Shown here piece by piece: positions 1-61,882 of a stretch of 61,882 nucleotides of DNA (within the stretch, counting starts at the first letter, position 1; every line of letters begins with the position of its first letter). This DNA is from an uncultured Arthrobacter sp. (lineage in GTDB: Bacteria > Actinomycetota > Actinomycetes > Actinomycetales > Micrococcaceae). Where the stretch lies: contig NZ_CADCTE010000198.1 in the NCBI RefSeq assembly GCF_902805515.1, positions 1 through 61,882 of the forward strand, written 5' to 3'. A program made the position numbers and the translations under genes. A model generated the notes under the pieces. The model was not told where the DNA came from. It saw only the letters and a program-made list of their open reading frames with translations, and did not search any database.

Positions 1-24
1 GAAGCATTTTAGAAGGAGATCAAC

Positions 25-1605
25 GTGGCCAGCTTCGTTGACCGAGTAGTCCTGCACGTTTCCGGCGGCACAGGCGGCCATGGCTGTGTGTCCGTCAAGC
101 GCGAGAAGTTCAAGCCCCTGGGCGGGCCCGACGGCGGCAACGGCGGCGACGGCGGCGACGTGATCCTGCGTGTCGACCCGCAGACCACCACCCTGCTCGA
201 CTACCACCACGCCCCGCACCGGCACGCCACCAACGGCGGCAACGGCATGGGCGACTGGCGCGGCGGCAAGAACGGCGAGACGCTCATCCTTCCAGTGCCC
301 GACGGCACCGTCGTCAAGGCCAAGGACGGCACAGTGCTGGCCGACCTCGTCGGCGAGGGCGCCGAGTTCGTCGCCGCGGCCGGCGGCCAGGGCGGGCTGG
401 GCAACTCCTCGCTGTCCTCCCAGAAGCGCAAGGCCCCCGGCTTCGCCCTGCTGGGCATCCCCGGCGACGAGCGCGACGTCGTCCTGGAGCTGAAGTCCAT
501 CGCCGACATCGCCCTGGTCGGCTTCCCCTCGGCCGGCAAGTCCAGCCTGATCGCCGCGATGTCAGCCGCCCGGCCCAAGATCGCCGACTACCCGTTCACC
601 ACGCTGGTGCCCAACCTCGGCGTCGTCGAGGCCGGCAACACCCGCTTCACCATCGCCGACGTCCCCGGCCTGATCGAGGGTGCCAGCGAAGGCAAGGGCC
701 TGGGCCACCACTTCCTGCGCCACGTCGAACGCTGCGCCGCCCTGGTGCACGTGCTCGACACCGCGGCCCTCGAGACCGACCGCGACCCGCTGGGCGACCT
801 GGCCGTGATCGAACGCGAACTCGATAAGTACGCCGTCGACATGAGCTTCGCCGGCTCCGACGGGGAGGTCGTTCCCCTCAACGAGCGCCCGCGCCTCGTG
901 GTGCTGAACAAGGTGGACGTGCCCGACGGCCGCGACATGGCCGCCATGGTGCGCCCCGAGCTCGAGGCACGCGGCTACCGCGTGTTCGAGGTCTCCGCCT
1001 CAAGCCACGAGGGCCTGCGCCAGCTCGGCTTCGCCATGGCCGAGATCGTCCAGGGCGCCCGCGACGCCGTGAAGGCCGCCCCGCCGAAGGTCGCGCCGCC
1101 AGTGCTGCGCCCCCGCGCCGTCAACTCCGCCGGGTTCCGCATCCGCAACGAGGAAAAGGACGCCCTGCCCCTGTTCCGCGTGCTGGGTGAGAAGCCCGAG
1201 CGCTGGGTCAAGCAGACCGACTTCACCAACGACGAGGCCGTCGGCTACCTCGCCGACCGCCTGGCGAAGCTCGGCGTCGAAGAGCAGCTGTTCAAGGCCG
1301 GCGCCAAACCGGGCGACACCGTCGTCATCGGCGAGGGCGACGGCGTCGTGTTCGACTGGGAGCCCACCATGATGGGCGGTGCGGAGCTGCTGGCCGGACC
1401 GCGCGGCACCGACCTGCGCCTGGCCGAATACGTCCGCCCCACCCGCGAGCAGAAGCGCGAGGAGTACCAGGAGCGCAAGGACGCCAAGGCCGCCGCGCGC
1501 GCCGAGCTCGAGGCCGACCGCAAGGCAGGCATCTGGACCGAGTCCGTGAACAACAAGGCCAAGCGCACCCCCGCCCCCGCAGACAACGCGGGCGACCAGG
1601 CGTAG
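25..1605 (+). CDS. obg: GTPase ObgE/CgtA
   Basis: Essential ribosome-associated GTPase acting in 50S subunit maturation and stress control. The glycine-rich Obg fold fills about residues 1-158. The G domain follows, with the P-loop [10 protein letters not shown] near residue 165, switch region [10 protein letters not shown] near 212 and NKVD near 295. An OCT-type C-terminal domain spans about 365-445, and a basic, Lys/Arg-rich tail completes the 526 residues, as in long actinobacterial Obg proteins. The GTG start is fixed by an AGAAGGAG ribosome site a few bases upstream. Only 24 bases precede it here; in related genomes rplU-rpmA lie just upstream, so it is probably the third gene of that operon (inference). 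proB follows after 7 bases. Confidence 0.97.
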
Positions 1606-1612
1606 GGACGCG

Positions 1613-2743
1613 ATGGCAGCACACTCACCCCTGACGGACCGCTCCGGGCTGCCCGGCGCCCGGAGGGTCGTCGTCAAGGTGGGGTCGTCCTCGCTGACGT
1701 CCGTCTCGGGCGGGATCTCCACCGAGGCCCTCGTGGGCCTCGTCGACATCCTCGCCGCGCGGCGCCTGGCCGGCACCGAACTGATCCTGGTGTCCTCCGG
1801 GGCGATCGCGGCGGGCCTGGCCCCGCTGGGGCTCGCGCGCCGTCCGGCGCAGCTGTCCTCCCAGCAGGCCGCGGCGAGCGTGGGGCAGGGACTGTTGATG
1901 GCCCGCTACACACAGGCCTTCGGCGCCCACGGCGTGACGGTGAGCCAGGTGCTGCTCACGGCCGATGACCTGATCCGGCGCTCCCACTACGCCAATGCGC
2001 ACCGGGCGATGGAGCGGCTGCTGAACTTCGGCGTCGTGCCGATCGTCAATGAGAACGACACCGTGGCGAGCCATGAGATCCGCTTCGGCGACAATGACCG
2101 CCTCGCGGCGCTGGTGGCCCACCTGGTGAAGGCCGACGCCCTCGTGCTGCTCTCCGACGTCGACGCGCTGTACGACGGCCCGCCGAAGGACGGCGCGCAG
2201 CGCATCCCGGACGTGCACTCGGCGGCCGACCTCGAAGGCGTCACCATCGGGCGCGCCGGCGCAGCCGGCGTCGGCACCGGCGGCATGGCCACCAAGGTGG
2301 AGGCCGCCGGGATCGCGGCAGCCTCGGGCATCCCCGCGCTCGTGACCTCGACGGCGAACGCCGCAGCGGCCCTGAACGGGGCCGACGTCGGCACCTGGTT
2401 CTCCGCCGGAGGCCGCCGCCAGCCCATCCGGCTGCTGTGGCTCGCCCACCTGGCACGCATCCAGGGCACGCTGATCCTCGACGACGGCGCCGTGAAGGCC
2501 GTGGGGGAGCGGCGGCGCTCACTGCTGCCGGCGGGCATCCTCGCCGTGAAGGGGGACTTCGAGCCCGGCGATCCGGTGGAGATGGTCGACACCACCGGCC
2601 GCGCCGTCGCCCGCGGGCTCGTCAACTACAGCTCGGCCGAACTGCCGCCCATGCTGGGGCGCTCCACCCGGGACCTCGCCGAGGAACTCGGGCACGAGTA
2701 TGAACGCTCGGTGGTCCACGTCAACGACCTCGTGGTGCTCTGA
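1613..2743 (+). CDS. proB: Glutamate 5-kinase
   Basis: Catalyses ATP-dependent phosphorylation of glutamate to gamma-glutamyl phosphate, the first step of proline synthesis in the cytoplasm. The amino acid kinase domain begins VVVKVGSSSLT near residue 20, with SSGAIAAG near 61 and VNENDTV near 144. A C-terminal PUA domain lies at about 285-370, giving 376 residues, the usual length for PUA-bearing enzymes. The ATG lies 7 bases after the obg stop behind a modest AGGGACG ribosome site. It feeds ProA, encoded next, although proA appears to have its own promoter. Confidence 0.96.
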   Translation: MAAHSPLTDRSGLPGARRVVVKVGSSSLTSVSGGISTEALVGLVDILAARRLAGTELILVSSGAIAAGLAPLGLARRPAQLSSQQAAASVGQGLLMARYTQAFGAHGVTVSQVLLTADDLIRRSHYANAHRAMERLLNFGVVPIVNENDTVASHEIRFGDNDRLAALVAHLVKADALVLLSDVDALYDGPPKDGAQRIPDVHSAADLEGVTIGRAGAAGVGTGGMATKVEAAGIAAASGIPALVTSTANAAAALNGADVGTWFSAGGRRQPIRLLWLAHLARIQGTLILDDGAVKAVGERRRSLLPAGILAVKGDFEPGDPVEMVDTTGRAVARGLVNYSSAELPPMLGRSTRDLAEELGHEYERSVVHVNDLVVL

Positions 2744-2799
2744 GCCGGACCGCTCCACTGCGGACGCACGGGCGGATCCCGGCACCGGGCGCCTCTCGG

Positions 2800-2812
2800 T
2801 AGACTGTGCTCA
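2800..2812 (+). promoter_or_regulatory. Predicted leaderless promoter of proA
   Basis: TAGACT (2800-2805) is followed by six bases and then ATG. In actinobacteria a TANNNT hexamer at this distance puts the transcription start on the first base of the start codon. No ribosome-binding site precedes this ATG, which fits. No clear -35 element is visible. Confidence 0.6.
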
Positions 2813-4197
2813 TGACCAATCCCCAGACGCTGCAGGGCGGGCACACCCCCGCCGAGCCCGAGGACGCCGCCGTCCAGGCCGCGTCCGGTGAACCGACCAC
2901 CGTGGAACCGGACGTCAGGGAACCGGCCACCGCGGAACCGGACGTTCCACAGGCCGTATACGCCCTGACCGACCGTTCCCGCGCCGCCTCGCGCCTTCTC
3001 GCCTCGGCCACCCGCGCCACCAAGGATCAGGCCCTGCGCGCCGTGGCCGCTGCGCTCACCGAACGCCAGGACGCCGTCCTCGCCGCCAACGTGCTCGACG
3101 TCGAGGCGGGCCGCGCCAACGGCACGTCGGCCTACCTCCTTGACCGGCTCAGCCTCGACCCGCACCGCGTGGCCGGGCTGGCCCGGGCCCTCGAAGAACT
3201 CGCGGCCCTTCCCGATCCGGTGGGGTCGGCGGTGCGCGGGCAGACCCTGCCCAACGGGATCCGGCTGCGGCAGGTGCGGGTGCCCCTCGGTGTGGTCGCC
3301 GCCATCTACGAGGCCCGGCCCAATGTCACGATCGACATCGCCGGCCTGGCCCTGAAGAGCGGCAACGCCGTGATCCTGCGGGGCGGATCCGCCGCGGCGC
3401 ACACAAATGCGGCGCTCGTGGAGATCATCGGCGCGGTGCTCGAGGAGAGCGGACTGCCGGCCGACGCGGTGCTGAGCGTCGACCAGTACGGCCGGGCCGG
3501 GGCGGCCGCCCTGATGGGCGCACGCGGCCGGGTCGACGTCCTGATTCCGCGCGGCGGACGGGACCTGATCCAGACGGTCGTCCGTGAATCCTCGGTGCCG
3601 GTGATCGAGACCGGCGAGGGCAACGTGCACATCTTCCTCGACGAGAGCGCCGACGCCGGGATGGCCACCGACATCCTGCTCAACGCCAAGACCCAGCGGC
3701 CCAGTGTCTGCAACACCGTCGAGACCCTCCTGATCCACAGCGGTGCCGCCGCCGCCCCGGCGGTGCTCGGCCGGCTCGCCGAGGCCGGCGTGCGCCTCCA
3801 CGTCGACGGGCGGGCCCAGGCCCTGCTGCCCGAGGGGACGGCGTCCGAGCCGGCCACCGACGACGACTGGGGCCGGGAGTACATGGCCCTCGACCTCGCC
3901 GTCGGCGTCGTCGATTCGGTGGACGAGGCGCTGGCCCACATCCGCCGCTGGAGCACCGGGCACAGCGAGGCCATCATCACGAACAACCTGGCCAGCTCTG
4001 AGCAGTTCATCGCCGGCGTCGACTCGGCGGCGGTGCTGGTGAACGCCTCGACCCGGTTCGTCGACGGCGGGGAGCTGGGCCTGGGCGCGGAGGTCGGAAT
4101 CTCCACCCAGAAGATGCACGCCCGCGGGCCCATGGGCCTTGCCGAACTGACGACCACGAAGTGGATCATCCAGGGCGAAGGGCAGGTGCGGCAGTGA
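2812..4197 (+). CDS. proA: Glutamate-5-semialdehyde dehydrogenase
   Basis: NADPH-dependent reduction of gamma-glutamyl phosphate to glutamate-5-semialdehyde, the second step of proline synthesis. An aldehyde-dehydrogenase fold is evident, with YEARPNVTID, a GGSAAAHTN segment, and the catalytic cysteine in TQRPSVCNTVE near residue 300. Compared with the usual roughly 420 residues it carries an N-terminal extension of about 40 acidic, proline-rich residues built partly from a 30-base repeat. The ATG at 2812 is preferred over the GTG two codons upstream because it coincides with the predicted transcription start. It follows proB after a 68-base gap, so it can be expressed both by read-through and on its own. 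Confidence 0.95.
   Translation: MTNPQTLQGGHTPAEPEDAAVQAASGEPTTVEPDVREPATAEPDVPQAVYALTDRSRAASRLLASATRATKDQALRAVAAALTERQDAVLAANVLDVEAGRANGTSAYLLDRLSLDPHRVAGLARALEELAALPDPVGSAVRGQTLPNGIRLRQVRVPLGVVAAIYEARPNVTIDIAGLALKSGNAVILRGGSAAAHTNAALVEIIGAVLEESGLPADAVLSVDQYGRAGAAALMGARGRVDVLIPRGGRDLIQTVVRESSVPVIETGEGNVHIFLDESADAGMATDILLNAKTQRPSVCNTVETLLIHSGAAAAPAVLGRLAEAGVRLHVDGRAQALLPEGTASEPATDDDWGREYMALDLAVGVVDSVDEALAHIRRWSTGHSEAIITNNLASSEQFIAGVDSAAVLVNASTRFVDGGELGLGAEVGISTQKMHARGPMGLAELTTTKWIIQGEGQVRQ
2890..2949 (+). repeat. Two 30-base tandem repeats inside proA
   Basis: Two consecutive 30-base units, identical at about 24 positions, encode the acidic segment with repeated EP and EPDV motifs in the ProA N-terminal extension. 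The unit is a multiple of three, so copy-number change would keep the frame. Confidence 0.7.
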
Positions 4198-4228
4198 CGC
4201 GCGTGTACGGCTCCGATCGAGCAGCGCG

Positions 4229-4234
4229 TAATAT
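4229..4234 (+). promoter_or_regulatory. -10 hexamer ahead of the small membrane gene
   Basis: TAATAT stands in an otherwise GC-rich gap after proA and would start transcription near 4241. That leaves a leader of about 60 bases before the next gene. The -35 element is not obvious. Confidence 0.4.
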
Positions 4235-4300
4235 GGTACAGAACCTGCTCGCCGGCCCGGGCGCTCCGGCGGTCCGCCAATACATTTCAAGGGGAACTAC

Positions 4301-4537
4301 ATGCTGAATTTGTACACCGACGCAGCGGTGCTTGCAGGCGAGGTGGCGGTGCACCACGAGCTGCCGCTTCCGGCCCTGGCGTACCCGCTGATCGTCGGGG
4401 GCTTCCTGCTCCTGCTCATGATCGTCACCGTGTCGTTCTCCAACCTCGGCCACCGGCACCAGGCCACGCGGGAGCACCTCGACCCGCACAAGCAGCACCC
4501 CAACAAGCACGACCACGGCGAAGCCACCCGGCGCTAG
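4301..4537 (+). CDS. Small single-pass membrane protein
   Basis: The 78-residue product has one strong hydrophobic segment, about residues 25-48 ([19 protein letters not shown]), and a histidine- and charge-rich tail ending [16 protein letters not shown]. An AAGGGGAAC ribosome site supports the ATG. Small proteins of this kind are commonly found between proA and nadD in Micrococcaceae (from memory of the family). The His-rich tail could bind metal, but nothing shows this. nadD begins 5 bases downstream, so it probably shares a transcript with the NAD/RsfS genes. Confidence 0.8.
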
Positions 4538-4542
4538 TTCCC

Positions 4543-5283
4543 TTGGGCGATTCGACGAACGCCGGCGGGCCGGGCACCGGGGACACCGCACCGCACCGGC
4601 GGCGTGACGGCGGGCCATGGCGGCTCGGTGTCATGGGCGGCACCTTCGACCCGATCCACCACGGGCACCTCGTGGCGGCGAGCGAAGTCGCCGCCGTGTT
4701 CGGCCTGGACGAGGTGGTCTTTGTTCCCACCGGACAGCCGTGGCAGAAGGCCGACACCCGCGTGACGTCGGCGGAGCACCGGTACCTGATGACCGTGATC
4801 GCCACGGCCTCGAACCCGGACTTCACCGTCAGCAGGGTGGACATCGACCGGCCGGGTCCGACCTTCACCATCGACACGCTGCGGGACCTCAAGGCCGCCC
4901 GGCCCGAGGCCGAGCTGTTCTTCATCACCGGGGCGGATGCGATGGCGCAGATCCTCTCCTGGAAGAATGTCGACGAACTGTGGACCCTCGCCCACTTCAT
5001 CGGAGTGACGCGCCCCGGGCACGAGCTCGACGGCGGCGGGCACGATGTGAGCCTGCTTGAGGTCCCGGCCATGGCAATCTCCTCGACCGACTGCCGCCGC
5101 CGGGTCGAATCGGGCAACCCCGTGTGGTACCTGGTGCCGGACGGGGTCGTGCAGTACATCGCCAAGTACGGGCTCTATGCAAGGACCGACGCTCCCGCCG
5201 CGCAGGGGGCCGACGACGGCTCCAAGCCCGGGACGCCGCCCCACGGAGTCAATCCCACAGCGCTTCCGCAGACGACCGGATGA
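4543..5283 (+). CDS. nadD: Nicotinate-nucleotide adenylyltransferase
   Basis: Adenylates nicotinate mononucleotide to deamido-NAD in NAD biosynthesis. The nucleotidyltransferase signature [12 protein letters not shown] and the late ISSTDCRRR motif (the ISSTxxR element) are both present. The start is uncertain. TTG at 4543 gives 246 residues with an unconserved, charged N-terminal stretch of about 30 residues. ATG at 4633 would begin right at GGTFDP and would lose one residue of the preceding strand. The C-terminal 25 residues are low complexity. The next gene starts 7 bases after the stop. Confidence 0.94.
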
Positions 5284-5290
5284 GAAAGCA

Positions 5291-6634
5291 ATGAGCAAGG
5301 CTAACGACGAGAAGGACCCACGACCCGCCGCTTCCGGCCGCGGGTCTTCCGCTGTATCGGGAACCGGAACCGGGACCACAAGCGGGGGACAGCGGCGGAG
5401 CCGGCGTGCCGCCGACGCGCCGGTCGACGCGGAGGTCCACACCTCCGAGCGGGTGTCCCTGGTGCGGGCGAGGGACCGTGAGGCCCTGCGCACCTACCGT
5501 GCCCTGGCCGAACACTCGGTGCCCGCGGTCACCAGCTCATACGACGCGATGCCCACCCGGCGCCAGCTGCGGCTGCAGCAGCAGGAAGCGCAGGCGGCCC
5601 GGGCGGAGGTTCCCGCCACCGCTCCCGGCGGCACGGTTCCAGGTGACTCCACCCCTGCTGCTTCAACCCCTGCTGCTTCGACCGCCCCCGAGTCGGCCTC
5701 CGCTGCTTCGACTCGCGCCGGCGCCGGCAGCGCCGCGCAGGGATCCGCCGGAGCGGCCCCCTCGGGTGCGCAGACGGCACCGGAGACGGCCGCGCCCCAG
5801 GCAAAAGGCCGCCCCCTGCACCCCGATGGAACCCCCATCGAACGGCGCGTCGCGCAGGTGCCGCTCGAAGGCAGGCGCGACCGCCGCCGCCGCGTGAGCA
5901 CCGAAGCAGACGGCGCGGCCGGGCCGCAGGCAACCGCTGATGACCCCGTCGGTGAGGGAGCCGTTGGAGAGGACCTCAGTGTCGAGCAGGCCCTCGCGGC
6001 CCGCGAGGCCATCGCCGCGCAGGCACGGGACCAGGTCGCCATGATCGAGGCGGCGCAGGGCACCGACCCGTTCGCCGTCGACCCCGCCATCCTGGCGAAG
6101 CAGAAGGCGCTGGCCGAACGCGCCGCCGTCCTCAACAGCCGGGCGCAGAAGATCCAGCAGCTCTCCGAGGAGAACTCCCAGCGGCGTCCGCAGTCGAGCG
6201 ATCCGACCACGGCGCACAACCTCTCAATCGTCGCGCCCCCCGAATACGTCAAGGTTCCAGGGGTAGGCGGCCCGGTCCTGAAGGCCCCGACCACCTCCCA
6301 CGTTCCGGTCGTCCGCCGCCCCCTTCCGTCGAAGCCTTCCGCCCAGCCTGCGGCTCCCGCCCCGGCTCCGGCCTCCGCCGGCAAGGGCCCCGAACGGCGG
6401 TCGCAGGTGCTGGCGCAGGCCGAAACCCTCGCCCGCAACCATGGCCGAACCACCGACGACGGCGCTACCCCCGTGCGTGCCCAGAGCGCCCACGGGCTCG
6501 ACCCCCTCGACGCCATGACCGCGGGCCTGGCCCGGGTCCGGCGGATGAGGTACCTGCAGTTTTCAATACTCGGGTTGGGCGTGCTTGCACTCCTGGCCGG
6601 AATTCTAATGATTGTCAGCGGCTTCGGCGGCTGA
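5291..6634 (+). CDS. Long disordered protein with C-terminal membrane anchor
   Basis: Not assigned to a functional family. From ATG 5291 it is 447 residues, mostly Ala/Pro/Ser/Thr/Gln-rich and probably disordered. A charged, possibly helical part lies near residues 215-305 (EQALAAREAIAAQARDQVAM). A single transmembrane helix at the very C terminus ([20 protein letters not shown]) would make it a tail-anchored protein with a large cytoplasmic part. It lies between nadD and rsfS, a conserved location for such proteins in Micrococcaceae as far as I recall. The frame is also open upstream into nadD, but the ATG just after the nadD stop is the sensible start. Confidence 0.8.
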   Translation: MSKANDEKDPRPAASGRGSSAVSGTGTGTTSGGQRRSRRAADAPVDAEVHTSERVSLVRARDREALRTYRALAEHSVPAVTSSYDAMPTRRQLRLQQQEAQAARAEVPATAPGGTVPGDSTPAASTPAASTAPESASAASTRAGAGSAAQGSAGAAPSGAQTAPETAAPQAKGRPLHPDGTPIERRVAQVPLEGRRDRRRRVSTEADGAAGPQATADDPVGEGAVGEDLSVEQALAAREAIAAQARDQVAMIEAAQGTDPFAVDPAILAKQKALAERAAVLNSRAQKIQQLSEENSQRRPQSSDPTTAHNLSIVAPPEYVKVPGVGGPVLKAPTTSHVPVVRRPLPSKPSAQPAAPAPAPASAGKGPERRSQVLAQAETLARNHGRTTDDGATPVRAQSAHGLDPLDAMTAGLARVRRMRYLQFSILGLGVLALLAGILMIVSGFGG

Positions 6635-6652
6635 CCACACACAAGGAGATCA

Positions 6653-7075
6653 GTGAGCGCTACCGAATCGTCCATCGGGATTGCCCGCACCGCGGCACAC
6701 GCCGCAGTGGACAAGATTGCCCAGGACATTGTTGCCATCGATGTAAGCGAGCGCCTCGCGATCACCGATGTTTTCCTCATCGCCTCGGCGCCGAGCGAAC
6801 GACAGGTCAATGCCATCGTCGACGGCATCGAGGAGGAACTGTCAAAGCAGGGCCTGAAGCCCGTCCGGCGTGAAGGCCGCAGCGAGGGCCGCTGGGTGCT
6901 GCTCGACTACGCCGAGGTGGTCATCCACGTCCAGCACGAGGAAGACCGCGTCTTCTACGCCCTGGAGCGGCTGTGGAACGACTGCCCATCCGTCGACCTG
7001 CAGCTTGAGGGCTCCCTGCAGAGCTCACCGCAGAACCCCGATGCGCCCAGCGCCGTCAGCACCGAAGCGGAGTGA
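6653..7075 (+). CDS. rsfS: Ribosome silencing factor RsfS
   Basis: Binds ribosomal protein L14 and blocks subunit joining when nutrients are short. The 140-residue product shows the family core: VDKIAQDIVAIDVSERLAITDVF, then IASAPSERQVNAI, the GRSEGRWVLLDY segment and VVIHVQHEEDRVFYALERLW. The GTG start follows a strong AAGGAG site. Its stop overlaps the next start as GTGA, so the phosphatase downstream is translationally coupled. Confidence 0.95.
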   Translation: MSATESSIGIARTAAHAAVDKIAQDIVAIDVSERLAITDVFLIASAPSERQVNAIVDGIEEELSKQGLKPVRREGRSEGRWVLLDYAEVVIHVQHEEDRVFYALERLWNDCPSVDLQLEGSLQSSPQNPDAPSAVSTEAE

Positions 7076-7752
7076 CGGGACACCGGCACAATGACCCTGC
7101 CGCCCGCAGGGTGATCTTCTGGCGGCATGGGAGAACGGCCTGGAACCACGGCGGAATGTTTCAGGGCCAGGAAGATATTCCGCTCGATGCGACCGGCCGG
7201 CGCCAGGCCTCCCGGGCCGCCGGGCTGCTCGCCCAGCGCCACCCGGCGCGCATCGTGTCCTCCGACCTCAGCCGGGCCGCCGACACCGCCCACGCCCTGG
7301 CCGCCATCACCGGGCTTAAGGTGCGGCTGGACAAGCGCTTCCGGGAGACGGCCGCCGGTGCGTGGCAGGGGCTCACCTTCGCCGAAATCGATGAGCGGTT
7401 CCCCGAGGACAACGCCGCCTGGCGCGGGGGAGACCCCTTGGTCCGCGCCGGCGGTGCGGAGAACCGCGAGGAGGTCGGCCGCCGGATGAGCGAGGCCACC
7501 CTCGAAGCGGTGGAGGACCTCACCGCCGGACAGACCCTCGTGGTGGTCAGTCACGGAGGCGCGATCCGCGCCGGACTGGCCGCCCTGATGGGGCTGCCCT
7601 CAACCACCTGGGGTGCGCTGGCCGGAGTATCCAACTGCCACTGGTCGCTTCTGGACGAGCAGGTCCGCACCCCGGAGGCGCTCTTTTCGTGGCAGCTGCG
7701 GGAGCACAATGTGGGTCTCGGGTCCTTCCCGGCGGAGCCGATCGAGGGCTAG
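7072..7752 (+). CDS. Histidine phosphatase family protein
   Basis: Phosphoglycerate-mutase-like phosphatase. The catalytic FWRHGRTAWN motif lies near residue 16 and the second histidine in VVVSHGGAIRAG near 160, in 226 residues. It overlaps rsfS by four bases (GTGA). Genes of this family regularly follow rsfS in Actinobacteria, but the substrate cannot be read from sequence; small sugar phosphates are typical. Confidence 0.9.
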   Translation: MTGHRHNDPAARRVIFWRHGRTAWNHGGMFQGQEDIPLDATGRRQASRAAGLLAQRHPARIVSSDLSRAADTAHALAAITGLKVRLDKRFRETAAGAWQGLTFAEIDERFPEDNAAWRGGDPLVRAGGAENREEVGRRMSEATLEAVEDLTAGQTLVVVSHGGAIRAGLAALMGLPSTTWGALAGVSNCHWSLLDEQVRTPEALFSWQLREHNVGLGSFPAEPIEG

Positions 7753-7774
7753 CGGGGGCAAGTTCCGGCCGATT

Positions 7775-7802
7775 TTGCAGGAGCGGAAAACTTTACTAAA
7801 CT
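7775..7802 (+). promoter_or_regulatory. Promoter of tRNA-Ala
   Basis: TTGCAG (7775-7780) and TAAACT (7797-7802) are separated by 16 bases and lie about 45 bases before the tRNA, in an AT-rich patch after the phosphatase stop. Confidence 0.5.
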
Positions 7803-7846
7803 AAACGAGTTGCTTCAGCCGGTTAGCCGGAGGGAAACAACGGATT

Positions 7847-7922
7847 GGGGCTGTGGCGCAGCTGGTAGCGCACCTGCATGGCATGCAGGGGGTCAGGGGT
7901 TCGAGTCCCCTCAGCTCCACCA
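7847..7922 (+). tRNA. tRNA-Ala (anticodon GGC)
   Basis: The acceptor stem GGGGCTG pairs with CAGCTCC at the 3' side, followed by discriminator A and an encoded CCA. The anticodon stem CCTGC/GCAGG encloses loop ATGGCAT, giving anticodon GGC, which reads GCC alanine codons. The T arm AGGGG-TTCGAGT-CCCCT is complete. A strong terminator follows at once. Confidence 0.97.
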
Positions 7923-7926
7923 ATCC

Positions 7927-7971
7927 GCCGCCAGGTTTTGGGAAATACTCCCGGAACCTGGCGGCTTTTTT
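7927..7971 (+). terminator. Rho-independent terminator after tRNA-Ala
   Basis: A perfect 11-bp stem (GCCGCCAGGTT with AACCTGGCGGC) closes a 17-base loop and is followed by six T residues. Confidence 0.92.
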
Positions 7972-8074
7972 GTGCCGTGTTTTCTGCTCCCGGGCGGCGC
8001 CCGCCGCGGACCGGAATCTGCAACAGTTCAGGAACGATTCCGGAGGCCCCACGCACGGATGCGCCGCCGGGCCT

Positions 8075-8112
8075 CACAATGGACCGATCGACGCACAATG
8101 GATCGATCAGCG
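8075..8112 (+). repeat. Tandem 19-base repeats upstream of lipoprotein gene
   Basis: Two adjacent 19-base units (8075-8093 and 8094-8112), alike at 16 positions, each begin CACAATGGA and contain a palindromic CGATCG or GATCGATC core. They end 18 bases before the start codon, a place where a regulator could bind. Confidence 0.6.
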
Positions 8113-8130
8113 GCCGTCCGGGAGGTCCGA

Positions 8131-8895
8131 ATGAACAAGAGGCGCACATCCGTCCTGTCCCTCGGCGGGGTCCTCGGCGTCGCCGTCCTGCTCGGCGCCT
8201 GCGCTCCGGCCGCGTCGGAGCCGGTCTCCGGACCTGCGCCGTCGGCTGCAAGCAGCGCCCCGGCGTCCTCTACGCCAGGCTCCACACCACCAAGTTCCAC
8301 GGCACCCACCAGCACCGCCCCCGCCGAGACCGCTCCGCCGACCGACCCGCCCACGGCGCCGGGCTGGAACACCTACACGACCCTCGACGGCGCACTCGCC
8401 TTCGACTATCCCGAAAACTGGACGGTCCGCCCCTCGGAGGGGGCCCCGCCCGGCGGGGTCGCCATCGAGGTGGTCAGCGACACCGGAAAGCCGATCGCGA
8501 ACCTCCGCACCAATCTCGTCACCGGCGCCGAGTGCGCCCAGAAGAGCCGCTACGGGGTGATCGAGTCGCGGCCGCTGCCCGCCCTGGCCCAAGCCGGCAG
8601 CACCCCCCGCTTCGTCTTCGAAATCCGCAGCGACCCAATGCAGCCCGACCCGCAGAAGGGATTCAGCGGAGCCTATGGCATCACCTCGGCACCGGAGCCG
8701 GAGGGTCCGACGGCGTGCCCCATCGCGCACTTCTTCACCTGGCCTCCCAGCGGCGCGGCCTTTGGGGGCATCTACGACCCCTTCGACACCACGCACGGCA
8801 ACCCGCCGCACGCCGATACGCCGCAGGTGTACGCCGAGACGGAGGAGTTCGGGAAGATCCGCACCATGATCACTTCGCTGCGGCCCGCGGGGTAG
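8131..8895 (+). CDS. Secreted lipoprotein, unknown function
   Basis: The 254-residue precursor has a basic start MNKRRTS, a hydrophobic core and lipobox LLGAC, so the mature protein should be lipid-anchored on the outside of the membrane at Cys 25. A Ser/Pro/Thr/Ala-rich linker to about residue 80 precedes a globular part that begins WNTYTTLDGALAFDYPENWTV, a pattern common in PsbP/YxeF-like lipoprotein domains. The ATG is chosen because GGGAGG lies just upstream, although the frame is open earlier. No enzyme motif is seen. Confidence 0.8.
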   Translation: MNKRRTSVLSLGGVLGVAVLLGACAPAASEPVSGPAPSAASSAPASSTPGSTPPSSTAPTSTAPAETAPPTDPPTAPGWNTYTTLDGALAFDYPENWTVRPSEGAPPGGVAIEVVSDTGKPIANLRTNLVTGAECAQKSRYGVIESRPLPALAQAGSTPRFVFEIRSDPMQPDPQKGFSGAYGITSAPEPEGPTACPIAHFFTWPPSGAAFGGIYDPFDTTHGNPPHADTPQVYAETEEFGKIRTMITSLRPAG

Positions 8896-8945
8896 GCCGC
8901 CACCAGGCACCGCGTCCCGCCGTGGGCTACCGGCGGGGGCTGCGG

Positions 8946-9206
8946 CTACCGGGCGGGTCCCGGCTGCCCCGGGCCGTCCCGGTTTTCGGACAGCCAGCGC
9001 CGCGACCAGATCACCACCACGTACACCACGAGGCAATTGGTGATGACCCGCATCAGGGTCAGCTCGGTGCTGTAGGCGCCGAAGATCAACACCGTGACGA
9101 GGACGACGAAGGCGCTCCTCCTCAGGAGGGAAAAATGCCGGGACGTCAGGCCGCTGGGCCAGGGGTGGAAGTCGACCTGCGGCGGCTTGTCCGCGTTTGA
9201 GAACAC
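8946..9206 (-). CDS. Small two-pass membrane protein
   Basis: An 86-residue product: a charged, proline-containing N terminus (FSNADKPPQVDFHPW) is followed by two hydrophobic segments, about residues 35-50 and 58-75, and a Gly/Pro-rich tail. The GTG at 9206 is preferred because GAGGAG precedes it by 6 bases; the frame is open 44 codons further upstream without a ribosome site. It converges on the lipoprotein gene. Function unknown. Confidence 0.65.
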   Translation of the reverse strand: MFSNADKPPQVDFHPWPSGLTSRHFSLLRRSAFVVLVTVLIFGAYSTELTLMRVITNCLVVYVVVIWSRRWLSENRDGPGQPGPAR

Positions 9207-9324
9207 ATCAGCTCCTCGGGTGGTTTCAGCTGATGCAGCAATGGTGCGCGCTCGGTCCACCGGGCACAAGGCCTTTCCCGGACCCCGCGGTTTTTGGTCC
9301 TGTCCACCCGCGCGGCCGCGTTGG

Positions 9325-9337
9325 TAGGGTACGGGCA
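9325..9337 (+). promoter_or_regulatory. Predicted leaderless promoter of PspC-like gene
   Basis: TAGGGT (9325-9330), six bases, then ATG at 9337. No ribosome site is visible. A TGTCCA at 9301-9306 could serve as a weak -35. Confidence 0.6.
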
Positions 9338-9519
9338 TGGCTTCTCAACTCGTACGTCCGCGCAACGGCAAGGTGATCGCGGGGGTCTGCGCGGCCCTTG
9401 CCGCCCGCTTCGGCATTTCCAAGACCCTGGTAAGGCTGCTCTTCGTGATTTTCGGCCTGGTCGGGGCCGGGGAGATTGCCTACATCATCCTGTGGATCAT
9501 GATCCCCAAGGCCTATTGA
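9337..9519 (+). CDS. PspC-domain small membrane protein
   Basis: The 60-residue protein consists of a single PspC domain: LVRPRNGKVIAGVCAALAARFG, then ISKTLVRLLFVIFGLVG, then IAYIILWIMIPKAY. Such stand-alone PspC proteins sit in the membrane and are associated with envelope-stress responses in other bacteria. The length matches the isolated domain. It is a single gene between convergent or divergent neighbours. Confidence 0.9.
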   Translation: MASQLVRPRNGKVIAGVCAALAARFGISKTLVRLLFVIFGLVGAGEIAYIILWIMIPKAY

Positions 9520-9600
9520 CACCACGGCCTCGTTGGACGCGGCGGGCCCGGCCGGCATTCCCGGGCGGGCCCGCCGGGTCGGGGGCCGCCCGGCCAGGAG

Positions 9601-9640
9601 CCCAGCCGGTCGGGCTGTTGCCCAGCCGGTCGGCCTGTTT
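9601..9640. terminator. Tandem 20-base repeats forming small hairpins
   Basis: Two direct 20-base copies (18 matches) beginning CCCAGCCGGTCGG lie between convergent genes. Each can fold CAGCC against GGCTG or a near match, and the second is followed by TGTTTGATT. Probably a two-way terminator; this is inference. Confidence 0.45.
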
Positions 9641-9656
9641 GATTAATCCTGCCCGG

Positions 9657-10106
9657 TCAGGAGCCCGACCAGGCATACCGGATGTCCGGTGCCCGCTCCT
9701 CATTCTCCGCGCCGTCCGTGCGTTCGACGGCCACGAACCCGTGCCTCTCGTAGAACCGCCGGGCGCCGAGGTTTGACTCGAAGGTCCACAGCTGGAGTCC
9801 GGAGGGCTGCAGCGCCTTGGCATGGCCAAGGAGAAGCGTGCCGACCCCGTGCCCCCAGTATTCGGGGGCGACGTAAAGCTGGTCGATCCACCCGGGGCTC
9901 AGGCTGAGCAGGCCGGCGGCCTGCCCGTCGCCGTCCACCGCAAGCCAGGTCTGCCGATCGGCGATCAGTACCCCGCGGACGAACCCCTCGTCCTCGGCCG
10001 CGGTGTGGGCGGCCGAGGGCAGGTAGGCGGCGGCGGCCGTGCGGGAGTCCCGAAAAACGCGGATCGCCTCGGGAGCGTCCGCCGGTTCGGCGCGGCGTAT
10101 CAACAT
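9657..10106 (-). CDS. GNAT-family N-acetyltransferase
   Basis: The 149-residue product has the GNAT fold: MLIRRAEPADAPEAIRVF at the N terminus, the acetyl-CoA-binding stretch QLYVAPEYWGHGVGTLLLGHA near residues 76-96, and the closing ARRFYERHGFVAVERT. The substrate is unknown. ATG 10106 is preferred: an AGGA lies 7 bases upstream inside a pentanucleotide repeat. A GTG at 10154 would add 16 residues encoded by the repeat. Change in repeat number could therefore alter the ribosome site or, with the longer start, the frame. Confidence 0.88.
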   Translation of the reverse strand: MLIRRAEPADAPEAIRVFRDSRTAAAAYLPSAAHTAAEDEGFVRGVLIADRQTWLAVDGDGQAAGLLSLSPGWIDQLYVAPEYWGHGVGTLLLGHAKALQPSGLQLWTFESNLGARRFYERHGFVAVERTDGAENEERAPDIRYAWSGS

Positions 10107-10110
10107 CGCA

Positions 10111-10145
10111 CTGTCCTGTCCTGTCTTATCCTGTCCTGTCCTGTC
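10111..10145 (-). repeat. Pentanucleotide repeat (GACAG, 7 units) before GNAT gene
   Basis: On the plus strand the array is CTGTC x3, one TTATC variant, CTGTC x3. Read in the gene direction it is a run of AGGAC units, each containing a Shine-Dalgarno-like AGGA. The array ends 5 bases from the preferred ATG. Confidence 0.9.
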
Positions 10146-10195
10146 CTCCCGCACCGCGGAGGCGGTGCCGCGGCGGTCAACCGGTGGGCAAGGGG

Positions 10196-11080
10196 TCAGC
10201 CGCCGGTCCTGCGCGGTGCCGCTGCGGCCCGGCCGGGAGCATCGAAGGATTCGGCCTCGATGACCTCCTTGCGGACCTCGCCGCTGAGGGTTTCCTCGTG
10301 CGTGATGATTTCCTTGAGCACGTGGATCCGCTCGACGGCGACGATCTCGGTCTGCACCACGGGCCGCTCCTCGTAGAGCACAATGGTGACCTCGTCCCCG
10401 CTGAAGGCGGACCCCACGGCGGCATACAGGTCGTTCCGGTCCACGGCGGTATCCTCGTCGCGTTCCATGTAGGTGTACGACCCGCCGCCGGAGGCCGCCC
10501 CGTTGGTGTTCCCGTTGCCGTTGCCGTTGCGGTGGCCGGGCACGTCGTCGAGGGGAACGCGTTCGATGGAAAGCTCTTCGCGCCGGACCGGCACCGTGAT
10601 GGTGACCTCCTCGGTGACGATCCTCTTCACCAGGCGCACCCGTTCGGTCTCCCGGATCTCCGTGCCCGCGCGGAGCTGTTCCTCGGAGCGGATCATCACG
10701 TGGTCGCTCTCAAGCCGGGACGTGGCGTGCTCGTCGGACCGCCCACCGGAGGCCTCGTCGACGCCGGGGAGGAGTCCGTAGTGGCGCAGCAGGTGCTTCT
10801 CCTCCGCCTGGCTCAGGTGTCCGTCCTGCGACATGCCCGGGGACGCCAGCACCGATTCACGGGGGTAGGCGACCTGCACGTCGCCGCCCGAGGTGGTGGC
10901 ACCGTCAAGCGGCACGAACGACTCGGCTGCGGAGGCCCCCGTGTCCACGGTGACCCAGGTGGGCCGGCCCGTCGCGTCGTCGACATACAGGCGCCCCAGC
11001 GGGCCGAGGACCTGCCCGTCCGTGCTGAGGACGTTGCCGCCGGCGCTGATGAGCTCCTTCATCTGTTCCTGGGTGATCAT
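10196..11080 (-). CDS. PRC-barrel and DUF2382 domain protein
   Basis: The 294-residue product begins MITQEQMKELISAGGNVLS and continues with a PRC-barrel-like segment to about residue 90 (GRLYVDDATGRPTWVTVDTG). A linker with a short Asn-Gly repeat (NGNGNGN) follows. The C-terminal DUF2382/YsnF-type domain is made of repeated ERIHVLKEI- and RVRLVKRIV-like strands. Such proteins are cytoplasmic and stress-associated in other bacteria; their biochemical role is unsettled. The ATG at 11080 has only a weak AAGAGA site. An inverted repeat lies about 70 bases upstream. Confidence 0.88.
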   Translation of the reverse strand: MITQEQMKELISAGGNVLSTDGQVLGPLGRLYVDDATGRPTWVTVDTGASAAESFVPLDGATTSGGDVQVAYPRESVLASPGMSQDGHLSQAEEKHLLRHYGLLPGVDEASGGRSDEHATSRLESDHVMIRSEEQLRAGTEIRETERVRLVKRIVTEEVTITVPVRREELSIERVPLDDVPGHRNGNGNGNTNGAASGGGSYTYMERDEDTAVDRNDLYAAVGSAFSGDEVTIVLYEERPVVQTEIVAVERIHVLKEIITHEETLSGEVRKEVIEAESFDAPGRAAAAPRRTGG

Positions 11081-11147
11081 GGGGTCTCTTTTCCGCAGTG
11101 GAGATGGTCGGGGATGCCTGATGCATTTCTGTTCTGAGGCTCCCCAC

Positions 11148-11169
11148 CATATACCAAGCATGCTTAGTA
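11148..11169 (-). promoter_or_regulatory. Operator-like palindrome next to a possible -10
   Basis: The 18-base inverted repeat 11152-11169, with AAGCATGCTT at its centre, has one mismatched pair. It overlaps TATATG (11148-11153 read on the minus strand), a plausible -10 for the DUF2382 gene. It lies in the gap between divergent genes. Confidence 0.45.
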
Positions 11170-11247
11170 CACGGTGGGCCGCGCCGCGCCGATGTCGGCA
11201 GATTAAGCAAGGCGGCGTCCGCCCTACCCGGGCCGCCGCCGGGGGCA

Positions 11248-11260
11248 TAGTGTTCAGCCA
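11248..11260 (+). promoter_or_regulatory. Predicted leaderless promoter of TM2 gene
   Basis: TAGTGT (11248-11253), six bases, then ATG at 11260. No ribosome-binding site precedes the ATG. Confidence 0.6.
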
Positions 11261-12030
11261 TGGACGCGGAGGCCGGTCCTGCAGCGAAGCGGTGGTCCAA
11301 CCGTTCGACCGCCGCAGCCCGGGCGCGCTCCGCCGGAAGGGCCCGGACCGACCCGGTTCCCGAGGTGCACCTGATCGACTTCCGCAGACCCTGGGTGCTG
11401 TCCCTGCTGGGAGGGTTTCTGGGCCTCGACCGGTTCTACCTTCGGCGCCCGGTGTCGGGGCTGATCAAACTGCTCACTTTGGGCGGCGCTGGCTTCTGGT
11501 GGGCCGCCGACGTCCTGGCGCTCGCCCTGGGATCGGCGGTCGACGGCGGCGGCCACCCCCTGGCGGGGCGCCGCGGCCACCGTGCCGCGGCGCTTGGTGT
11601 TTCGCTGGTGGTGATCCTTACCGTCTTCACCCTCGCCTCGGGTCCGGTGCTGACCCTGTTGCGGGCCGGTGCCGGGTCGGCCATGACAGCCCTCAGCTCC
11701 GTCCTCCCGACCGAGGATCCCCCACCCCGGTGGACCGAGGTGGCAGTGCTGGCCGGCGGGCCCGGACGGCCGGCGCCCGAACCGTTCACCCTCACCGGAG
11801 GCGCGGCGCGGATCAAATACACCCTCGACGGGCCGGGCTTCATCTACCTGCTGGAGGAAGGAACCGACGGAGTACCCGAGGGCGAGGAACCGCTGATCTC
11901 GAGGCTCGAAGCAGGCGCGGGCACCCACACCCAACGGGTGGACCCGGGGGAGTGGACGCTGGTGGTCCTTCCGGCCGAGACCCGCTGGTCTGCCACCATC
12001 GACAAATTCACCGGAGGCAGCATCGAATAG
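11260..12030 (+). CDS. TM2-domain membrane protein
   Basis: The 256-residue product has a basic N terminus, then a TM2 domain at about residues 42-95: WVLSLLGGFLGLDRFYLRRP with the family's GLDRFY signature, then a second helix around GLIKLLTLGGAGFWWAADVL. A third hydrophobic stretch at about 110-130 is followed by a non-membrane C-terminal part of some 120 residues resembling a small beta domain, not recognised. TM2 proteins are widespread and lack a general function. The gene ends 8 bases before the convergent CHAD gene. Confidence 0.85.
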   Translation: MDAEAGPAAKRWSNRSTAAARARSAGRARTDPVPEVHLIDFRRPWVLSLLGGFLGLDRFYLRRPVSGLIKLLTLGGAGFWWAADVLALALGSAVDGGGHPLAGRRGHRAAALGVSLVVILTVFTLASGPVLTLLRAGAGSAMTALSSVLPTEDPPPRWTEVAVLAGGPGRPAPEPFTLTGGAARIKYTLDGPGFIYLLEEGTDGVPEGEEPLISRLEAGAGTHTQRVDPGEWTLVVLPAETRWSATIDKFTGGSIE

Positions 12031-12038
12031 TCCCCGCC

Positions 12039-13577
12039 TCAGCCCCGCCGCAGGCGCTCCGCCGCCTCCCGGTACGCCGCGGCCGCCGCATCCTGGCGCG
12101 GAGCCTCGGCCTGGTGGAGCACGCCGTAGGAGAAGGTGTTTGCGCCGGAACGATGGGCCCCGCGCGCGGTGGTGGCCACAAACTCCTGGAACATGATGCT
12201 GTCGCGGTGGACGCCGAGGGCGTCCTGGATGTCCTCGGCGGTCGTCAGGACGGCCTCGAGTTTGCGGCCGAAGTCGAACCCGGTGGCGGCGGAAACCGAC
12301 CGAATGGCGTACCGAAGCCGCTTGGACCGTTTTCGCACGTCGTGGAGGAGATGGATCCGCGCCGCGGCGTCCTCCTCCCCGGCGGCCGCGTCAACGAGTT
12401 TCAGCACCTTGCGCTGCTGGCGTTTGACGGCCCGCCGGATGGCTTTCCGTGCGCTGCGACCCTCCGGACCGACCGCCAGCGGCAGCCGGACGGCAAATCC
12501 GTCGAGCACGGTAAGGAGCCGGAAATAGTCGGGGGAGTTCAGTTCCTCAAGCAATTCCCCGTAGGCCTGCCGGTACTGGGCCGCGGCCGTTCTCTGAAGC
12601 CGGCGGGCAACGTGGGCGGGAACCGATCCGTCCGGAAGGGCCTTCACGCTTTCAGTCACCCATCCGCGGATCACGTCGGCATCACGGGCGGCGGCAAGGG
12701 CGTGTCCGAGCCGCTGCAGCCGGTCCTCTACATCCCGGGCGGCGGCTTCATCGAGCAGCTTCCCGTAGGTCTTGAGCACGCTCCGCAGGGTGCGGGAGCG
12801 CACCCGCAGCTGGTGGACGGCGTCCTCCTCGTCCACCCGCACGCGGAGGTCCCAGGCCTTGAGTTCGGCCGTGAGCGTCGAAAACACCGGGGCGAGGACC
12901 GCGCCGATCGGGGTGTCGGTGTCGCTCGGAGTCTCCGGGACGGCGGTACCGCCCTCCGCCTGCCTGACGAGCCGCTCCGCCGGACCGCCGGGGGAGGCGC
13001 CCGCCGCGACCAGCAGGCCCTCGATGGTGTTCAGCAGTTCCCCGGCCGCACGTCCGTCGCTGTCGCTGTCGCCGTCGCCGTCGCCGGGTCCGCCGTCCGC
13101 GGCCGGGTCGGGGTGTGCCTCCACCGTCCACTCGCGCCAGCCACCGCCGTCGGTGTCGACGGGCTCGACGGCGTCATCCCGCACCCGCAACACGCCGTCG
13201 GGTCCCGGGAGCGTTACCTCCCGACGCCGGAGGACCAGGTCGGCCACCCGCCCCAGGTCCCGGTCGCGGACATGGACCCGGACCCGGTCGAGAACCTTCG
13301 ACGGGACGCCGGTCTCCGGGGACGCAACCGAGAAATCCAGCTGACTCAGCGCCGCCGGAAAGGTGACGTCCCAGCGGGCCGCCTTCCCCTCACCGGTGAC
13401 AGCCACGGTGATCCCCGCGCGCGCCAGTTCAGAGTCGTCGAGATCCCAGTGGACGCGCCGAAGAACTGCGGTTCCGCCCGGGGGTGGTGCCCCGGCGCGT
13501 CCCGGCAGTTCAGGCAGGACGGCGTCGGCGTCGGCGACATACCGGCGGACTGCGGGTGCTTCTATCCTCTGGGTCAT
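12039..13577 (-). CDS. CHAD-domain protein with degenerate CYTH-like N terminus
   Basis: The 512-residue product has an N-terminal part with the strand order of CYTH triphosphatases (WDLDDSELARAGITVAV) but no ExExK metal motif, so catalysis there is doubtful. An Asp/Gly/Ser-rich linker lies near residues 150-165. The C-terminal CHAD domain (about 205-505) is alpha-helical and rich in conserved His and Arg, e.g. DAVHQLRVRSRTLRSVLKTY and IHLLHDVRKRSKRLRYAIR. CHAD domains bind polyphosphate (established for the family). The ATG is preceded by CATAAT at 5 bases. It is divergent from the App1-type gene. Confidence 0.9.
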   Translation of the reverse strand: MTQRIEAPAVRRYVADADAVLPELPGRAGAPPPGGTAVLRRVHWDLDDSELARAGITVAVTGEGKAARWDVTFPAALSQLDFSVASPETGVPSKVLDRVRVHVRDRDLGRVADLVLRRREVTLPGPDGVLRVRDDAVEPVDTDGGGWREWTVEAHPDPAADGGPGDGDGDSDSDGRAAGELLNTIEGLLVAAGASPGGPAERLVRQAEGGTAVPETPSDTDTPIGAVLAPVFSTLTAELKAWDLRVRVDEEDAVHQLRVRSRTLRSVLKTYGKLLDEAAARDVEDRLQRLGHALAAARDADVIRGWVTESVKALPDGSVPAHVARRLQRTAAAQYRQAYGELLEELNSPDYFRLLTVLDGFAVRLPLAVGPEGRSARKAIRRAVKRQQRKVLKLVDAAAGEEDAAARIHLLHDVRKRSKRLRYAIRSVSAATGFDFGRKLEAVLTTAEDIQDALGVHRDSIMFQEFVATTARGAHRSGANTFSYGVLHQAEAPRQDAAAAAYREAAERLRRG

Positions 13578-13705
13578 GAGCCATTATGGTGCTGCCCGGC
13601 GTCGGAGGACCAAGGGCTTCCCGCCCTGCGCTGGCCCTTGCACCGAGATGCGCAGGAGGGCAGGAAGGGAGGGTTTCCGGAGCGTACTCGTGGCACACTG
13701 AACCC

Positions 13706-14902
13706 ATGACGACTCCTGCTGAACAGCCAACAGACCGTCCGGCCGAATCGGCCGAAATCATTGAGACCACGCCGGCGACGGAGGTGCCGGCGGCGAAGGT
13801 AGCGGGTGCGGAGATGAAGGAACGCACCCACCTGGGCATGAAGATCGACGACGCCTGGCTGGGGTTCCAGCGCCGGCTCGCCATCCGCCGCGGGCACGTG
13901 CAGACTGTCATCCCCTACACGGGTTACGGGACGACCAAGTGGGTTCGGGTGCTGGCCCGGGTGGTACTGACCGATCCCCGCGACAGCGGCCCGGTGGAGG
14001 ACAGCGGCCCGCTCAAGCCCCTCAAGGAGGGCATCCGCGGATGGCGGAATTTCACCAGCGCTCCCGTGCGCGACGCCGTCGTCCAGGTCCAGGTCAATGG
14101 AAGCACGCACACCGTCAAGGCCGACCACGGCGGAGTGATCGATGCCCGCATCGACGTGGAACTGACGCCCGGCTGGCACACGGTCCGGCTGAAGTCGGGC
14201 GATTCGCGGCTCGCCGACGCGCCCATGAAGGTGGTCGACGATTCGGTGGACTTCGGGGTGGTCTCCGACATCGACGACACGGTCATGGTGACCGCCCTCC
14301 CGCGGCCCTTCCTGGCCGCCTGGAACACGTTCGTGGTGGACGAACACGCCCGGACGCCGACCCCCGGCATGGCCGTGCTGTACGAGCGGATCACCCGGAA
14401 CATGCCGTCGGCGCCGGTGCTTTACCTCTCGACGGGGGCTTGGAACGTGGCGCCTGCCCTGACCCGGTTCCTCTCGCGCAACCTCTACCCGGCGGGCCCG
14501 AAACTGCTCACGGACTGGGGCCCGACCCGCGATCGTTGGTTCCGCAGCGGCCAGGACCACAAGCGCACCTCCCTTGAGCGCCTGGCCGATGAGTTCCCCT
14601 CGGTGAAGTGGCTTCTGGTGGGCGACGACGGGCAGCACGACGAAGCCATCTACGCCGAGTTCGCGCAGCGGCATCCCGACCGGGTGCGTGCCATCGCCAT
14701 CCGGCAGCTCTCGGTCAGCGAGGCGGTGCTCGCCGGCGGGCGGTCGAAGACGAATGCCGCCGCGCGGACGCCGGGCATCGACTGGGTGTATGCCCCGGAT
14801 GGGGCGGGAATGTCCAAGCAGCTGGAGAAGCTTGGAATCATCGCTCCGGATCCCGATCCGGACCCGGTACCCGAGCCCTACCCGCACCGCGAGGACAGCT
14901 AG
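13706..14902 (+). CDS. App1-type phosphatidate phosphatase-like protein (DUF2183)
   Basis: The 398-residue product contains the HAD-like catalytic signature VVSDIDDTVMVTAL near residue 188, followed by PVLYLSTGAWNVAP, LTDWGPTRDRWFRSG and FLLVGDDGQHDEAIYAE-like segments typical of the APP1 domain. Homologues in yeast dephosphorylate phosphatidate; the bacterial substrate is not established. An N-terminal beta domain (about 60-180) resembles the companion domain seen in these proteins. No ribosome site is seen; CACACT lies six bases before the ATG, a weak leaderless promoter. The stop overlaps that of the FUSC-type gene on the other strand. Confidence 0.9.
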   Translation: MTTPAEQPTDRPAESAEIIETTPATEVPAAKVAGAEMKERTHLGMKIDDAWLGFQRRLAIRRGHVQTVIPYTGYGTTKWVRVLARVVLTDPRDSGPVEDSGPLKPLKEGIRGWRNFTSAPVRDAVVQVQVNGSTHTVKADHGGVIDARIDVELTPGWHTVRLKSGDSRLADAPMKVVDDSVDFGVVSDIDDTVMVTALPRPFLAAWNTFVVDEHARTPTPGMAVLYERITRNMPSAPVLYLSTGAWNVAPALTRFLSRNLYPAGPKLLTDWGPTRDRWFRSGQDHKRTSLERLADEFPSVKWLLVGDDGQHDEAIYAEFAQRHPDRVRAIAIRQLSVSEAVLAGGRSKTNAAARTPGIDWVYAPDGAGMSKQLEKLGIIAPDPDPDPVPEPYPHREDS

Positions 14903-15981
14903 CGGGCCGGGACCGAGTCGAGGCGGATCGTCAGCAGGATCCGCCGGAGCCCCATGCCGAAGGTCGCGGCGGCGTCGATCCGTTCGGTGACGGCGCTGGT
15001 GTGCACCTCGCGCATGAGGGCCTCCACAGCCTCCTCCGCCGCAGCTTGGGTTGAGGCTTCGGGATCCCAGGCGCCAATGGCCTCCGAGGTCAGCCGGCTG
15101 GCCTCGGCCAGGGGGACGCCCAGGCCTGCGGGCAGCGGCGCGGCGGTTTCCGAGCGCCAGATGGCCCCGGAGAGCACCTCGGTGATGTCCTCGACGTAGA
15201 AGGTGATCCGTTCGAGGGACCGCAGGGCGTGGTAGTCGGCCTCAAGGTCCCGGCCGTTGCGGTAGCGGCGGAGATTTCCCCGGCGGCTCGTGTCGGCCAG
15301 CTGCACCGCGCCGCGTGCATCCCGGCCCAGGCGGTCGAGCGCATCCTGCCGGGAAGCCCACTCCTCATGCTCGGGCGGCCAGCGTTCCTCGAGGGCCGCC
15401 CCCATATCGCTGAGCTGGAGCGCCAGGGCGGAGCGCAGTTCCTCAAGGCTCTGGATGACGCCGTTGAGGTGCAGCGGCGGGAAGACCAGGGCGTTGACCG
15501 CAAGCCCGACGGCGATCCCGACGAGCATCTGGATCGAGTACCCCAGTGAGTAGGTGTCGGCGTGGTCGCCGCCGAGCAGCAGCACGAAGAGCGCCGCCAT
15601 CGGAATCCAGTCCCGTCCGGCGCCCAGGCGCGGCAGCCCGGCCAGCAGGACACCGAGCCCGACGACCAGTCCGACCGTCAGGCTGGTGGGATTGCCCAGC
15701 AGGATCACGGGGAAGGCCAGCAGAATCCCGGCCCCAAGCCCGATGAGGGTCTGGAGGCCCGTCCGCGCCGAGCCGGCCACCGTGGGGTACATGCACACGA
15801 GGGCTCCGAGCGGTGCGTAGTACGGGTAGTCGGAGGCCACTCCGGGAACCAGCAGGGCCACCCACCAGGCGATGCCGGCGGCGATGGCTCCCTTCAGGGC
15901 GAGCAGGACACGTCCGTGACGCAGGTAGGCACCGAGGCGTTTTGGCAGGGGCCGGGGGACAGGGGGAATTGGTGAAGCCAT
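14899..15981 (-). CDS. FUSC-family (aromatic acid exporter-like) membrane protein
   Basis: The 360-residue product has an N-terminal half with about six hydrophobic helices (for example VLLALKGAIAAGIAWWVALLVPG and GLGAGILLAFPVILLG) and a helical cytoplasmic C-terminal half. This is the layout of FUSC/ArAE-like proteins that export aromatic acids in other bacteria; no substrate can be named here. AATACT lies six bases before the ATG, a possible leaderless -10. The GGAGG just before the ATG is too close to act normally. Confidence 0.85.
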   Translation of the reverse strand: MASPIPPVPRPLPKRLGAYLRHGRVLLALKGAIAAGIAWWVALLVPGVASDYPYYAPLGALVCMYPTVAGSARTGLQTLIGLGAGILLAFPVILLGNPTSLTVGLVVGLGVLLAGLPRLGAGRDWIPMAALFVLLLGGDHADTYSLGYSIQMLVGIAVGLAVNALVFPPLHLNGVIQSLEELRSALALQLSDMGAALEERWPPEHEEWASRQDALDRLGRDARGAVQLADTSRRGNLRRYRNGRDLEADYHALRSLERITFYVEDITEVLSGAIWRSETAAPLPAGLGVPLAEASRLTSEAIGAWDPEASTQAAAEEAVEALMREVHTSAVTERIDAAATFGMGLRRILLTIRLDSVPAR

Positions 15982-16053
15982 CCCTCCAGTATTGCAATGC
16001 GGGGCAGGCCGGGGTCGACGGGCGGCCTGTTCGGGGAGCGGTGGAGGTGCCCT

Positions 16054-16788
16054 TCAGGCCCCTCGGGTGCCTTGTCCGGTCGAGGCGACCACGCTCGCCG
16101 CGATGTCGCGCAGCTTGGTGTTCCGGGCGCTCGAGGCCGCCTTCAGGATGGTCATGGCGGCCTCCTGGCCGCACCCGTTCTGGGCCATGATGATCCCTAC
16201 CGCGAGGTCGATGGTGGTGCGCGATTCCATGGCGGCGCGCAGGTTCTCGCCGGCGTCGGTCAGGCGCGCAATCCGGACGGCGAGGCGGAGCGACCGGGAG
16301 GCTTCCCTGGCGAAAACCTCCGCGGTGCGAACGGCGTCCGGATCAAAGGCCGACGGCCCCACCGAGTACAGGTTCAGTCCGCACTGGGCCTCCCCGTCAA
16401 TGGGGATGGGCACGGCGAGGATGGAGCGGACCTTCTGGGCCCGGGCGGCCTCCTGGTATTCCGGCCAGCGGGTGTCGTACTGGGTGTCCTCCACCCGGAC
16501 CGTGGTGGAGGTGCGTGCGGCGGTCAGGCAAGGGCCGTCACTGAAGGCGTACTGGATCTCGTCGAGATTCCGCGCATGCCTGCTGCTGCTGGCCACCGTC
16601 GCGGCGGTCCGTGGCCGCAGCAGGGTGATCCCGCAGAACACCTCGCGGCCGGGGGTGGAGAGCCGGTGGACAGCAAGGTTGGCGAGGTCGTAGAGGAAGT
16701 CCTTCACATCGGTGCTGTTCAGGACCAGATCCCTCAGTGCCGGGGGTGGTCCCGTCGGGTCGATGTTCACTGCCCGCTCGGCGTTCAT
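16054..16788 (-). CDS. GAF and ANTAR domain regulator
   Basis: From ATG 16788 the 244-residue product has a GAF sensor domain (about 25-165, including FSDGPCLTAART and VRSILAVPIPIDGEAQCGLNLYS). A C-terminal ANTAR RNA-binding domain follows, with the typical ESRTTIDLAVGIIMAQNGCGQEAAMTIL. ANTAR proteins act as RNA-binding antiterminators. An in-frame GTG at 16821 would add 11 residues; ATG 16788 has AGGGG about 7 bases upstream. The gene stands alone. Confidence 0.93.
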   Translation of the reverse strand: MNAERAVNIDPTGPPPALRDLVLNSTDVKDFLYDLANLAVHRLSTPGREVFCGITLLRPRTAATVASSSRHARNLDEIQYAFSDGPCLTAARTSTTVRVEDTQYDTRWPEYQEAARAQKVRSILAVPIPIDGEAQCGLNLYSVGPSAFDPDAVRTAEVFAREASRSLRLAVRIARLTDAGENLRAAMESRTTIDLAVGIIMAQNGCGQEAAMTILKAASSARNTKLRDIAASVVASTGQGTRGA

Positions 16789-16976
16789 GCGGTGCCCCTG
16801 TTCTGAATCCACTGCCTGCACCGCCGGAACCGGGCCGGGCCTCGGCCGCGGCGGCGCACCTGCGGGCCAAACGATTTCTCTTCAGCGTACTCCCGGCGTG
16901 CGGGACTGCCTACGGGGTTGGACCACGGGCACGTGCGCAGCGGCGATCGCAGGGCGTAGAGCCCAAGCTTCGGCGG

Positions 16977-17954
16977 TCAGCCGCGCAGGCGGCGGACGAG
17001 GACTCCGCCTGCCGTTGCGAGCGCGGCGGTGCCGAGCACCGAACGCTGCACGGACCGGCGCCTGCCGCTCCACCCGCCGGTCACCGCGGTGTCGCGCCGG
17101 TCCTGTGAGGGTTCGTACAGGTTGCCGCTGGTGGCCTCGGCAGACTGCTTCTTCGACAGGTGGGTCTTGTCCACCTGGTGGGCCATTGCGGCCTCCACCT
17201 TGGCGGGGGCGAACCGGTGCTGGCGCACCATCGAGCGGCCGATCCTGCCAACGACCACTTCGCCGCGCGGCGAGTCCACGAGCTTGTAGATGGTGGCGGC
17301 CACCTTCTGCGGGCTGTAAACCGGCGGCATCGCCTGAGCCCGGCGGCCGGTGTAGTTTGCGGCCTGGTTGAAGAAGGGGGTGTCGATGGTGGCCGGCAGC
17401 ACCGTACAGACATGGATCTTGCGGGCCTTGGCGAGCAGCAGTTCCGAGCGCAGGCTCACCCCGAGGGCGCGGACCGCGGCCTTGGACATCGAATAGGCGG
17501 AGGTGTACGGCTGGGGGACGACGCCGACGATCGAGGCCACATTGATGAGCACTCCCGAGCCCTGGCTCCGCATGTGCTGCAGCGCCACCCGGGCACCGTA
17601 CACGTAGCCCATGATATTGACGTCGATCACCCGGTTGAAGTCCTTCAGCGGGACTTCGAGGAAGGGCGCGAAGAAGGAGACAGCGGCGTTGTTGACCCAC
17701 ACGTCGATGCGCTCGTACGCCTCCACGGCCCGCGCCGCCAGTTCCTGGACGGCCTCAGGGTCGCTGGTGTCGGTGGGAACGTAGAAAGCCCGGGACCCAT
17801 AGGCCTCGCACTCCTCGATCAGCCCTTCGAGGGCTTCCTCCCGGCGGGCGGCCAGAACGAGGTCGGCGCCCCTGCGGGCGAAGTGGAGGGCCGTCGCGCG
17901 GCCGATGCCGCTCGATGCGCCGGTGATCACGACGACTGGCTGTTTCTTGCTCAC
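16977..17954 (-). CDS. Short-chain dehydrogenase/reductase with C-terminal anchor
   Basis: The 325-residue product is an SDR with the cofactor motif VITGASSGIGRATAL near residue 9, NNAAV near 87, catalytic Ser and the YSMSK Tyr-Lys pair near 155. The C terminus extends about 70 residues past the core and ends in a short hydrophobic segment (VLGTAALATAGGVLV) plus arginines, which may attach it to the membrane. The GTG start is set by GGGAGAA. Upstream lie three imperfect 12-base repeats (GGCATGAATTGC-like). The substrate is unknown. Confidence 0.9.
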   Translation of the reverse strand: MSKKQPVVVITGASSGIGRATALHFARRGADLVLAARREEALEGLIEECEAYGSRAFYVPTDTSDPEAVQELAARAVEAYERIDVWVNNAAVSFFAPFLEVPLKDFNRVIDVNIMGYVYGARVALQHMRSQGSGVLINVASIVGVVPQPYTSAYSMSKAAVRALGVSLRSELLLAKARKIHVCTVLPATIDTPFFNQAANYTGRRAQAMPPVYSPQKVAATIYKLVDSPRGEVVVGRIGRSMVRQHRFAPAKVEAAMAHQVDKTHLSKKQSAEATSGNLYEPSQDRRDTAVTGGWSGRRRSVQRSVLGTAALATAGGVLVRRLRG

Positions 17955-18124
17955 TGGGTTCTCCCTACCTTCGGCATGAATTGCGGCATGAATAGCGGTA
18001 TGGACCCCGGCACGGCCGGTGGAGCGGGTGGACGGCTGGGGGCCGCCCACCCGTTCCCGAGGCTACCGAGGCGGGGAGGGGCCGACAACGCTTTTCGGAG
18101 GTGCGCAGGAGGGAGTGCGGATCG

Positions 18125-19051
18125 TCAGGAAATGTGTTTCGGTTCGATGCTCCGCTGCCGGAGGATGTCGGCCAGTTGGTCCATGAACAGCCGCACCCGT
18201 ACGTTCTGGCGGTCCCCGATCTGCAGGGCGAAGATGCTCCGGGCGAGCCGGATCTCCGGGACGTCCAGGGCAACGATGCCCGGGGGGCGGTTCAGCATCG
18301 CCAGATCCGGAACCAGTGCGGCGCCGAGCCCCGCGGCGGCCATCTCGAGGCTGGCGTTGAAGTCGTCGCAGTACGCGACCACCCGCGGATGGAGGTTGCA
18401 GCCGGCGAACAGGCGCTCGATCACCGTTGCGTCGGCGGTGCCGGGATGGTGGAGGATCCAGGGCATGTCGGCCAGTTGGTCGGCGCTCACTGTGGAGCCG
18501 GCCCGGATGCCCCAGGCCTCGGGCAGGACCACCCGGAAGTCGTCGTCGCCGATCCACTGGCGGCTGACGCTTGAGGGCCAGGCCAGGCCGGCCTGGCCCA
18601 CCTGGTACACGAGGGCAAGGTCGAGTTCCCCGCCGGTGCGCAGGCCCTGGATGGTCTGTGCGGGTTCGGCGACGTACACCTTCAGGTGGATCCCGAGGGA
18701 CTTCCACTGCTGGGTGCTGAGCAGGCGGGGCAGCGCGTAGGTCGCCAGGGAGGGGAACAGGCCCAGCCGGAGCTCCTGGGACGTCTCGGCCGAGGCACGG
18801 GCAGTGGAGGCGAGCAGCGCGTCGATGTCGGTGAGCACCTTCGCCGCGTGCCGGGACATGACGACGGCGGCCTCCGTGGGAACGGCGCTGCGGGCGCTTC
18901 GTTCGAAGAGGGTGGCCCCGGTGTCCTTCTCCAGCGCCGACATCTGCTGGGACACCGCGGAGGCGGTGTAGCCGAGGGTGGTGGCGGCTCCGGCGAAGGA
19001 CCCGTGGCGGATCACCTCGAGCAGCGTCCTCAGGTGGACGGGATTGACCAT
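18125..19051 (-). CDS. LysR-family transcriptional regulator
   Basis: The 308-residue product has the N-terminal winged helix-turn-helix (LRTLLEVIRHGSFAGAATTLGYTASAVSQQMSALE) and a periplasmic-binding-protein-like effector domain from about residue 88. An AAAGGA site supports the ATG. It is divergent from the CFA-like methyltransferase across a 238-base gap, so that gene is a candidate target, as is usual for LysR regulators (inference). Confidence 0.94.
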   Translation of the reverse strand: MVNPVHLRTLLEVIRHGSFAGAATTLGYTASAVSQQMSALEKDTGATLFERSARSAVPTEAAVVMSRHAAKVLTDIDALLASTARASAETSQELRLGLFPSLATYALPRLLSTQQWKSLGIHLKVYVAEPAQTIQGLRTGGELDLALVYQVGQAGLAWPSSVSRQWIGDDDFRVVLPEAWGIRAGSTVSADQLADMPWILHHPGTADATVIERLFAGCNLHPRVVAYCDDFNASLEMAAAGLGAALVPDLAMLNRPPGIVALDVPEIRLARSIFALQIGDRQNVRVRLFMDQLADILRQRSIEPKHIS

Positions 19052-19289
19052 GGGCGGTCCTTTCCGGCGAACGATGGCGCGATGCTCCGGTCCGCGGGGC
19101 GGCGGAGCGATCCACAGGTGGGGGGACTCCGAACTTTAGCCGAGCCGGTGCCCGCTAAGTCGAGCCCGCGGTGCTCCTCACGGAATGTGTCGTGGCCCGC
19201 GCGGCCGGGCCGGCGGCCACGGGAACCGGGTGCGGGTTGCCGGTTCGCGCGCGAGACTGGGACTAGGATCCTGCACAGGAGGAGGCACA

Positions 19290-20573
19290 ATGAGCACACC
19301 GGCTGTTCCCTCGGAGGCCCGCGTCGACGCGGCCGCGTGGCCCGACGTCGCCGTCGTTCCGGCGGGCATCCGCACCCGCGCCGCCGGTGCGGTGGCCGAG
19401 CGGATCTTCACCTCGACGGTGAGGGGGCTGCCGCTGCGGGTGGTGTACGACGACGGCACCGTCCTTGGTGGCGCCCCGGAGTCCGACGGCGCACCCGAGA
19501 TGCGCATCCACCGCCCCGCCGACTTCTACGCCCGGCTCGGCCGCGGGTGGCTGATCGGGTTCGGCGAGTCCTATCTGGCCGAGGACTGGACGGCGGAGGA
19601 CCTCACCGCCGTGCTGCAGGTCTTCGCCGAACACGCCGTCCACCTCGGCTCCGGCCCGCTGGGACAGCTCAGCAGGCTCCACCTGCCACGGCGGCCGGGC
19701 CGCGAACGCAACAGCCAAACCAATGCCCGCGCCAACGTCTCCCACCACTACGACCTTTCCAACGACCTGTTCGCCCTGTTCCTCGACGAGACGATGTCCT
19801 ACTCCAGCGCGCTCTTCGACGCCCCGGTGGCCGGGCTTCCGCCAGCGGGCCCGGACGACCTCGCGGCCGCGCAGCGGCGCAAGATCGACCGGCTGCTGGA
19901 CCGGGCCCGGGTGGGGGAGGGAACCCGGCTGCTGGAGATCGGCACCGGCTGGGGCGAGCTGGCCCTGCGGGCGGCCGCCCGGGGCGCGGACGTGGTGTCG
20001 GTGACGCTCTCGACCGAGCAGAAGCGGCTCGCCGAGGAGCGGGTGGCCGCGGCCGGATTCGCCGACCGGGTGCGGGTGGAGCTGAAGGACTACCGTGCGG
20101 TGGAGGGGGAGTACGACGCCGTCGTTTCGGTGGAGATGATCGAGGCCGTCGGCTACGAATACTGGCCGGTGTACTTCCAGACTCTCGATCGGCTGCTCGC
20201 CCCCGGCGGCCGGGCCGCCATCCAGGCCATCACCCTTCCGCACGAGCGCATGCTGGCCTCCCGGCGCTCCTACACCTGGATCCACAAGTACATCTTTCCG
20301 GGCGGCTTCATCCCCTCGGTCCGGGCGATCGAGGAAATCACCGCGCGGGAGACCGGACTGCGGGTCCGGGAACGGTTCGCGATGGGCGACAGCTACGCCT
20401 CGACGCTGCGGCTGTGGGAGGAGCGGTTCACCTCCCGGCACGATGAGGTCACCGCCCTCGGCTTCGATGAGACCTTCGAGCGCATGTGGCGCTTCTACCT
20501 CTGCTACTCAAGGGCCGGCTTCCAGGCCGGCTACCTCGACGTGCAGCAGTTCCTCTTCGACCGCCGGCCGTAA
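19290..20573 (+). CDS. Cyclopropane-fatty-acid synthase-like methyltransferase (copy 1)
   Basis: SAM-dependent enzyme that adds a methylene or methyl group to unsaturated phospholipid acyl chains. In 427 residues: an N-terminal domain, the family segment NVSHHYDLSNDLFALFLDETMSYSS near 150-172, SAM motif LLEIGTGWGELAL near 214, and late YIFPGGFIPS. The ATG follows an AGGAGG site. A second gene of the same length and layout lies on the other strand at 44161-45444. The neighbouring divergent LysR gene may control it. Confidence 0.93.
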   Translation: MSTPAVPSEARVDAAAWPDVAVVPAGIRTRAAGAVAERIFTSTVRGLPLRVVYDDGTVLGGAPESDGAPEMRIHRPADFYARLGRGWLIGFGESYLAEDWTAEDLTAVLQVFAEHAVHLGSGPLGQLSRLHLPRRPGRERNSQTNARANVSHHYDLSNDLFALFLDETMSYSSALFDAPVAGLPPAGPDDLAAAQRRKIDRLLDRARVGEGTRLLEIGTGWGELALRAAARGADVVSVTLSTEQKRLAEERVAAAGFADRVRVELKDYRAVEGEYDAVVSVEMIEAVGYEYWPVYFQTLDRLLAPGGRAAIQAITLPHERMLASRRSYTWIHKYIFPGGFIPSVRAIEEITARETGLRVRERFAMGDSYASTLRLWEERFTSRHDEVTALGFDETFERMWRFYLCYSRAGFQAGYLDVQQFLFDRRP

Positions 20574-21055
20574 TCGATCGGGCTTTGCCGGGCGTTTTTC
20601 CCGCCTTCCTCGGTCGATTTTTCCCCTCTGGCGCTCGGCCGGGCCGGCACGCCCGCCGGCGGGTCAGTGCGGCGGCCCGGTGTGCCTTCGGATAGTCAAG
20701 AACGTCCACCGCGACACGCCGAGAAAATAACGACACAGGCAATTTTTCGCTGTGTGCAAGTACTCCACAGGGTGTGCACGCAGGGGTGCAAATCGGCGCG
20801 AATCCGCGGGTCCTGGAGGGCCCCGCCTGTGGATTTCATGTGGACTCAGGAGCGGGTGAATGACATACTTGTAATACATCATGTTGGGGTCTGTATCGGC
20901 AGCCCGCACTAGATGTAGTATCTAGATATCGAATCAACCGCTGGCCGGGCAGAGACCGCAGGACCGGAAATTCCCCGGAATTTCCCCCTTCTCGGGACGC
21001 TCCACCACCACCCACGGACACGGCAATACAGCAGCATCAAGAAGGGGACAGGGAC
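20574..21055 (+). promoter_or_regulatory. Long upstream region of the nrd operon
   Basis: No convincing gene. The 482 bases are less GC-rich than their neighbours and hold several signals: DnaA-box-like nonamers at 20761-20769, 20828-20836 and 20839-20847 (6-7 of 9 matches to TTGTCCACA), a NrdR-box candidate at 20906-20921, and a perfect palindrome TATCTAGATA at 20919-20928. The proximal part (about 20930-21055) is probably the 5' leader of nrdH. Confidence 0.55.
20906..20921 (+). promoter_or_regulatory. Candidate NrdR box
   Basis: GCACTAGATGTAGTAT agrees with the NrdR consensus acaCwAtATaTwGtgt at about 12 of 16 positions and lies upstream of a ribonucleotide reductase operon, the usual NrdR target. 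A good second box at the customary 31-32 base spacing was not found, which weakens the call. Confidence 0.45.
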
Positions 21056-21301
21056 ATGACCGTAACGGTTTACACCAAGCCAGCATGCGTACAGTGCAAC
21101 GCCACCTACCGGGCTCTGGACAAGAAGGGAATCACCTACCAGAGCGTCGATATTTCACAGGATCCGGCCGCACTGGAGCGCCTCCGTTCGATGGGCTACA
21201 TGCAGGCCCCGGTCGTCATCACGGACAAGGATCACTGGTCCGGTTTCCGCCCCGACAAGATCAACGAGCTGGCCGAGCTGTCCGTCACCTCCGTCGCCTG
21301 A
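21056..21301 (+). CDS. nrdH: Glutaredoxin-like protein NrdH
   Basis: Reduces the class Ib ribonucleotide reductase. The 81-residue thioredoxin-fold protein has redox motif CVQC in [22 protein letters not shown] and the family's C-terminal [22 protein letters not shown] precedes the ATG. First gene of nrdHIEF. Confidence 0.97.
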
Positions 21302-21344
21302 TTTTCCTGCCTTCGCAGGACCAGGCCGGCTGTCACCGCCGATC

Positions 21345-21803
21345 ATGACAACCACCGTGGATACCGAGACACCCCGCCTGGAGCAGACCGCTCCTGGCGG
21401 GGTTACCGATGCGCCGCTGATCTACTTCTCGTCGGTCTCGGACAACACGCACCGGTTCGTCACCAAGCTGGGCATGCACTCGGCCCGGCTTCCACTGCTC
21501 ACGAAGGATCCCACCCTCAAGGCGCTCCAGCCCTACGTGCTGGTCCTGCCCACCTATGGGGGAGAGTCCGGCAGGGGAGCGGTGCCGCGGCAGGTCATCA
21601 AGTTTTTGAACAATGAAGGAAACCGCTCGCTCCTCCGGGGAGTCATTGGAGCGGGTAATACGAATTTCGGGGAAACCTACTGCCTGGCGGCGGACATCGT
21701 CGCCGCCAAGTGCGGAGTCCCCGTCCTATATCGGTTTGAACTTATGGGGACGTCCGAGGACGTAGACCGGGTACATCAAGGATTGGAAGAGTTTTGGACA
21801 TGA
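21345..21803 (+). CDS. nrdI: Flavodoxin-like NrdI
   Basis: Flavoprotein that supplies oxidant for assembling the dimanganese-tyrosyl cofactor of NrdF. The 152-residue product has an FMN-binding loop [17 protein letters not shown], then [11 protein letters not shown] and [15 protein letters not shown]. An N-terminal stretch of about 22 residues precedes the core. It starts 43 bases after nrdH and overlaps nrdE by ATGA. Confidence 0.96.
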
Positions 21804-23965
21804 GTGTTGCTGAGACGGACACGGCTGGGGCGACAAAGCCCAGCATTCCCGCACGGTACAAGGATCTGGGCTACCACGAGCTCAACGCGATGCTTAACCT
21901 CTACGGGCCGGACGGAGAGATCCAGTTCGAAGCCGACAAGGAAGCCGCGCACCAGTACTTCCTGCAGCACGTCAACAACAACACCGTCTTCTTCCACGAC
22001 CTCGAGGAGAAGCTCGACTACCTGGTGAAGAACGAGTACTACGAGCGGGAGACCCTCGACCAGTACACGATGAACTTCATCCGGGACCTCTACAAGCGCG
22101 CCTACAGCAAGAAGTTCCGCTTCGAGACCTTCCTGGGCGCCTTCAAGTTCTACACCTCATACACGCTCAAGACGTTCGACGGCAAGCGCTTCCTGGAGCG
22201 CTACGAGGACCGCGTCTGCATGGTGGCCCTGCACCTGGCTGCCGGTGACGAGACCCTCGCGACCCAGCTCGTCGACGAGATCATCGAGGGCCGCTTCCAG
22301 CCGGCCACCCCCACCTTCCTCAACGCCGGCAAGGCCCAGCGCGGCGAGCTCGTCTCCTGCTTCCTGCTGCGCATCGAGGACAACATGGAGTCCATCGGGC
22401 GCTCCATCAACTCCGCCCTGCAGCTGTCCAAGCGCGGCGGCGGCGTCGCCTTCGCCCTGACGAACATCCGCGAGGTCGGCGCGCCGATCAAGCAGATCGA
22501 GAACCAGTCCTCCGGCGTCATCCCCGTGATGAAGCTCCTCGAGGACAGCTTCTCCTACGCCAACCAGCTCGGAGCCCGCCAGGGTGCCGGAGCCGTGTAC
22601 CTCCACGCGCACCACCCTGACATCAACCGGTTCCTCGACACCAAGCGTGAGAACGCCGACGAGAAGATCCGCATCAAGACCCTGTCCCTCGGCGTCGTCG
22701 TTCCCGACATCACGTTCGAGCTGGCCAAGCGCGACGAGGACATGTACCTCTTCTCCCCGTACGACGTCGAGAAGGTCTACGGCATGCCGTTCTCCGACGT
22801 GAACGTCACCGAGAAGTACTACGAAATGGTTGACGACGCCCGGATCAAGAAGACCAAGATCAAGGCGCGCGAGTTCTTCCAGACCCTCGCCGAGATCCAG
22901 TTCGAGTCCGGCTACCCCTACATCATGTTCGAGGACACGGTGAACCGGGAGAACCCGATCGAAGGCAAGATCATCATGAGCAACCTGTGCTCCGAGATCC
23001 TGCAGGTGTCCCAGCCCACCACGTACAACGACGACCTGTCCTACGCCGAGACCGGCAAGGACATCTCGTGCAACCTGGGCTCGCTGAACATCGCCAAGAC
23101 CATGGACTCCCCGAACTTCGGGCAGACCATCGAGACCGCGATCCGCGCCCTCTCGGCCGTCTCGGTGATGTCCAACATCACCTCGGTTCCCTCGATCGCC
23201 AAGGGCAACGAGCAGTCGCACGCCATCGGCCTGGGCCAGATGAACCTTCACGGCTACCTGGCCCGCGAGCGGGTCCACTACGGCTCCGAAGAGGGCCTGG
23301 ACTTCACGAACATCTACTTCTACACGGTGGTCTACCACGCCATCCGGGCTTCGAACCTGCTGGCGATCGAGACCGGCCGGACCTTCGGCGGGTTCGAGAA
23401 GTCCAAGTACGCCTCGGGCGAATTCTTCGACAAGTACACCGACCAGATGTGGGTTCCGCAGACCCCTCGCGTGGCGGAGCTGTTCAAGGACGTGCACATC
23501 CCCACGCAGGAGGACTGGCGTGCGCTGAAGGCCTCGGTCATGGAGCACGGCATCTTCAACCAGAACCTGCAGGCCGTGCCGCCGACCGGTTCGATCAGCT
23601 ACATCAACAACTCGACCTCCTCGATCCACCCGGTGGCCTCGAAGATCGAGATCCGCAAGGAAGGCAAGCTGGGCCGCGTGTACTACCCGGCTCCGTACCT
23701 GACCAACGACAATCTCGAGTACTACGAGGATGCGTACGAGATCGGCTACGAGAAGATCATCGACACGTACGCCGCGGCGACGCAGCACGTGGACCAGGGC
23801 CTGTCCCTGACGCTGTTCTTCAAGGACACCGCCACCACCCGCGACATCAACAAGGCGCAGATCTATGCGTGGCGCAAGGGCATCAAGACCATCTACTACA
23901 TCCGTCTCCGCCAGCTCGCGCTGGAAGGGACAGAGGTGGACGGCTGCGTCAGCTGCATGCTCTAG
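21800..23965 (+). CDS. nrdE: Class Ib ribonucleotide reductase, large subunit NrdE
   Basis: Reduces ribonucleoside diphosphates to deoxy forms for DNA synthesis. The 721 residues include the active-site region [46 protein letters not shown] and the C-terminal redox tail GCVSCML, which exchanges electrons with NrdH. It lacks the ATP-cone of class Ia enzymes, as expected for NrdE. The ATG overlaps the nrdI stop (ATGA), so the two are translationally coupled. nrdF lies 143 bases downstream behind a strong hairpin. Confidence 0.98.
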
Positions 23966-23975
23966 TCAACTAGAT

Positions 23976-24009
23976 TGGGTGGGTCGTTCCTGGAGGAATG
24001 ACCCACCCA
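23976..24009 (+). terminator. Strong hairpin between nrdE and nrdF
   Basis: A 15-bp stem (one G-T wobble) starting TGGGTGGGTC closes a four-base loop TGGA. No T run follows, so it may be a partial terminator or an RNA-stability element that lowers nrdF relative to nrdE, or marks a processing site. Confidence 0.6.
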
Positions 24010-24036
24010 CCAGACCTCCCACAACGAAGGCATTGA

Positions 24037-25083
<1,047 letters not shown>

Positions 25084-25138
25084 TCCGATCGGGTCTGCAG
25101 GCCCGATCGAAATAATGAGGATTTAGTCGAGAGATGCG

Positions 25139-25178
25139 GCGCACCTGGTTGGACGTCATCCAACCAGGTGCGCTTTTT
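25139..25178 (+). terminator. Rho-independent terminator of the nrd operon
   Basis: A perfect 15-bp stem beginning GCGCACCTGG with loop CGTCA is followed by five T residues. Confidence 0.93.
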
Positions 25179-25343
25179 CGTTCGGCGAGGCGCATCAATT
25201 TCGGGCGATCTCCGTAAAATCAGGCAGTCACCTTGCACGCGGTACATGGCTCGATGAGCGCGGAATGTCAATCCTCCTGGTCCTTCGGCCCGAACAGTGG
25301 AAGCACCTCCCTGAATGCTCCGGTCCGGGGCAGGATGTGAGGT

Positions 25344-26216
25344 GTGGTCAAGAAATCGCCCGATGAGGCAAGCTCCCAGGTCCTGTCCAAGAAGGACTAC
25401 GAGAAGGAATTGCTGCGATTGCAGGAAGAACTGGTCGCCTTTCAGGAGTGGGTGCGCAAAACCGGGACGCGGCTGGTCGTTATCTTTGAAGGACGCGACA
25501 CCGCCGGCAAGGGCGGAACGATCCAACGCATCAGCGGCGCGCTCAACCCGCGCTCCTGCCGGGTCGTCGCACTCCCGGCGCCGACCGAGCGCGAGCGATC
25601 GCAGTGGTACTTTCAGCGCTACATCGCCCATCTGCCGGCGGCCGGGGAGATGGTGCTGTTCGACCGGTCCTGGTACAACCGGGCCGGGGTGGAGCGGGTC
25701 ATGGGCTTTTGCACTGACGAAGAGTATGCCCACTTCGTCGACACTGTGCCTCTGCTCGAGGATGCCCTGATCTCCGATGGGATCGTCCTGGTGAAGTACT
25801 GGTTGAGCCTTTCCGACTCCGAGCAGCGCCGTCGATTCCAGAGCCGCATCGACAACCCGGCCAAGCGTTGGAAGCTGAGCCCCATGGACCTTGAGGCGCA
25901 GGCCCGCTGGGTCGATTACGCCGAGGCCAAGGACAAGATGTTTGAGTTCAGTGACACCGAGCGCAGCCCGTGGTGGGTGGTGGACGCCGACAACAAGAAG
26001 GAGGCCCGGCTCAACCTGATGGCCCATCTGCTGTCACTGTTGCCTTACGAGCAGCCGGAGTTGCCGGACGTCGAGTTGCCCGAGCGCCAGAAGCGGAGCT
26101 ACGAGCGACCGCCGTTCGACCGCCAGCGGTTTGTGCCCCAGCGCTACGAGATCGAAGAATCGGAGAAAGCGCCGAAGGCCAAAAAGAAGGATTCCGTTCG
26201 GCATAAGTCCCGCTGA
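25344..26216 (+). CDS. ppk2: Polyphosphate kinase 2 family protein
   Basis: Uses polyphosphate and nucleotides in phosphate transfer. The 290-residue single-domain enzyme has Walker A FEGRDTAGKGGTI near residue 49, Walker B VLFDRSWYNRAG near 104, and a lid region around SLSDSEQRRRFQSRIDNPAKRWKLS. The length fits single-domain PPK2; direction (ADP, GDP or AMP phosphorylation) cannot be told. GTG 25344 is the start that fits the family; the ribosome site is poor. The HAD gene follows after 8 bases and is likely cotranscribed. Confidence 0.95.
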   Translation: MVKKSPDEASSQVLSKKDYEKELLRLQEELVAFQEWVRKTGTRLVVIFEGRDTAGKGGTIQRISGALNPRSCRVVALPAPTERERSQWYFQRYIAHLPAAGEMVLFDRSWYNRAGVERVMGFCTDEEYAHFVDTVPLLEDALISDGIVLVKYWLSLSDSEQRRRFQSRIDNPAKRWKLSPMDLEAQARWVDYAEAKDKMFEFSDTERSPWWVVDADNKKEARLNLMAHLLSLLPYEQPELPDVELPERQKRSYERPPFDRQRFVPQRYEIEESEKAPKAKKKDSVRHKSR

Positions 26217-26224
26217 GTGCATCA

Positions 26225-26860
26225 ATGGTCGAGGAAAAAGCAGAATCCTTGCTAATGGCGTTGCTGCAAGAAGCAACCGGATCGCGGGTCATTTGGGACT
26301 TCGACGGCGTGGTCGGTCACACTGAGCCCCTGCATGAAGCCAGCTACCGCGAGCTGGCGGAGCGCCGAAGCTACGGGTTTGCCCCGGACTTCTTCGCCGA
26401 ACTTGTGGGGCACACCGAGCAGTGGATCTGGGAGCGTCTTATCTCGCAGGGTTTTCCAGCCGCGGTAACCGAAGTCCCGAACCTACACCGCGAGCGGGGA
26501 GAAGTTGTCGCTGCCGTCGCCCTACGCAGCTTGAAACCCTCGTGGCTGGCTTCGCGGTTGATGCCCGAGCTCGATGGAGTCGCCGACGAGCAGGTCGTCG
26601 TTTCCAATGGTGACCCGGACCTGATCGCAGCCCTGCTTGCCGGCTGGAAGCTTCAGCCTTTCGTCACGGTAGCCCGCCGGGCTCCGGGACGGGACAAGGA
26701 AGCGATCTTCCGTGATCTTTGCGTTCCCCCATGCGTCGTCCTTGAAGACAGCGACGCCTACCTGGCGCTGGGGCGGAAGCTTGGCGCCTTCACGGTCGGC
26801 GTCCGGCACTCTCACAATCCGCGGGCAACACTCGACGCAGATCTGACGACCCACTTGTGA
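26225..26860 (+). CDS. HAD-superfamily hydrolase
   Basis: The 211-residue phosphatase-like protein has motif I DFDGVVGHTE (nucleophile and acid Asp) near residue 25, motif II VVVSNGD, motif III Lys in GRDKEAIF and motif IV VLEDSDAYLALG. The substrate is not identifiable; beta-phosphoglucomutase-like phosphatases have this layout. It lies 8 bases after ppk2, so a role in the same phosphate metabolism is possible but unproven. Confidence 0.88.
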   Translation: MVEEKAESLLMALLQEATGSRVIWDFDGVVGHTEPLHEASYRELAERRSYGFAPDFFAELVGHTEQWIWERLISQGFPAAVTEVPNLHRERGEVVAAVALRSLKPSWLASRLMPELDGVADEQVVVSNGDPDLIAALLAGWKLQPFVTVARRAPGRDKEAIFRDLCVPPCVVLEDSDAYLALGRKLGAFTVGVRHSHNPRATLDADLTTHL

Positions 26861-26937
26861 ACCTCTCAATCCGTATCTGACTGCCCGTATCGCGGCGCTC
26901 AGTGCGGCACGCCCTCCATCACATCAGGCTATGCTAA

Positions 26938-26966
26938 TGCACTTGAAGTGCACTATGATGCACTGA
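26938..26966 (+). promoter_or_regulatory. Operator and leaderless promoter of XRE-cupin gene
   Basis: A near-perfect palindrome TGCACTTGAAGTGCA (26938-26952) overlaps a second palindrome AGTGCACT (26947-26954), and another TGCACT (26959-26964) runs from the last base of the -10 TATGAT (26954-26959) toward the ATG. The -10 and ATG are exactly six bases apart. Repressor binding here would cover the promoter, so autoregulation is likely. Confidence 0.7.
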
Positions 26967-27592
26967 TGGATGAAGAGACAACGTCGCTGGCCACGGCGAT
27001 CGGTGAGCGCGTTCGAACCGAGCGGCAGACGCGCCGGTTGACGCTCGACCAACTCGCGGAGGCAGCCGGAGTGAGCCGCCGGATGGTCGTCAACGTGGAG
27101 CAGGGGCTTGCCAACCCCAGTGTCGGAACCCTGCTGCGGATCAGCGATGCGCTCGGCCTCGGGCTGCCGGCACTGGTGGAGCCGCCCCGGCCGAAGCCGG
27201 TGAAGATCACGCGGCACGGCGACGGCGCCACCCTCTGGACCGGCAGCTCAGGCGGCCGCGGGGTGCTTGTTGCGGGGACTGAAAAGCCCGATGTGGTCGA
27301 GCTCTGGGATTGGACGCTGGAGCCGGGGGAGTCCCACGTGAGCGAGGCGCACTCGGCCGGCACGAAGGAACTCCTGCAGGTCCGGCAGGGGGCGATCACT
27401 ATTCGAGTCGCCGAGCAGACAGTCGTCCTCGCCGACGGTGACGCCATGACCTTCCCCGGCGACGTCGACCATTCCTACACGAACCCGGGAAGTCAGGCGG
27501 CCCGATTCACCCTGGCGGTTTTCGAGCCCGGCGTAGGGTCGGGACACAAGCCGGACGCCTCCGGGCTGCCCACCAACGGGGCCCGCCCATGA
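26966..27592 (+). CDS. XRE-family regulator with cupin sensor domain
   Basis: The 208-residue product has an N-terminal helix-turn-helix (LTLDQLAEAAGVSRRMVVNVEQGLANPS) and a C-terminal cupin (about 125-195: GTKELLQVRQGAITIRV, GDAMTFPGDVDHSYTNPG). This class senses small molecules and usually controls adjacent transporter genes. ATG 26966 coincides with the predicted transcription start; a GTG 18 bases upstream would read through the operator. The stop overlaps the transporter start (ATGA), so the regulator leads an operon. Confidence 0.92.
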   Translation: MDEETTSLATAIGERVRTERQTRRLTLDQLAEAAGVSRRMVVNVEQGLANPSVGTLLRISDALGLGLPALVEPPRPKPVKITRHGDGATLWTGSSGGRGVLVAGTEKPDVVELWDWTLEPGESHVSEAHSAGTKELLQVRQGAITIRVAEQTVVLADGDAMTFPGDVDHSYTNPGSQAARFTLAVFEPGVGSGHKPDASGLPTNGARP

Positions 27593-28479
27593 ACTCCCGC
27601 GTGCGGGGTCCCGTTCCACCGTGGGGGCTCGCCGTGGCGGCGATGCTGTCGGTCCAGCTCGGGTCGGCGCTGTCGGTGGGCTTGATCGCCTCCATCGGGC
27701 CAGCGGGCACCGCGTGGCTCAGGCTCAGCATGGGAGCCGTGATCTTTATGATCCTTGCCCGTCCACCCCTGCGCCGGGTGCGCCGCCAAGATGTTCCGGT
27801 GCTGCTCGGGCTGGGCATCATGACGGGGCTGATGACGGTTGGGTTCCTCGCCGCGCTCGAATACATTCCCCTGGGCACCGCGGTTGCGATCGAATTCCTC
27901 GGCCCGTTGACCGTCGCCGCCGTGCGCGCCCGTTCCTCCCGGGCCCTGGTCTGGCCGATCCTCGCCCTGGGCGGCGTCGTGCTGCTGACCGAACCCTGGC
28001 ACGGTGAAGTGAATCCCGTCGGCATCCTCTTCGCAGGACTCGCCGCCGTCGGCTGGGCGCTCTACATCGTGCTCAGCCAGCGCGTCGGAGACCGTTTCAG
28101 CGGCATCTCATCCCTCTCACTCACCATCCCTGTCGCCGCAGTAACCGCTGCCGTCGTCGGGATTCCGCAGGCGGCGGGGCACCTGAGCCTCGAGGTCATC
28201 GCCGCGGCCGCGGGTTTGGCCCTCCTGCTGCCCGTGCTGCCGTTCGCCCTCGAAATGCTCGCCCTTCGACGCATGACGGCGACAGCCTTCGGTACCCTGA
28301 TGGCGCTCGAGCCGGCGATCGGGTTGCTCCTGGGGTTGATCGTCCTCCACCAGCAGCCCTCGCCTGTGCAACTGCTCGGCATCCTCCTCGTCGTCTTCGC
28401 CGGTGCCGCGGCGCAGCGGGGAGGCCGCCGTTCCACCCAGCACCCGTCAACCGCGCGCCCCGCCGACCTCCCCGGCTGA
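27589..28479 (+). CDS. EamA-family (RhtA-like) exporter
   Basis: The 296-residue drug/metabolite transporter family protein has about ten hydrophobic helices in two EamA repeats, e.g. GLGIMTGLMTVGFLAALEYIPLG and GILFAGLAAVGWALYIVLSQ. RhtA relatives export amino acids such as threonine and homoserine; the substrate here is open. It overlaps the XRE-cupin gene by four bases and is probably regulated by it. Confidence 0.9.
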   Translation: MNSRVRGPVPPWGLAVAAMLSVQLGSALSVGLIASIGPAGTAWLRLSMGAVIFMILARPPLRRVRRQDVPVLLGLGIMTGLMTVGFLAALEYIPLGTAVAIEFLGPLTVAAVRARSSRALVWPILALGGVVLLTEPWHGEVNPVGILFAGLAAVGWALYIVLSQRVGDRFSGISSLSLTIPVAAVTAAVVGIPQAAGHLSLEVIAAAAGLALLLPVLPFALEMLALRRMTATAFGTLMALEPAIGLLLGLIVLHQQPSPVQLLGILLVVFAGAAAQRGGRRSTQHPSTARPADLPG

Positions 28480-28562
28480 CCGGGCGCCCGGCGCACTCCA
28501 GACGGCCGCCCCGATACCGGCGGGCGCAGGCCCCCAGTCCTCCCAGAAAAGGAGCACCGAAA

Positions 28563-29459
28563 ATGTTCACAGGCCTCAGCGCCTTCCCGCTCACCCCGCT
28601 CGCCCATGACGCCGTGGACGAAGCCGCCTTTGTCCGCCTCATGACACGGCTTCGGGAAGCACGGGTCGACTCCATCACTGCACTCGGCTCCACCGGGTCC
28701 TATGCCTACCTCAGCACCGACGAGCGCGCCCGCGTCGCCCGCCTGGCGGTGGAGCATGCCGGGCCGGTCCCGGTGTTTGTCGGGATCGGGGCGCTGCGGA
28801 CCTCGCAGGTGCTTCGCAACGCCGACCTGGCCATACAGGCCGGAGCGTCCGCCCTCCTGCTGGCGCCGATGACCTACCAGCCCCTCACCGAGGACGAGGT
28901 GTTCGGCCTGTACCGGGCGGTGACCGGGCACTCGCCGCTGCCCGTCATCGTCTACGACAACCCCGGCACCACCCACTTCACCTTTTCAACCGGACTCTAC
29001 GGACGCATCGCCCAGCTGCCGGGGATCGCCTCGATCAAGATCCCGGCCGTACCCTCGGACCCGCAGTCGGCCCGGTCGCGCGTTCGGGAGATCCGGTCGG
29101 CCATCCCGGACCACGTGACGATCGGGGTGTCAGGGGACGCCGCAGCGGCCGCGGGACTGGCCGCCGGTTGTGATGCCTGGTACTCGGTCATCGGCGGCAC
29201 GCTGCCCGCCCCGGCCCTGCGTCTGACCCGGGCCGCCCAGCAGGGACGGGCCGACGACGCCGCCGCCGAGTCCCAGCGCCTGGCCCCGCTGTGGCAGCTC
29301 TTCAGCGAGTACGGCGGCAGCATCCGCGTCGTGGCCGCCATCGCGGGAGAGCTGGGGCTGGCGTCGGACAACTGCCTTCCGCTGCCCATTCAGGGGCTGA
29401 ACGACCAGCAGCGGGCACGCGTGGCCGGAGTGATCCGTGACCTCCGACTCGACGGCTGA
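28563..29459 (+). CDS. Dihydrodipicolinate synthase/NAL family lyase
   Basis: The 298-residue TIM-barrel aldolase of the DapA family has the substrate loop GSTGSYAYLS where DapA itself has GTTGE, the Tyr in VIVYDNPGTTHF, and the Schiff-base Lys in ASIKIPAVPSD near residue 160. The changed loop suggests a keto-acid lyase other than true DapA. AAAAGGAG precedes the ATG. It sits in the XRE-cupin operon, overlapping the MFS gene by 23 bases. Confidence 0.88.
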   Translation: MFTGLSAFPLTPLAHDAVDEAAFVRLMTRLREARVDSITALGSTGSYAYLSTDERARVARLAVEHAGPVPVFVGIGALRTSQVLRNADLAIQAGASALLLAPMTYQPLTEDEVFGLYRAVTGHSPLPVIVYDNPGTTHFTFSTGLYGRIAQLPGIASIKIPAVPSDPQSARSRVREIRSAIPDHVTIGVSGDAAAAAGLAAGCDAWYSVIGGTLPAPALRLTRAAQQGRADDAAAESQRLAPLWQLFSEYGGSIRVVAAIAGELGLASDNCLPLPIQGLNDQQRARVAGVIRDLRLDG

Positions 29460-30702
29460 ACCCGGAACCGCCACCGGCCCCGGCGGTCACCACGGAGGAC
29501 GTACCGGCACCGGAACCCGGCACCTCAGGGACCGCCGGGCCGCGGGGTTGGCCCGCTACGTCGTCGCCGCCACCCTCGTGCGGAGCGCCGACGGCGGTGC
29601 CGTCGTCGCCATCGTGCTCCTCGCCCTGGACAGCGGGCTTCCGGGCTGGCTGGCCGGCGTCCTCGGCGCCTCGATCACCGCACCGCACCTGCTCGGCCCG
29701 TTCATCGCCCGGCGCCTCGACACCGCAGACGACGGCAGGAAGCTCATCGCGCTGTCCGCGGTCCTTCACGGGGTGCTGCTCGGCGCCGCGGCCCTGCTCC
29801 TTCCGGTGACCTGGCCGCTCTGGCCTGCCCTGCTGCTCGTCGCCTCGGGCCTCTTCGGACCAATGCTCACCGGCGGAATCAGCAGCCGCCTGCCCGCCAT
29901 CGCCGGTCCGGCCCTGAGGAGCCAGCGCAGGGTGCAGAGTTGGGACGTGGCAAGTTATGGGCTGGCCGGAACCCTCGGCCCCGCCGCCGTCGCCTGGATC
30001 GCTGCGGCGGCCGACCCGCTTACCGCCACCCTCCTCCTCGCCTCGGCCGCAGTCCTTGGAGCAGGAGGCATCCTCGCCCTGCCAAGGCAGGAGCCACCCG
30101 TTAAGGGCGCCGAGGTGCCGGGGCCGGTACGGACCCTCCGACTGATGGTGCGTTCCGGCCCGCTGCGCCGCACCCTCCTGCTCACCGTCACTGTCGCCTT
30201 CGCGGTGGCGGCTCTGCCCATCAGCGCGGCCGCTGCCACACTCGACACGCCCCCGGCCGCCGGCACCCTGGTCGCGGCATACGGAATCGGAAACCTCCTC
30301 GGCTCTGCAGCCCTCATGATCCGTCCGCTTCGCAGGGATGCCGACCGCCTGATGAGTTCCCTGGCCTTCGTCGTGGCAGCGATGCTCACCCTCACCCTGC
30401 TCACCCCCACCTTCGAGGCCTCCCTCGCGGCGTTCTGCCTCACCGGAACCGCGAATGCGCTGTTCTTCGCCGCAACACTCGCCGGCCGCAGCGAATACGC
30501 CCCGCGGGCCGCCCGCGGCCTGGTCTTCATCTGGGTCGGCGCACTCAAGATCGCTGCGGGCTCGGCTGGGACAGCGGCCGCAGGCGCCGCCATTCCGTTC
30601 GGTTCCTGGGTCCCGCTCGGCCTTGCCTCGGCGGCGACCGTCGGGGCCGCAGCCATCAGCATGCTCGATCGGTCCCGGTCGGGGGACCAGCGAGCCAGTT
30701 AG
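29437..30702 (+). CDS. MFS transporter
   Basis: The 421-residue product has about twelve hydrophobic helices, a short charged loop after helix 2 (ARRLDTADDGRKLIALSA) and a longer central loop (PRQEPPVKGAEVPGPVRTLRL), as in 12-helix efflux MFS proteins. The GTG start lies inside the end of the lyase gene (23-base overlap); the first 25 residues are disordered. Last gene of the operon led by the XRE-cupin regulator. Confidence 0.88.
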   Translation: MTSDSTAEPGTATGPGGHHGGRTGTGTRHLRDRRAAGLARYVVAATLVRSADGGAVVAIVLLALDSGLPGWLAGVLGASITAPHLLGPFIARRLDTADDGRKLIALSAVLHGVLLGAAALLLPVTWPLWPALLLVASGLFGPMLTGGISSRLPAIAGPALRSQRRVQSWDVASYGLAGTLGPAAVAWIAAAADPLTATLLLASAAVLGAGGILALPRQEPPVKGAEVPGPVRTLRLMVRSGPLRRTLLLTVTVAFAVAALPISAAAATLDTPPAAGTLVAAYGIGNLLGSAALMIRPLRRDADRLMSSLAFVVAAMLTLTLLTPTFEASLAAFCLTGTANALFFAATLAGRSEYAPRAARGLVFIWVGALKIAAGSAGTAAAGAAIPFGSWVPLGLASAATVGAAAISMLDRSRSGDQRAS

Positions 30703-30716
30703 CGGCGGAGAGCCTG

Positions 30717-31760
30717 TTAGCCGAGGGTCGAGGTGTCGATGACGAACCGGTACCGCACGTCGGAGGCCAGGACGCGTTCGTAGGCCTCATTGATCCTGTC
30801 CGCCGAAATAACCTCGATCTCCGCACTGAGTCCGTGCTCGGCGCAGAAGTCGAGCATTTCCTGGGTCTCACGGATGCCACCGATCATCGAGCCGGCGAAG
30901 GAACGGCGGCCCATGATGAGGGAGAACGCGTTGACGGGGAGCGGTTCGGGCGGGGCTCCGACGTTCACCAGGGCGCCGTCGAGGGCCAGCAACTCGAGGT
31001 AGGCGCTGATATCGAGTGGGGCGCTGACCGTATTGATGATCAGGTCGAAGGACCCGGCCAGGTCCGTGAAGGTGTTCTCATCGCTGGTGGCGTAGTAGTG
31101 GTCGGCACCCAGTTTCAGGCCGTCCTCCTGTTTCTTCAGCGACTGGGAAAGCACGGTGACCTCCGCCCCCATGGCGTGCGCGAGCTTCACCGCCATGTGA
31201 CCGAGGCCGCCGAGCCCGACGACGGCGACCTTCCGGCCGGGGCCGGCGCCCCAGTGGCGCAGCGGCGAGTAGGTGGTGATTCCCGCGCACAGCAGCGGGG
31301 CGGCAGCGTCGAGGCCGATCCCTTCGGGGATGCTGACGACGAAGTCTTCGGTCACCACGACGTGCGTGGAGTAGCCGCCCTGGGTGATCGTCCCATCGCG
31401 GTCCACCACGCCGTAGGTGCCGACGGACCCGGCGAGGCAGTACTGTTCCTCGCCCTTCCGGCAGTTCACGCATTCCCCGCACGAGTTCACCATGCAGCCG
31501 ACACCCACCCGGTCGCCGACGGCGTGTTTGGTGACCTCCGCGCCCACCTCGGTGACGATTCCGGCAATCTCGTGGCCGGGGACCAGCGGGTACTGCTGCG
31601 GTCCCCACTCGCCGCGGACGGTGTGGATGTCGGAGTGGCAGATGCCGGCGAACTTGATCTGGATGAGCACATCGTGCGGGCCAACGTCGCGGCGCTCGAT
31701 GGTGGTGGGGATCAGGCCCTCGGTCGCTGAAGGCGCTGCATAAGCAGTAACGGAAAGCAT
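30717..31760 (-). CDS. Zinc-dependent alcohol dehydrogenase, NAD(P)-dependent
   Basis: The 347-residue medium-chain dehydrogenase has catalytic zinc ligands in [14 protein letters not shown] and PGHEIAG, a structural-zinc cluster [15 protein letters not shown] and a Rossmann motif [13 protein letters not shown]. It resembles the YahK/AdhC type, which reduces a broad range of aldehydes. ATG 31760 is chosen for its AGGAGA site. It is divergent from an XRE regulator across about 170 bases. Confidence 0.95.
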
Positions 31761-31921
31761 GGTTTCTCCTAACAAAGCTGGGCTTGAACGGCGCCGTCCC
31801 GGGGGCGCATCGGCATTCCCTCGGTGCCGTTCCCATCAATTCGACCCTGTTTCGCGCGCTTGAAGAAGGCTGCCTTTATCGGGGGGACAGGTTCTACCCC
31901 TCACGCCGCAGAACGCAGGGT

Positions 31922-31934
31922 TATCGTGGATTCA
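31922..31934 (+). promoter_or_regulatory. Predicted leaderless promoter of XRE regulator
   Basis: TATCGT (31922-31927), six bases, then ATG 31934. This supports a start 50 codons downstream of the first possible one in the open frame. Confidence 0.6.
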
Positions 31935-32827
31935 TGGACAACCAGCCCGACAATCGCGCCGACATCCGGGACTTTTTGGCCAGCCGCCGTGCGAAACTCC
32001 GCCCCGAGCAGGTCGGCCTGCCGGCCGGCAGCCGGCGGCGCGTTCCTGGACTGCGCCGCGAGGAGGTTGCGGTTCTCGCCGGTGTGAGCACCGAGTGGTA
32101 TGCACGGTTGGAGAAGGGCAACATCAGCGGTGTGTCCGACGACGTCCTCAAGGCCGTCTCCCGTGCGCTGCAGTTGGGCGAAGAGGAGTGCCTGTACCTC
32201 TTCGAGCTGGCGCGGGCCGCCCGGCCCGCACGCCGGGCACCCCGCCGGACGGAAGCCGGGGTGGCGCCCTCGGTGCAGTGGCTGCTGGACTCGATGACGC
32301 TCTCGGCCGCGTTCGTGTGTAACGGCCGGCTCGACGTCGCCGCCAGCAACCCTCTCGGCCGGGCGCTTCACGCCCCGATGTTCACCAACGCATCCACCAC
32401 GGCCAACGGGCAGGCGAACTTCGCGCGCTTCCACTTCCTGGAGCCGGCGGCCCGGGAGTTCGTCGTCGACTGGGAGGCCGGGGCCGCGGCGACCGCAGCA
32501 CTGCTTCGCGCCGAAGCCGGCCGGGACCCCAACAACAGGTCCCTGCGCGAACTGGTGGGCGAACTGTCCACCCTGAGCCCCGAGTTCCGCACCCTGTGGG
32601 CCTCGCATGACATCCGCTTCCGCCACGAGGGGATCAAGCGGCTGCGGCACCCCGTGGCGGGGGAGCTGAAACTGACCTATCAGTCCCTGACCCTGCCCAC
32701 CTTTCCGCGGGCGGTCCACCGCCTCAGCGTCTACACCGCTGAACCGGGCACAGCCCACGAAGAGCGGTTGCGGCTCCTCGCAAGCTGGGCGGCCCCGGTC
32801 CAGCAGACAGCGGAAACGAACAACTAG
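31934..32827 (+). CDS. XRE-family regulator with MmyB-like ligand domain (copy 1)
   Basis: The 297-residue product begins MDNQPDNRADIRDFLASRRAKLRPEQVGLP, the typical start of this actinobacterial family, with helix-turn-helix RREEVAVLAGVSTEWYARLEKGNISGVSDDVL. The ligand-binding domain covers about 105-290. Members usually stand divergent from an oxidoreductase gene that they control; here the neighbour is an alcohol dehydrogenase. A related regulator is found at 48972-49829. Confidence 0.93.
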   Translation: MDNQPDNRADIRDFLASRRAKLRPEQVGLPAGSRRRVPGLRREEVAVLAGVSTEWYARLEKGNISGVSDDVLKAVSRALQLGEEECLYLFELARAARPARRAPRRTEAGVAPSVQWLLDSMTLSAAFVCNGRLDVAASNPLGRALHAPMFTNASTTANGQANFARFHFLEPAAREFVVDWEAGAAATAALLRAEAGRDPNNRSLRELVGELSTLSPEFRTLWASHDIRFRHEGIKRLRHPVAGELKLTYQSLTLPTFPRAVHRLSVYTAEPGTAHEERLRLLASWAAPVQQTAETNN

Positions 32828-32863
32828 CCGCGGCAGCCGGCCGACCGGCCCGCAGCGATCCCG

Positions 32864-33631
32864 TTAGAACAGCGGCCAGGGAACCGCGGGCATCCCGCCG
32901 CTCGGAGCCGGAAACCGCCCTGCCCGGCGCATCCGGGCACAGCGCGCGGCGAGGGAAGCGATTTCTTCGGCGGTGAGCAGGTCCGCCAGGCCGCGGCCCA
33001 GCTCTCCGTGCAGTCCTTCGCTGATCCGGTCGATGCCGTCCCGTTCCTCGGCGGTCAGCGCGTCCCCCAGCCATCCCCAGAGCACCGTGCGCAGCTTGTG
33101 GTCGCTGTGGAAGGTAAGCCCATGGTCCACGCCGTGCCGGTGCCCGTCCGTCATGGGAAGAATGTGGGCGCCCTTGCGGTCGGCGTTGTTGACGACGACG
33201 TCGAACACCGCCATGCGCCTCAGCGCCGGCGAGTCTTCGTGAACGAGGGTAACCATCCGTCCGTCCTCGTCCTGGCCCTCAAGGACGGGTTTCCAGCCGG
33301 TCTCGGGCACCTTGGCCGTCGCAACCAGGTCCACGGCGTTTTGGGCCGGGTCCTGTTCCTGCCAAAGCTGCACCATTCCCTCGCCCAGCGGACCATCGCG
33401 CAGCCAGGTCTTCGGCACGACGTTCCAGCCCAGCACCTGCGAGACGAGGTAGGCGGCCACCTCCCGCTGAGCCAGGGTGCCGTCGGGAAAATCCCACAAC
33501 GGGCTCTCGCCTGCGATCGGCTTATAGACCACCGTGGTGCCGCCGACGCTGCCCAGGAAGGTGGCGTTCGACGCCGTCGTGATGCGCCCGGTGAGCGTCA
33601 GCTCGGCGGTCACCAGGTCGGGTGCCGGCAT
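32864..33631 (-). CDS. SCO1664-type PI3/PI4-kinase-fold protein
   Basis: The 255-residue product belongs to the actinobacterial family with a kinase-like fold: TVVYKPIAGESPLWDFPDGTLAQREVAAYLVSQVLGW, then FDVVVNNADRKGAHILPM and GVDHGLTFH. Rv2133c is the mycobacterial counterpart as I recall. Activity is not established. It overlaps the DUF3090 gene by one base and is the third gene of a conserved cluster. Confidence 0.85.
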   Translation of the reverse strand: MPAPDLVTAELTLTGRITTASNATFLGSVGGTTVVYKPIAGESPLWDFPDGTLAQREVAAYLVSQVLGWNVVPKTWLRDGPLGEGMVQLWQEQDPAQNAVDLVATAKVPETGWKPVLEGQDEDGRMVTLVHEDSPALRRMAVFDVVVNNADRKGAHILPMTDGHRHGVDHGLTFHSDHKLRTVLWGWLGDALTAEERDGIDRISEGLHGELGRGLADLLTAEEIASLAARCARMRRAGRFPAPSGGMPAVPWPLF

Positions 33632-34197
33632 CAGTCCTCGGGAAGGGTGCAGGTATGGCCGTCGGCGTCCACTGGGTAACCGCAGATCGGGCAGATCGGA
33701 CGCCCGGCGCCAACGATCTCGCGGGTGCGCTTGGCGAAGGCACGGGCGGTGCCGACCGGCATCCGCACCCGGAGCACTTCGGATCCGTCAGCGTCGTTGT
33801 CATCGAGCGATTCGGCCTCGTCGTCGGCCTCGTCGTCGGCCTCGAGATCGGCGAGAGGGTAGGCCTCGACGACGATCTGCGCCGTCGTCGGGTCCCAGCC
33901 CAGGCTCATGGCGCCGGTTCGAAACTGCTCCTCAACGGCGTCGAGCTGGTCATTGTCGACGAGTTCGATGGGAGTACTTGTGGGAACGCTGAAGGGGTTG
34001 CCGTCGAGGGTGCCGAGCTGATCGAGGATTTCGTCGATCTTCTCCGCAAGCTGCGCGGACTGCTGCTTCTCCAGGGCGATACTGACGATCTGCTTCCCGG
34101 TGCGCGCCTGCAGGTAGAACGTTCGTTCCCCCGGAGCGCCGATGGTGCCGATGACGACCCGGTCAGGCCAGGGGAACTCGTGAACGATTGTAGGCAT
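33631..34197 (-). CDS. DUF3090 family protein
   Basis: The 188-residue product has the family start MPTIVHEFPWPDRVVIGTIGAPGERTFYLQA and a C-terminal zinc-binding pair CPICGYPVDADGHTC. The function is unknown. It lies between a histidine phosphatase and the SCO1664-type gene, as in mycobacteria (Rv2134c). Its own leaderless promoter uses the stop codon of the upstream gene. Confidence 0.92.
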   Translation of the reverse strand: MPTIVHEFPWPDRVVIGTIGAPGERTFYLQARTGKQIVSIALEKQQSAQLAEKIDEILDQLGTLDGNPFSVPTSTPIELVDNDQLDAVEEQFRTGAMSLGWDPTTAQIVVEAYPLADLEADDEADDEAESLDDNDADGSEVLRVRMPVGTARAFAKRTREIVGAGRPICPICGYPVDADGHTCTLPED

Positions 34198-34203
34198 AGA
34201 CCT

Positions 34204-34209
34204 ATTTTA
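34204..34209 (-). promoter_or_regulatory. Leaderless -10 of DUF3090 gene, overlapping a stop codon
   Basis: TAAAAT on the minus strand lies six bases before the DUF3090 ATG. Its first three bases are the TAA stop of the phosphatase gene. Confidence 0.65.
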
Positions 34210-34926
34210 GGCTGAGGAAGCCGGCGGCGCCGTGTGCCCTGCGCCACCGCCCACCGGTGCATCGCCGGAGGGAACGCTGTTCGCCAGCCAGGACAGATCT
34301 CCGGCGTCGGTGTTGGTGGCATAAACGTTCGGCCGGCTCGTGCCGTAGCGCACTATCGACACCGAGGCCGGACCGACCGTGATTCGCTGGAACAGGTCGA
34401 GGTGCATGCCGAGCGCGTCAGCGAGGATCGACTTAATGATGTCGCCGTGACTCACCGCCACCCACACCGCCCCTGGCCCGTGCTCGGCTTCGAAGGCTGC
34501 ATCGTGGCGTCGAACCGCCGCAACTGACCGGGCCTGCATCGCGGCCATGGATTCGCCGCCGGGAAAGGTGACGGCGGACGGTTGCGACTGCACCACCGAC
34601 CACAGATCCTCGGTCGCGAGATCGCTGAGCATGCGTCCCTGCCACTGGCCGTAATCGCACTCAGTCAGACTCGAATCGACATTCATATCGACCGGTGCGT
34701 GCGGGGTGCCGGCCTGGCGATCCAGGATGAACCGGGCGGTCTGCTGACAACGCTCGAGGGGGCTCGACACCACACCGACGACCGGAACGGACGCGAGCCG
34801 CTCTCCGGTCAGGGCCGCCTGGTCGCGCCCGATCTGATCCAGTTCGACGCCGGCAGCCCGGCCGGCCAGCAGGCCCGTGGCATTGGCTGTGGTGCGGCCG
34901 TGCCGCACGAGAATAACTGTGGCCAT
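34207..34926 (-). CDS. Histidine phosphatase family protein (Rv2135c-like)
   Basis: The 239-residue product starts MATVILVRHGRTTANATGLLAGR with the RHG catalytic motif, and has the second catalytic His in WVAVSHGDIIKSI near residue 155. It is the first gene of the phosphatase-DUF3090-SCO1664 cluster shared by many Actinobacteria, often near mshC. The substrate is unknown. The ATG lies exactly six bases after TAGGCT. Confidence 0.92.
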   Translation of the reverse strand: MATVILVRHGRTTANATGLLAGRAAGVELDQIGRDQAALTGERLASVPVVGVVSSPLERCQQTARFILDRQAGTPHAPVDMNVDSSLTECDYGQWQGRMLSDLATEDLWSVVQSQPSAVTFPGGESMAAMQARSVAAVRRHDAAFEAEHGPGAVWVAVSHGDIIKSILADALGMHLDLFQRITVGPASVSIVRYGTSRPNVYATNTDAGDLSWLANSVPSGDAPVGGGAGHTAPPASSA

Positions 34927-34932
34927 CCCCCC

Positions 34933-34938
34933 AGCCTA
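34933..34938 (-). promoter_or_regulatory. Predicted leaderless promoter of phosphatase gene
   Basis: TAGGCT on the minus strand, then six G residues, then ATG 34926. Confidence 0.6.
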
Positions 34939-35017
34939 GCCATCCGCCCGCCGGCCAGACTCCCAACGCGGGGGAGCGCTTCCATAATTCTCCTGACGCT
35001 GACCCCGAATCGCATGC

Positions 35018-35030
35018 TAGTTTGCTCGCA
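35018..35030 (+). promoter_or_regulatory. Predicted leaderless promoter of lipoprotein gene
   Basis: TAGTTT (35018-35023), six bases, then ATG 35030. No ribosome site is visible. Confidence 0.6.
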
Positions 35031-35575
35031 TGAAGACCATGGGGGGTTTCGGACGTACGCATACATCGGGGCCGCGCCGCCCGCCAACCTTGGTGCTTCG
35101 GGCGGGGCTGCTCATGGCGGTGGCCACGCCGGCTCTCCTGACCGGTTGCGCCGGGGAAGAACCGCGCGAACCCACCTCCCATGCAACCTCGGCGGAGGAC
35201 GCAACCAACCGCCAGAGTGCCTGTCTGCGCGACCGCGGGTGGGAGGTCTCCATCACCGACGACGGCGCGATCTCGATTTCCTCCTCGTCAGTGTCCGAAG
35301 AGCAGCTGGACCTGTACCGGAAGGACGCCGAGGAATGCGGGGAGGGCCTGCTCCCGGACCCAGCGACATTCACCGGTGAGCAGTGGTCGGAAATGTACAC
35401 AGCCGTCACGAATTCGGCGGACTGCCTGGCCAAGCAAGGATACGAAGCCCCCGACAGGCCCACACTTCAGGCCTTCATCGACATGGACGGCGGCTGGAGC
35501 CCGTACTCGGAGATCGATACCTACGACTTTGAGAGACTCGAAGACCTCTGCCCGCAGGCCGAATACTGGGGTTAG
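35030..35575 (+). CDS. Secreted lipoprotein, unknown function
   Basis: The 181-residue precursor has a long charged N terminus, hydrophobic core LRAGLLMAVATPALLTGC and lipobox LLTGC, so the mature protein starts near Cys 43. The rest is acidic, with several Cys residues (SACLRDRG, EECGEG, SADCLAKQGY, EDLCPQAE) that may form disulfides outside the cell. The pattern CLRDRGWEV / CLAKQGYEA occurs twice, suggesting a duplicated unit. Function unknown. Confidence 0.82.
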   Translation: MKTMGGFGRTHTSGPRRPPTLVLRAGLLMAVATPALLTGCAGEEPREPTSHATSAEDATNRQSACLRDRGWEVSITDDGAISISSSSVSEEQLDLYRKDAEECGEGLLPDPATFTGEQWSEMYTAVTNSADCLAKQGYEAPDRPTLQAFIDMDGGWSPYSEIDTYDFERLEDLCPQAEYWG

Positions 35576-35636
35576 GACCGTCCCGGATCATGCCGACCGG
35601 GACGCGTCCTGATACGTAGCACCCTGTCGTCCTTGG

Positions 35637-36131
35637 CTACTGCTGCCGCACGCGGCCTACGAACTTCTCGGCGCGCTCCCGGAACTCCTCCACCTGCCGC
35701 TTGACCACGAGCGCCGGGTCGGGGTGGATCTCGTTCGCCGGCGGTTCCTTGCGCACGTTGGACGAGCAGAGGAAATCGGCGCAGATGAGGGTGCCGACGG
35801 TGTTGCCGTTGCGGCCGGACTGACCGGCCCGGCGCGCCACCCAGAGCAGAACGTCCTCCTTGGAGAAGACGTCGCGGCACAGCTCGCACAGAACCGACCG
35901 GTTCCTGCGGGGACCCCCTTCCGGCGCCCTGAGCATGACGCCTGTGAGCCCCTGATCGGTCGGCAGGACGAGGTAGCCGCGCAGCGGCATCTTCTCATCA
36001 CGCCAGCCGAGGAGGTCGAGGTTCGCCCAGTCGAGTGTCTCGAGAACCTTGGGCGGAGTCAGCTTTACGGTCTCGGACCGGGTGGCGTTGATGAAGGAGG
36101 AACGGATGTCCTTGATGGAGAGGGGGTGCAT
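35637..36131 (-). CDS. FBP-domain (treble-clef zinc finger) protein, FusB-like
   Basis: The 164-residue product has MHPLSIKDIRSSFINATRSE followed by a treble-clef zinc finger: CELC near residue 83 and a second pair in ICADFLCSSNVRK near 120. This is the FBP_C domain found at the C terminus of elongation-factor-G-binding proteins that rescue EF-G from fusidic acid. In actinobacteria it often stands alone, as here. An effect on fusidic acid is possible but not shown. Start ATG 36131; the frame is open further upstream. Confidence 0.88.
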   Translation of the reverse strand: MHPLSIKDIRSSFINATRSETVKLTPPKVLETLDWANLDLLGWRDEKMPLRGYLVLPTDQGLTGVMLRAPEGGPRRNRSVLCELCRDVFSKEDVLLWVARRAGQSGRNGNTVGTLICADFLCSSNVRKEPPANEIHPDPALVVKRQVEEFRERAEKFVGRVRQQ

Positions 36132-36310
36132 GAAAAATCGCCTTTGCGGTGCAGGAGGATCGCCACGACGCGGATCCAGGAACGACGGGGAGGAACAGCC
36201 GTGGTCTTCACCCGAAGGGGGATTGTGCCCGAATTTCACCCGTTGGTACAGTCCGTCGTGAGCGCAGACGATCACGCATCTGCGGTCTTCCGGCTACCCA
36301 AGGTGCTCCC

Positions 36311-36784
36311 ATGCGTCCTGCTGCTCCGTCTGACTCCGCCCCTATTGCTCAGCTCGTGATTGAGGCGGACATGTTTCCTCAAGAGGCACGCGGCTTCATC
36401 GAGGAGATGATGGCTTCCTACTTCGCCACGGGGCAGGCGAGCGGGCACGCCTGCATTGTCGATGAACGCGACGGCCGGGTCGTAGGAGTGGCCTACTATC
36501 AGCCCAAGACGGCTACCGACCGGGTGTGGGACCTGACGATGATCGCCGTGCACCCTGCCTTGCAGGGCCAGGGACGCGGAGCTACGCTCCTCGCGCAGGT
36601 CGAGCAGGATCTGCGCGATCAGGACCAGCGGCTCCTGCTGATTGAAACCTCGGCGTCAGCACAGTACGACCTGACGCGCAGGTTCTACGGAAAGAACGGA
36701 TACGACGAGGAGGCGAGGATCAGAGACTACTGGGAGGACGGGGATGACCTTGTCCTGTTCCGCAAGGCACTGAAGACACAATGA
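36311..36784 (+). CDS. GNAT-family N-acetyltransferase
   Basis: The 157-residue product has RPAAPSDSAPIAQLVIEADMFP at the start, the acetyl-CoA segment MIAVHPALQGQGRGATLLAQVE near residue 77, and RRFYGKNGYDEEARIRDYW near the end. The substrate is unknown. AAGGTG 5 bases before the ATG is the probable ribosome site. Single gene, divergent from the FBP gene. Confidence 0.9.
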   Translation: MRPAAPSDSAPIAQLVIEADMFPQEARGFIEEMMASYFATGQASGHACIVDERDGRVVGVAYYQPKTATDRVWDLTMIAVHPALQGQGRGATLLAQVEQDLRDQDQRLLLIETSASAQYDLTRRFYGKNGYDEEARIRDYWEDGDDLVLFRKALKTQ

Positions 36785-36990
36785 GCGCTACAGCGACCAC
36801 CAGGCGCTGAGGCGAATGCTTCGATCATGCAAGTGGAGCACGCCTTTGAGCAGCGGTTGCTCAATGAAATGGGATCTCATCATTCTTTACCGATGGATTG
36901 ACGGCACCGCACTCATAAGAGAATCCTCCAATGGGTGCTTTCTCGGGCAAGTTCGACGCGGTGCCGCTGTGGCGACCTCTAACGCGCCGG
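36785..36990. other. Low-GC gap without a recognisable gene
   Basis: About 200 bases with clearly lower GC than the flanks. Only a short hairpin (GAGCA/TGCTC) near 36849 stands out. It forms one patch with the following small gene, suggesting foreign origin, but no insertion-sequence ends were found. Confidence 0.4.
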
Positions 36991-37260
36991 CTACAACGGC
37001 GAGTCTTTCCCACCCTCAGGGTTCGAGGGCGGCTCTTCGTCGTCGTCGTCGTAATAGTAGGTGGTTTGAATTGTGCTCTTGCCGATCAATTTTTCACGAT
37101 GCTTCTCGGTCTCCTCGGAGTACCTGTAGCTCCACTCGGAGGCACATTCACCGGCGGCGATCATGGCTAGAGCGAGTGTCATGCCAATCAGCACGTCCCA
37201 GTTGCCGAGGATGAGACTTAGGATTGCAGCGGCGATCAGTAGACCACCGGAAATGGCCAA
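36991..37260 (-). CDS. Small membrane protein with acidic C-terminal tail
   Basis: The 89-residue product has two adjacent hydrophobic segments (ISGGLLIAAAILSLILGNW and VLIGMTLALAMIAAG), then a charged region and an acidic end TYYYDDDDEEPPSNPEGG. Base composition is AT-richer than neighbours. The start is odd: TTG 37260 is 18 bases from the only ribosome site, AAGGAG at 37279-37284. An ATC at 37272 in the same frame is at the ideal 6-base spacing and would give an N terminus of RILLAISGG. Confidence 0.6.
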   Translation of the reverse strand: MAISGGLLIAAAILSLILGNWDVLIGMTLALAMIAAGECASEWSYRYSEETEKHREKLIGKSTIQTTYYYDDDDEEPPSNPEGGKDSPL

Positions 37261-37385
37261 AAGAATTCTGATCGGAGTCTCCTTACAAGGTCAGCTGCCT
37301 TGACCGCCGAGCCTAATGAGCCCCCGGAGGCGTCTGCAATCAGCTAACGACTGGAAGGGGGCCGGAGAACTGCGGCTCCTCAGCT

Positions 37386-38159
37386 TCAGTGACGGGTCGT
37401 CCGCTCAAATTCCCCGAGCATTCTCTGGACGGCGTCATAGGGTGTCGCTCGTGTTGCCGGTCTTCCGTCCCGCACGTCCGTGGCAACGCGCAGGGCCGCA
37501 TCCAGGGCTGCCCGGTACGGCAGGGAGCCCGTACTGATCCGCCGCACCCCCATCTCGCCGAGCCAAGTTGAGGTGTGGGCGGTACTGGCCAGCACGTTCA
37601 ATGGGGCAGGGATCGCCGTGGTGAATGCCGTGATCTCGGCGGGCTTCAGAACGCCCGGCACGAAGATGCCATCCGCGCCTGCCTCAACGTACCGGTGGGC
37701 CCGCTCCAGAGTGGACTCAACCGTTGCCTGCTCACCGAGCCAGTAGGTGTCTATCCGGGCATTGACGAAAACGCCCGGGTTTCGGTCCTTGATCGACGAG
37801 ATTTTCGCCGCATGCAGGTCGGGAGCGACAAGGCTTCCCCCGGTGCTGTCCTCAATATTGATCCCATGCGCCGCCAGCCGGTCGACGTAATCGGCGACGG
37901 CGGCTGGTGAATCGGAGAAGCCATCCTCAATATCCGCCGAGACGTAGCAGTCGAGGTTCAGGAGCTGATGAACCAGCCGTGCAGTGCTGTCCTGGACGGA
38001 ACGCCGCGCATCGGCGTGCCCGTCGCGAGCGGCGAGGCCGAAGCTTGTGGTGCCGATCGCGGGGAAACCCTCCTGCCGGAACATCAGGGCAGAGCCGACG
38101 TCCCAGGCGTTGGGAAGAATGAGCGGCGAGGCGCCGTGGTGGAGATCGAAGAAGCTCAA
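37386..38159 (-). CDS. Isocitrate lyase/PEP mutase superfamily protein
   Basis: The 257-residue TIM-barrel enzyme has LPNAWDVGSALMFRQEGFPAIGTTS, the metal-binding VSADIEDGF, and NIEDSTGG, with AARDGH nearby. The Cys-containing loop of true isocitrate lyases is not present, so a carboxyvinyl-carboxyphosphonate or oxaloacetase-type activity is more likely. TTG 38159 gives the usual family length; GTG 38228 would add 23 residues unlike the family. Divergent from the LtaS-like gene. Confidence 0.85.
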   Translation of the reverse strand: MSFFDLHHGASPLILPNAWDVGSALMFRQEGFPAIGTTSFGLAARDGHADARRSVQDSTARLVHQLLNLDCYVSADIEDGFSDSPAAVADYVDRLAAHGINIEDSTGGSLVAPDLHAAKISSIKDRNPGVFVNARIDTYWLGEQATVESTLERAHRYVEAGADGIFVPGVLKPAEITAFTTAIPAPLNVLASTAHTSTWLGEMGVRRISTGSLPYRAALDAALRVATDVRDGRPATRATPYDAVQRMLGEFERTTRH

Positions 38160-38523
38160 CAGACCGCCCCCACTGCTCCGGCACACCCGAAATGTGCTGG
38201 AGGACAAGCGAAGTGTTCCCGCCCACAATTCAAATCAGAAAAATCCATCTCAACCCCACGCCCTTCCGGATCTATCCGAATCGTGACAGGTAGCACAATT
38301 CCGCTCGACCCATTATGCAACGCGGCAATTCCACCGCTGTCCCGCACCGCCGCCGAACGATTCCCGGCAACCGGGCGTTGAACCAGCACATGCTGAGGGG
38401 TACGCCCCATTACCAACGGGTGAACGACCGTTGAACGGGTAGGGTAGCGGCACTAGGCTTCGATCGGCCCGAGAACGGGTTGGTTTGGCGAACGCCCGGG
38501 CAACTGGAATGCGAGGTGTAGCG
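38160..38523. promoter_or_regulatory. Intergenic region between divergent genes
   Basis: This 364-base gap is AT-richer near 38200-38320. CATAAT read on the minus strand near 38311-38316 and TAGGGT at 38440-38445 on the plus strand are possible -10 elements for the two divergent genes. No gene seen. Confidence 0.4.
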
Positions 38524-40065
38524 ATGTCTGACCGGATTCTTCACGTGACCCGACGGGTCGGCGTCGTCGTCGGCCGCATCGTTGTCTACGTCCTGATCTG
38601 GGCCGGACTCGCGCTGCTCATCGCCTCCTTGGGCATCCGTATGTACTGGGGCGAGATTTCCGTGGGTCAGATGCTCCTGAACCTCGTCTCCGTGGAAACC
38701 GACGGTGGGGGCGGACCCATCGTATGGACTGGAATCCTGGGCATCGGAGTCGTACCCCTCCTCATTACCGTCGGAGTCGCGATATGGCAGTCCCTCCGCC
38801 GCCGCAGGCGCCGCCGCAACGGCGACGGCGACCGTCCTCGTCGCCGTCAGTGGATCATGCACACCGTCTCCACCGCCCTGGTGGCCGCGGTCGTCGTCGG
38901 CGGCACCACCGCCTTCGCCACCACGGTGGGCCTGGGGGACTACATCCGGGCGGCGAACTCGAAATACGACATCGGCGATTACTACGTGAAGCCGGTTATC
39001 ACCAACGACGACGACAAGCGCAACCTGGTGGTGATCTACCTCGAGTCAGGGGAGGCCACCCTCGCCAATGACCGGCTCTTTGAGAAAGACGCGTTCGCTC
39101 CTCTAAAGGAGGTGTCCGAGGCCTCGGACGGCTGGCAGAGCGTCGATGACTTCCAGCAGTACAAGGGTGGAGGCTGGACCATGTCGGGGCTCGTCGCGAC
39201 GCAGTGCGGCGTTCCGCTGAAGGGCGTGGGCTCCGCTGCGGGCAATGATCTCGGCGGCGGTCTCGACACTTACCTGGGAGGGCTCACCTGCATGGGCGAT
39301 GTCCTGGATGAGCACGGCTACACCAACGTCTTCCTGGGCGGTGCCAACGCCGCCTTCGCCGCGAAGGGCACCTTCCTCAGCAGTCACGGCTACTCCGGGC
39401 AGAAGGACCTCTCCGACTGGCGCGCCGCCGGCGAACCGGAGAAGAACTTCCGCAGCGACTGGGGCCTGAGCGATGAACGCCTGATGGCCTACGCCAAGGA
39501 CGAGATCGACGGGCTGCACGCCGAAGCGGAGAGGACCGGTGAACCGTTCAACCTCACTGTGCTGACGCTTGACACCCACGAGCCGGCGTACATCTTCGAC
39601 TACTGCGACGTGGATACCCAGGAGGAGGTCACCTCGGTGTTCTCCTGCTCCATGACCCAGGTGGCTGGATTCGTTGAGCACATGAAGGAGAAGGGCTACC
39701 TCGACGACACCGCCGTGGTGATCATGGGCGACCACCTCAAGCACATGGGCGCGAATGACGCCTTTCACGAGCAGCTGGACAACCACCCCAACCGCACCAT
39801 CTTCAACCGGATCTGGATTCCGGGTGGAGACACGGACGGCGCGCTGCGCCCCCGCATCGATCAGCTGAACCTTTACCCCACCCTGCTTGAAGCCGCCGGG
39901 TTGACCCTGAAGGATCAGGAGGCCGGGCTGGGCGTGTCCGCCTTCGCCGCGGAGGTCCCCAAGGGTTCGGGCCAGGCGATGAAGCCGGACGCCTACGGTG
40001 AACTGCTGGAGTCGCGTTCCCCGCTGTTCTACACAGAAGCCTGGGCCGGTCGAAACGCCCGGTAG
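38524..40065 (+). CDS. LtaS/OpgB-like phosphoglycerol transferase (sulfatase fold)
   Basis: The 513-residue membrane enzyme has three hydrophobic helices (about 12-40, 60-85 and 112-138) followed by a large outside sulfatase-fold domain. Family features are LVVIYLESGE near 158, a Thr in GGGWTMSGLVATQCGVPL near 219 in the place of the LtaS catalytic Thr, LTLDTHEPAYI, and metal-binding MGDHLKHMG near 402. Relatives move glycerol phosphate onto lipoteichoic acid or periplasmic glucans; which acceptor is used here is unknown. ATG 38524 follows GAGGTG. Confidence 0.9.
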   Translation: MSDRILHVTRRVGVVVGRIVVYVLIWAGLALLIASLGIRMYWGEISVGQMLLNLVSVETDGGGGPIVWTGILGIGVVPLLITVGVAIWQSLRRRRRRRNGDGDRPRRRQWIMHTVSTALVAAVVVGGTTAFATTVGLGDYIRAANSKYDIGDYYVKPVITNDDDKRNLVVIYLESGEATLANDRLFEKDAFAPLKEVSEASDGWQSVDDFQQYKGGGWTMSGLVATQCGVPLKGVGSAAGNDLGGGLDTYLGGLTCMGDVLDEHGYTNVFLGGANAAFAAKGTFLSSHGYSGQKDLSDWRAAGEPEKNFRSDWGLSDERLMAYAKDEIDGLHAEAERTGEPFNLTVLTLDTHEPAYIFDYCDVDTQEEVTSVFSCSMTQVAGFVEHMKEKGYLDDTAVVIMGDHLKHMGANDAFHEQLDNHPNRTIFNRIWIPGGDTDGALRPRIDQLNLYPTLLEAAGLTLKDQEAGLGVSAFAAEVPKGSGQAMKPDAYGELLESRSPLFYTEAWAGRNAR

Positions 40066-40151
40066 GGCTTTCCCCGCCCGACGGCGAAGCGCAGCCCCTC
40101 CGGCCGGAAAAGTCCCGGTCAAGCGCCGACGTCAGCAGCCCACCTGGATGT

Positions 40152-40751
40152 CTAGCTCCGCGTGCGTCTGGGCAGTACCTCGCTGTCCGCGTGCCCTGAA
40201 GGCAGTGCGGTGGAGCCGGAATGACCCGACGAGATCTGCCGTTTGAGCTGCTCAAGCTCTTCCTTGAGCAGGTCGACGTCGGCGCGGTATCGATCGAAGG
40301 CCGCCGTCCGGCGCCGGGCCATCGTAAAGCCGATGCCGGCGGCGAGAATGGCGAGCGGGAACGACGCGAGGAGGGCCCAGCCGGACGCGGCAAGGAAGTC
40401 CAGCGCGACGGGAAGTGCCTGCTTGAACGCGAGGAACTCGTTCACCCCACCGACCACGTCCTCCAGAGCGGAATCCAGGTCGCCCAGATACTCACCAACG
40501 ATGGGCGTGTCGGACAACGATGGGGTGCTCAGCGACGGATCTTTCCCTGAAGACCAGCGCGGATCGTTGAAAGAATTCAGTACGTAAATCGCGGCACCCG
40601 CATTGAGCGCCGCGAAAAGGAGGACTGAAGAAAGCGCAGTCCAATGAAGCTTGCGCGGACGCCAGAAGCCGGCCGCGAGCGCGAAGACGATGGCCGCGAT
40701 CCACGGAAGAATGCGGAGTACGTCGAGGCTGATGCCGCCCAAAAGATCCAA
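40152..40751 (-). CDS. Membrane protein of unknown function
   Basis: The 199-residue product has hydrophobic segments near residues 10-28 (VLRILPWIAAIVFALAAGF), 36-55 and 118-145 (LAASGWALLASFPLAILAAGIGF). They are separated by a non-membrane loop of about 60 residues, presumably outside the cell, and followed by a coiled-coil-like FDRYRADVDLLKEELEQLKRQI. The TTG start has GGGGAA 5 bases upstream. No family recognised. Confidence 0.7.
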   Translation of the reverse strand: MDLLGGISLDVLRILPWIAAIVFALAAGFWRPRKLHWTALSSVLLFAALNAGAAIYVLNSFNDPRWSSGKDPSLSTPSLSDTPIVGEYLGDLDSALEDVVGGVNEFLAFKQALPVALDFLAASGWALLASFPLAILAAGIGFTMARRRTAAFDRYRADVDLLKEELEQLKRQISSGHSGSTALPSGHADSEVLPRRTRS

Positions 40752-40886
40752 AATGTTCCCCGCCCCGGACAGTCGAATGTCATTGATGATTCGTTCCCAG
40801 TGAGCCTATCCCAGTCACCTCGGCCCATGCGGCAGCGGTTCCCGCCCGTGGGTGGCCGATGCTGGTTGCGCGCGAATACGGGCGGC

Positions 40887-40899
40887 TAGGGTGGTCGTA
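40887..40899 (+). promoter_or_regulatory. Predicted leaderless promoter of MmcQ/YjbR gene
   Basis: TAGGGT (40887-40892), six bases, then ATG 40899. The hexamer equals that before the PspC gene. Confidence 0.6.
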
Positions 40900-41294
40900 T
40901 GGACTTCGAGTGGCTCCGGATCTCGTGTCTGTCCTTCCCGGGTGCCTACGAGGACTACCCCTTCGGCCCCGAGACAGCGGTATTCCGCGTCCGGGTCCGC
41001 CAGCAGGGCGGGACGCCGGCGGGCAAGATCTTCGCGTTCGTCGGGCGCCGGGCCGGGCCGGTGTCCATCTCCTTGAAGTGCGATCCGGCGCTGGCTGTCC
41101 AGCTTCGGGCTGCGCACCCCGAAATCACAGGCGCCTGGCACCTCAACAAGAAGCACTGGAACGGTGTGCGGCTCGATGGAACCCTGTCTGCCGCAACCGT
41201 GCGGGACATGATCGAGGATTCCTATGACCTGATCGTCGCCTCCCTTCCTGCCGCGGACAGGGACGCACTCGGCTGGTCGCCGGGGCTGCTGTAA
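40899..41294 (+). CDS. MmcQ/YjbR family protein
   Basis: The 131-residue product shows LSFPGAYEDYPFGPETAVFRV, KIFAFVGRRAGPVSISLKCDP, and WHLNKKHWNGVRLDGTLS followed by a C-terminal helix, the pattern of the CyaY-like MmcQ/YjbR fold. Proteins of this family are proposed to bind DNA, but no precise role is established. Single gene. Confidence 0.92.
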   Translation: MDFEWLRISCLSFPGAYEDYPFGPETAVFRVRVRQQGGTPAGKIFAFVGRRAGPVSISLKCDPALAVQLRAAHPEITGAWHLNKKHWNGVRLDGTLSAATVRDMIEDSYDLIVASLPAADRDALGWSPGLL

Positions 41295-41410
41295 AAGGCG
41301 ACCGCAGTTGGCTGTATCCCGGCACGTAATACCAACCGGGCACCCTTGCGCCGGGTGCTCCACGGTGCCACCCTGAGGCTCACCTGAGAGGTACGACAAG
41401 GGAGGCCAAC

Positions 41411-42079
41411 GTGAACCCGACAGAACCCGATACCAGCACCGAGGCCACGGCTCGGAGCGCCGCGGTGGACATGAAGCTGGAGGTGATCGTTATACCGGTT
41501 GCCGACGTCGACCGCGCGAAACAGTTCTACGACAGCCTGGGGTGGAGGCTCGACGGCGAACGCGTCGACGGGAACTTCCGCAGCCTTCAATACACACCCC
41601 CCGGCTCCGGATGCTCGGTTCAGTTCGGCAGGCAGGTCACGCTGGCCGAGCCTGGTTCCGCCCGGGGCACGCACCTGATCGTCACCGACATCGAAGCGGC
41701 GCGCCGGGACCTCGTCTCCCGGGGTGTTGATGCGAGTGAGGTCTTCCACTGCGAGTCCGGTTACGCGTGCAGGTTTCCAGGCAACGACGAGCCCGTTCCC
41801 GGGCCCCATCCGGAGCGCGGCACCTACGGGTCGTTCGTCTCGTTCAGTGATCCGGACGGCAACAGCTGGATCCTGCAGGAGATCACTCAGCGGTTCCCGG
41901 GCCGCGTTCAGGGCGGGACCGCGTTCGGCTCGCCCGCCGACCTCGCCCAGGCACTCGAGCGCGCCGCCGCGGCCTATCAGGACCTGGAGAAGCGCAACAC
42001 CCAGGAGGACCCTAACTGGGCGCAGTGGTACGCCTCGTACCTCGCACGGGAGCAGAGCGGCGAGGAACAGACGTCATAG
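41411..42079 (+). CDS. VOC (glyoxalase-like) protein with C-terminal helical tail
   Basis: The 222-residue product has a VOC domain at about residues 18-165 (LEVIVIPVADVDRAKQFYDSLGW, FVSFSDPDGNSWILQEI). A tail of about 45 residues follows (ALERAAAAYQDLEKRN and WAQWYASYLAREQSGEE) that resembles the protein encoded by the next gene on the other strand. VOC proteins include dioxygenases, isomerases and drug-binding proteins; the activity here is open. The GTG start follows GGGAGG. Confidence 0.9.
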   Translation: MNPTEPDTSTEATARSAAVDMKLEVIVIPVADVDRAKQFYDSLGWRLDGERVDGNFRSLQYTPPGSGCSVQFGRQVTLAEPGSARGTHLIVTDIEAARRDLVSRGVDASEVFHCESGYACRFPGNDEPVPGPHPERGTYGSFVSFSDPDGNSWILQEITQRFPGRVQGGTAFGSPADLAQALERAAAAYQDLEKRNTQEDPNWAQWYASYLAREQSGEEQTS

Positions 42080-42103
42080 CATCTGGGAGGGCACCCGGAG
42101 TGG

Positions 42104-42292
42104 TTACTGCCCACCGCCCTCGAGGTGCTGGACGGCGTCGTCGTACGCCTGTTCCGGGGTGCGGCCCTGCTCGCGCGAGACGATAAACGCTGCATACCAG
42201 TCCGGCCACGCATGAGGAGCGGAGTTTGCTTCGTACTTGCCGTGGTGTTCCTCGGCCTCATGGAGAAGTGAGGTCAGTGTCGACACGTCCAT
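42104..42292 (-). CDS. Stand-alone homologue of the VOC tail domain
   Basis: The 62-residue product, STLTSLLHEAEEHHGKYEAN followed by WPDWYAAFIVSREQGRTPEQAYDDAV, matches the C-terminal tail of the VOC protein in spacing and in the WxxWYAxxxxREQ core. AAGGACC precedes the ATG. It is convergent with the VOC gene, 24 bases away. Probably a small helical partner; function unknown. Confidence 0.75.
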   Translation of the reverse strand: MDVSTLTSLLHEAEEHHGKYEANSAPHAWPDWYAAFIVSREQGRTPEQAYDDAVQHLEGGGQ

Positions 42293-42412
42293 TGGTGGTC
42301 CTTCCCAAACGTTGGTCGCTGGTGGTTGACGGGAACCGCGGCGCGGGTCGCCGGGGGACCATTGTCCCGAATCGCGCAGGATCTTGGAAGAATATTTCAG
42401 GACGAGCACACC

Positions 42413-43105
42413 TCAGGGGGCGAGTTCGACGTCCTCACCCCGGAGGTTCGCACGGAATCCGTCGTCCCTGACCGCGACGTCCTGGAGCACGAGGCCCTCC
42501 GGCAGGCCCTCGATGTCGTGCTCAATAGTCACAAACCTGCGCACGACGGCGGCGGTGGCATCGGAGAGGAAGTCCGGCCCGCCGACATCGATCGACCGCG
42601 GTTCGAGAACCAGCCTGCCGTCCTCAACATCGACGGTGCCGGTGGCGGTGACGCGCAGTTCGCGGCCCAGGGCCTCGACCGTGCGGACCACCGTGGCCTG
42701 GCCGCCGTCGGCGGCCCGGATCACCGACCCGCCGCCGAGCTCCTCGGCGACGACCTCGTACGGCACCGTCGCGTCCACGGCGAGCCGGCCGGCGACGAGC
42801 CCCTCGGGGCCCGAGACCACGTCCTGGCCGACCGCCCGGACGTCGTGGAGCACCGATCCCGCCGTCACCAGCGTCCCGGCGTCGAGGTCAAGGTCTGCGA
42901 GCCACACCTCGTCCTCGCGCAGCCCGTCCGGTGGCACGGCGCCCATCGGGCGCCCGGTGCCCTGTGTAGGCGACGGCTCAGGCTCAGCTTCATTCCCGTT
43001 CGCCGGGTCGCTTGCCGCCCACCAGAGGACGACGAGCGCAACGCCCAGGGCGAGAACCATCCCTCCAGCACCGATCAGCCAGTCCTTCGCACGCTTCCAC
43101 TCCAT
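42413..43105 (-). CDS. DUF2993 (LmeA-like) secreted/anchored protein
   Basis: The 230-residue product has an N-terminal signal anchor (LIGAGGMVLALGVALVVLWWAA), a Pro/Glu/Thr linker, then a beta-rich domain matching DUF2993: WLADLDLDAGTLVTAGSVLHDV and FVTIEHDIEGLPEGLVLQDVAVRDDGF. Mycobacterial LmeA of this family is linked to lipoglycan synthesis; the function here is inferred only. ATG 43105 lies six bases after CAGACT. Confidence 0.82.
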   Translation of the reverse strand: MEWKRAKDWLIGAGGMVLALGVALVVLWWAASDPANGNEAEPEPSPTQGTGRPMGAVPPDGLREDEVWLADLDLDAGTLVTAGSVLHDVRAVGQDVVSGPEGLVAGRLAVDATVPYEVVAEELGGGSVIRAADGGQATVVRTVEALGRELRVTATGTVDVEDGRLVLEPRSIDVGGPDFLSDATAAVVRRFVTIEHDIEGLPEGLVLQDVAVRDDGFRANLRGEDVELAP

Positions 43106-43117
43106 GAGGACAGTCTG
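43106..43117 (-). promoter_or_regulatory. Weak leaderless promoter of DUF2993 gene
   Basis: CAGACT (43112-43117, minus strand) with exactly six bases to ATG. The same hexamer and spacing occur before rnz. It departs from TANNNT at the first base. Confidence 0.4.
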
Positions 43118-43208
43118 ATGGTTCACCGCGTGAGGAGCGACACCCCCGCTGGTCGGACACGCCGGAGGTCACACTGCCCGGGGTTCGCGGTGCCCCGCCG
43201 GGCCCAAG

Positions 43209-43949
43209 TTATCGGACACCCTCCAGTGCCTGCAGGATCACGTCGGTGACGATCTGGGGCTGGGACACCATGATGACGTGCGAACCCTCGGTCTCGGTGA
43301 TCGTCGCCTGGGCCCGTTGTGCCATTGAACGCAGTACGTCGCTGCCTGCGGCCTTGTCTCCGGTCGGCACGACGGCCCAGGACGGCAGGGTCTTCCAGGC
43401 GGGCGTTCCCGTCGGCTCGCCGAAGGCGGCGGCGGCGACAGGGCGCTGCGTGGCGGCCATCACCGCGGCCTCCTTGACGGACACATCGGAGGCAAAGGCG
43501 TCATGGAACTTTGCAGGGTCAACCGTGAGCTCGACTGCCGTCTCCGAGTCCTGCCCGACGGGATATTGAGTGGGGACCAGCGCCGTGTTCAGCACGCTGT
43601 CCGTGGAGCCGTTCTCGATGCCCTCGAGGGTTTCACCCTCGTCGGGAGCGAAGGCCGCGACATAGACCAGCCCAACGACGTTGTCGGCCTGAGGTGACGC
43701 ATTGGTGATGACCGCTCCGCCATAGGAGTGCCCGACGGCGAGTACAGGTCCGGGGATCTGCCGGATGGCGCTGGCGGCGTACGCCGAATCGTGAGAGATG
43801 CCGCGCAGCGGATTGCTGACGGCCTGCACGGGTACTCCGGCGTCCTGGAGCCGTTCGACGACGCCGTTCCAGCTGGAACTGTCGGCGAAGGCGCCGTGGA
43901 TCAGGACCACTGTGGGGCCGGTGGCCGAATCGGGGGTGGACTGCGTCAT
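43209..43949 (-). CDS. Alpha/beta hydrolase
   Basis: The 246-residue product has VVLIHGAFADSSSW (oxyanion-hole HG), nucleophile GHSYGG near residue 73 and a late His in GSHVIMVSQP. It resembles cytoplasmic esterases/haloperoxidase-like hydrolases common in soil actinobacteria. AAAGGAGACACC gives a strong ribosome site. The substrate is unknown. Confidence 0.93.
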   Translation of the reverse strand: MTQSTPDSATGPTVVLIHGAFADSSSWNGVVERLQDAGVPVQAVSNPLRGISHDSAYAASAIRQIPGPVLAVGHSYGGAVITNASPQADNVVGLVYVAAFAPDEGETLEGIENGSTDSVLNTALVPTQYPVGQDSETAVELTVDPAKFHDAFASDVSVKEAAVMAATQRPVAAAAFGEPTGTPAWKTLPSWAVVPTGDKAAGSDVLRSMAQRAQATITETEGSHVIMVSQPQIVTDVILQALEGVR

Positions 43950-44160
43950 GGTGTCTCCTTTGAGTGAGGCCGGGCTGCCCTCGCCTGTGCTCAGGCTGCA
44001 ACCGGTCCAGGGATTAATGAGCCCCCGTCTTCAATGATGGCGGGGGAAGGTGAAGACCCGCTCAAGCAGGCGTCAAGGTTTGAGGACTGCAGATGAACTT
44101 GAGGTGGCACCGGGCGCGCCGGCCTCAACGTGCTCGTGACGGTGGTGTTCTAACTGAGGC
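43950..44160. other. Intergenic gap with a hairpin
   Basis: About 210 bases without a gene. A hairpin of CCCCCG with CGGGGG near 44030-44050 could end transcription of the CFA-like gene upstream on the minus strand. Nothing else seen. Confidence 0.4.
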
Positions 44161-45444
44161 CTAGATCCATTTCCGCAGCCGCAGTGGTGGGTTTCCGCCG
44201 CCCGGGCGCTGCGCCAGCACCTGGTTGACGCCGTTCAGCCCGCGCTCGAAGCCGAGCGCGCTCGCCGCCATGTACAAACGCCACACCCGGGCACGTCCCT
44301 CGCTCGTGAGCCGTACCGCTTCGTCCCAGTTCTCCTCAAGGTTGCGCACCCAGGCGCGCAGTGTCAGCCCGTAGTGCAGCCGCAGCGCTTCGACGTCGAG
44401 CACTTCAAGGCCGGCCGATTCCAGCGCCCCGAGCATGACGGTGAGGCTGAGCATTTCGCCGTCGGGAAAGACGTAGCGGGGGATGAAGGAGTCAGGGTCC
44501 GGAGGCATGTCGCCGGCGTTCCACGAAATTGCGTGGTTGAGCAGGCGCCCGCCGGGACGCAGCAGGCCGTAGAGGTGGGACGCGTAGTTCCCGATCTGTT
44601 CCCGGCCGACATGTTCGGCCATACCGATCGAGCTGATGGCGTCGAATGGACCATCGGCGACGTCGCGGTAATCCTGGACCCGGATCTCGACGCGGTCGGC
44701 GAGCCCGGCGTCGGCGGCCCGCTTCCGCCCGAGGGCCGCCTGCTCCTTGGAGAGCGTGACGCCGACGACGTCGACTCCGTAGTTCCGTGCGGCGTGCAGG
44801 GCAAAACTGCCCCAGCCGCAGCCTACGTCGAGCACCCGCAGGCCGGGCCCAAGGGAGAGTTTGCGGCAGACCAGGTCGAGCTTCGTCTCCTGTGCCGCAT
44901 CCAGGTCGGTGTTTTCGTCCTCCCAGACCGCGCAGGAGTAAACCATTGACGGGCCGAGCACCAGCGCATAGAAGTCATTGCCGACGTCGTAGTGGGAGGA
45001 GATCGCCGCGGCGTCACGTTTCTTGGAGTGCTTCCTTCCGAACCGGGTGACGTTCATTTCCTCCGGCGGCGGTGCAGGCGGAAGTCCGAGCGCACCCACC
45101 CGGACCGCGGTGCGGAGCAGTCTGGAACGCTCGCCCAGGGTAGGAGGGCGGAAGGCCTTCAGTTCGGCGAATTTGCCCACCGAGCTGAGCGCGGAGAAGC
45201 TCTCGAAGAGATTGCCGGGTCCGTCGAGGTCGCCGGCCACATATGCCCGGCTCAGTCCGAGCTGGTTCGGCGACCACAGCATCCGGCGCAATCCCCGCGG
45301 GGAGCGGAACTCGATCACTGGCGCACCGGAGGGGCCGGCTTCCGAACCGTCCCAGGCCCGGAGCCTCAGCGGGATCTCCTGGGTGCCGAGCACGATCCCC
45401 AGGGCTTGGGCCAGGCGGGGTGCCACTCCGGTCCTATTCGTCAT
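44161..45444 (-). CDS. Cyclopropane-fatty-acid synthase-like methyltransferase (copy 2)
   Basis: The 427-residue SAM-dependent methyltransferase has AISSHYDVGNDFYALVLGPSM, SAM motif VLDVGCGWGSFALHAARNYG near residue 200, SIGMAEHVG and PRYVFPDGE, all typical of phospholipid-modifying enzymes. It is the second such gene in the window and differs clearly in sequence from the first, so the two probably have different products or conditions of use. TAGACA lies six bases before the ATG, an imperfect leaderless -10. Confidence 0.93.
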   Translation of the reverse strand: MTNRTGVAPRLAQALGIVLGTQEIPLRLRAWDGSEAGPSGAPVIEFRSPRGLRRMLWSPNQLGLSRAYVAGDLDGPGNLFESFSALSSVGKFAELKAFRPPTLGERSRLLRTAVRVGALGLPPAPPPEEMNVTRFGRKHSKKRDAAAISSHYDVGNDFYALVLGPSMVYSCAVWEDENTDLDAAQETKLDLVCRKLSLGPGLRVLDVGCGWGSFALHAARNYGVDVVGVTLSKEQAALGRKRAADAGLADRVEIRVQDYRDVADGPFDAISSIGMAEHVGREQIGNYASHLYGLLRPGGRLLNHAISWNAGDMPPDPDSFIPRYVFPDGEMLSLTVMLGALESAGLEVLDVEALRLHYGLTLRAWVRNLEENWDEAVRLTSEGRARVWRLYMAASALGFERGLNGVNQVLAQRPGGGNPPLRLRKWI

Positions 45445-45633
45445 GCCCCCTGTCTACTACGACTGGTTCGCGGGAGCCAGAGGAAGCCCCGGAATCAGCC
45501 CGGAAGCCGTTCTTCATCCTCGGCGGAGGATGGCTTATACGCCATTCCACACATCATTGACCGGGGAAATTGTCCGCCGTAACCTGAGCGTCACCAATTC
45601 CCGCTGAGGGATAACTGAATAAGGAAGGTTGGG

Positions 45634-46110
45634 TTGGCTATGTCCGGAAATGCTTGGCGCAGGGTGGTTTTGGGATTCGGAGCTTTGGCGCTGCTATCGA
45701 CGGGCGCCGTCCCGGCAGATGCAGCCAGCAGCCAGGGAATGCAGTCCACCGAGTACTCGATGTGTTTCACCGATGAGATTTCCGGTGACACCTTTTGTCA
45801 GGCCGGGACCGAGCGGAACAATGTAGTGCGCACTCCGAGCGGCGTACTGGTTTCCCAGGGAGCGGGTGACGTGAGCGTCATCCAGACCACCAGCGGGGAA
45901 ACGACCAGCATCGAGAACACCCACCGCTACGTCAGCGTATTCAGGAATTATGTTGACCCGTTCTTCAATGACCCCCAGGTGATCAGGATCGAAGCGTCGG
46001 ACACCTACACGCTGCCCGACGGATCAACGTGCACCATCACCGCGGATAATCTCAGCGTGAAACGTGAACTCAAGTACCAACGCGATGAGGACACCTGCCA
46101 CGCTCCCTGA
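45634..46110 (+). CDS. Small secreted protein, unknown function
   Basis: The 158-residue precursor has a Sec signal peptide (RRVVLGFGALALLSTGAVPADAA) with likely cleavage near residue 30. The mature part is beta-rich, with four Cys residues (SMCFTDE, TFCQAG, STCTIT, DTCHAP) that could form two disulfides. The AAGGAAGG site favours TTG 45634; ATG 45640 is also possible. Base composition is AT-richer than neighbours. No family recognised. Confidence 0.75.
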   Translation: MAMSGNAWRRVVLGFGALALLSTGAVPADAASSQGMQSTEYSMCFTDEISGDTFCQAGTERNNVVRTPSGVLVSQGAGDVSVIQTTSGETTSIENTHRYVSVFRNYVDPFFNDPQVIRIEASDTYTLPDGSTCTITADNLSVKRELKYQRDEDTCHAP

Positions 46111-46292
46111 CAGCCGGTGGCAATGGCGTGATGAATGACTCCACCCAGCCCCAGAAAAACCGGGCGTGAGGAGGCTCGGGCCTGCCGCTCGTGTGCCCGA
46201 CAGCTAGTGCGCCGGATCGCTTACCAGTCCTGGCGGGCGGAGGACTCCGGCTGACGGAACCCCGCTGCCGCGGATCGGGGTGCCCATGACAC

Positions 46293-46314
46293 GGGCCGGC
46301 CTCCCGGCCGGCCC
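46293..46314. terminator. Hairpin between convergent genes
   Basis: A perfect 9-bp stem GGGCCGGCC/GGCCGGCCC closes loop TCCC. It lies between the secreted-protein gene and the convergent cupin gene. No T run follows, common for high-GC terminators. Confidence 0.5.
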
Positions 46315-46341
46315 ATGTCGGGTGTCTTCGCTCTAGAGGAC

Positions 46342-46815
46342 TCAGGCGGATTCTTCGCCCTTGTCGTCCACTTCCTCGACCCACGACGGCGGCTCGTCGC
46401 GGCCCTGTTCCTCGTCCTTCTCGGCGTCCTCCGGCGTCGCCTGCACGATCCCCTGCGCGTGGTGCGTGGGCGCGTAGATGGTGTAAAGGCGGAGCGGCTC
46501 ATCCCCGGTGTTCTCGACGTCGTGCCAGGTGCCGGCGGGCACCTGGATGCTCCAGCCGTCTCCGACGTCCTGCTGGAACGACAGGTCGTCCTTCGAGGGC
46601 CCCATCTTCACCCGGCCCTTCCCTGCATCGATGCGCAGGAACTGGTCGGTGCCGTGATGCACCTCGAGGCCGATCGCACCCCCGGGCTCGATCGACATGA
46701 GGGTCACCTGCAGGTGCTTGCCGGTCCAGGCGACGCGGCGGTAGTCGGAGTTCGCCGTCGTCGCGCTCTCGATGTCGAAGGCGTTGGGCTTTGGTCCGTT
46801 GTCAGTGATGTCCAT
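46342..46815 (-). CDS. Cupin-domain protein
   Basis: The 157-residue product has a single cupin: VTLMSIEPGGAIGLEVHHGTDQFLRIDAGKGRV and GWSIQVPAGTWHDVENTGDEPLRLYTIYAP, with HH and H metal ligands. A very acidic tail of about 30 residues (EDAEKDEEQGRDEPP) follows. The closest known types are small mannose-6-phosphate-isomerase-like cupins of unknown substrate. CAGAAT lies six bases before the ATG. Confidence 0.9.
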   Translation of the reverse strand: MDITDNGPKPNAFDIESATTANSDYRRVAWTGKHLQVTLMSIEPGGAIGLEVHHGTDQFLRIDAGKGRVKMGPSKDDLSFQQDVGDGWSIQVPAGTWHDVENTGDEPLRLYTIYAPTHHAQGIVQATPEDAEKDEEQGRDEPPSWVEEVDDKGEESA

Positions 46816-46897
46816 GACCGCATTCTGTCCCATTCGCCCCGGGATCGCCAAGGCGCCCGGGCCGATCACCGCCGGACCAGGAGGGGTGCTAGGGCGT

Positions 46898-47044
46898 TCA
46901 TCGGGAGGACCGTGGCGCAAGCGCCGACCTGTTCCGTCCCTGGTAGAGGCGGCGGTAGCTGGAGGGCGTGGTGTTGAGTTCGCGCGTGAACTGGAGGCGG
47001 AAGTTGGCTGAGGTTCCCAGGCCCGTCCTGGCGGCAACCGGTGA
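46898..47044 (-). pseudogene. C-terminal fragment of an AraC/GlxA-type regulator
   Basis: A short stretch reads VAARTGLGTSANFRLQFTRE, then LNTTPSSYRRLYQGR, then a stop. This is the last part of the second helix-turn-helix of AraC-family regulators (the FGTxxNFRxxF...TPxxYRR signature). The frame upstream does not continue as AraC but runs into the 3' end of the potassium-channel gene. Only some 48 codons remain, so it is a remnant of a lost regulator. Confidence 0.75.
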
Positions 47045-47060
47045 GGGCGGCGTCCGCGGG

Positions 47061-48134
47061 CTACGGTGCGAGGGCGCCGAGGATTTCCTCGTCGGAGAGC
47101 CTGCGCTCGCCCACGTAGAACAGGACGGCGCTTTCGGGCAGCCGCGTGTCCCAGCCGGGGTTAATGATGGTGCCCTCGTGCTGCACGGCGAGCACCGTGG
47201 TGGTGAAGCGGCGTCCCAGGGCTTCCTGGATCTGTCCGAAGTTGACCGGCGGCAGCGCATCGGGGAGCCGTGTGCTGTAGGTGTTTCGGCCGCCATGGCT
47301 CATGAGGTCGGCGTAGACGATCGCGATGCCCGGATCTTCGAGCTCTTCGGTGGCGAGGCGGGGCGAATGCCACTGGACGCAGCGGACGTTGGCGTCGACA
47401 TAGGAGAAGTTGCGGGCGCGGCCCATGTCGCGCAGCGTCACCACCGTGTGCGCGGTGGGGTTCACATGGGTGACGGCGACGGTGACGGCGAGCGCTTCGT
47501 TGTCGTCGCGGGCGTCGATGAGCACGCGGGCGGCCCGGTGCACTCCGGCCCGGCGCAGCACGCCTTCCTCGGCGGGATCTCCGCGGACGAAATCCAGGCC
47601 GTGCTGCTCGGGCATCGGATTTTCCCGTACGTCCTCCGCAGCGCACAGGACCACCCGACGGGCGTCGTCCGCCGTGATCTCCTGAATCAGGCGTTCGGTC
47701 CGTCCAGGGGTGTAGCCCACGATCACGAGGTGATCCGACATCTCCACATTCCGGTGGCCTTTCATGCGCTGTCCCTTCGCATTGTCGATCGCGGTTGCGA
47801 TTCTGGTGAACAAGGTGGTCAGCGTCACGATGCCGCCGACGATGACATACACCCCGACGAGGCGGCCGCCGACCGTGGTGGGAAAGAAATCGCCGTATCC
47901 GACCGTGGCGGCGGTGACTAAAAACCACCACCAGTACGTCTTAACCGACGTGATCGAGTTGCTTGAGGGCTCGGCCCACACCATGAGGGGCCAGCTGGTA
48001 ACGAACACAGCGGCGATGATGACAGCCGGCAGTACCCAGAAGCGCGAACGTCCAAGCCGCCGGATCAGACGGGATAGTACAAATGGCACCCCTGCGTTCC
48101 CTTCGTTCCCTGCCGGCACATACCGATTGACCAT
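47061..48134 (-). CDS. Potassium channel protein with TrkA/RCK domain
   Basis: The 357-residue product has two transmembrane helices around the pore (FWVLPAVIIAAVFVTSWPLMVW and GRLVGVYVIVGGIVTLTTLF) with selectivity filter ATVGYGDFFP. A cytoplasmic RCK/TrkA-N domain from about 135 (HLVIVGYTPGRTERLIQEI) and a C-terminal part follow. Such MthK-like channels gate potassium by ligand binding. ATG 48134 lacks a good ribosome site; GTG 48086 has GAAGGG upstream and would remove 16 residues. Confidence 0.93.
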   Translation of the reverse strand: MVNRYVPAGNEGNAGVPFVLSRLIRRLGRSRFWVLPAVIIAAVFVTSWPLMVWAEPSSNSITSVKTYWWWFLVTAATVGYGDFFPTTVGGRLVGVYVIVGGIVTLTTLFTRIATAIDNAKGQRMKGHRNVEMSDHLVIVGYTPGRTERLIQEITADDARRVVLCAAEDVRENPMPEQHGLDFVRGDPAEEGVLRRAGVHRAARVLIDARDDNEALAVTVAVTHVNPTAHTVVTLRDMGRARNFSYVDANVRCVQWHSPRLATEELEDPGIAIVYADLMSHGGRNTYSTRLPDALPPVNFGQIQEALGRRFTTTVLAVQHEGTIINPGWDTRLPESAVLFYVGERRLSDEEILGALAP

Positions 48135-48216
48135 ACCCCCACGCCCGGGCGGGGACGCCGTCCGGGCGTATCGCGGCGGAATTCGGGCGGGCATTGCCGG
48201 GCCCAAGGACCGATCC

Positions 48217-48975
48217 TTAGCCGGCGCCTCCGCGGAGGACGTCCACGTGGACGTGGTCGAGGTGGCGCAGGATCTCGTTGTTGGGGTCGGGCGCGTCATA
48301 GGCGTGCCACCGGGCTTGGGGAAGATGTGCGCTCCAGAACTGGTCGTCGAAGATGACGTACTGGATATCGAGGTCCTCGGCATGGGCGACGAGCCAATGA
48401 GCGAGCATCCACCCCTGGCGCCGGTTCTCCTCGCTCACCGGGCGGAAAAAGATGTCGATGGCACGCCCGTCGTAATGTGTCGATTCCGCCCCGTGCCCCG
48501 AGTCGACACCGCCCGGAATGAACCCGCCCAGGCTCTGCTCACCGAACACCTCGGTCATCGCCGTCCTCACCTGCTCGGCACGCGGCGTGAGTCCGGCGGC
48601 AGTCAGCTGCTGTTCGGGCAGGTCATCGGCGGCGGAGCCCCGGCAGCTCAGGCTCGGGCCGGCAACCCCGGAGGGCCCCTCGGCCAGCCGCTGCAGCACC
48701 GCGTCGTCGATCCCCGAGGTGTCGGGGGCCTCAGCCCCGCGCGCCCGCAGCGCCACCGCCGTCGTCGCCAGCTGCGCCTCCTCCCGATCCAGCCCGATCG
48801 CTCCGTCGGGGGTTTGTACCCTGCACTCCGAGCCTGCCAGCAGCGGGCCGTCCCCAAAGCGAAGGGCGCTGAGCAGTCCGGGTCCGAAAAGTACCACCAC
48901 CGCCAGCAGGATCCCGAGCAGGAGCAGGCCCACAACCGGCCGTGGAGGGCGGCTGAGGGGTTTGCTGCGGTTCAC
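48217..48975 (-). CDS. Membrane-anchored M15-like peptidase domain protein
   Basis: The 252-residue product has one N-terminal transmembrane helix (VVGLLLLGILLAVVVLFGPGLL) and an outside domain ending with SGHGAESTHYDGRAIDIFFRP and HLDHVHVDV, the HxxGxAxD / HxDHxH zinc pattern of M15-type D-Ala-D-Ala carboxypeptidases. Related actinobacterial proteins are uncharacterised and may act on peptidoglycan. The GTG overlaps the XRE gene stop (GTGA), so it is translated with the regulator. Confidence 0.85.
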   Translation of the reverse strand: MNRSKPLSRPPRPVVGLLLLGILLAVVVLFGPGLLSALRFGDGPLLAGSECRVQTPDGAIGLDREEAQLATTAVALRARGAEAPDTSGIDDAVLQRLAEGPSGVAGPSLSCRGSAADDLPEQQLTAAGLTPRAEQVRTAMTEVFGEQSLGGFIPGGVDSGHGAESTHYDGRAIDIFFRPVSEENRRQGWMLAHWLVAHAEDLDIQYVIFDDQFWSAHLPQARWHAYDAPDPNNEILRHLDHVHVDVLRGGAG

Positions 48976-49829
48976 AGCTGGGTCAACCCGCGGGCGTTGA
49001 ACTGCTGGTGCCCCAGTACCGCGAGCAGCTTCAGCTTCTCGAAGGCCTCTGTCTGTGGCGGTGCTGTGAGGACCAGGAGGGCCTGGCCCTGGTCCTCGGT
49101 GAACAGTGCCTGGCAGTCAAGTTCGATCTGCCCGAGTTCGGGGTGGAGCAGCGTCTTGTGGTCCTCGAATCGGGACGCCACCTCGTGCAGCTCCCAGAGC
49201 TCGGTGAACTCTTCGCTCGTCCGGAGCAGCTCGCGTACCAGCCTGCCTGCCCGGGACTGCTGACCGGTCCCGCCGTACGCCGCCCGGAGCCCAGCCACCT
49301 GGGCCTTGCCCTGCCGGGCCCGGTCTTCGACGGGATAGATCGAGCGTTCCGCAGGGTCGGTGAACCACCGGTACACGCCGCTGCGGGCCAGCCCGGTGTG
49401 CCGTGAGTGGTCACCGAAAAGCGCCACGGCCAGGCTGTTCTGGACGAGCGTCTCCCCGAGACTGGAAAGGATCACCGCGGGAGTGTCCGACAGCCGGTCG
49501 AGGACCCGCATCAGGGCGGGTGCCACGTGGGTGTCCAGCGGGGTGCGCCGAGGTGCGCTGTGACCGGCGAGGCGGTAGAGATAGTCGCGCTCGAAACCGG
49601 TCAACCGCAGCGCCCGGGCGAGCGCTGAGAGCATCTGTTCCGAGGGTTGGGGACCCCGGGCCTGTTCCAGGCGGATGTAGTAGTCGGTGGACATCCCGGT
49701 CAGCCCGGCGACCTCCTCACGGCGCAGCCCGGAGGTGCGCCGCCGCGGCCCCGTCGGGAGACCCACGTCCTCCGGGCGCAGCCCGTCACGGCGGGAGCGG
49801 AGAAAAGCGGCGAGGGCGTGGCGGTCCAT
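48972..49829 (-). CDS. XRE-family regulator with MmyB-like ligand domain (copy 2)
   Basis: The 285-residue product begins MDRHALAAFLRSRRDGLRPEDVGLPTGPRRRTSGLRREEVAGLTG, the same layout as the regulator at 31934, with ligand domain from about residue 105. It is divergent from an SDR gene (102-base gap), the likely target, and overlaps the M15-like gene by four bases. GATGAT lies six bases before the ATG. Confidence 0.94.
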   Translation of the reverse strand: MDRHALAAFLRSRRDGLRPEDVGLPTGPRRRTSGLRREEVAGLTGMSTDYYIRLEQARGPQPSEQMLSALARALRLTGFERDYLYRLAGHSAPRRTPLDTHVAPALMRVLDRLSDTPAVILSSLGETLVQNSLAVALFGDHSRHTGLARSGVYRWFTDPAERSIYPVEDRARQGKAQVAGLRAAYGGTGQQSRAGRLVRELLRTSEEFTELWELHEVASRFEDHKTLLHPELGQIELDCQALFTEDQGQALLVLTAPPQTEAFEKLKLLAVLGHQQFNARGLTQL

Positions 49830-49841
49830 GCTTCAATCATC
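49830..49841 (-). promoter_or_regulatory. Possible leaderless promoter of second XRE regulator
   Basis: GATGAT (49836-49841, minus strand), then six bases, then ATG 49829. It differs from TATGAT only at the first base. Confidence 0.45.
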
Positions 49842-49930
49842 GGCGACGAACGCCCCGGTAAACAGGGACCGGGAATCCTACGATCATCACTCCTCTCCCG
49901 CTCCTCCGAAATCCGGCGCAGGATCAGGAC

Positions 49931-50698
49931 ATGAACATCACCGGAAACACCATTTTCATCCCCGGCGCGACCTCGGGCATCGGCCTCGAACTCGCGCTTC
50001 GCCTTCGAGAAGCCGGCAACGTCGTCGTCATCGGCGGTCGCCGCACTGACCTGCTGGAGCGCCTCACCGCCGAGCACGGCCTCTCCGCCGTCACCATCGA
50101 CACCACCGATCCCTCCTCCGTGCTGGCCGCCCGCGACCAGGTCCTGGCCCAACACCCGGACCTGAACGTGCTGGTTGCCATGGCCGGAGTGATGGAGGCC
50201 GAGGACGTCCGCAGCGCCGGTTTCCTTGAAAGTGCCGAGCGTATCGTCGAGACGAACGTGCTCGGTCCGCTGCGCCTGATCGCGGCCTTCAGCGAGCACC
50301 TGCAGACCCGGCCCGAAGCCACCCTGATCACCGTATCGTCGGGCCTGGCACACACTCCGCTGGCCATCACCCCGACGTACAACGGCTCCAAGGCATTCAT
50401 CCACCGGTTCACCGAAACCATCCGGCTCCAGTTCGCCGACACCCCGGTCCAGGTCATCGAGCTTGTCCCGCCGGCCGTGCGCACCGAACTTATGAGCGGT
50501 GGGTCGCAGAACGAGCACTACCTCCCGCTCGACGCGTACGTCAACGAGGTCATGGCCCTCCTCGAGACTCAGCCCGGGGCAACGGAGATCCTCGTCGAGG
50601 CGGTCAAGTTCCTCCGCTTCTCCGAAAGAGAGAACCGCTACGACGACGCAGTTGCTGCGCTCAATCCCTCGGTGAATTTCGAGGTCGCCGACAGGTGA
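49931..50698 (+). CDS. Short-chain dehydrogenase/reductase (DltE-like)
   Basis: The 255-residue classical SDR has cofactor motif IPGATSGIGLELAL, a modified NAG region VLVAMAGVME, catalytic SSGLAHTP and YNGSKAF. It resembles DltE-type oxidoreductases found next to MmyB-like regulators in other actinobacteria. The Shine-Dalgarno site is weak (AGGA). Function unknown. Confidence 0.93.
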   Translation: MNITGNTIFIPGATSGIGLELALRLREAGNVVVIGGRRTDLLERLTAEHGLSAVTIDTTDPSSVLAARDQVLAQHPDLNVLVAMAGVMEAEDVRSAGFLESAERIVETNVLGPLRLIAAFSEHLQTRPEATLITVSSGLAHTPLAITPTYNGSKAFIHRFTETIRLQFADTPVQVIELVPPAVRTELMSGGSQNEHYLPLDAYVNEVMALLETQPGATEILVEAVKFLRFSERENRYDDAVAALNPSVNFEVADR

Positions 50699-50807
50699 GC
50701 CGGCAGGTCCCACTGCCGGCCGTCCCAGGGACCGCACCGCGCGGGTGAGCATGATCACCTGATGGACGGGGTGCCCGGCTGCCGGCCCCAGCACCAATAA
50801 TGGAGGG

Positions 50808-52154
50808 GTGGGCGAACGCCGGGCGTTGTTGGTGTGGGGGACCGGTGTGGTCGCCTACCTCATCGCCGTGACCCAGCGGACGAGCTTCGGCGTCGCTGGG
50901 CTTGAAGCGACCGAACGCTACTCGGCCAGCGCCTCCGCACTTTCCATCTTCACCGTCGTGCAGCTGCTCGTGTACGCGGCGCTGCAGATTCCCGTCGGGG
51001 TCCTGGTCGACCGGGTCGGCCCGCGGCTGCTTATCCTCGCCGGGGCCGTGCTGATGGCCTTGGGCCAGGTGCAGCTCGCTCTCTCGGAGACCGTCACCGG
51101 AGGGATTGCGGGAAGACTGCTCGTCGGCGCCGGCGACGCACTGACCTTCATCTCGGTGCTGCGGCTGCTTCCGGCCTGGTTTGAGTCCCGCAGGATCCCC
51201 GTGCTGACCCAGTTCACCGGCATCATCGGACAGCTGGGCCAGGTGGTGTCGGTGGTGCCGTTCGCCGCGCTGCTCGGCGCGGCCGGGTGGAGTACAGCGT
51301 TTCTGTCGGCCGCCGGTCTCTCGGCGCTCGCCGTCGTCCTCGCGGTGACCGTCATCCGGGATGCCCCGCAGCGTCAGCCGCGGGCAAAGACCGGGCTGCG
51401 CCAGACCGGGATCTCCCTCGCGCAGGCCTGGCGCCAGCCCGGAACCCGCCTCGGGCTGTGGTCCCACTTCACCGTTCAGTTTCCCGGCACCGTGTTCGTG
51501 CTGATCTGGGGTTACCCGTATCTGGTGCGGGCCGAAGGGATGGACCCGGTGGCGGCATCGGCGCTCATGACGCTGTTCGTCGCCGTGGGCATTGTGTCGG
51601 GGCCGATGCTCGGACTCTACGTGTCCCGGCACCCCCTGCGCCGCTCGACAATGGTCCTGGCCATCGCGTCCGGGATAGCCGGCTGCTGGCTCGCCGTCCT
51701 GCTTTCGTCCGGGCCGGCACCCCTGTGGCTGCTCACACTGCTCATCGTGGCGCTGGCCCTCGGAGGTCCCGGTTCGATGATCGCCTTTGACTTCGCTCGC
51801 ACCTTCAACCCGTCGTCGCGGATGGGAACGGCCACGGGCATTGTGAACATCGGCGGATTCGTCGCTTCCCTGGTCGCGATGTACGGAATCGGGGTGATTC
51901 TCGATGTCCTGTACGCGCGGGGCGTGTCCGGGGGCGACCTGTATGCCCTTGGCTCGTTCCGGATCGCGATGGCTTTCCAGCTCGTGATCCTTGTGGCAGG
52001 AGCTGCGGCGATCCTGATCGTCAGGCGCACTGTGCGGCGGCGGATGGCGGAGCAGGGCGTGGTCGTGCCGCCGCTCCGTGAGGCGCTTGCCAGGGAACGT
52101 GCACGACGGCGTGCCGCCCGGTCCGAGCGAACCGATGAGGGCAATTCCGCCTAG
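50808..52154 (+). CDS. MFS transporter
   Basis: The 448-residue product has twelve predicted helices, the helix 2-3 loop GVLVDRVGPRLLILAG, and a hydrophilic end (RERARRRAARSERTDE). The N-terminal VWGTGVVAYLIAVTQRTSFGVAG resembles NarK/OxlT-like MFS. The substrate is unknown. GTG 50808 lies six bases after AATAAT, and the GGAGG directly before it is too close to be a normal ribosome site. Confidence 0.92.
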   Translation: MGERRALLVWGTGVVAYLIAVTQRTSFGVAGLEATERYSASASALSIFTVVQLLVYAALQIPVGVLVDRVGPRLLILAGAVLMALGQVQLALSETVTGGIAGRLLVGAGDALTFISVLRLLPAWFESRRIPVLTQFTGIIGQLGQVVSVVPFAALLGAAGWSTAFLSAAGLSALAVVLAVTVIRDAPQRQPRAKTGLRQTGISLAQAWRQPGTRLGLWSHFTVQFPGTVFVLIWGYPYLVRAEGMDPVAASALMTLFVAVGIVSGPMLGLYVSRHPLRRSTMVLAIASGIAGCWLAVLLSSGPAPLWLLTLLIVALALGGPGSMIAFDFARTFNPSSRMGTATGIVNIGGFVASLVAMYGIGVILDVLYARGVSGGDLYALGSFRIAMAFQLVILVAGAAAILIVRRTVRRRMAEQGVVVPPLREALARERARRRAARSERTDEGNSA

Positions 52155-52223
52155 ATCGGCAGTACCGGGTCCACTTCGCTTGTGCCAGACTGGGCCCCAG
52201 CGATAGCCGAACCAGGGGGAGAC

Positions 52224-52841
52224 GTGGCGGGTACCGTCGGCAAGGGGGCAGAGCGGCCAAGCTCCTGGGTGGCGGCCGAGCGGCGGTCCGTTCCGGTGAG
52301 GGACAACGGCATCGGGGAGGCCCTCCGGATCTACTACACCCGGTACCTGTTGATCGGCATCCCGTTCCTCCTGGCCGTCGGGGCCGCCGGCTCGTACCTG
52401 CTGTTCGATGACGGGCGAAGCCGGTGGGACCTGCACTTGTTTGTCGCCGTGACCCTGATGATTGCTGGCTGTTGGATCGGAGGGTGGATATACAAAGCCA
52501 AGCGCCTGAAGCCAAGGGCGGAACTGGGCTGGGGTGAGGTTCTGATCGCGCTGAACAAGTCGGATCGGAAATCGATGCTGCGCCAGATCGCAGGCAAGGA
52601 CCCGGTCGACCCAAGACGCCTGAACGTGGCCCGGGCAGTTGCCGTGCAACTACGGGAGAGCAACGCAACCATGCTCCTGTACCTCCCGGTTGCTGTGGCC
52701 TTTCTTAGTCCCGCTCGCCGGGTGTGGTGGTATGCCATTCCGATGGGTACCCTCCTTAGCGTATTCATCTATACCTTGATTCGGGATTTCCGGCGGCAGG
52801 GCCGCTTCCTCGAGAAAACCTCTCATTCGGACTCCCGTTAG
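52224..52841 (+). CDS. Integral membrane protein, unknown
   Basis: The 205-residue product has four hydrophobic segments, near residues 36-60, 67-88, 150-165 and 170-190. A cytoplasmic loop of about 60 residues lies between the second and third (RAELGWGEVLIALNKSDRKSML). GTG 52224 has GGGGGAGAC just upstream; the frame is open 14 codons earlier. It precedes the aldo/keto reductase by 9 bases. No family recognised. Confidence 0.75.
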   Translation: MAGTVGKGAERPSSWVAAERRSVPVRDNGIGEALRIYYTRYLLIGIPFLLAVGAAGSYLLFDDGRSRWDLHLFVAVTLMIAGCWIGGWIYKAKRLKPRAELGWGEVLIALNKSDRKSMLRQIAGKDPVDPRRLNVARAVAVQLRESNATMLLYLPVAVAFLSPARRVWWYAIPMGTLLSVFIYTLIRDFRRQGRFLEKTSHSDSR

Positions 52842-52850
52842 GAGAACCAG

Positions 52851-53696
52851 GTGCAGACCGTTTCCCTCAATACCGGCGCCGAAATGCCGATCCTCGGCTT
52901 CGGCGTGTACCAAATCCCGCCGGACCAGACCGAGGCGGCGGTCGCGGATGCGCTGTCGACCGGCTACCGCCTGATCGACACCGCCGCTGCTTACGGGAAC
53001 GAGGAGGCCGTCGGGCGCGCCCTCGCGGCGAGGGGGATCCCCCGGGAGGAGCTGTTCGTCACCACCAAGCTGTGGGTGCAGGATGCCGGAGAGCAGCACA
53101 CCGTTGATGCTTTCGCCAGATCCCTCGAGCGCCTCGGGCTCGACTACGTCGATCTTTACCTGATCCACCAGCCCTACGGCGACTACTACAGCGAATGGCG
53201 GGCCATGCAGGGCCTCTACAAGGAGGGCCGTGCACGGGCGATCGGCGTCTCCAACTTCCACTCGGACCGCCTTATCGACCTCATCATCAACAACGAGGTG
53301 ACCCCTGCCGTCAACCAGATCGAGACCCACCCCTTCTACCAGCGCACCGAGGACCAGCGCCTCATGACGCAACACGGCGTCCGGCTCATGTCCTGGGGCC
53401 CCTTCGCCGAGGGCCGGAACGGGTTGTTCACCCACCCCGCCCTCACCCCGGTCGCAGAAGCGCACGGCGTCTCCGTGGCCCAGGTCGTCCTCCGGTGGCT
53501 GATCCAGCGCGACGTCGTCGTCATTCCCAAGTCGGTCAACCCGGACCGGATCGCCCAGAACTTCGACGTCTTCGGCTTCACCCTCACCGCGGAGGAAATG
53601 GCCACCATCGCGGCCCTCGACACCGGGGCGTCGCTATTCTTCGACCACCGCGATCCCGGTATGACCGTGCGGTTGGGGTCGGTCCGCGTTTCCTGA
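52851..53696 (+). CDS. Aldo/keto reductase
   Basis: The 281-residue AKR of the 2,5-diketo-D-gluconate reductase type has [18 protein letters not shown] (catalytic Asp and Tyr), VTTKLW (Lys), [11 protein letters not shown] (His) and cofactor-binding [10 protein letters not shown]. It reduces aldehydes or ketones with NADPH; the physiological substrate is unknown. AGGAGAACCAG precedes the GTG. Confidence 0.94.
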
Positions 53697-53790
53697 TCGC
53701 GGTGACCATGGCGCCCGGTTTACCCTCCCGGCGCTCGTTCAGGGGTCACAGCGGTCCCATCAGCCAACAGAAAGTAGGAGGAACCACGGC

Positions 53791-54081
53791 ATGTCATTCC
53801 AGGCGTATCTCGACACCATCGAAGACAAGACGGGGCTTACACCCCGCCAGCTGCTGGACATCGCGAACAGCAAGGGGTTCGACGAGCAGAACGGGAAGGC
53901 CGGCGAGATCCTCGAATGGCTGAAGGCCGACTACGGGCTCGGGCGGGGCCACGGCATGGCGCTCGTCCACGTCATCAAGAAGGGTCCCGGGATCGACAAA
54001 AAGCACGTGGGAACGACCGGGACGCACAGGGACGAGTCCGAAACCCTGTGGCTCGATGGAAAGGAGAACAAACCCTCATGA
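53791..54081 (+). CDS. DUF4287 family protein
   Basis: The 96-residue product has the complete family pattern: YLDTIEDKTGLTPRQLLDIA, KAGEILEWLKADYGLGRGHGMALVHVI, then a hydrophilic end. Function unknown; it is often paired with SRPBCC or cupin genes. GTAGGAGGAACC gives a strong ribosome site. Stop overlaps the cupin start as ATGA. Confidence 0.93.
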   Translation: MSFQAYLDTIEDKTGLTPRQLLDIANSKGFDEQNGKAGEILEWLKADYGLGRGHGMALVHVIKKGPGIDKKHVGTTGTHRDESETLWLDGKENKPS

Positions 54082-54434
54082 CCACAGTTACCGACCGCGA
54101 GCAGCTGCGCCAGAACGCGAAGGGGACGGCGTTGTTCGTCGGTGCCGACCACGGCGCCGGCGTTTCGTTCTTCTGGGTGGACACTCCGCCCGGCGGAGGG
54201 CCGGAAACCCACTGGCACCCCTACACCGAGACCTGGGTCGTGCTTCAGGGTGAGGCAGTCATCGAGTCCGACGGCGAAGAGCTCCGCGCGGGCGCCGGCG
54301 CCATTGTGACGGTGCACCCGGGCGCACACCACCGCTTTCGAAGCAGCGGTACAGCGAACCTCGAAATGATCTGCATCCACGCCTCTCCCAGGATCATCCA
54401 GGAGTTCGTGACCACCGCGCCCGGTACGACCTAG
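54078..54434 (+). CDS. Cupin-domain protein
   Basis: The 118-residue single cupin has THWHPYTETWVVLQGEAVIE (His ligands) and GAIVTVHPGAHHRFRSSG. It is translationally coupled to the DUF4287 gene by an ATGA overlap, suggesting a joint role. The substrate is unknown. Confidence 0.9.
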   Translation: MTTVTDREQLRQNAKGTALFVGADHGAGVSFFWVDTPPGGGPETHWHPYTETWVVLQGEAVIESDGEELRAGAGAIVTVHPGAHHRFRSSGTANLEMICIHASPRIIQEFVTTAPGTT

Positions 54435-54701
54435 GCTGTCCACCCGCCGTCGTGCGGCAACAGGTTCTCCTAGACCGCCATGGCTCGTGGGCTTTAACCT
54501 TCAAACGTACGGCTTCGCCGTGGCTCCTGAGTTGCTGGGCCGGGGACCCGACGACTGTATGAACGCCCTAAGGGTGTTCCTGGCGGGTGGTGTCTCATTC
54601 GCCGGATTTGCATACAGCAATAAGGCAAGTGGTGAGGCATGTGCCTGTTTCAGTCCAGCTCCCGTTTTCAATCCGTGAACGCCACCTGAGGGTGGGCTGA
54701 G
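54435..54701. other. Gap at the border of the polysaccharide patch
   Basis: The 267 bases mark a shift to lower GC. No supported gene; a short open frame at 54487-54678 lacks a ribosome site. A small hairpin (CCACC/GGTGG near 54680-54692) precedes the glycosyltransferase. Confidence 0.4.
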
Positions 54702-55688
54702 ATGCCCGACGTCCCTCTCCCCACCGTGACGGTGGTGATCTGCGCCTACACAACCGAGCGTTGGGACTGGCTGCTGAAACTTCTCGAGTCGATCCGTGTC
54801 CAAACGCACCCCCCGAAAAAAGTCATCGTGGTCATCGACCACAACGAGGCACTCTACGGGCGGCTCGCCGGAATCGTCGACGACGTCACCGTCCTGAGGA
54901 ACACCCACCCACGCGGACTCTCCGGGGCGCGCAACACCGCGCTGGAAGCGGTCGACTCCGACATCGTCGCTTTCATTGATGACGATGCTGAAGCCGCGCC
55001 GGATTGGCTCGAACGCCTCACCGCCCTCTATGACGACCCTGACGTGCTGGCGGTCGGCGGAAGAGTGGATCCGATCTGGGAGGTGGGACGTCCTGGTTTT
55101 TTCGGTCAGGAGCTCGACTGGATTGTGGGATGCAGCCATCGCGGTATGCCACGGGTTGCCTGCGAGGTCCGTAATGTCATCGGTGCCAACATGTCCTTCC
55201 GCCTCGGCGTCATTCGCCAAATGGGCGGGTTCAATCTTTCCCTGGGCCGGCAAGGTTCTGTCCCCTCGGGCTGTGAGGAAACTGAGATCTGCATACGCTC
55301 GACAATGGGGGCGCCCGGTTCTCGGATTGTCTACGAGCCTGCAGCCGTGGTGCGCCATCATGTGCCGGCGAACCGGGGGACTTTCCGCTACCTACTCGCC
55401 AGATCCTGGGCCGAGGGCGTTTCCAAGGCGCGGGTCAGTCATGTGGTGGGCTACAAGCGGGCGCTCGGTCCGGAGCGCCGGTACGTCCGCAGCGTCCTGC
55501 TCCGTGCTTTTCTCGCTGGTTTGTATGACTGGGGTCGACATTGGAAATCCGCCGGGCTTCGGCGCGCAGGGGCCGTCCTGACGGTATTGGTCACCACGAC
55601 CGCGGGCTACTTCCGGGGCCGCCGGCTTGTGCACGTGTCAAGGAGGCGCCCGCGCCACCCTGCCCAACACTGGCGCGCCGTCCAGTAG
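54702..55688 (+). CDS. Glycosyltransferase family 2 protein
   Basis: The 328-residue GT-A fold enzyme has TVVICAYTTERWDWLLKLLESI, GLSGARNTALEAV, and the metal-binding DXD region VAFIDDDAEAAPDWLE near residue 90. A C-terminal amphipathic/hydrophobic part with basic end follows. It resembles membrane-associated polymer glycosyltransferases. The gene is lower in GC than the window average and leads the polysaccharide patch. Confidence 0.92.
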   Translation: MPDVPLPTVTVVICAYTTERWDWLLKLLESIRVQTHPPKKVIVVIDHNEALYGRLAGIVDDVTVLRNTHPRGLSGARNTALEAVDSDIVAFIDDDAEAAPDWLERLTALYDDPDVLAVGGRVDPIWEVGRPGFFGQELDWIVGCSHRGMPRVACEVRNVIGANMSFRLGVIRQMGGFNLSLGRQGSVPSGCEETEICIRSTMGAPGSRIVYEPAAVVRHHVPANRGTFRYLLARSWAEGVSKARVSHVVGYKRALGPERRYVRSVLLRAFLAGLYDWGRHWKSAGLRRAGAVLTVLVTTTAGYFRGRRLVHVSRRRPRHPAQHWRAVQ

Positions 55689-55876
55689 CCGGCAGGACAG
55701 TTTACCCGGAACTCTGCGAGGAACCCAGAAGCCGGTGACCCTAGGCAGACTGACTCCTTCGATAGCCAGAACGGCGATCGCCGTGCATCCTGTAATTGTC
55801 CGTTCTCAGCGGACAGCTTTTCCGCCCGGTGCTGGTCTCCCGAGCAGCGCAGGCTCACCTTGAGGAGGTTGGGGCC

Positions 55877-57979
55877 TTGGAGCCGGATGCGCTTGATGTC
55901 TCGGTGGTAATTCCCGCGCGCAACGCCGCCCGGTGGTTGCCCGAATGTCTGGAATCGGTGCGGACCCAGCGGACGCGGGAAGTGATCGTCATCGATGGGT
56001 GTTCCGAGGACTCAACGGTGGAGATTGCGCGATCCTATGGCGCACTGGTCCTTTCCGACGAGGGACGCGGCCTGTCGGCTGCGAGAATGCTGGGGGTCCG
56101 CAACGCAGCGTGCCCGGTTGTGGCACTGATTGATTCTGACGTAGTGCTGCCGCAGGACTCTCTGAAGCATCTGGTCGCTGAATTTGAGCAGGGCGGCTAT
56201 GACGGGCTCCAATCGGGCCTGGTGAGCGAGTCCGATGGGGCCGGGTACTGGGGGGAGGCGCTGGCATGGCACCACAACCGCAGCCGGGCCCGCTTGCGGT
56301 TCGGTGTCTGCGCCACGCTCCTGAGACGCGATGTGCTCTTGGAAACAGGCTTCGACGAGGAGTTCGCCTCCGGGGAAGACATAGACCTGCGGTTGCGGCT
56401 TCGGGAAGCCGGACGGCAGTTGGGCGTGTCCACCACCACCTTCGTGAGACACCGCTTTCGCGACAACTTCGCTTTTGCCCGTGACCAATGGCTTCAAGAT
56501 GGCACCGGACTGGCTCTGAACATCCACAAGCACCCGCGCTGGGCTGGTTGGCTGGTCGCTTCACCACTCCTCGCGACCGGACGTGGTGCAGGGCTGGCGC
56601 TGCTGGGAGCCCCCCGCTACCTGCCTTATTGGGCAGCATTCCTCTTCTATAACTACCGTGCCTTGTTCAAGGAACTTCTTCGTCCAGCCGACGGCGGTCT
56701 CTCCCTCGGCAGCAATGCGCTGTGGTTGACTGCAGCCAGAGTCGCGCCCATGGCCGCAGGACTTCTCTTCTGGGTCCTGGCCGCGATGCTGTTGGCTCCA
56801 CCTCAGCTTGGCATGGGGTCAGCGGTAGTGGCGTCGGCCCTGTTGACGGTACAGATCGGGATGCTGGGAGTAGGTCCGGCCACGCTCACGCTGCTGCCCG
56901 CCCAGAACGACCGGCGGCGCCGGCTCATAGCCACAGGTCTGCTCACGGTGGGACTTGCGTCCATCATTGTTGCTGCAGCGCTGCTCATGATCACGCGTGC
57001 CCTCGGTCCCGGCGTCGGTCAGGCCTGGGATGACCCAGCGGTCACGGCGGCTTTCCTGGCTGCCGCCTTCTTTGCCAGTACCGCGTACCAGCTTGATCAC
57101 ATCAGTGTGGCATTGTCGCGAGCCGACCTGGTGTTGGTGCGCAGCATGCTGCAGGCTCTCATCCAGCTCACCGTTCTCATCGTCTGCCTGACCGCTGGGT
57201 ACCGCAGTGTGATCGCAGTCATCGGCGCCGTCGCCCTCGGAGCGGGCGCCAGCGTGGGACTCGGCATGCGCCAAATTAACCGCGCCGGTCTCGGCCCCCA
57301 GTGGAGGGCCGGTGCCCGGCCCGCCGAAGTGGCGCGCCTGTTGCGCACGGCTTTCCGAAACTACCCCCTCGTGCTCGCCGACCGCGCGCCTGCCTACTTC
57401 CTGCCCCTGATTGTCGCCGCGACACTCAGCACCTCGGACGCGGCAACCTGGTACGTGGTGTGGATGCTGGCATCGGCGGTATTTTTCATCCCTCAATCCG
57501 CCGGTTATTCACTTCAGGCAAAACTTGCCGAGCTGGGGCCTGTCTCTTTGTTGATCGAACGCGCCCTGAGAATCAGCCTGTTGCTCAGCTTTGCAGCCGG
57601 GGGGATACTCCTGGCGGTGGGTCCCACGGTGCTGCAGGTGCTCGGCCCGCAGTACGCCCAGCAATGGGTGCTCCTCCCGCTCCTGGTTCCGGCGGTGACA
57701 CTGACCTGTGTGACCCAGGTCTATTACGCCGTGTGCCGGGTGTATAGCCATCTCACCGAAGCCACGGCGGTTGCAGTCCTGGCGGCCGTCGTCGGGCTGG
57801 TGCCGGCGGCCGCCGTAGCTCAAAGTTCCGCCCTGCCCGGACTGGCCGCGCTATGGCTTCTGGCCCAACTGTCAGCTGCAGTCGTTGCCGCGTTGCGTCT
57901 ACGGCGTCTGAGCAACGGGACGGGAGGTCTGGGTCCCCCCGAAGACCTCGACACCGCCTTCGGGGCGCGAACGGGTTGA
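55877..57979 (+). CDS. GT2 glycosyltransferase fused to a MOP-type flippase
   Basis: The 700-residue fusion. Residues 8-235 are a GT2 domain: DVSVVIPARNAARWLPECLE, DGCSEDST, DSD near 86-88 and GEDIDLRLRL near 166. From about 280 to 690 the protein has some twelve hydrophobic helices like Wzx/MurJ-type polysaccharide flippases (for example FYNYRALFKELL then LTAARVAPMAAGLLFWVLAAML). One polypeptide may build and export the sugar-lipid. TTG 55877 is preferred: GAGGAGG lies 8 bases before it. The frame is open to 55796. Confidence 0.85.
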   Translation: MEPDALDVSVVIPARNAARWLPECLESVRTQRTREVIVIDGCSEDSTVEIARSYGALVLSDEGRGLSAARMLGVRNAACPVVALIDSDVVLPQDSLKHLVAEFEQGGYDGLQSGLVSESDGAGYWGEALAWHHNRSRARLRFGVCATLLRRDVLLETGFDEEFASGEDIDLRLRLREAGRQLGVSTTTFVRHRFRDNFAFARDQWLQDGTGLALNIHKHPRWAGWLVASPLLATGRGAGLALLGAPRYLPYWAAFLFYNYRALFKELLRPADGGLSLGSNALWLTAARVAPMAAGLLFWVLAAMLLAPPQLGMGSAVVASALLTVQIGMLGVGPATLTLLPAQNDRRRRLIATGLLTVGLASIIVAAALLMITRALGPGVGQAWDDPAVTAAFLAAAFFASTAYQLDHISVALSRADLVLVRSMLQALIQLTVLIVCLTAGYRSVIAVIGAVALGAGASVGLGMRQINRAGLGPQWRAGARPAEVARLLRTAFRNYPLVLADRAPAYFLPLIVAATLSTSDAATWYVVWMLASAVFFIPQSAGYSLQAKLAELGPVSLLIERALRISLLLSFAAGGILLAVGPTVLQVLGPQYAQQWVLLPLLVPAVTLTCVTQVYYAVCRVYSHLTEATAVAVLAAVVGLVPAAAVAQSSALPGLAALWLLAQLSAAVVAALRLRRLSNGTGGLGPPEDLDTAFGARTG

Positions 57980-58135
57980 GAAGAAAACGACGTCAGGCAA
58001 GTTGAGTGCGTCCGGCAGGTGTGGCCGCAGCCGCCACCCTCCCTCGACGCGTGCAGTTTCAAGGTCCGGCGCATAGTGCGGCCGACAGGTCGCTTGGCGA
58101 CTACGCGGTCCCACGCCTGAGAAATAGGGATGAAC

Positions 58136-59071
58136 CTAGTCCCTGGCCCAGATCGCGACCCAGTCGACGTAGACATGTCCGCGGGTGTCCGGATGAGGAC
58201 AGGTTGTCAGGCAGGACTCGGTCTGCAGGATGTAATGCATCGGGGTGTCAGGTATCGCCGACCTGCTGGTGCCGATCAACTTCCCGTCGAGGAAGAATTG
58301 CACGCGGTCGGGGCTCCACTCGATTGTGGCTATATGCCAGGACGTGAAGGTGGCCTTGGTACGGAACTGGTCGAGCATGGTGACGTCATCACCAGGCCCA
58401 TGCAGGGCAGCGTAGATGGTTTTCGACAGGTCGCCTTCCGGGAAATCTATCTCGCCGTCCTCCGGCCACTGCTTACTATCAGGCCACAACAGCCACGCTA
58501 GTTTGAATCCCTTCAATTCGTCGGCCTTGAAACGCACGGAATATCGCCCGTAGGTTTGGCTGTTATAGGGCCGCTTACCGCCCTTCTCAAATCGAGGCGA
58601 TGGTGCGGCACCCATCGAAATCCCATCCTCAGTGTGAAGATACATGTCCAAGACACCGTCATGAACACTGAGGACCTTCGATGGGTAATAGCCCGACATT
58701 GTCTCGAGAGTCTGAGCAGCTGTGTCCGGCGTGCCATCGCGGTAATTCGCGCTCCACCGTGCGCTGTAGTTCCAGCCGGGAAATTCGCCGATGGCGACAT
58801 CTCCGTCGGTGAAATCTTCGGTGAAAATCTGTCTCCAGCCCGGCAGATCACCGACCGGCATGGCCGAGGTGGCAGCAGAGATGTCATCGAGGCGGTCTGC
58901 GGTTGGTTCCAACGAAGTCGAAGCCGCGCGTGGGCGGTCCCTTGCTTCCTCGTTAGAGCTTCCGCCCGGCAGTGAATCCGAGACGAAACCAACCAGGGCG
59001 TAGGTGGCTGCGAACAGAACGATTATCAAGACGACGATGCGAGCCCGCACGTGATGTCCAATCCTCTTCAA
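58136..59071 (-). CDS. Secreted glycoside hydrolase family 16
   Basis: The 311-residue product has an N-terminal signal or anchor (ARIVVLIIVLFAATYALVGFVSD) and a GH16 catalytic domain from about 80: FTEDFTDGDVAIGEFPGWNY, YGRYSVRFKADELKGFKLAWLLWPDS, and the catalytic EIDFPEGD with nucleophile and acid Glu. GH16 enzymes cut beta-1,3/1,4 glucans, agar or bacterial exopolysaccharides; its place next to glycosyltransferases suggests processing of the same polymer. TTG 59071 has CGGAG upstream; TTG 59086 is the alternative. Confidence 0.9.
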   Translation of the reverse strand: MKRIGHHVRARIVVLIIVLFAATYALVGFVSDSLPGGSSNEEARDRPRAASTSLEPTADRLDDISAATSAMPVGDLPGWRQIFTEDFTDGDVAIGEFPGWNYSARWSANYRDGTPDTAAQTLETMSGYYPSKVLSVHDGVLDMYLHTEDGISMGAAPSPRFEKGGKRPYNSQTYGRYSVRFKADELKGFKLAWLLWPDSKQWPEDGEIDFPEGDLSKTIYAALHGPGDDVTMLDQFRTKATFTSWHIATIEWSPDRVQFFLDGKLIGTSRSAIPDTPMHYILQTESCLTTCPHPDTRGHVYVDWVAIWARD

Positions 59072-59469
59072 GGTGCCGCTCCGCAAAGGAGGTCATCTCT
59101 TCGAATCTGAAACTATTGGTGTTATCCAGTTGCTCGGGCGGGACTCCCTCATCATGCTGAAGCGGGGCGTCCAACCGGTGTTGCACGTCCCGCGCCACCC
59201 GAGCTCTTCCTGCCGCGGAGAGCATCGTCATGCTCCTCGTGGCAGATGCATCCAGACCGATATGCAACGGCCTGATGGTAGTAATTTACCGAAGCGGCCC
59301 GAAGCGGAACAGTAGCGGCCGGTACTGGAAAAATCTCGAGCCTACTCGGATGAAGGGACCCGCACAGCTCAGTCGCTCCACGACCTTGGCGGGGTATATC
59401 TCGAAAAGAGACTCGATTGGATCCTTTGGCCGCAGCCCGGCCGCCGCCAATGGATCCGTCCCGCAGGAA
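59072..59469. other. Gap between GH16 and rnz
   Basis: About 400 bases, AT-richer than the rest. A minus-strand frame is open from about 59267 into the GH16 start region without a ribosome site or recognisable domain; it is not called. Otherwise nothing supported. Confidence 0.35.
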
Positions 59470-60387
59470 TCAGCCGCGGATATCGGCCAGGCCGCCGGGT
59501 TCCGGGTTGCGCCGCGGGGGAAACGGAATCCGGTCGAGGTCGTTGGCGGCAATGACCGTTGCGGATCCTGCAGTGTCCTGCGCCTGCGCAGCCAGGACGC
59601 CGGTGTCATCGTAACGGGACGAAAAGTGGGTCAGCACCAGCGTTCCCGCACCCGCCCTGCCTGCCAAGGCGCCGGCCTGCCCCGCCGTGAGGTGCCGGTA
59701 CTGCAGGGCCAGGGCGGCATCGTCATTGCTGAAGGTGGACTCCGACACCAGCAGGTCCACCCCTTCCGCGAGCTCCTCGGAACCGCCGCACGGCGCGGTG
59801 TCCATCACGAAGGCGAAGCGCCGGCCCGGCCGGTGCACGCTGACCTCCTCCAATTGGATCCCGCGAAGGCTTCCCCTGCGCTGAAGCTCCCCGACGTCGG
59901 GCCCGGCAATGCCGGCCGCGGCGAGCCTGTCGGGCAGGAGGGTGCGGCCGTCGGGCTCTGTGAGCCGGTAGCCATAGGCTTCGATGCGGTGCAGCAGAGG
60001 CCGCACCTCGAGGTCCTCCGCGACCGCGCCTTGAGTACCGTGAGGGTGGAGCCGTAGGTCGAGACCCGGTGTGGCCAGCGCGACGAGCGCCCGGACGACG
60101 TCCTCTCCGGATGCCGGGTAGTGAAGGTGGACCGGATGGGCCACGCCGTCGAGCACCATGCGCGAGAGCACTCCCGGCAGGCCAAAGCAGTGGTCGCCGT
60201 GGACATGCGTGATGCAAATCCGCGTGACGCGGCTCGCTGATACGCCCGCCCGGATCATCTGGCGCTGCGTGCCTTCGCCCGGATCGAACAGGAACCCTTC
60301 GCGCTCCCAGCGCAGGAAGTAGCCGTTGTGGTTGCGGGTCCGGGTGGGCACCTGGGAGGCGGTGCCGAGGATGACGAGCTCACGCAT
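59470..60387 (-). CDS. rnz: Ribonuclease Z
   Basis: tRNA 3'-end endonuclease of the metallo-beta-lactamase fold. The 305 residues include LGTASQVPTRTRNHNGYFLRWE, the zinc motif THVHGDHCFGLPG near residue 61, a conserved VMDTAPC, and LVLTHFSSRY near the C terminus. The length is standard. CAGACT lies exactly six bases before the ATG, suggesting a leaderless transcript. The C-terminal PPRRNPEPGG is unconserved. Confidence 0.95.
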   Translation of the reverse strand: MRELVILGTASQVPTRTRNHNGYFLRWEREGFLFDPGEGTQRQMIRAGVSASRVTRICITHVHGDHCFGLPGVLSRMVLDGVAHPVHLHYPASGEDVVRALVALATPGLDLRLHPHGTQGAVAEDLEVRPLLHRIEAYGYRLTEPDGRTLLPDRLAAAGIAGPDVGELQRRGSLRGIQLEEVSVHRPGRRFAFVMDTAPCGGSEELAEGVDLLVSESTFSNDDAALALQYRHLTAGQAGALAGRAGAGTLVLTHFSSRYDDTGVLAAQAQDTAGSATVIAANDLDRIPFPPRRNPEPGGLADIRG

Positions 60388-60647
60388 CGCCCCAGTCTGC
60401 CACCGGAAGGGCGGGTGCTGCGACGGCGTCCCACGCGGGCTCCACCCGATGCCGCTCGGCGTGATTGGGTTCGCTGTCAGAAGCTGAATGATCCGGCGCC
60501 CGAAATGCCAGTAGGCCTACCCACAATGGGCCGGCCGTTACCCGTATTGGGAAATCCGGTGGAGTTGCAGGTGCAGGAGGGAATTACCGGGGGTACCGTA
60601 ATCCGTACCGCACGTATTGCGCCTCCCTTATCCGCGGAAGGAGATCA

Positions 60648-60833
60648 ATGGTCGTCCCGTTCGCATTGGCGTTTATGGGTCTAGCGGCGATGATGATCAA
60701 CGCCTTATGGGCCGCACACAATTTCAGGGAAAAGGGGGATCGGATCGATCAGGAGCGAATGCTTCGAATTACCATCACTATTCTCGGGGCGGGGTTGTTC
60801 GTTTCCCCTTTCCTGATGCTGGCTAGCGACTGA
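60648..60833 (+). CDS. Small two-pass membrane protein
   Basis: The 61-residue product has hydrophobic segments at residues 3-22 and 43-60, with a charged middle (HNFREKGDRIDQERMLRI). GGAAGGAG 6 bases before the ATG is a strong ribosome site. First of three closely spaced small membrane genes. Function unknown. Confidence 0.75.
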   Translation: MVVPFALAFMGLAAMMINALWAAHNFREKGDRIDQERMLRITITILGAGLFVSPFLMLASD

Positions 60834-60844
60834 GGGGCGACCAC

Positions 60845-61036
60845 GTGCGGGTCAATAATGCCGGACCGTGGCTAATGGCCAACGGGCTCATCCTTATGCT
60901 CATCGCACTGTGGTGGCTGGCTCTTCCCGGCACGTCGCAGGCAGCAGTCGTATTCCTAGTGTGCGGAGCCATGCTCCTGACCGGAGGCAGTGCGAAGTGG
61001 CGTGCCGACCGCCGGCGTCGCACGAATGAGCGTTAG
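60845..61036 (+). CDS. Small two-pass membrane protein
   Basis: The 63-residue product has hydrophobic segments WLMANGLILMLIALWWLAL and AAVVFLVCGAMLLTGG and a very basic end (KWRADRRRRTNER). The GTG follows GAGGGG by 7 bases and starts 11 bases after the previous gene. Function unknown. Confidence 0.65.
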   Translation: MRVNNAGPWLMANGLILMLIALWWLALPGTSQAAVVFLVCGAMLLTGGSAKWRADRRRRTNER

Positions 61037-61050
61037 GGAGCGCGCACGTC

Positions 61051-61575
61051 ATGACACCAGGGTGGTCGTTGGTCCTTCGGTTCCTTCCCGCGTCGCTCTA
61101 TGTGGTGGCGACCGGGATAAGCCTGCGCTGGCCGTGGAGTCTAAACGCGGGGCTCGCCGTCGTTCCGGTCGTCGCCGCTCTAATCGTCTTGCGGTTGGCG
61201 GGAAGACGGTCCACGGTATCCGGAGACCGGTTCGTAATTTCCTCACGGTTCGCCCAGAGTTCAGGCCACCTGGTGCTCGATGCCAGGGCCGCTGATATTC
61301 CAAGGATTCTCCGTGCCGCGGTGGTGGAGCTTCCCCGGTTCCAACTGCAGACGGTCGGCCCGGATGGCGGTGAATTGTTCACCAGAGCGAGCATCAGGAC
61401 CTGGGGCGTTGTCATCGGCTTGAAGTTTGAGCCGATGGACGCGGCAAGCATCCGGATCGCCGCGTCCGCGGCGCCGTTGATCACTCCAACCGTCGTAGAT
61501 TTCGGTCAAAGCCGAATTGATCTGCGTGACTTGTTTGATGCCCTCACACGCTGCGCGGCGAAGGCGGAACCATAG
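61051..61575 (+). CDS. Membrane-anchored protein of unknown function
   Basis: The 174-residue product has two N-terminal helices (about residues 7-25 and 32-50), then a cytoplasmic domain of about 110 residues, mixed alpha/beta (DIPRILRAAVVELPRFQLQT and TPTVVDFGQSRIDLRDLFDAL). Starts 14 bases after the previous gene, so it is the third gene of a probable operon. No family recognised. Confidence 0.7.
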   Translation: MTPGWSLVLRFLPASLYVVATGISLRWPWSLNAGLAVVPVVAALIVLRLAGRRSTVSGDRFVISSRFAQSSGHLVLDARAADIPRILRAAVVELPRFQLQTVGPDGGELFTRASIRTWGVVIGLKFEPMDAASIRIAASAAPLITPTVVDFGQSRIDLRDLFDALTRCAAKAEP

Positions 61576-61797
61576 CGGGCAGGGTTGCTGCCGCTCCGCC
61601 CTTTCCTGCGGCTAGCGGGCGTGTTCCTCTCGACAGTTCTCACCGGGACGAGACCTGGCGTCGTCCACTATGCCTCGCTTTGGCGGGCTCAAGCGGACCT
61701 GAATCTACTTCCTACTCAGGGCATGATGTTGAGCTCGACGCCTGTGGATATCCTCGGGCCCCACTCTTCCTCCACAATGGCCCTTTTCAGGCTGGAT

Positions 61798-61813
61798 TCG
61801 AACACCAGTTCGA
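61798..61813 (+). promoter_or_regulatory. LexA/SOS box
   Basis: TCGAAC-ACCA-GTTCGA matches the actinobacterial SOS box TCGAAC-N4-GTTCGA at every defined base. It ends one base before the -10 hexamer of the following gene, where LexA would block RNA polymerase. Confidence 0.85.
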
Positions 61814-61819
61814 TAGAAT
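61814..61819 (+). promoter_or_regulatory. Leaderless -10 of SOS-controlled gene
   Basis: TAGAAT directly follows the SOS box and has exactly six bases to ATG 61826. Confidence 0.7.
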
Positions 61820-61825
61820 TGGCGC

Positions 61826-61882
61826 ATGGCAACGGCACCGATCGAGGAACATCCGGGCACCGGGGAGTTTCCCTCCGACCCC
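61826..61882 (+). CDS. Start of an SOS-regulated gene (cut by window edge)
   Basis: Nineteen codons are visible: MATAPIEEHPGTGEFPSDP. Too short to identify. The LexA box and leaderless promoter argue that this is a real start. In Micrococcaceae many DUF222/HNH-endonuclease genes have just this arrangement, so that family is the first guess (inference). Confidence 0.65.
   Translation, partial: MATAPIEEHPGTGEFPSDP

Follow-up and report, generated by a model that had tools for sequence, protein, structure and literature searches.

The question raised by this locus is whether the C-terminal tail of a VOC (glyoxalase/bleomycin-resistance-like) protein and the product of a small gene that faces it are versions of one and the same module, and, if so, what such a module would do for VOC proteins. 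VOC proteins are widespread, many of them are without a known substrate, and they are usually treated as self-contained. The following features were identified at this locus in the window, by which we mean the whole stretch of DNA that was analysed (61,882 nucleotides from an uncultured Arthrobacter sp.):

41411-42079, + strand: VOC (glyoxalase/bleomycin-resistance-like) protein of 222 aa with a GTG start, stop codon included; open reading frame matching PF00903 and PF22677
41471-41905, + strand: VOC domain of a subfamily ending in about LQE-I/V-TxRxPGR (A8 profile, E 1.1e-70)
41927-42076, + strand: C-terminal fused module, short subtype, about 50 aa (A3 and A4 profiles)
42104-42292, - strand: 62-aa gene of the free module (long subtype), convergent with the VOC gene (profile match)
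42413-43126, - strand: LmeA-like gene (PF11209, E 2e-11), oriented like the free module gene and next upstream of it, at a distance of 120 bp

The VOC part of the larger protein scored above the Pfam cut-offs of the VOC/glyoxalase-bleomycin-resistance superfamily (PF00903, 28.9 bits versus a cut-off of 20.6; PF22677, 30.1 bits versus 24.5). The free module gene starts with an ATG at 42292, 7 bp behind a Shine-Dalgarno-like GGAAGG, and ends with a stop codon at 42106-42104 of the - strand, its open frame reaching 101 aa if counted from an upstream GTG. The stop codons of the two genes face each other at a distance of 24 bp, and scans for promoters and terminators found nothing. The protein encoded by the free gene is 98 % identical in Arthrobacter crusticola and Arthrobacter sp. 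MSA 4-2, and the codon differences were 10 synonymous and 1 non-synonymous over 60 codons relative to the former and 6 synonymous and 1 non-synonymous over 62 codons relative to the latter. Given the ratio of 10:1 relative to A. crusticola, the small gene seems to be genuine and under constraint, and by these codon counts purifying selection appears to act on it. A match to the LmeA-like gene was present in 30 of the 38 genomes examined for the genus, and 17 of the 20 LmeA-like loci examined were without a VOC gene or a free module within ~1.5 kb; this neighbour is probably outside the VOC-module system.

Homology of the fused tail and the free protein

The VOC tail and the 62-aa free protein were confirmed to carry a homologous module. 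A pairwise BLASTP of the window VOC protein versus the free protein produced no match at E ≤ 100, and the best ungapped register of tail and free protein contained 7 identities; since the pairwise search was silent, the two window sequences do not by themselves prove homology. Profile-level similarity, by which the initial annotation had proposed to check its claim, was found both by profile alignment and in a shuffle test. For the former, a profile of the free proteins of Arthrobacter, Modestobacter and Variovorax with the Nostoc VOC tail (A2) was aligned by hhalign to a profile, A3, made from a split copy and the tails of three VOC proteins, giving 97.4 % and an E-value, for this single comparison, of 1.1e-11 over 42 columns. 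For the latter, a fused-tail profile built from 23 of 34 listed fused short tails scored the free protein at 33.3 bits, compared to 16.0 bits for the best of the shuffled sequences (20,000 made, 19,714 scored). In addition, the A3 profile retrieved the free gene in a whole-genome search at E 5.2e-6, and the free protein directly matched the fused VOC tail of a Rhizobiaceae MAG (L007) at E 3e-7, with only the candidate stretches as the search space. That the two short sequences resemble each other around W-x2-WYA by chance, which would sit well with the empty pairwise search, the few ungapped identities and an REQ triplet that is out of register, is refuted at the profile level by the hhalign, genome-search and shuffle results together with the direct match to L007, and we regard it as extremely improbable.

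The core shared by tail and free protein is L-x6-H-x3-E...W-x2-W-Y-A...G, in which, across 18 chosen modules, W-x2-WYA is invariant and L10, H17 and E21 are nearly so. The initial annotation had described the likeness as a WxxWYAxxxxREQ core with the same spacing in both proteins. The homology of the module that this core pointed to is upheld by the profiles, but the common spacing of REQ is not: the tail has WYA-x4-REQ and the free protein WYA-x5-REQ, so that REQ is shifted by one position, and in the alignment it is the following G that lines up. The initial annotation had also viewed the small gene as a copy of the VOC tail, and here the identities point the other way. The window free protein is 19 % identical to the neighbouring VOC in the alignment versus 53 % and 47 % to the free modules of Modestobacter and Variovorax, respectively, and an inverted duplication of the 3' end of the VOC gene was rejected on those values. 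Judged by them, the VOC tail and the free gene are diverged subtypes and not a fresh duplication.

Subtypes and distribution of the module

We refer to the module as the WYA module, a name coined in this analysis. The short subtype, of ~50 aa, is mostly found as VOC tails and ends soon after the G, and the long subtype, of ~60 aa, has an extra segment beyond the short type. The long subtype is free in Arthrobacter and Modestobacter, fused in Nostoc, and split in Variovorax (L006) and two actinomycetes (L173 and L181); the window holds one short (fused) and one long (free) module. Conservation in the first segment has a periodicity of 95-100 degrees, which is helix-like, and in the second segment one of 75-80 degrees, which is not plainly helical; the module is probably alpha-helical.

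The view of the initial annotation that this is a domain without a known name was supported, as no Pfam or NCBIfam model came near its cut-off for the module. GST_C_2 (15.5 bits versus a cut-off of 24.9) and Fe_hyd_SSU (score far below its cut-off) were considered and rejected as the identity of the module. A phmmer search of PDB with the free protein provided no identity (best E 0.74), the module profile matched no PDB chain at E ≤ 5, and a literature search of open-licence PMC texts found nothing on the module. The best reading is that the module is an unnamed accessory domain or subunit of a VOC subfamily. The VOC part is an ordinary member of a known superfamily.

The module profile produced at least 28 matches in at least 25 of 388 Actinomycetes genomes and at least 17 matches in at least 12 of 398 Pseudomonadota genomes, the counts in both groups being lower bounds, with up to 17 candidates scored per genome. 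Among the 28 Actinomycetes matches listed, 13 are fused to an intact VOC and nine are split, with the module in its own gene just behind the VOC stop codon; the others are one module fused to a frameshift-broken VOC (G347), two behind a truncated VOC (G096) or a C-terminal VOC stub (G197), one degenerate fusion (G073), the window free gene and one orphan (G370). The 17 Pseudomonadota matches listed comprise 14 fused modules, one split, one remnant and one free module (G556:C56), the last with no VOC within 6 kb. Of the 45 matches listed in the two groups, 43 are thus joined to a VOC gene, or to what is left of one, or lie near it, the exceptions being G370 and G556:C56. The short tail also matched 143 of 72,556 plasmid records, and the Modestobacter long module matched one record, of Nostoc, which carries the long form fused to VOC. 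The initial annotation had called for a survey of fused and free forms and for recurrent co-occurrence, and in the matches from Actinomycetes and Pseudomonadota fused and separate forms do recur beside VOC.

The usual separate form of the module is a same-strand split gene directly behind a tail-less VOC, and this too differs from the picture of a VOC tail copied into a neighbouring gene. In the 10 split loci (nine from Actinomycetes and that of Variovorax) the VOC stop codon comes right after the PGR motif, or one residue later in Variovorax, and the module gene has its start 5-32 bp past that stop codon in eight of the 10 and ~70 bp past it in one. The split module of G113 has no ATG, GTG or TTG start, and in the split pair of G062:C106 the N-terminal part of the VOC is in another frame.

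A number of less regular copies were also seen. At L179/L025 (G197:C26:3877-4014) only the final residues of the VOC, up to the stop codon, are left, and the module gene with its ATG is retained. Two free modules, L180 and L195, have no VOC within 6 kb; the former (G370:C9:36240-36356, E 4.9e-5) is the orphan, a more distant module in a protein of ~100 aa. Loci L068 and L098 carry degenerate or broken copies. Among IMG/VR contigs called viral, five loci (L099-L103) encode relatives of the fused VOC L007, module included; a pattern scan of viral contigs made for the Variovorax free protein found no relative of it.

Viewed from the VOC side, the A8 profile had at least 42 matches at E ≤ 1.3e-51 in an Actinomycetes class sample of the same size as the 388 genomes of the module scan, up to 10 candidates being scored per genome. 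Among the 42 matches listed, 13 were fused, nine were split and 20 were without a module following; one of the last (G413) has a split pair nearby in the opposite orientation. Given that 20 of the 42 listed lack a following module, the module is dispensable, and the VOC-side counts set against the module-side counts indicate that the module depends on the VOC far more than the reverse. A tree of 69 VOC domains, in which the deep forks are weak, one locus was entered twice and changes were counted without direction, implied at least nine changes between module and no module, at least seven between fused and split and at least two between long and short. Among VOC columns tracking the presence of the module, none separated module-bearing from module-free proteins cleanly and hence no docking face was found. 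Metal-dependent VOC proteins have as ligands a His in the first strand, a mid-domain His and a C-terminal Glu, positions that we take to correspond to residues 26, 88 and Glu157 of the window protein. Residue 26 is a His in one of 46 module-bearing VOC rows and two of 23 others, and residue 88 in 14 of 46 and eight of 23, being mostly Y or Q in the remainder; the Glu is present in 44 of 46 and 22 of 23. With the ligand positions so assigned, the usual metal-dependent site seems to be incomplete.

Arthrobacter genomes and neighbouring genes

The fused VOC and the free gene were found together in three of 38 genomes of the genus when scanned with the A3 profile, and the free protein as query returned the same three among 35 genomes of the genus. 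No other genome among the 38 has a VOC of this subfamily at E ≤ 1e-45. A fused VOC with a free module gene convergent to it was observed in these three related genomes only; in them a CFA synthase, an alpha/beta hydrolase, LmeA, the free module and the VOC form a common syntenic block. Because they share this block, the arrangement was probably inherited from one event, and as the genomes are near relatives, the co-occurrence may likewise represent a single event. In addition to the fused VOC, each has other VOC copies, none of which has a module within 1.5 kb: three in G000 (C67:21132-21563 and two on C1), four in G007 and three in G013.

One of the three, G013, also carries two adjacent genes, each with two WYA modules in tandem (G013:C34; L197:5850-6720, also L041). 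They are located between an epoxide-hydrolase-like and a TlpA-like thioredoxin gene, 1.6 kb downstream of a tail-less VOC of the same orientation, and their modules are not fused to VOC; the tandem-module protein had no match in the 72,556 plasmid records at E 1e-3. A degenerate-looking module-like stretch is present elsewhere in this genome in a locus without a VOC (L038, G013:C8:13968-14078; E 7.6e-10, confirmed by A4), and two weaker stretches, also in loci without a VOC, were found at L042 (G007:C1) and L043 (G000:C73), for which A4 gave no confirmation at E 0.01. In Modestobacter (L005) ~1.6 kb separates the free module from a tail-less VOC of the same orientation, the order being free module, FAD/NAD-type oxidoreductase and tail-less VOC.

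Neighbour families were named from their sequences and from annotated members. An epoxide-hydrolase family gene was near 15 of 54 module-bearing loci versus one of 18 module-less VOC loci, and a pyridine-nucleotide-type oxidoreductase near 11 of 54 versus two of 18; since some loci are entered twice among the 54 rows (L006/L196 and L004/L198) and the phyla of the two sets are not matched, these counts are only a lead. In five of six plasmid records, chosen from 61 listed rows, an annotated epoxide hydrolase was near the VOC gene, and in the Nostoc record it was absent. Fused VOC-module genes on plasmids of rhizobia, Microvirga and Rhodococcus (L154-L158) are located near annotated epoxide hydrolases, and near some of these are cupins, SDR, GST and methionine sulfoxide reductases. 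The neighbourhood fits a role, suggested by gene content, in dealing with small molecules that are reactive or toxic, which would be either bound or converted.

Proposed role of the module

The occurrence of the module either as a VOC tail or as its own adjoining gene points to a role as a partner of these proteins. The interpretation that we favour, and consider probable, is that the WYA module is a helical accessory module of one VOC subfamily with a single VOC domain ending in about LQE-V/I-TxRLPGR, that it is present as a fused domain or as a separate subunit and docks on the VOC, and that the free copy in the window acts in trans. The module would be either fused as a C-terminal domain, short or long, or made as a small subunit from the next gene, whose start lies close behind the VOC stop codon. 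It would most likely dock on the VOC domain or its dimer and, in doing so, help to shape or close the ligand pocket or stabilise the dimer; because docking would amount to surface recognition, a covalent link would be optional. The window VOC has a short module built in, and the extra long-type copy would probably act in trans on the adjoining VOC or on VOC paralogues without a tail that are encoded elsewhere in the genome. In the three Arthrobacter genomes the additional free copy may in this way serve the tail-less paralogues. This interpretation draws on the homology of tail and free protein, the recurrence of fused and split forms, the coding constraint on the free gene and the presence of tail-less paralogues. 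Weighing against it are the VOC relatives without a following module, the lack of a VOC column that cleanly tracks the module, the close relationship of the three Arthrobacter genomes, the modules and module-like stretches with no VOC nearby or only a VOC stub, and the periodicity of the second segment. A bolder version of this scheme, which we put forward only tentatively and think somewhat doubtful, is that the WYA protein is an exchangeable subunit of several VOC cores per cell that would set the ligand or the tightness of its binding, with the tail being the hard-wired form, and with the Arthrobacter free copy and the G013 tandem proteins serving the tail-less paralogues in trans.

The module might instead be a loosely attached, near-neutral tail, for example one that aids solubility or stabilises a dimer, with the free Arthrobacter gene a by-product retained from a split ancestor; splitting and loss would then be tolerated because the module does little. 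This would account for the relatives without a following module (20 of the 42 listed), for the degenerate or broken copies at L068 and L098 and for the startless split module of G113, but it is difficult to match with the invariant W-x2-WYA and nearly invariant L10, H17 and E21 of the chosen modules, with the apparent purifying selection on the free Arthrobacter gene, or with the start close behind the VOC that most split genes have kept, and we consider it unlikely. Still less probable, in our judgement, is that the free protein is now independent, with some other partner such as the nearby oxidoreductase, epoxide hydrolase or alpha/beta hydrolase, and that its link to VOC is only ancestral. 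The unfused tandem two-module proteins of G013, the more frequent epoxide-hydrolase family genes near module-bearing loci (with the repeated loci and unmatched phyla of that comparison) and the module kept beside a VOC stub at L179 could all be read in this manner. Against it, even the tandem proteins are preceded, at 1.6 kb and in the same orientation, by a tail-less VOC, and 43 of the 45 matches listed have a VOC gene, or what is left of one, attached or close by.

If the favoured accessory-module interpretation is true, one VOC subfamily would be a two-part protein, its partner module recurring as a separable piece across actinobacteria, proteobacteria and a cyanobacterium, and a set of unnamed genes of 50-60 aa would become interpretable. 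The solved chains nearest to the window VOC part, which they resemble, are 5ump, 5uhj and 5umq, called glyoxalase/bleomycin resistance protein/dioxygenase; the matched stretches stop within the VOC domain, and the chains are without a module match. Several of the solved chains matched here we take to be ligand-sequestering VOC proteins of the TnmS1-3 type. A role in tiancimycin sequestration is reported for tnmS1-3 (PMC9854587). The VOC-module proteins described here differ from that type in having no assigned ligand.

The arrangement also resembles the Rosetta-stone pairs. Two parts that are encoded sometimes by a single gene and sometimes by neighbouring genes show a classic sign of interaction, and the VOC and the module occur in just these two states. 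It differs from such pairs in that a third state, a VOC without any module, is common, and in that three Arthrobacter genomes have a fused VOC together with an extra free copy facing it.
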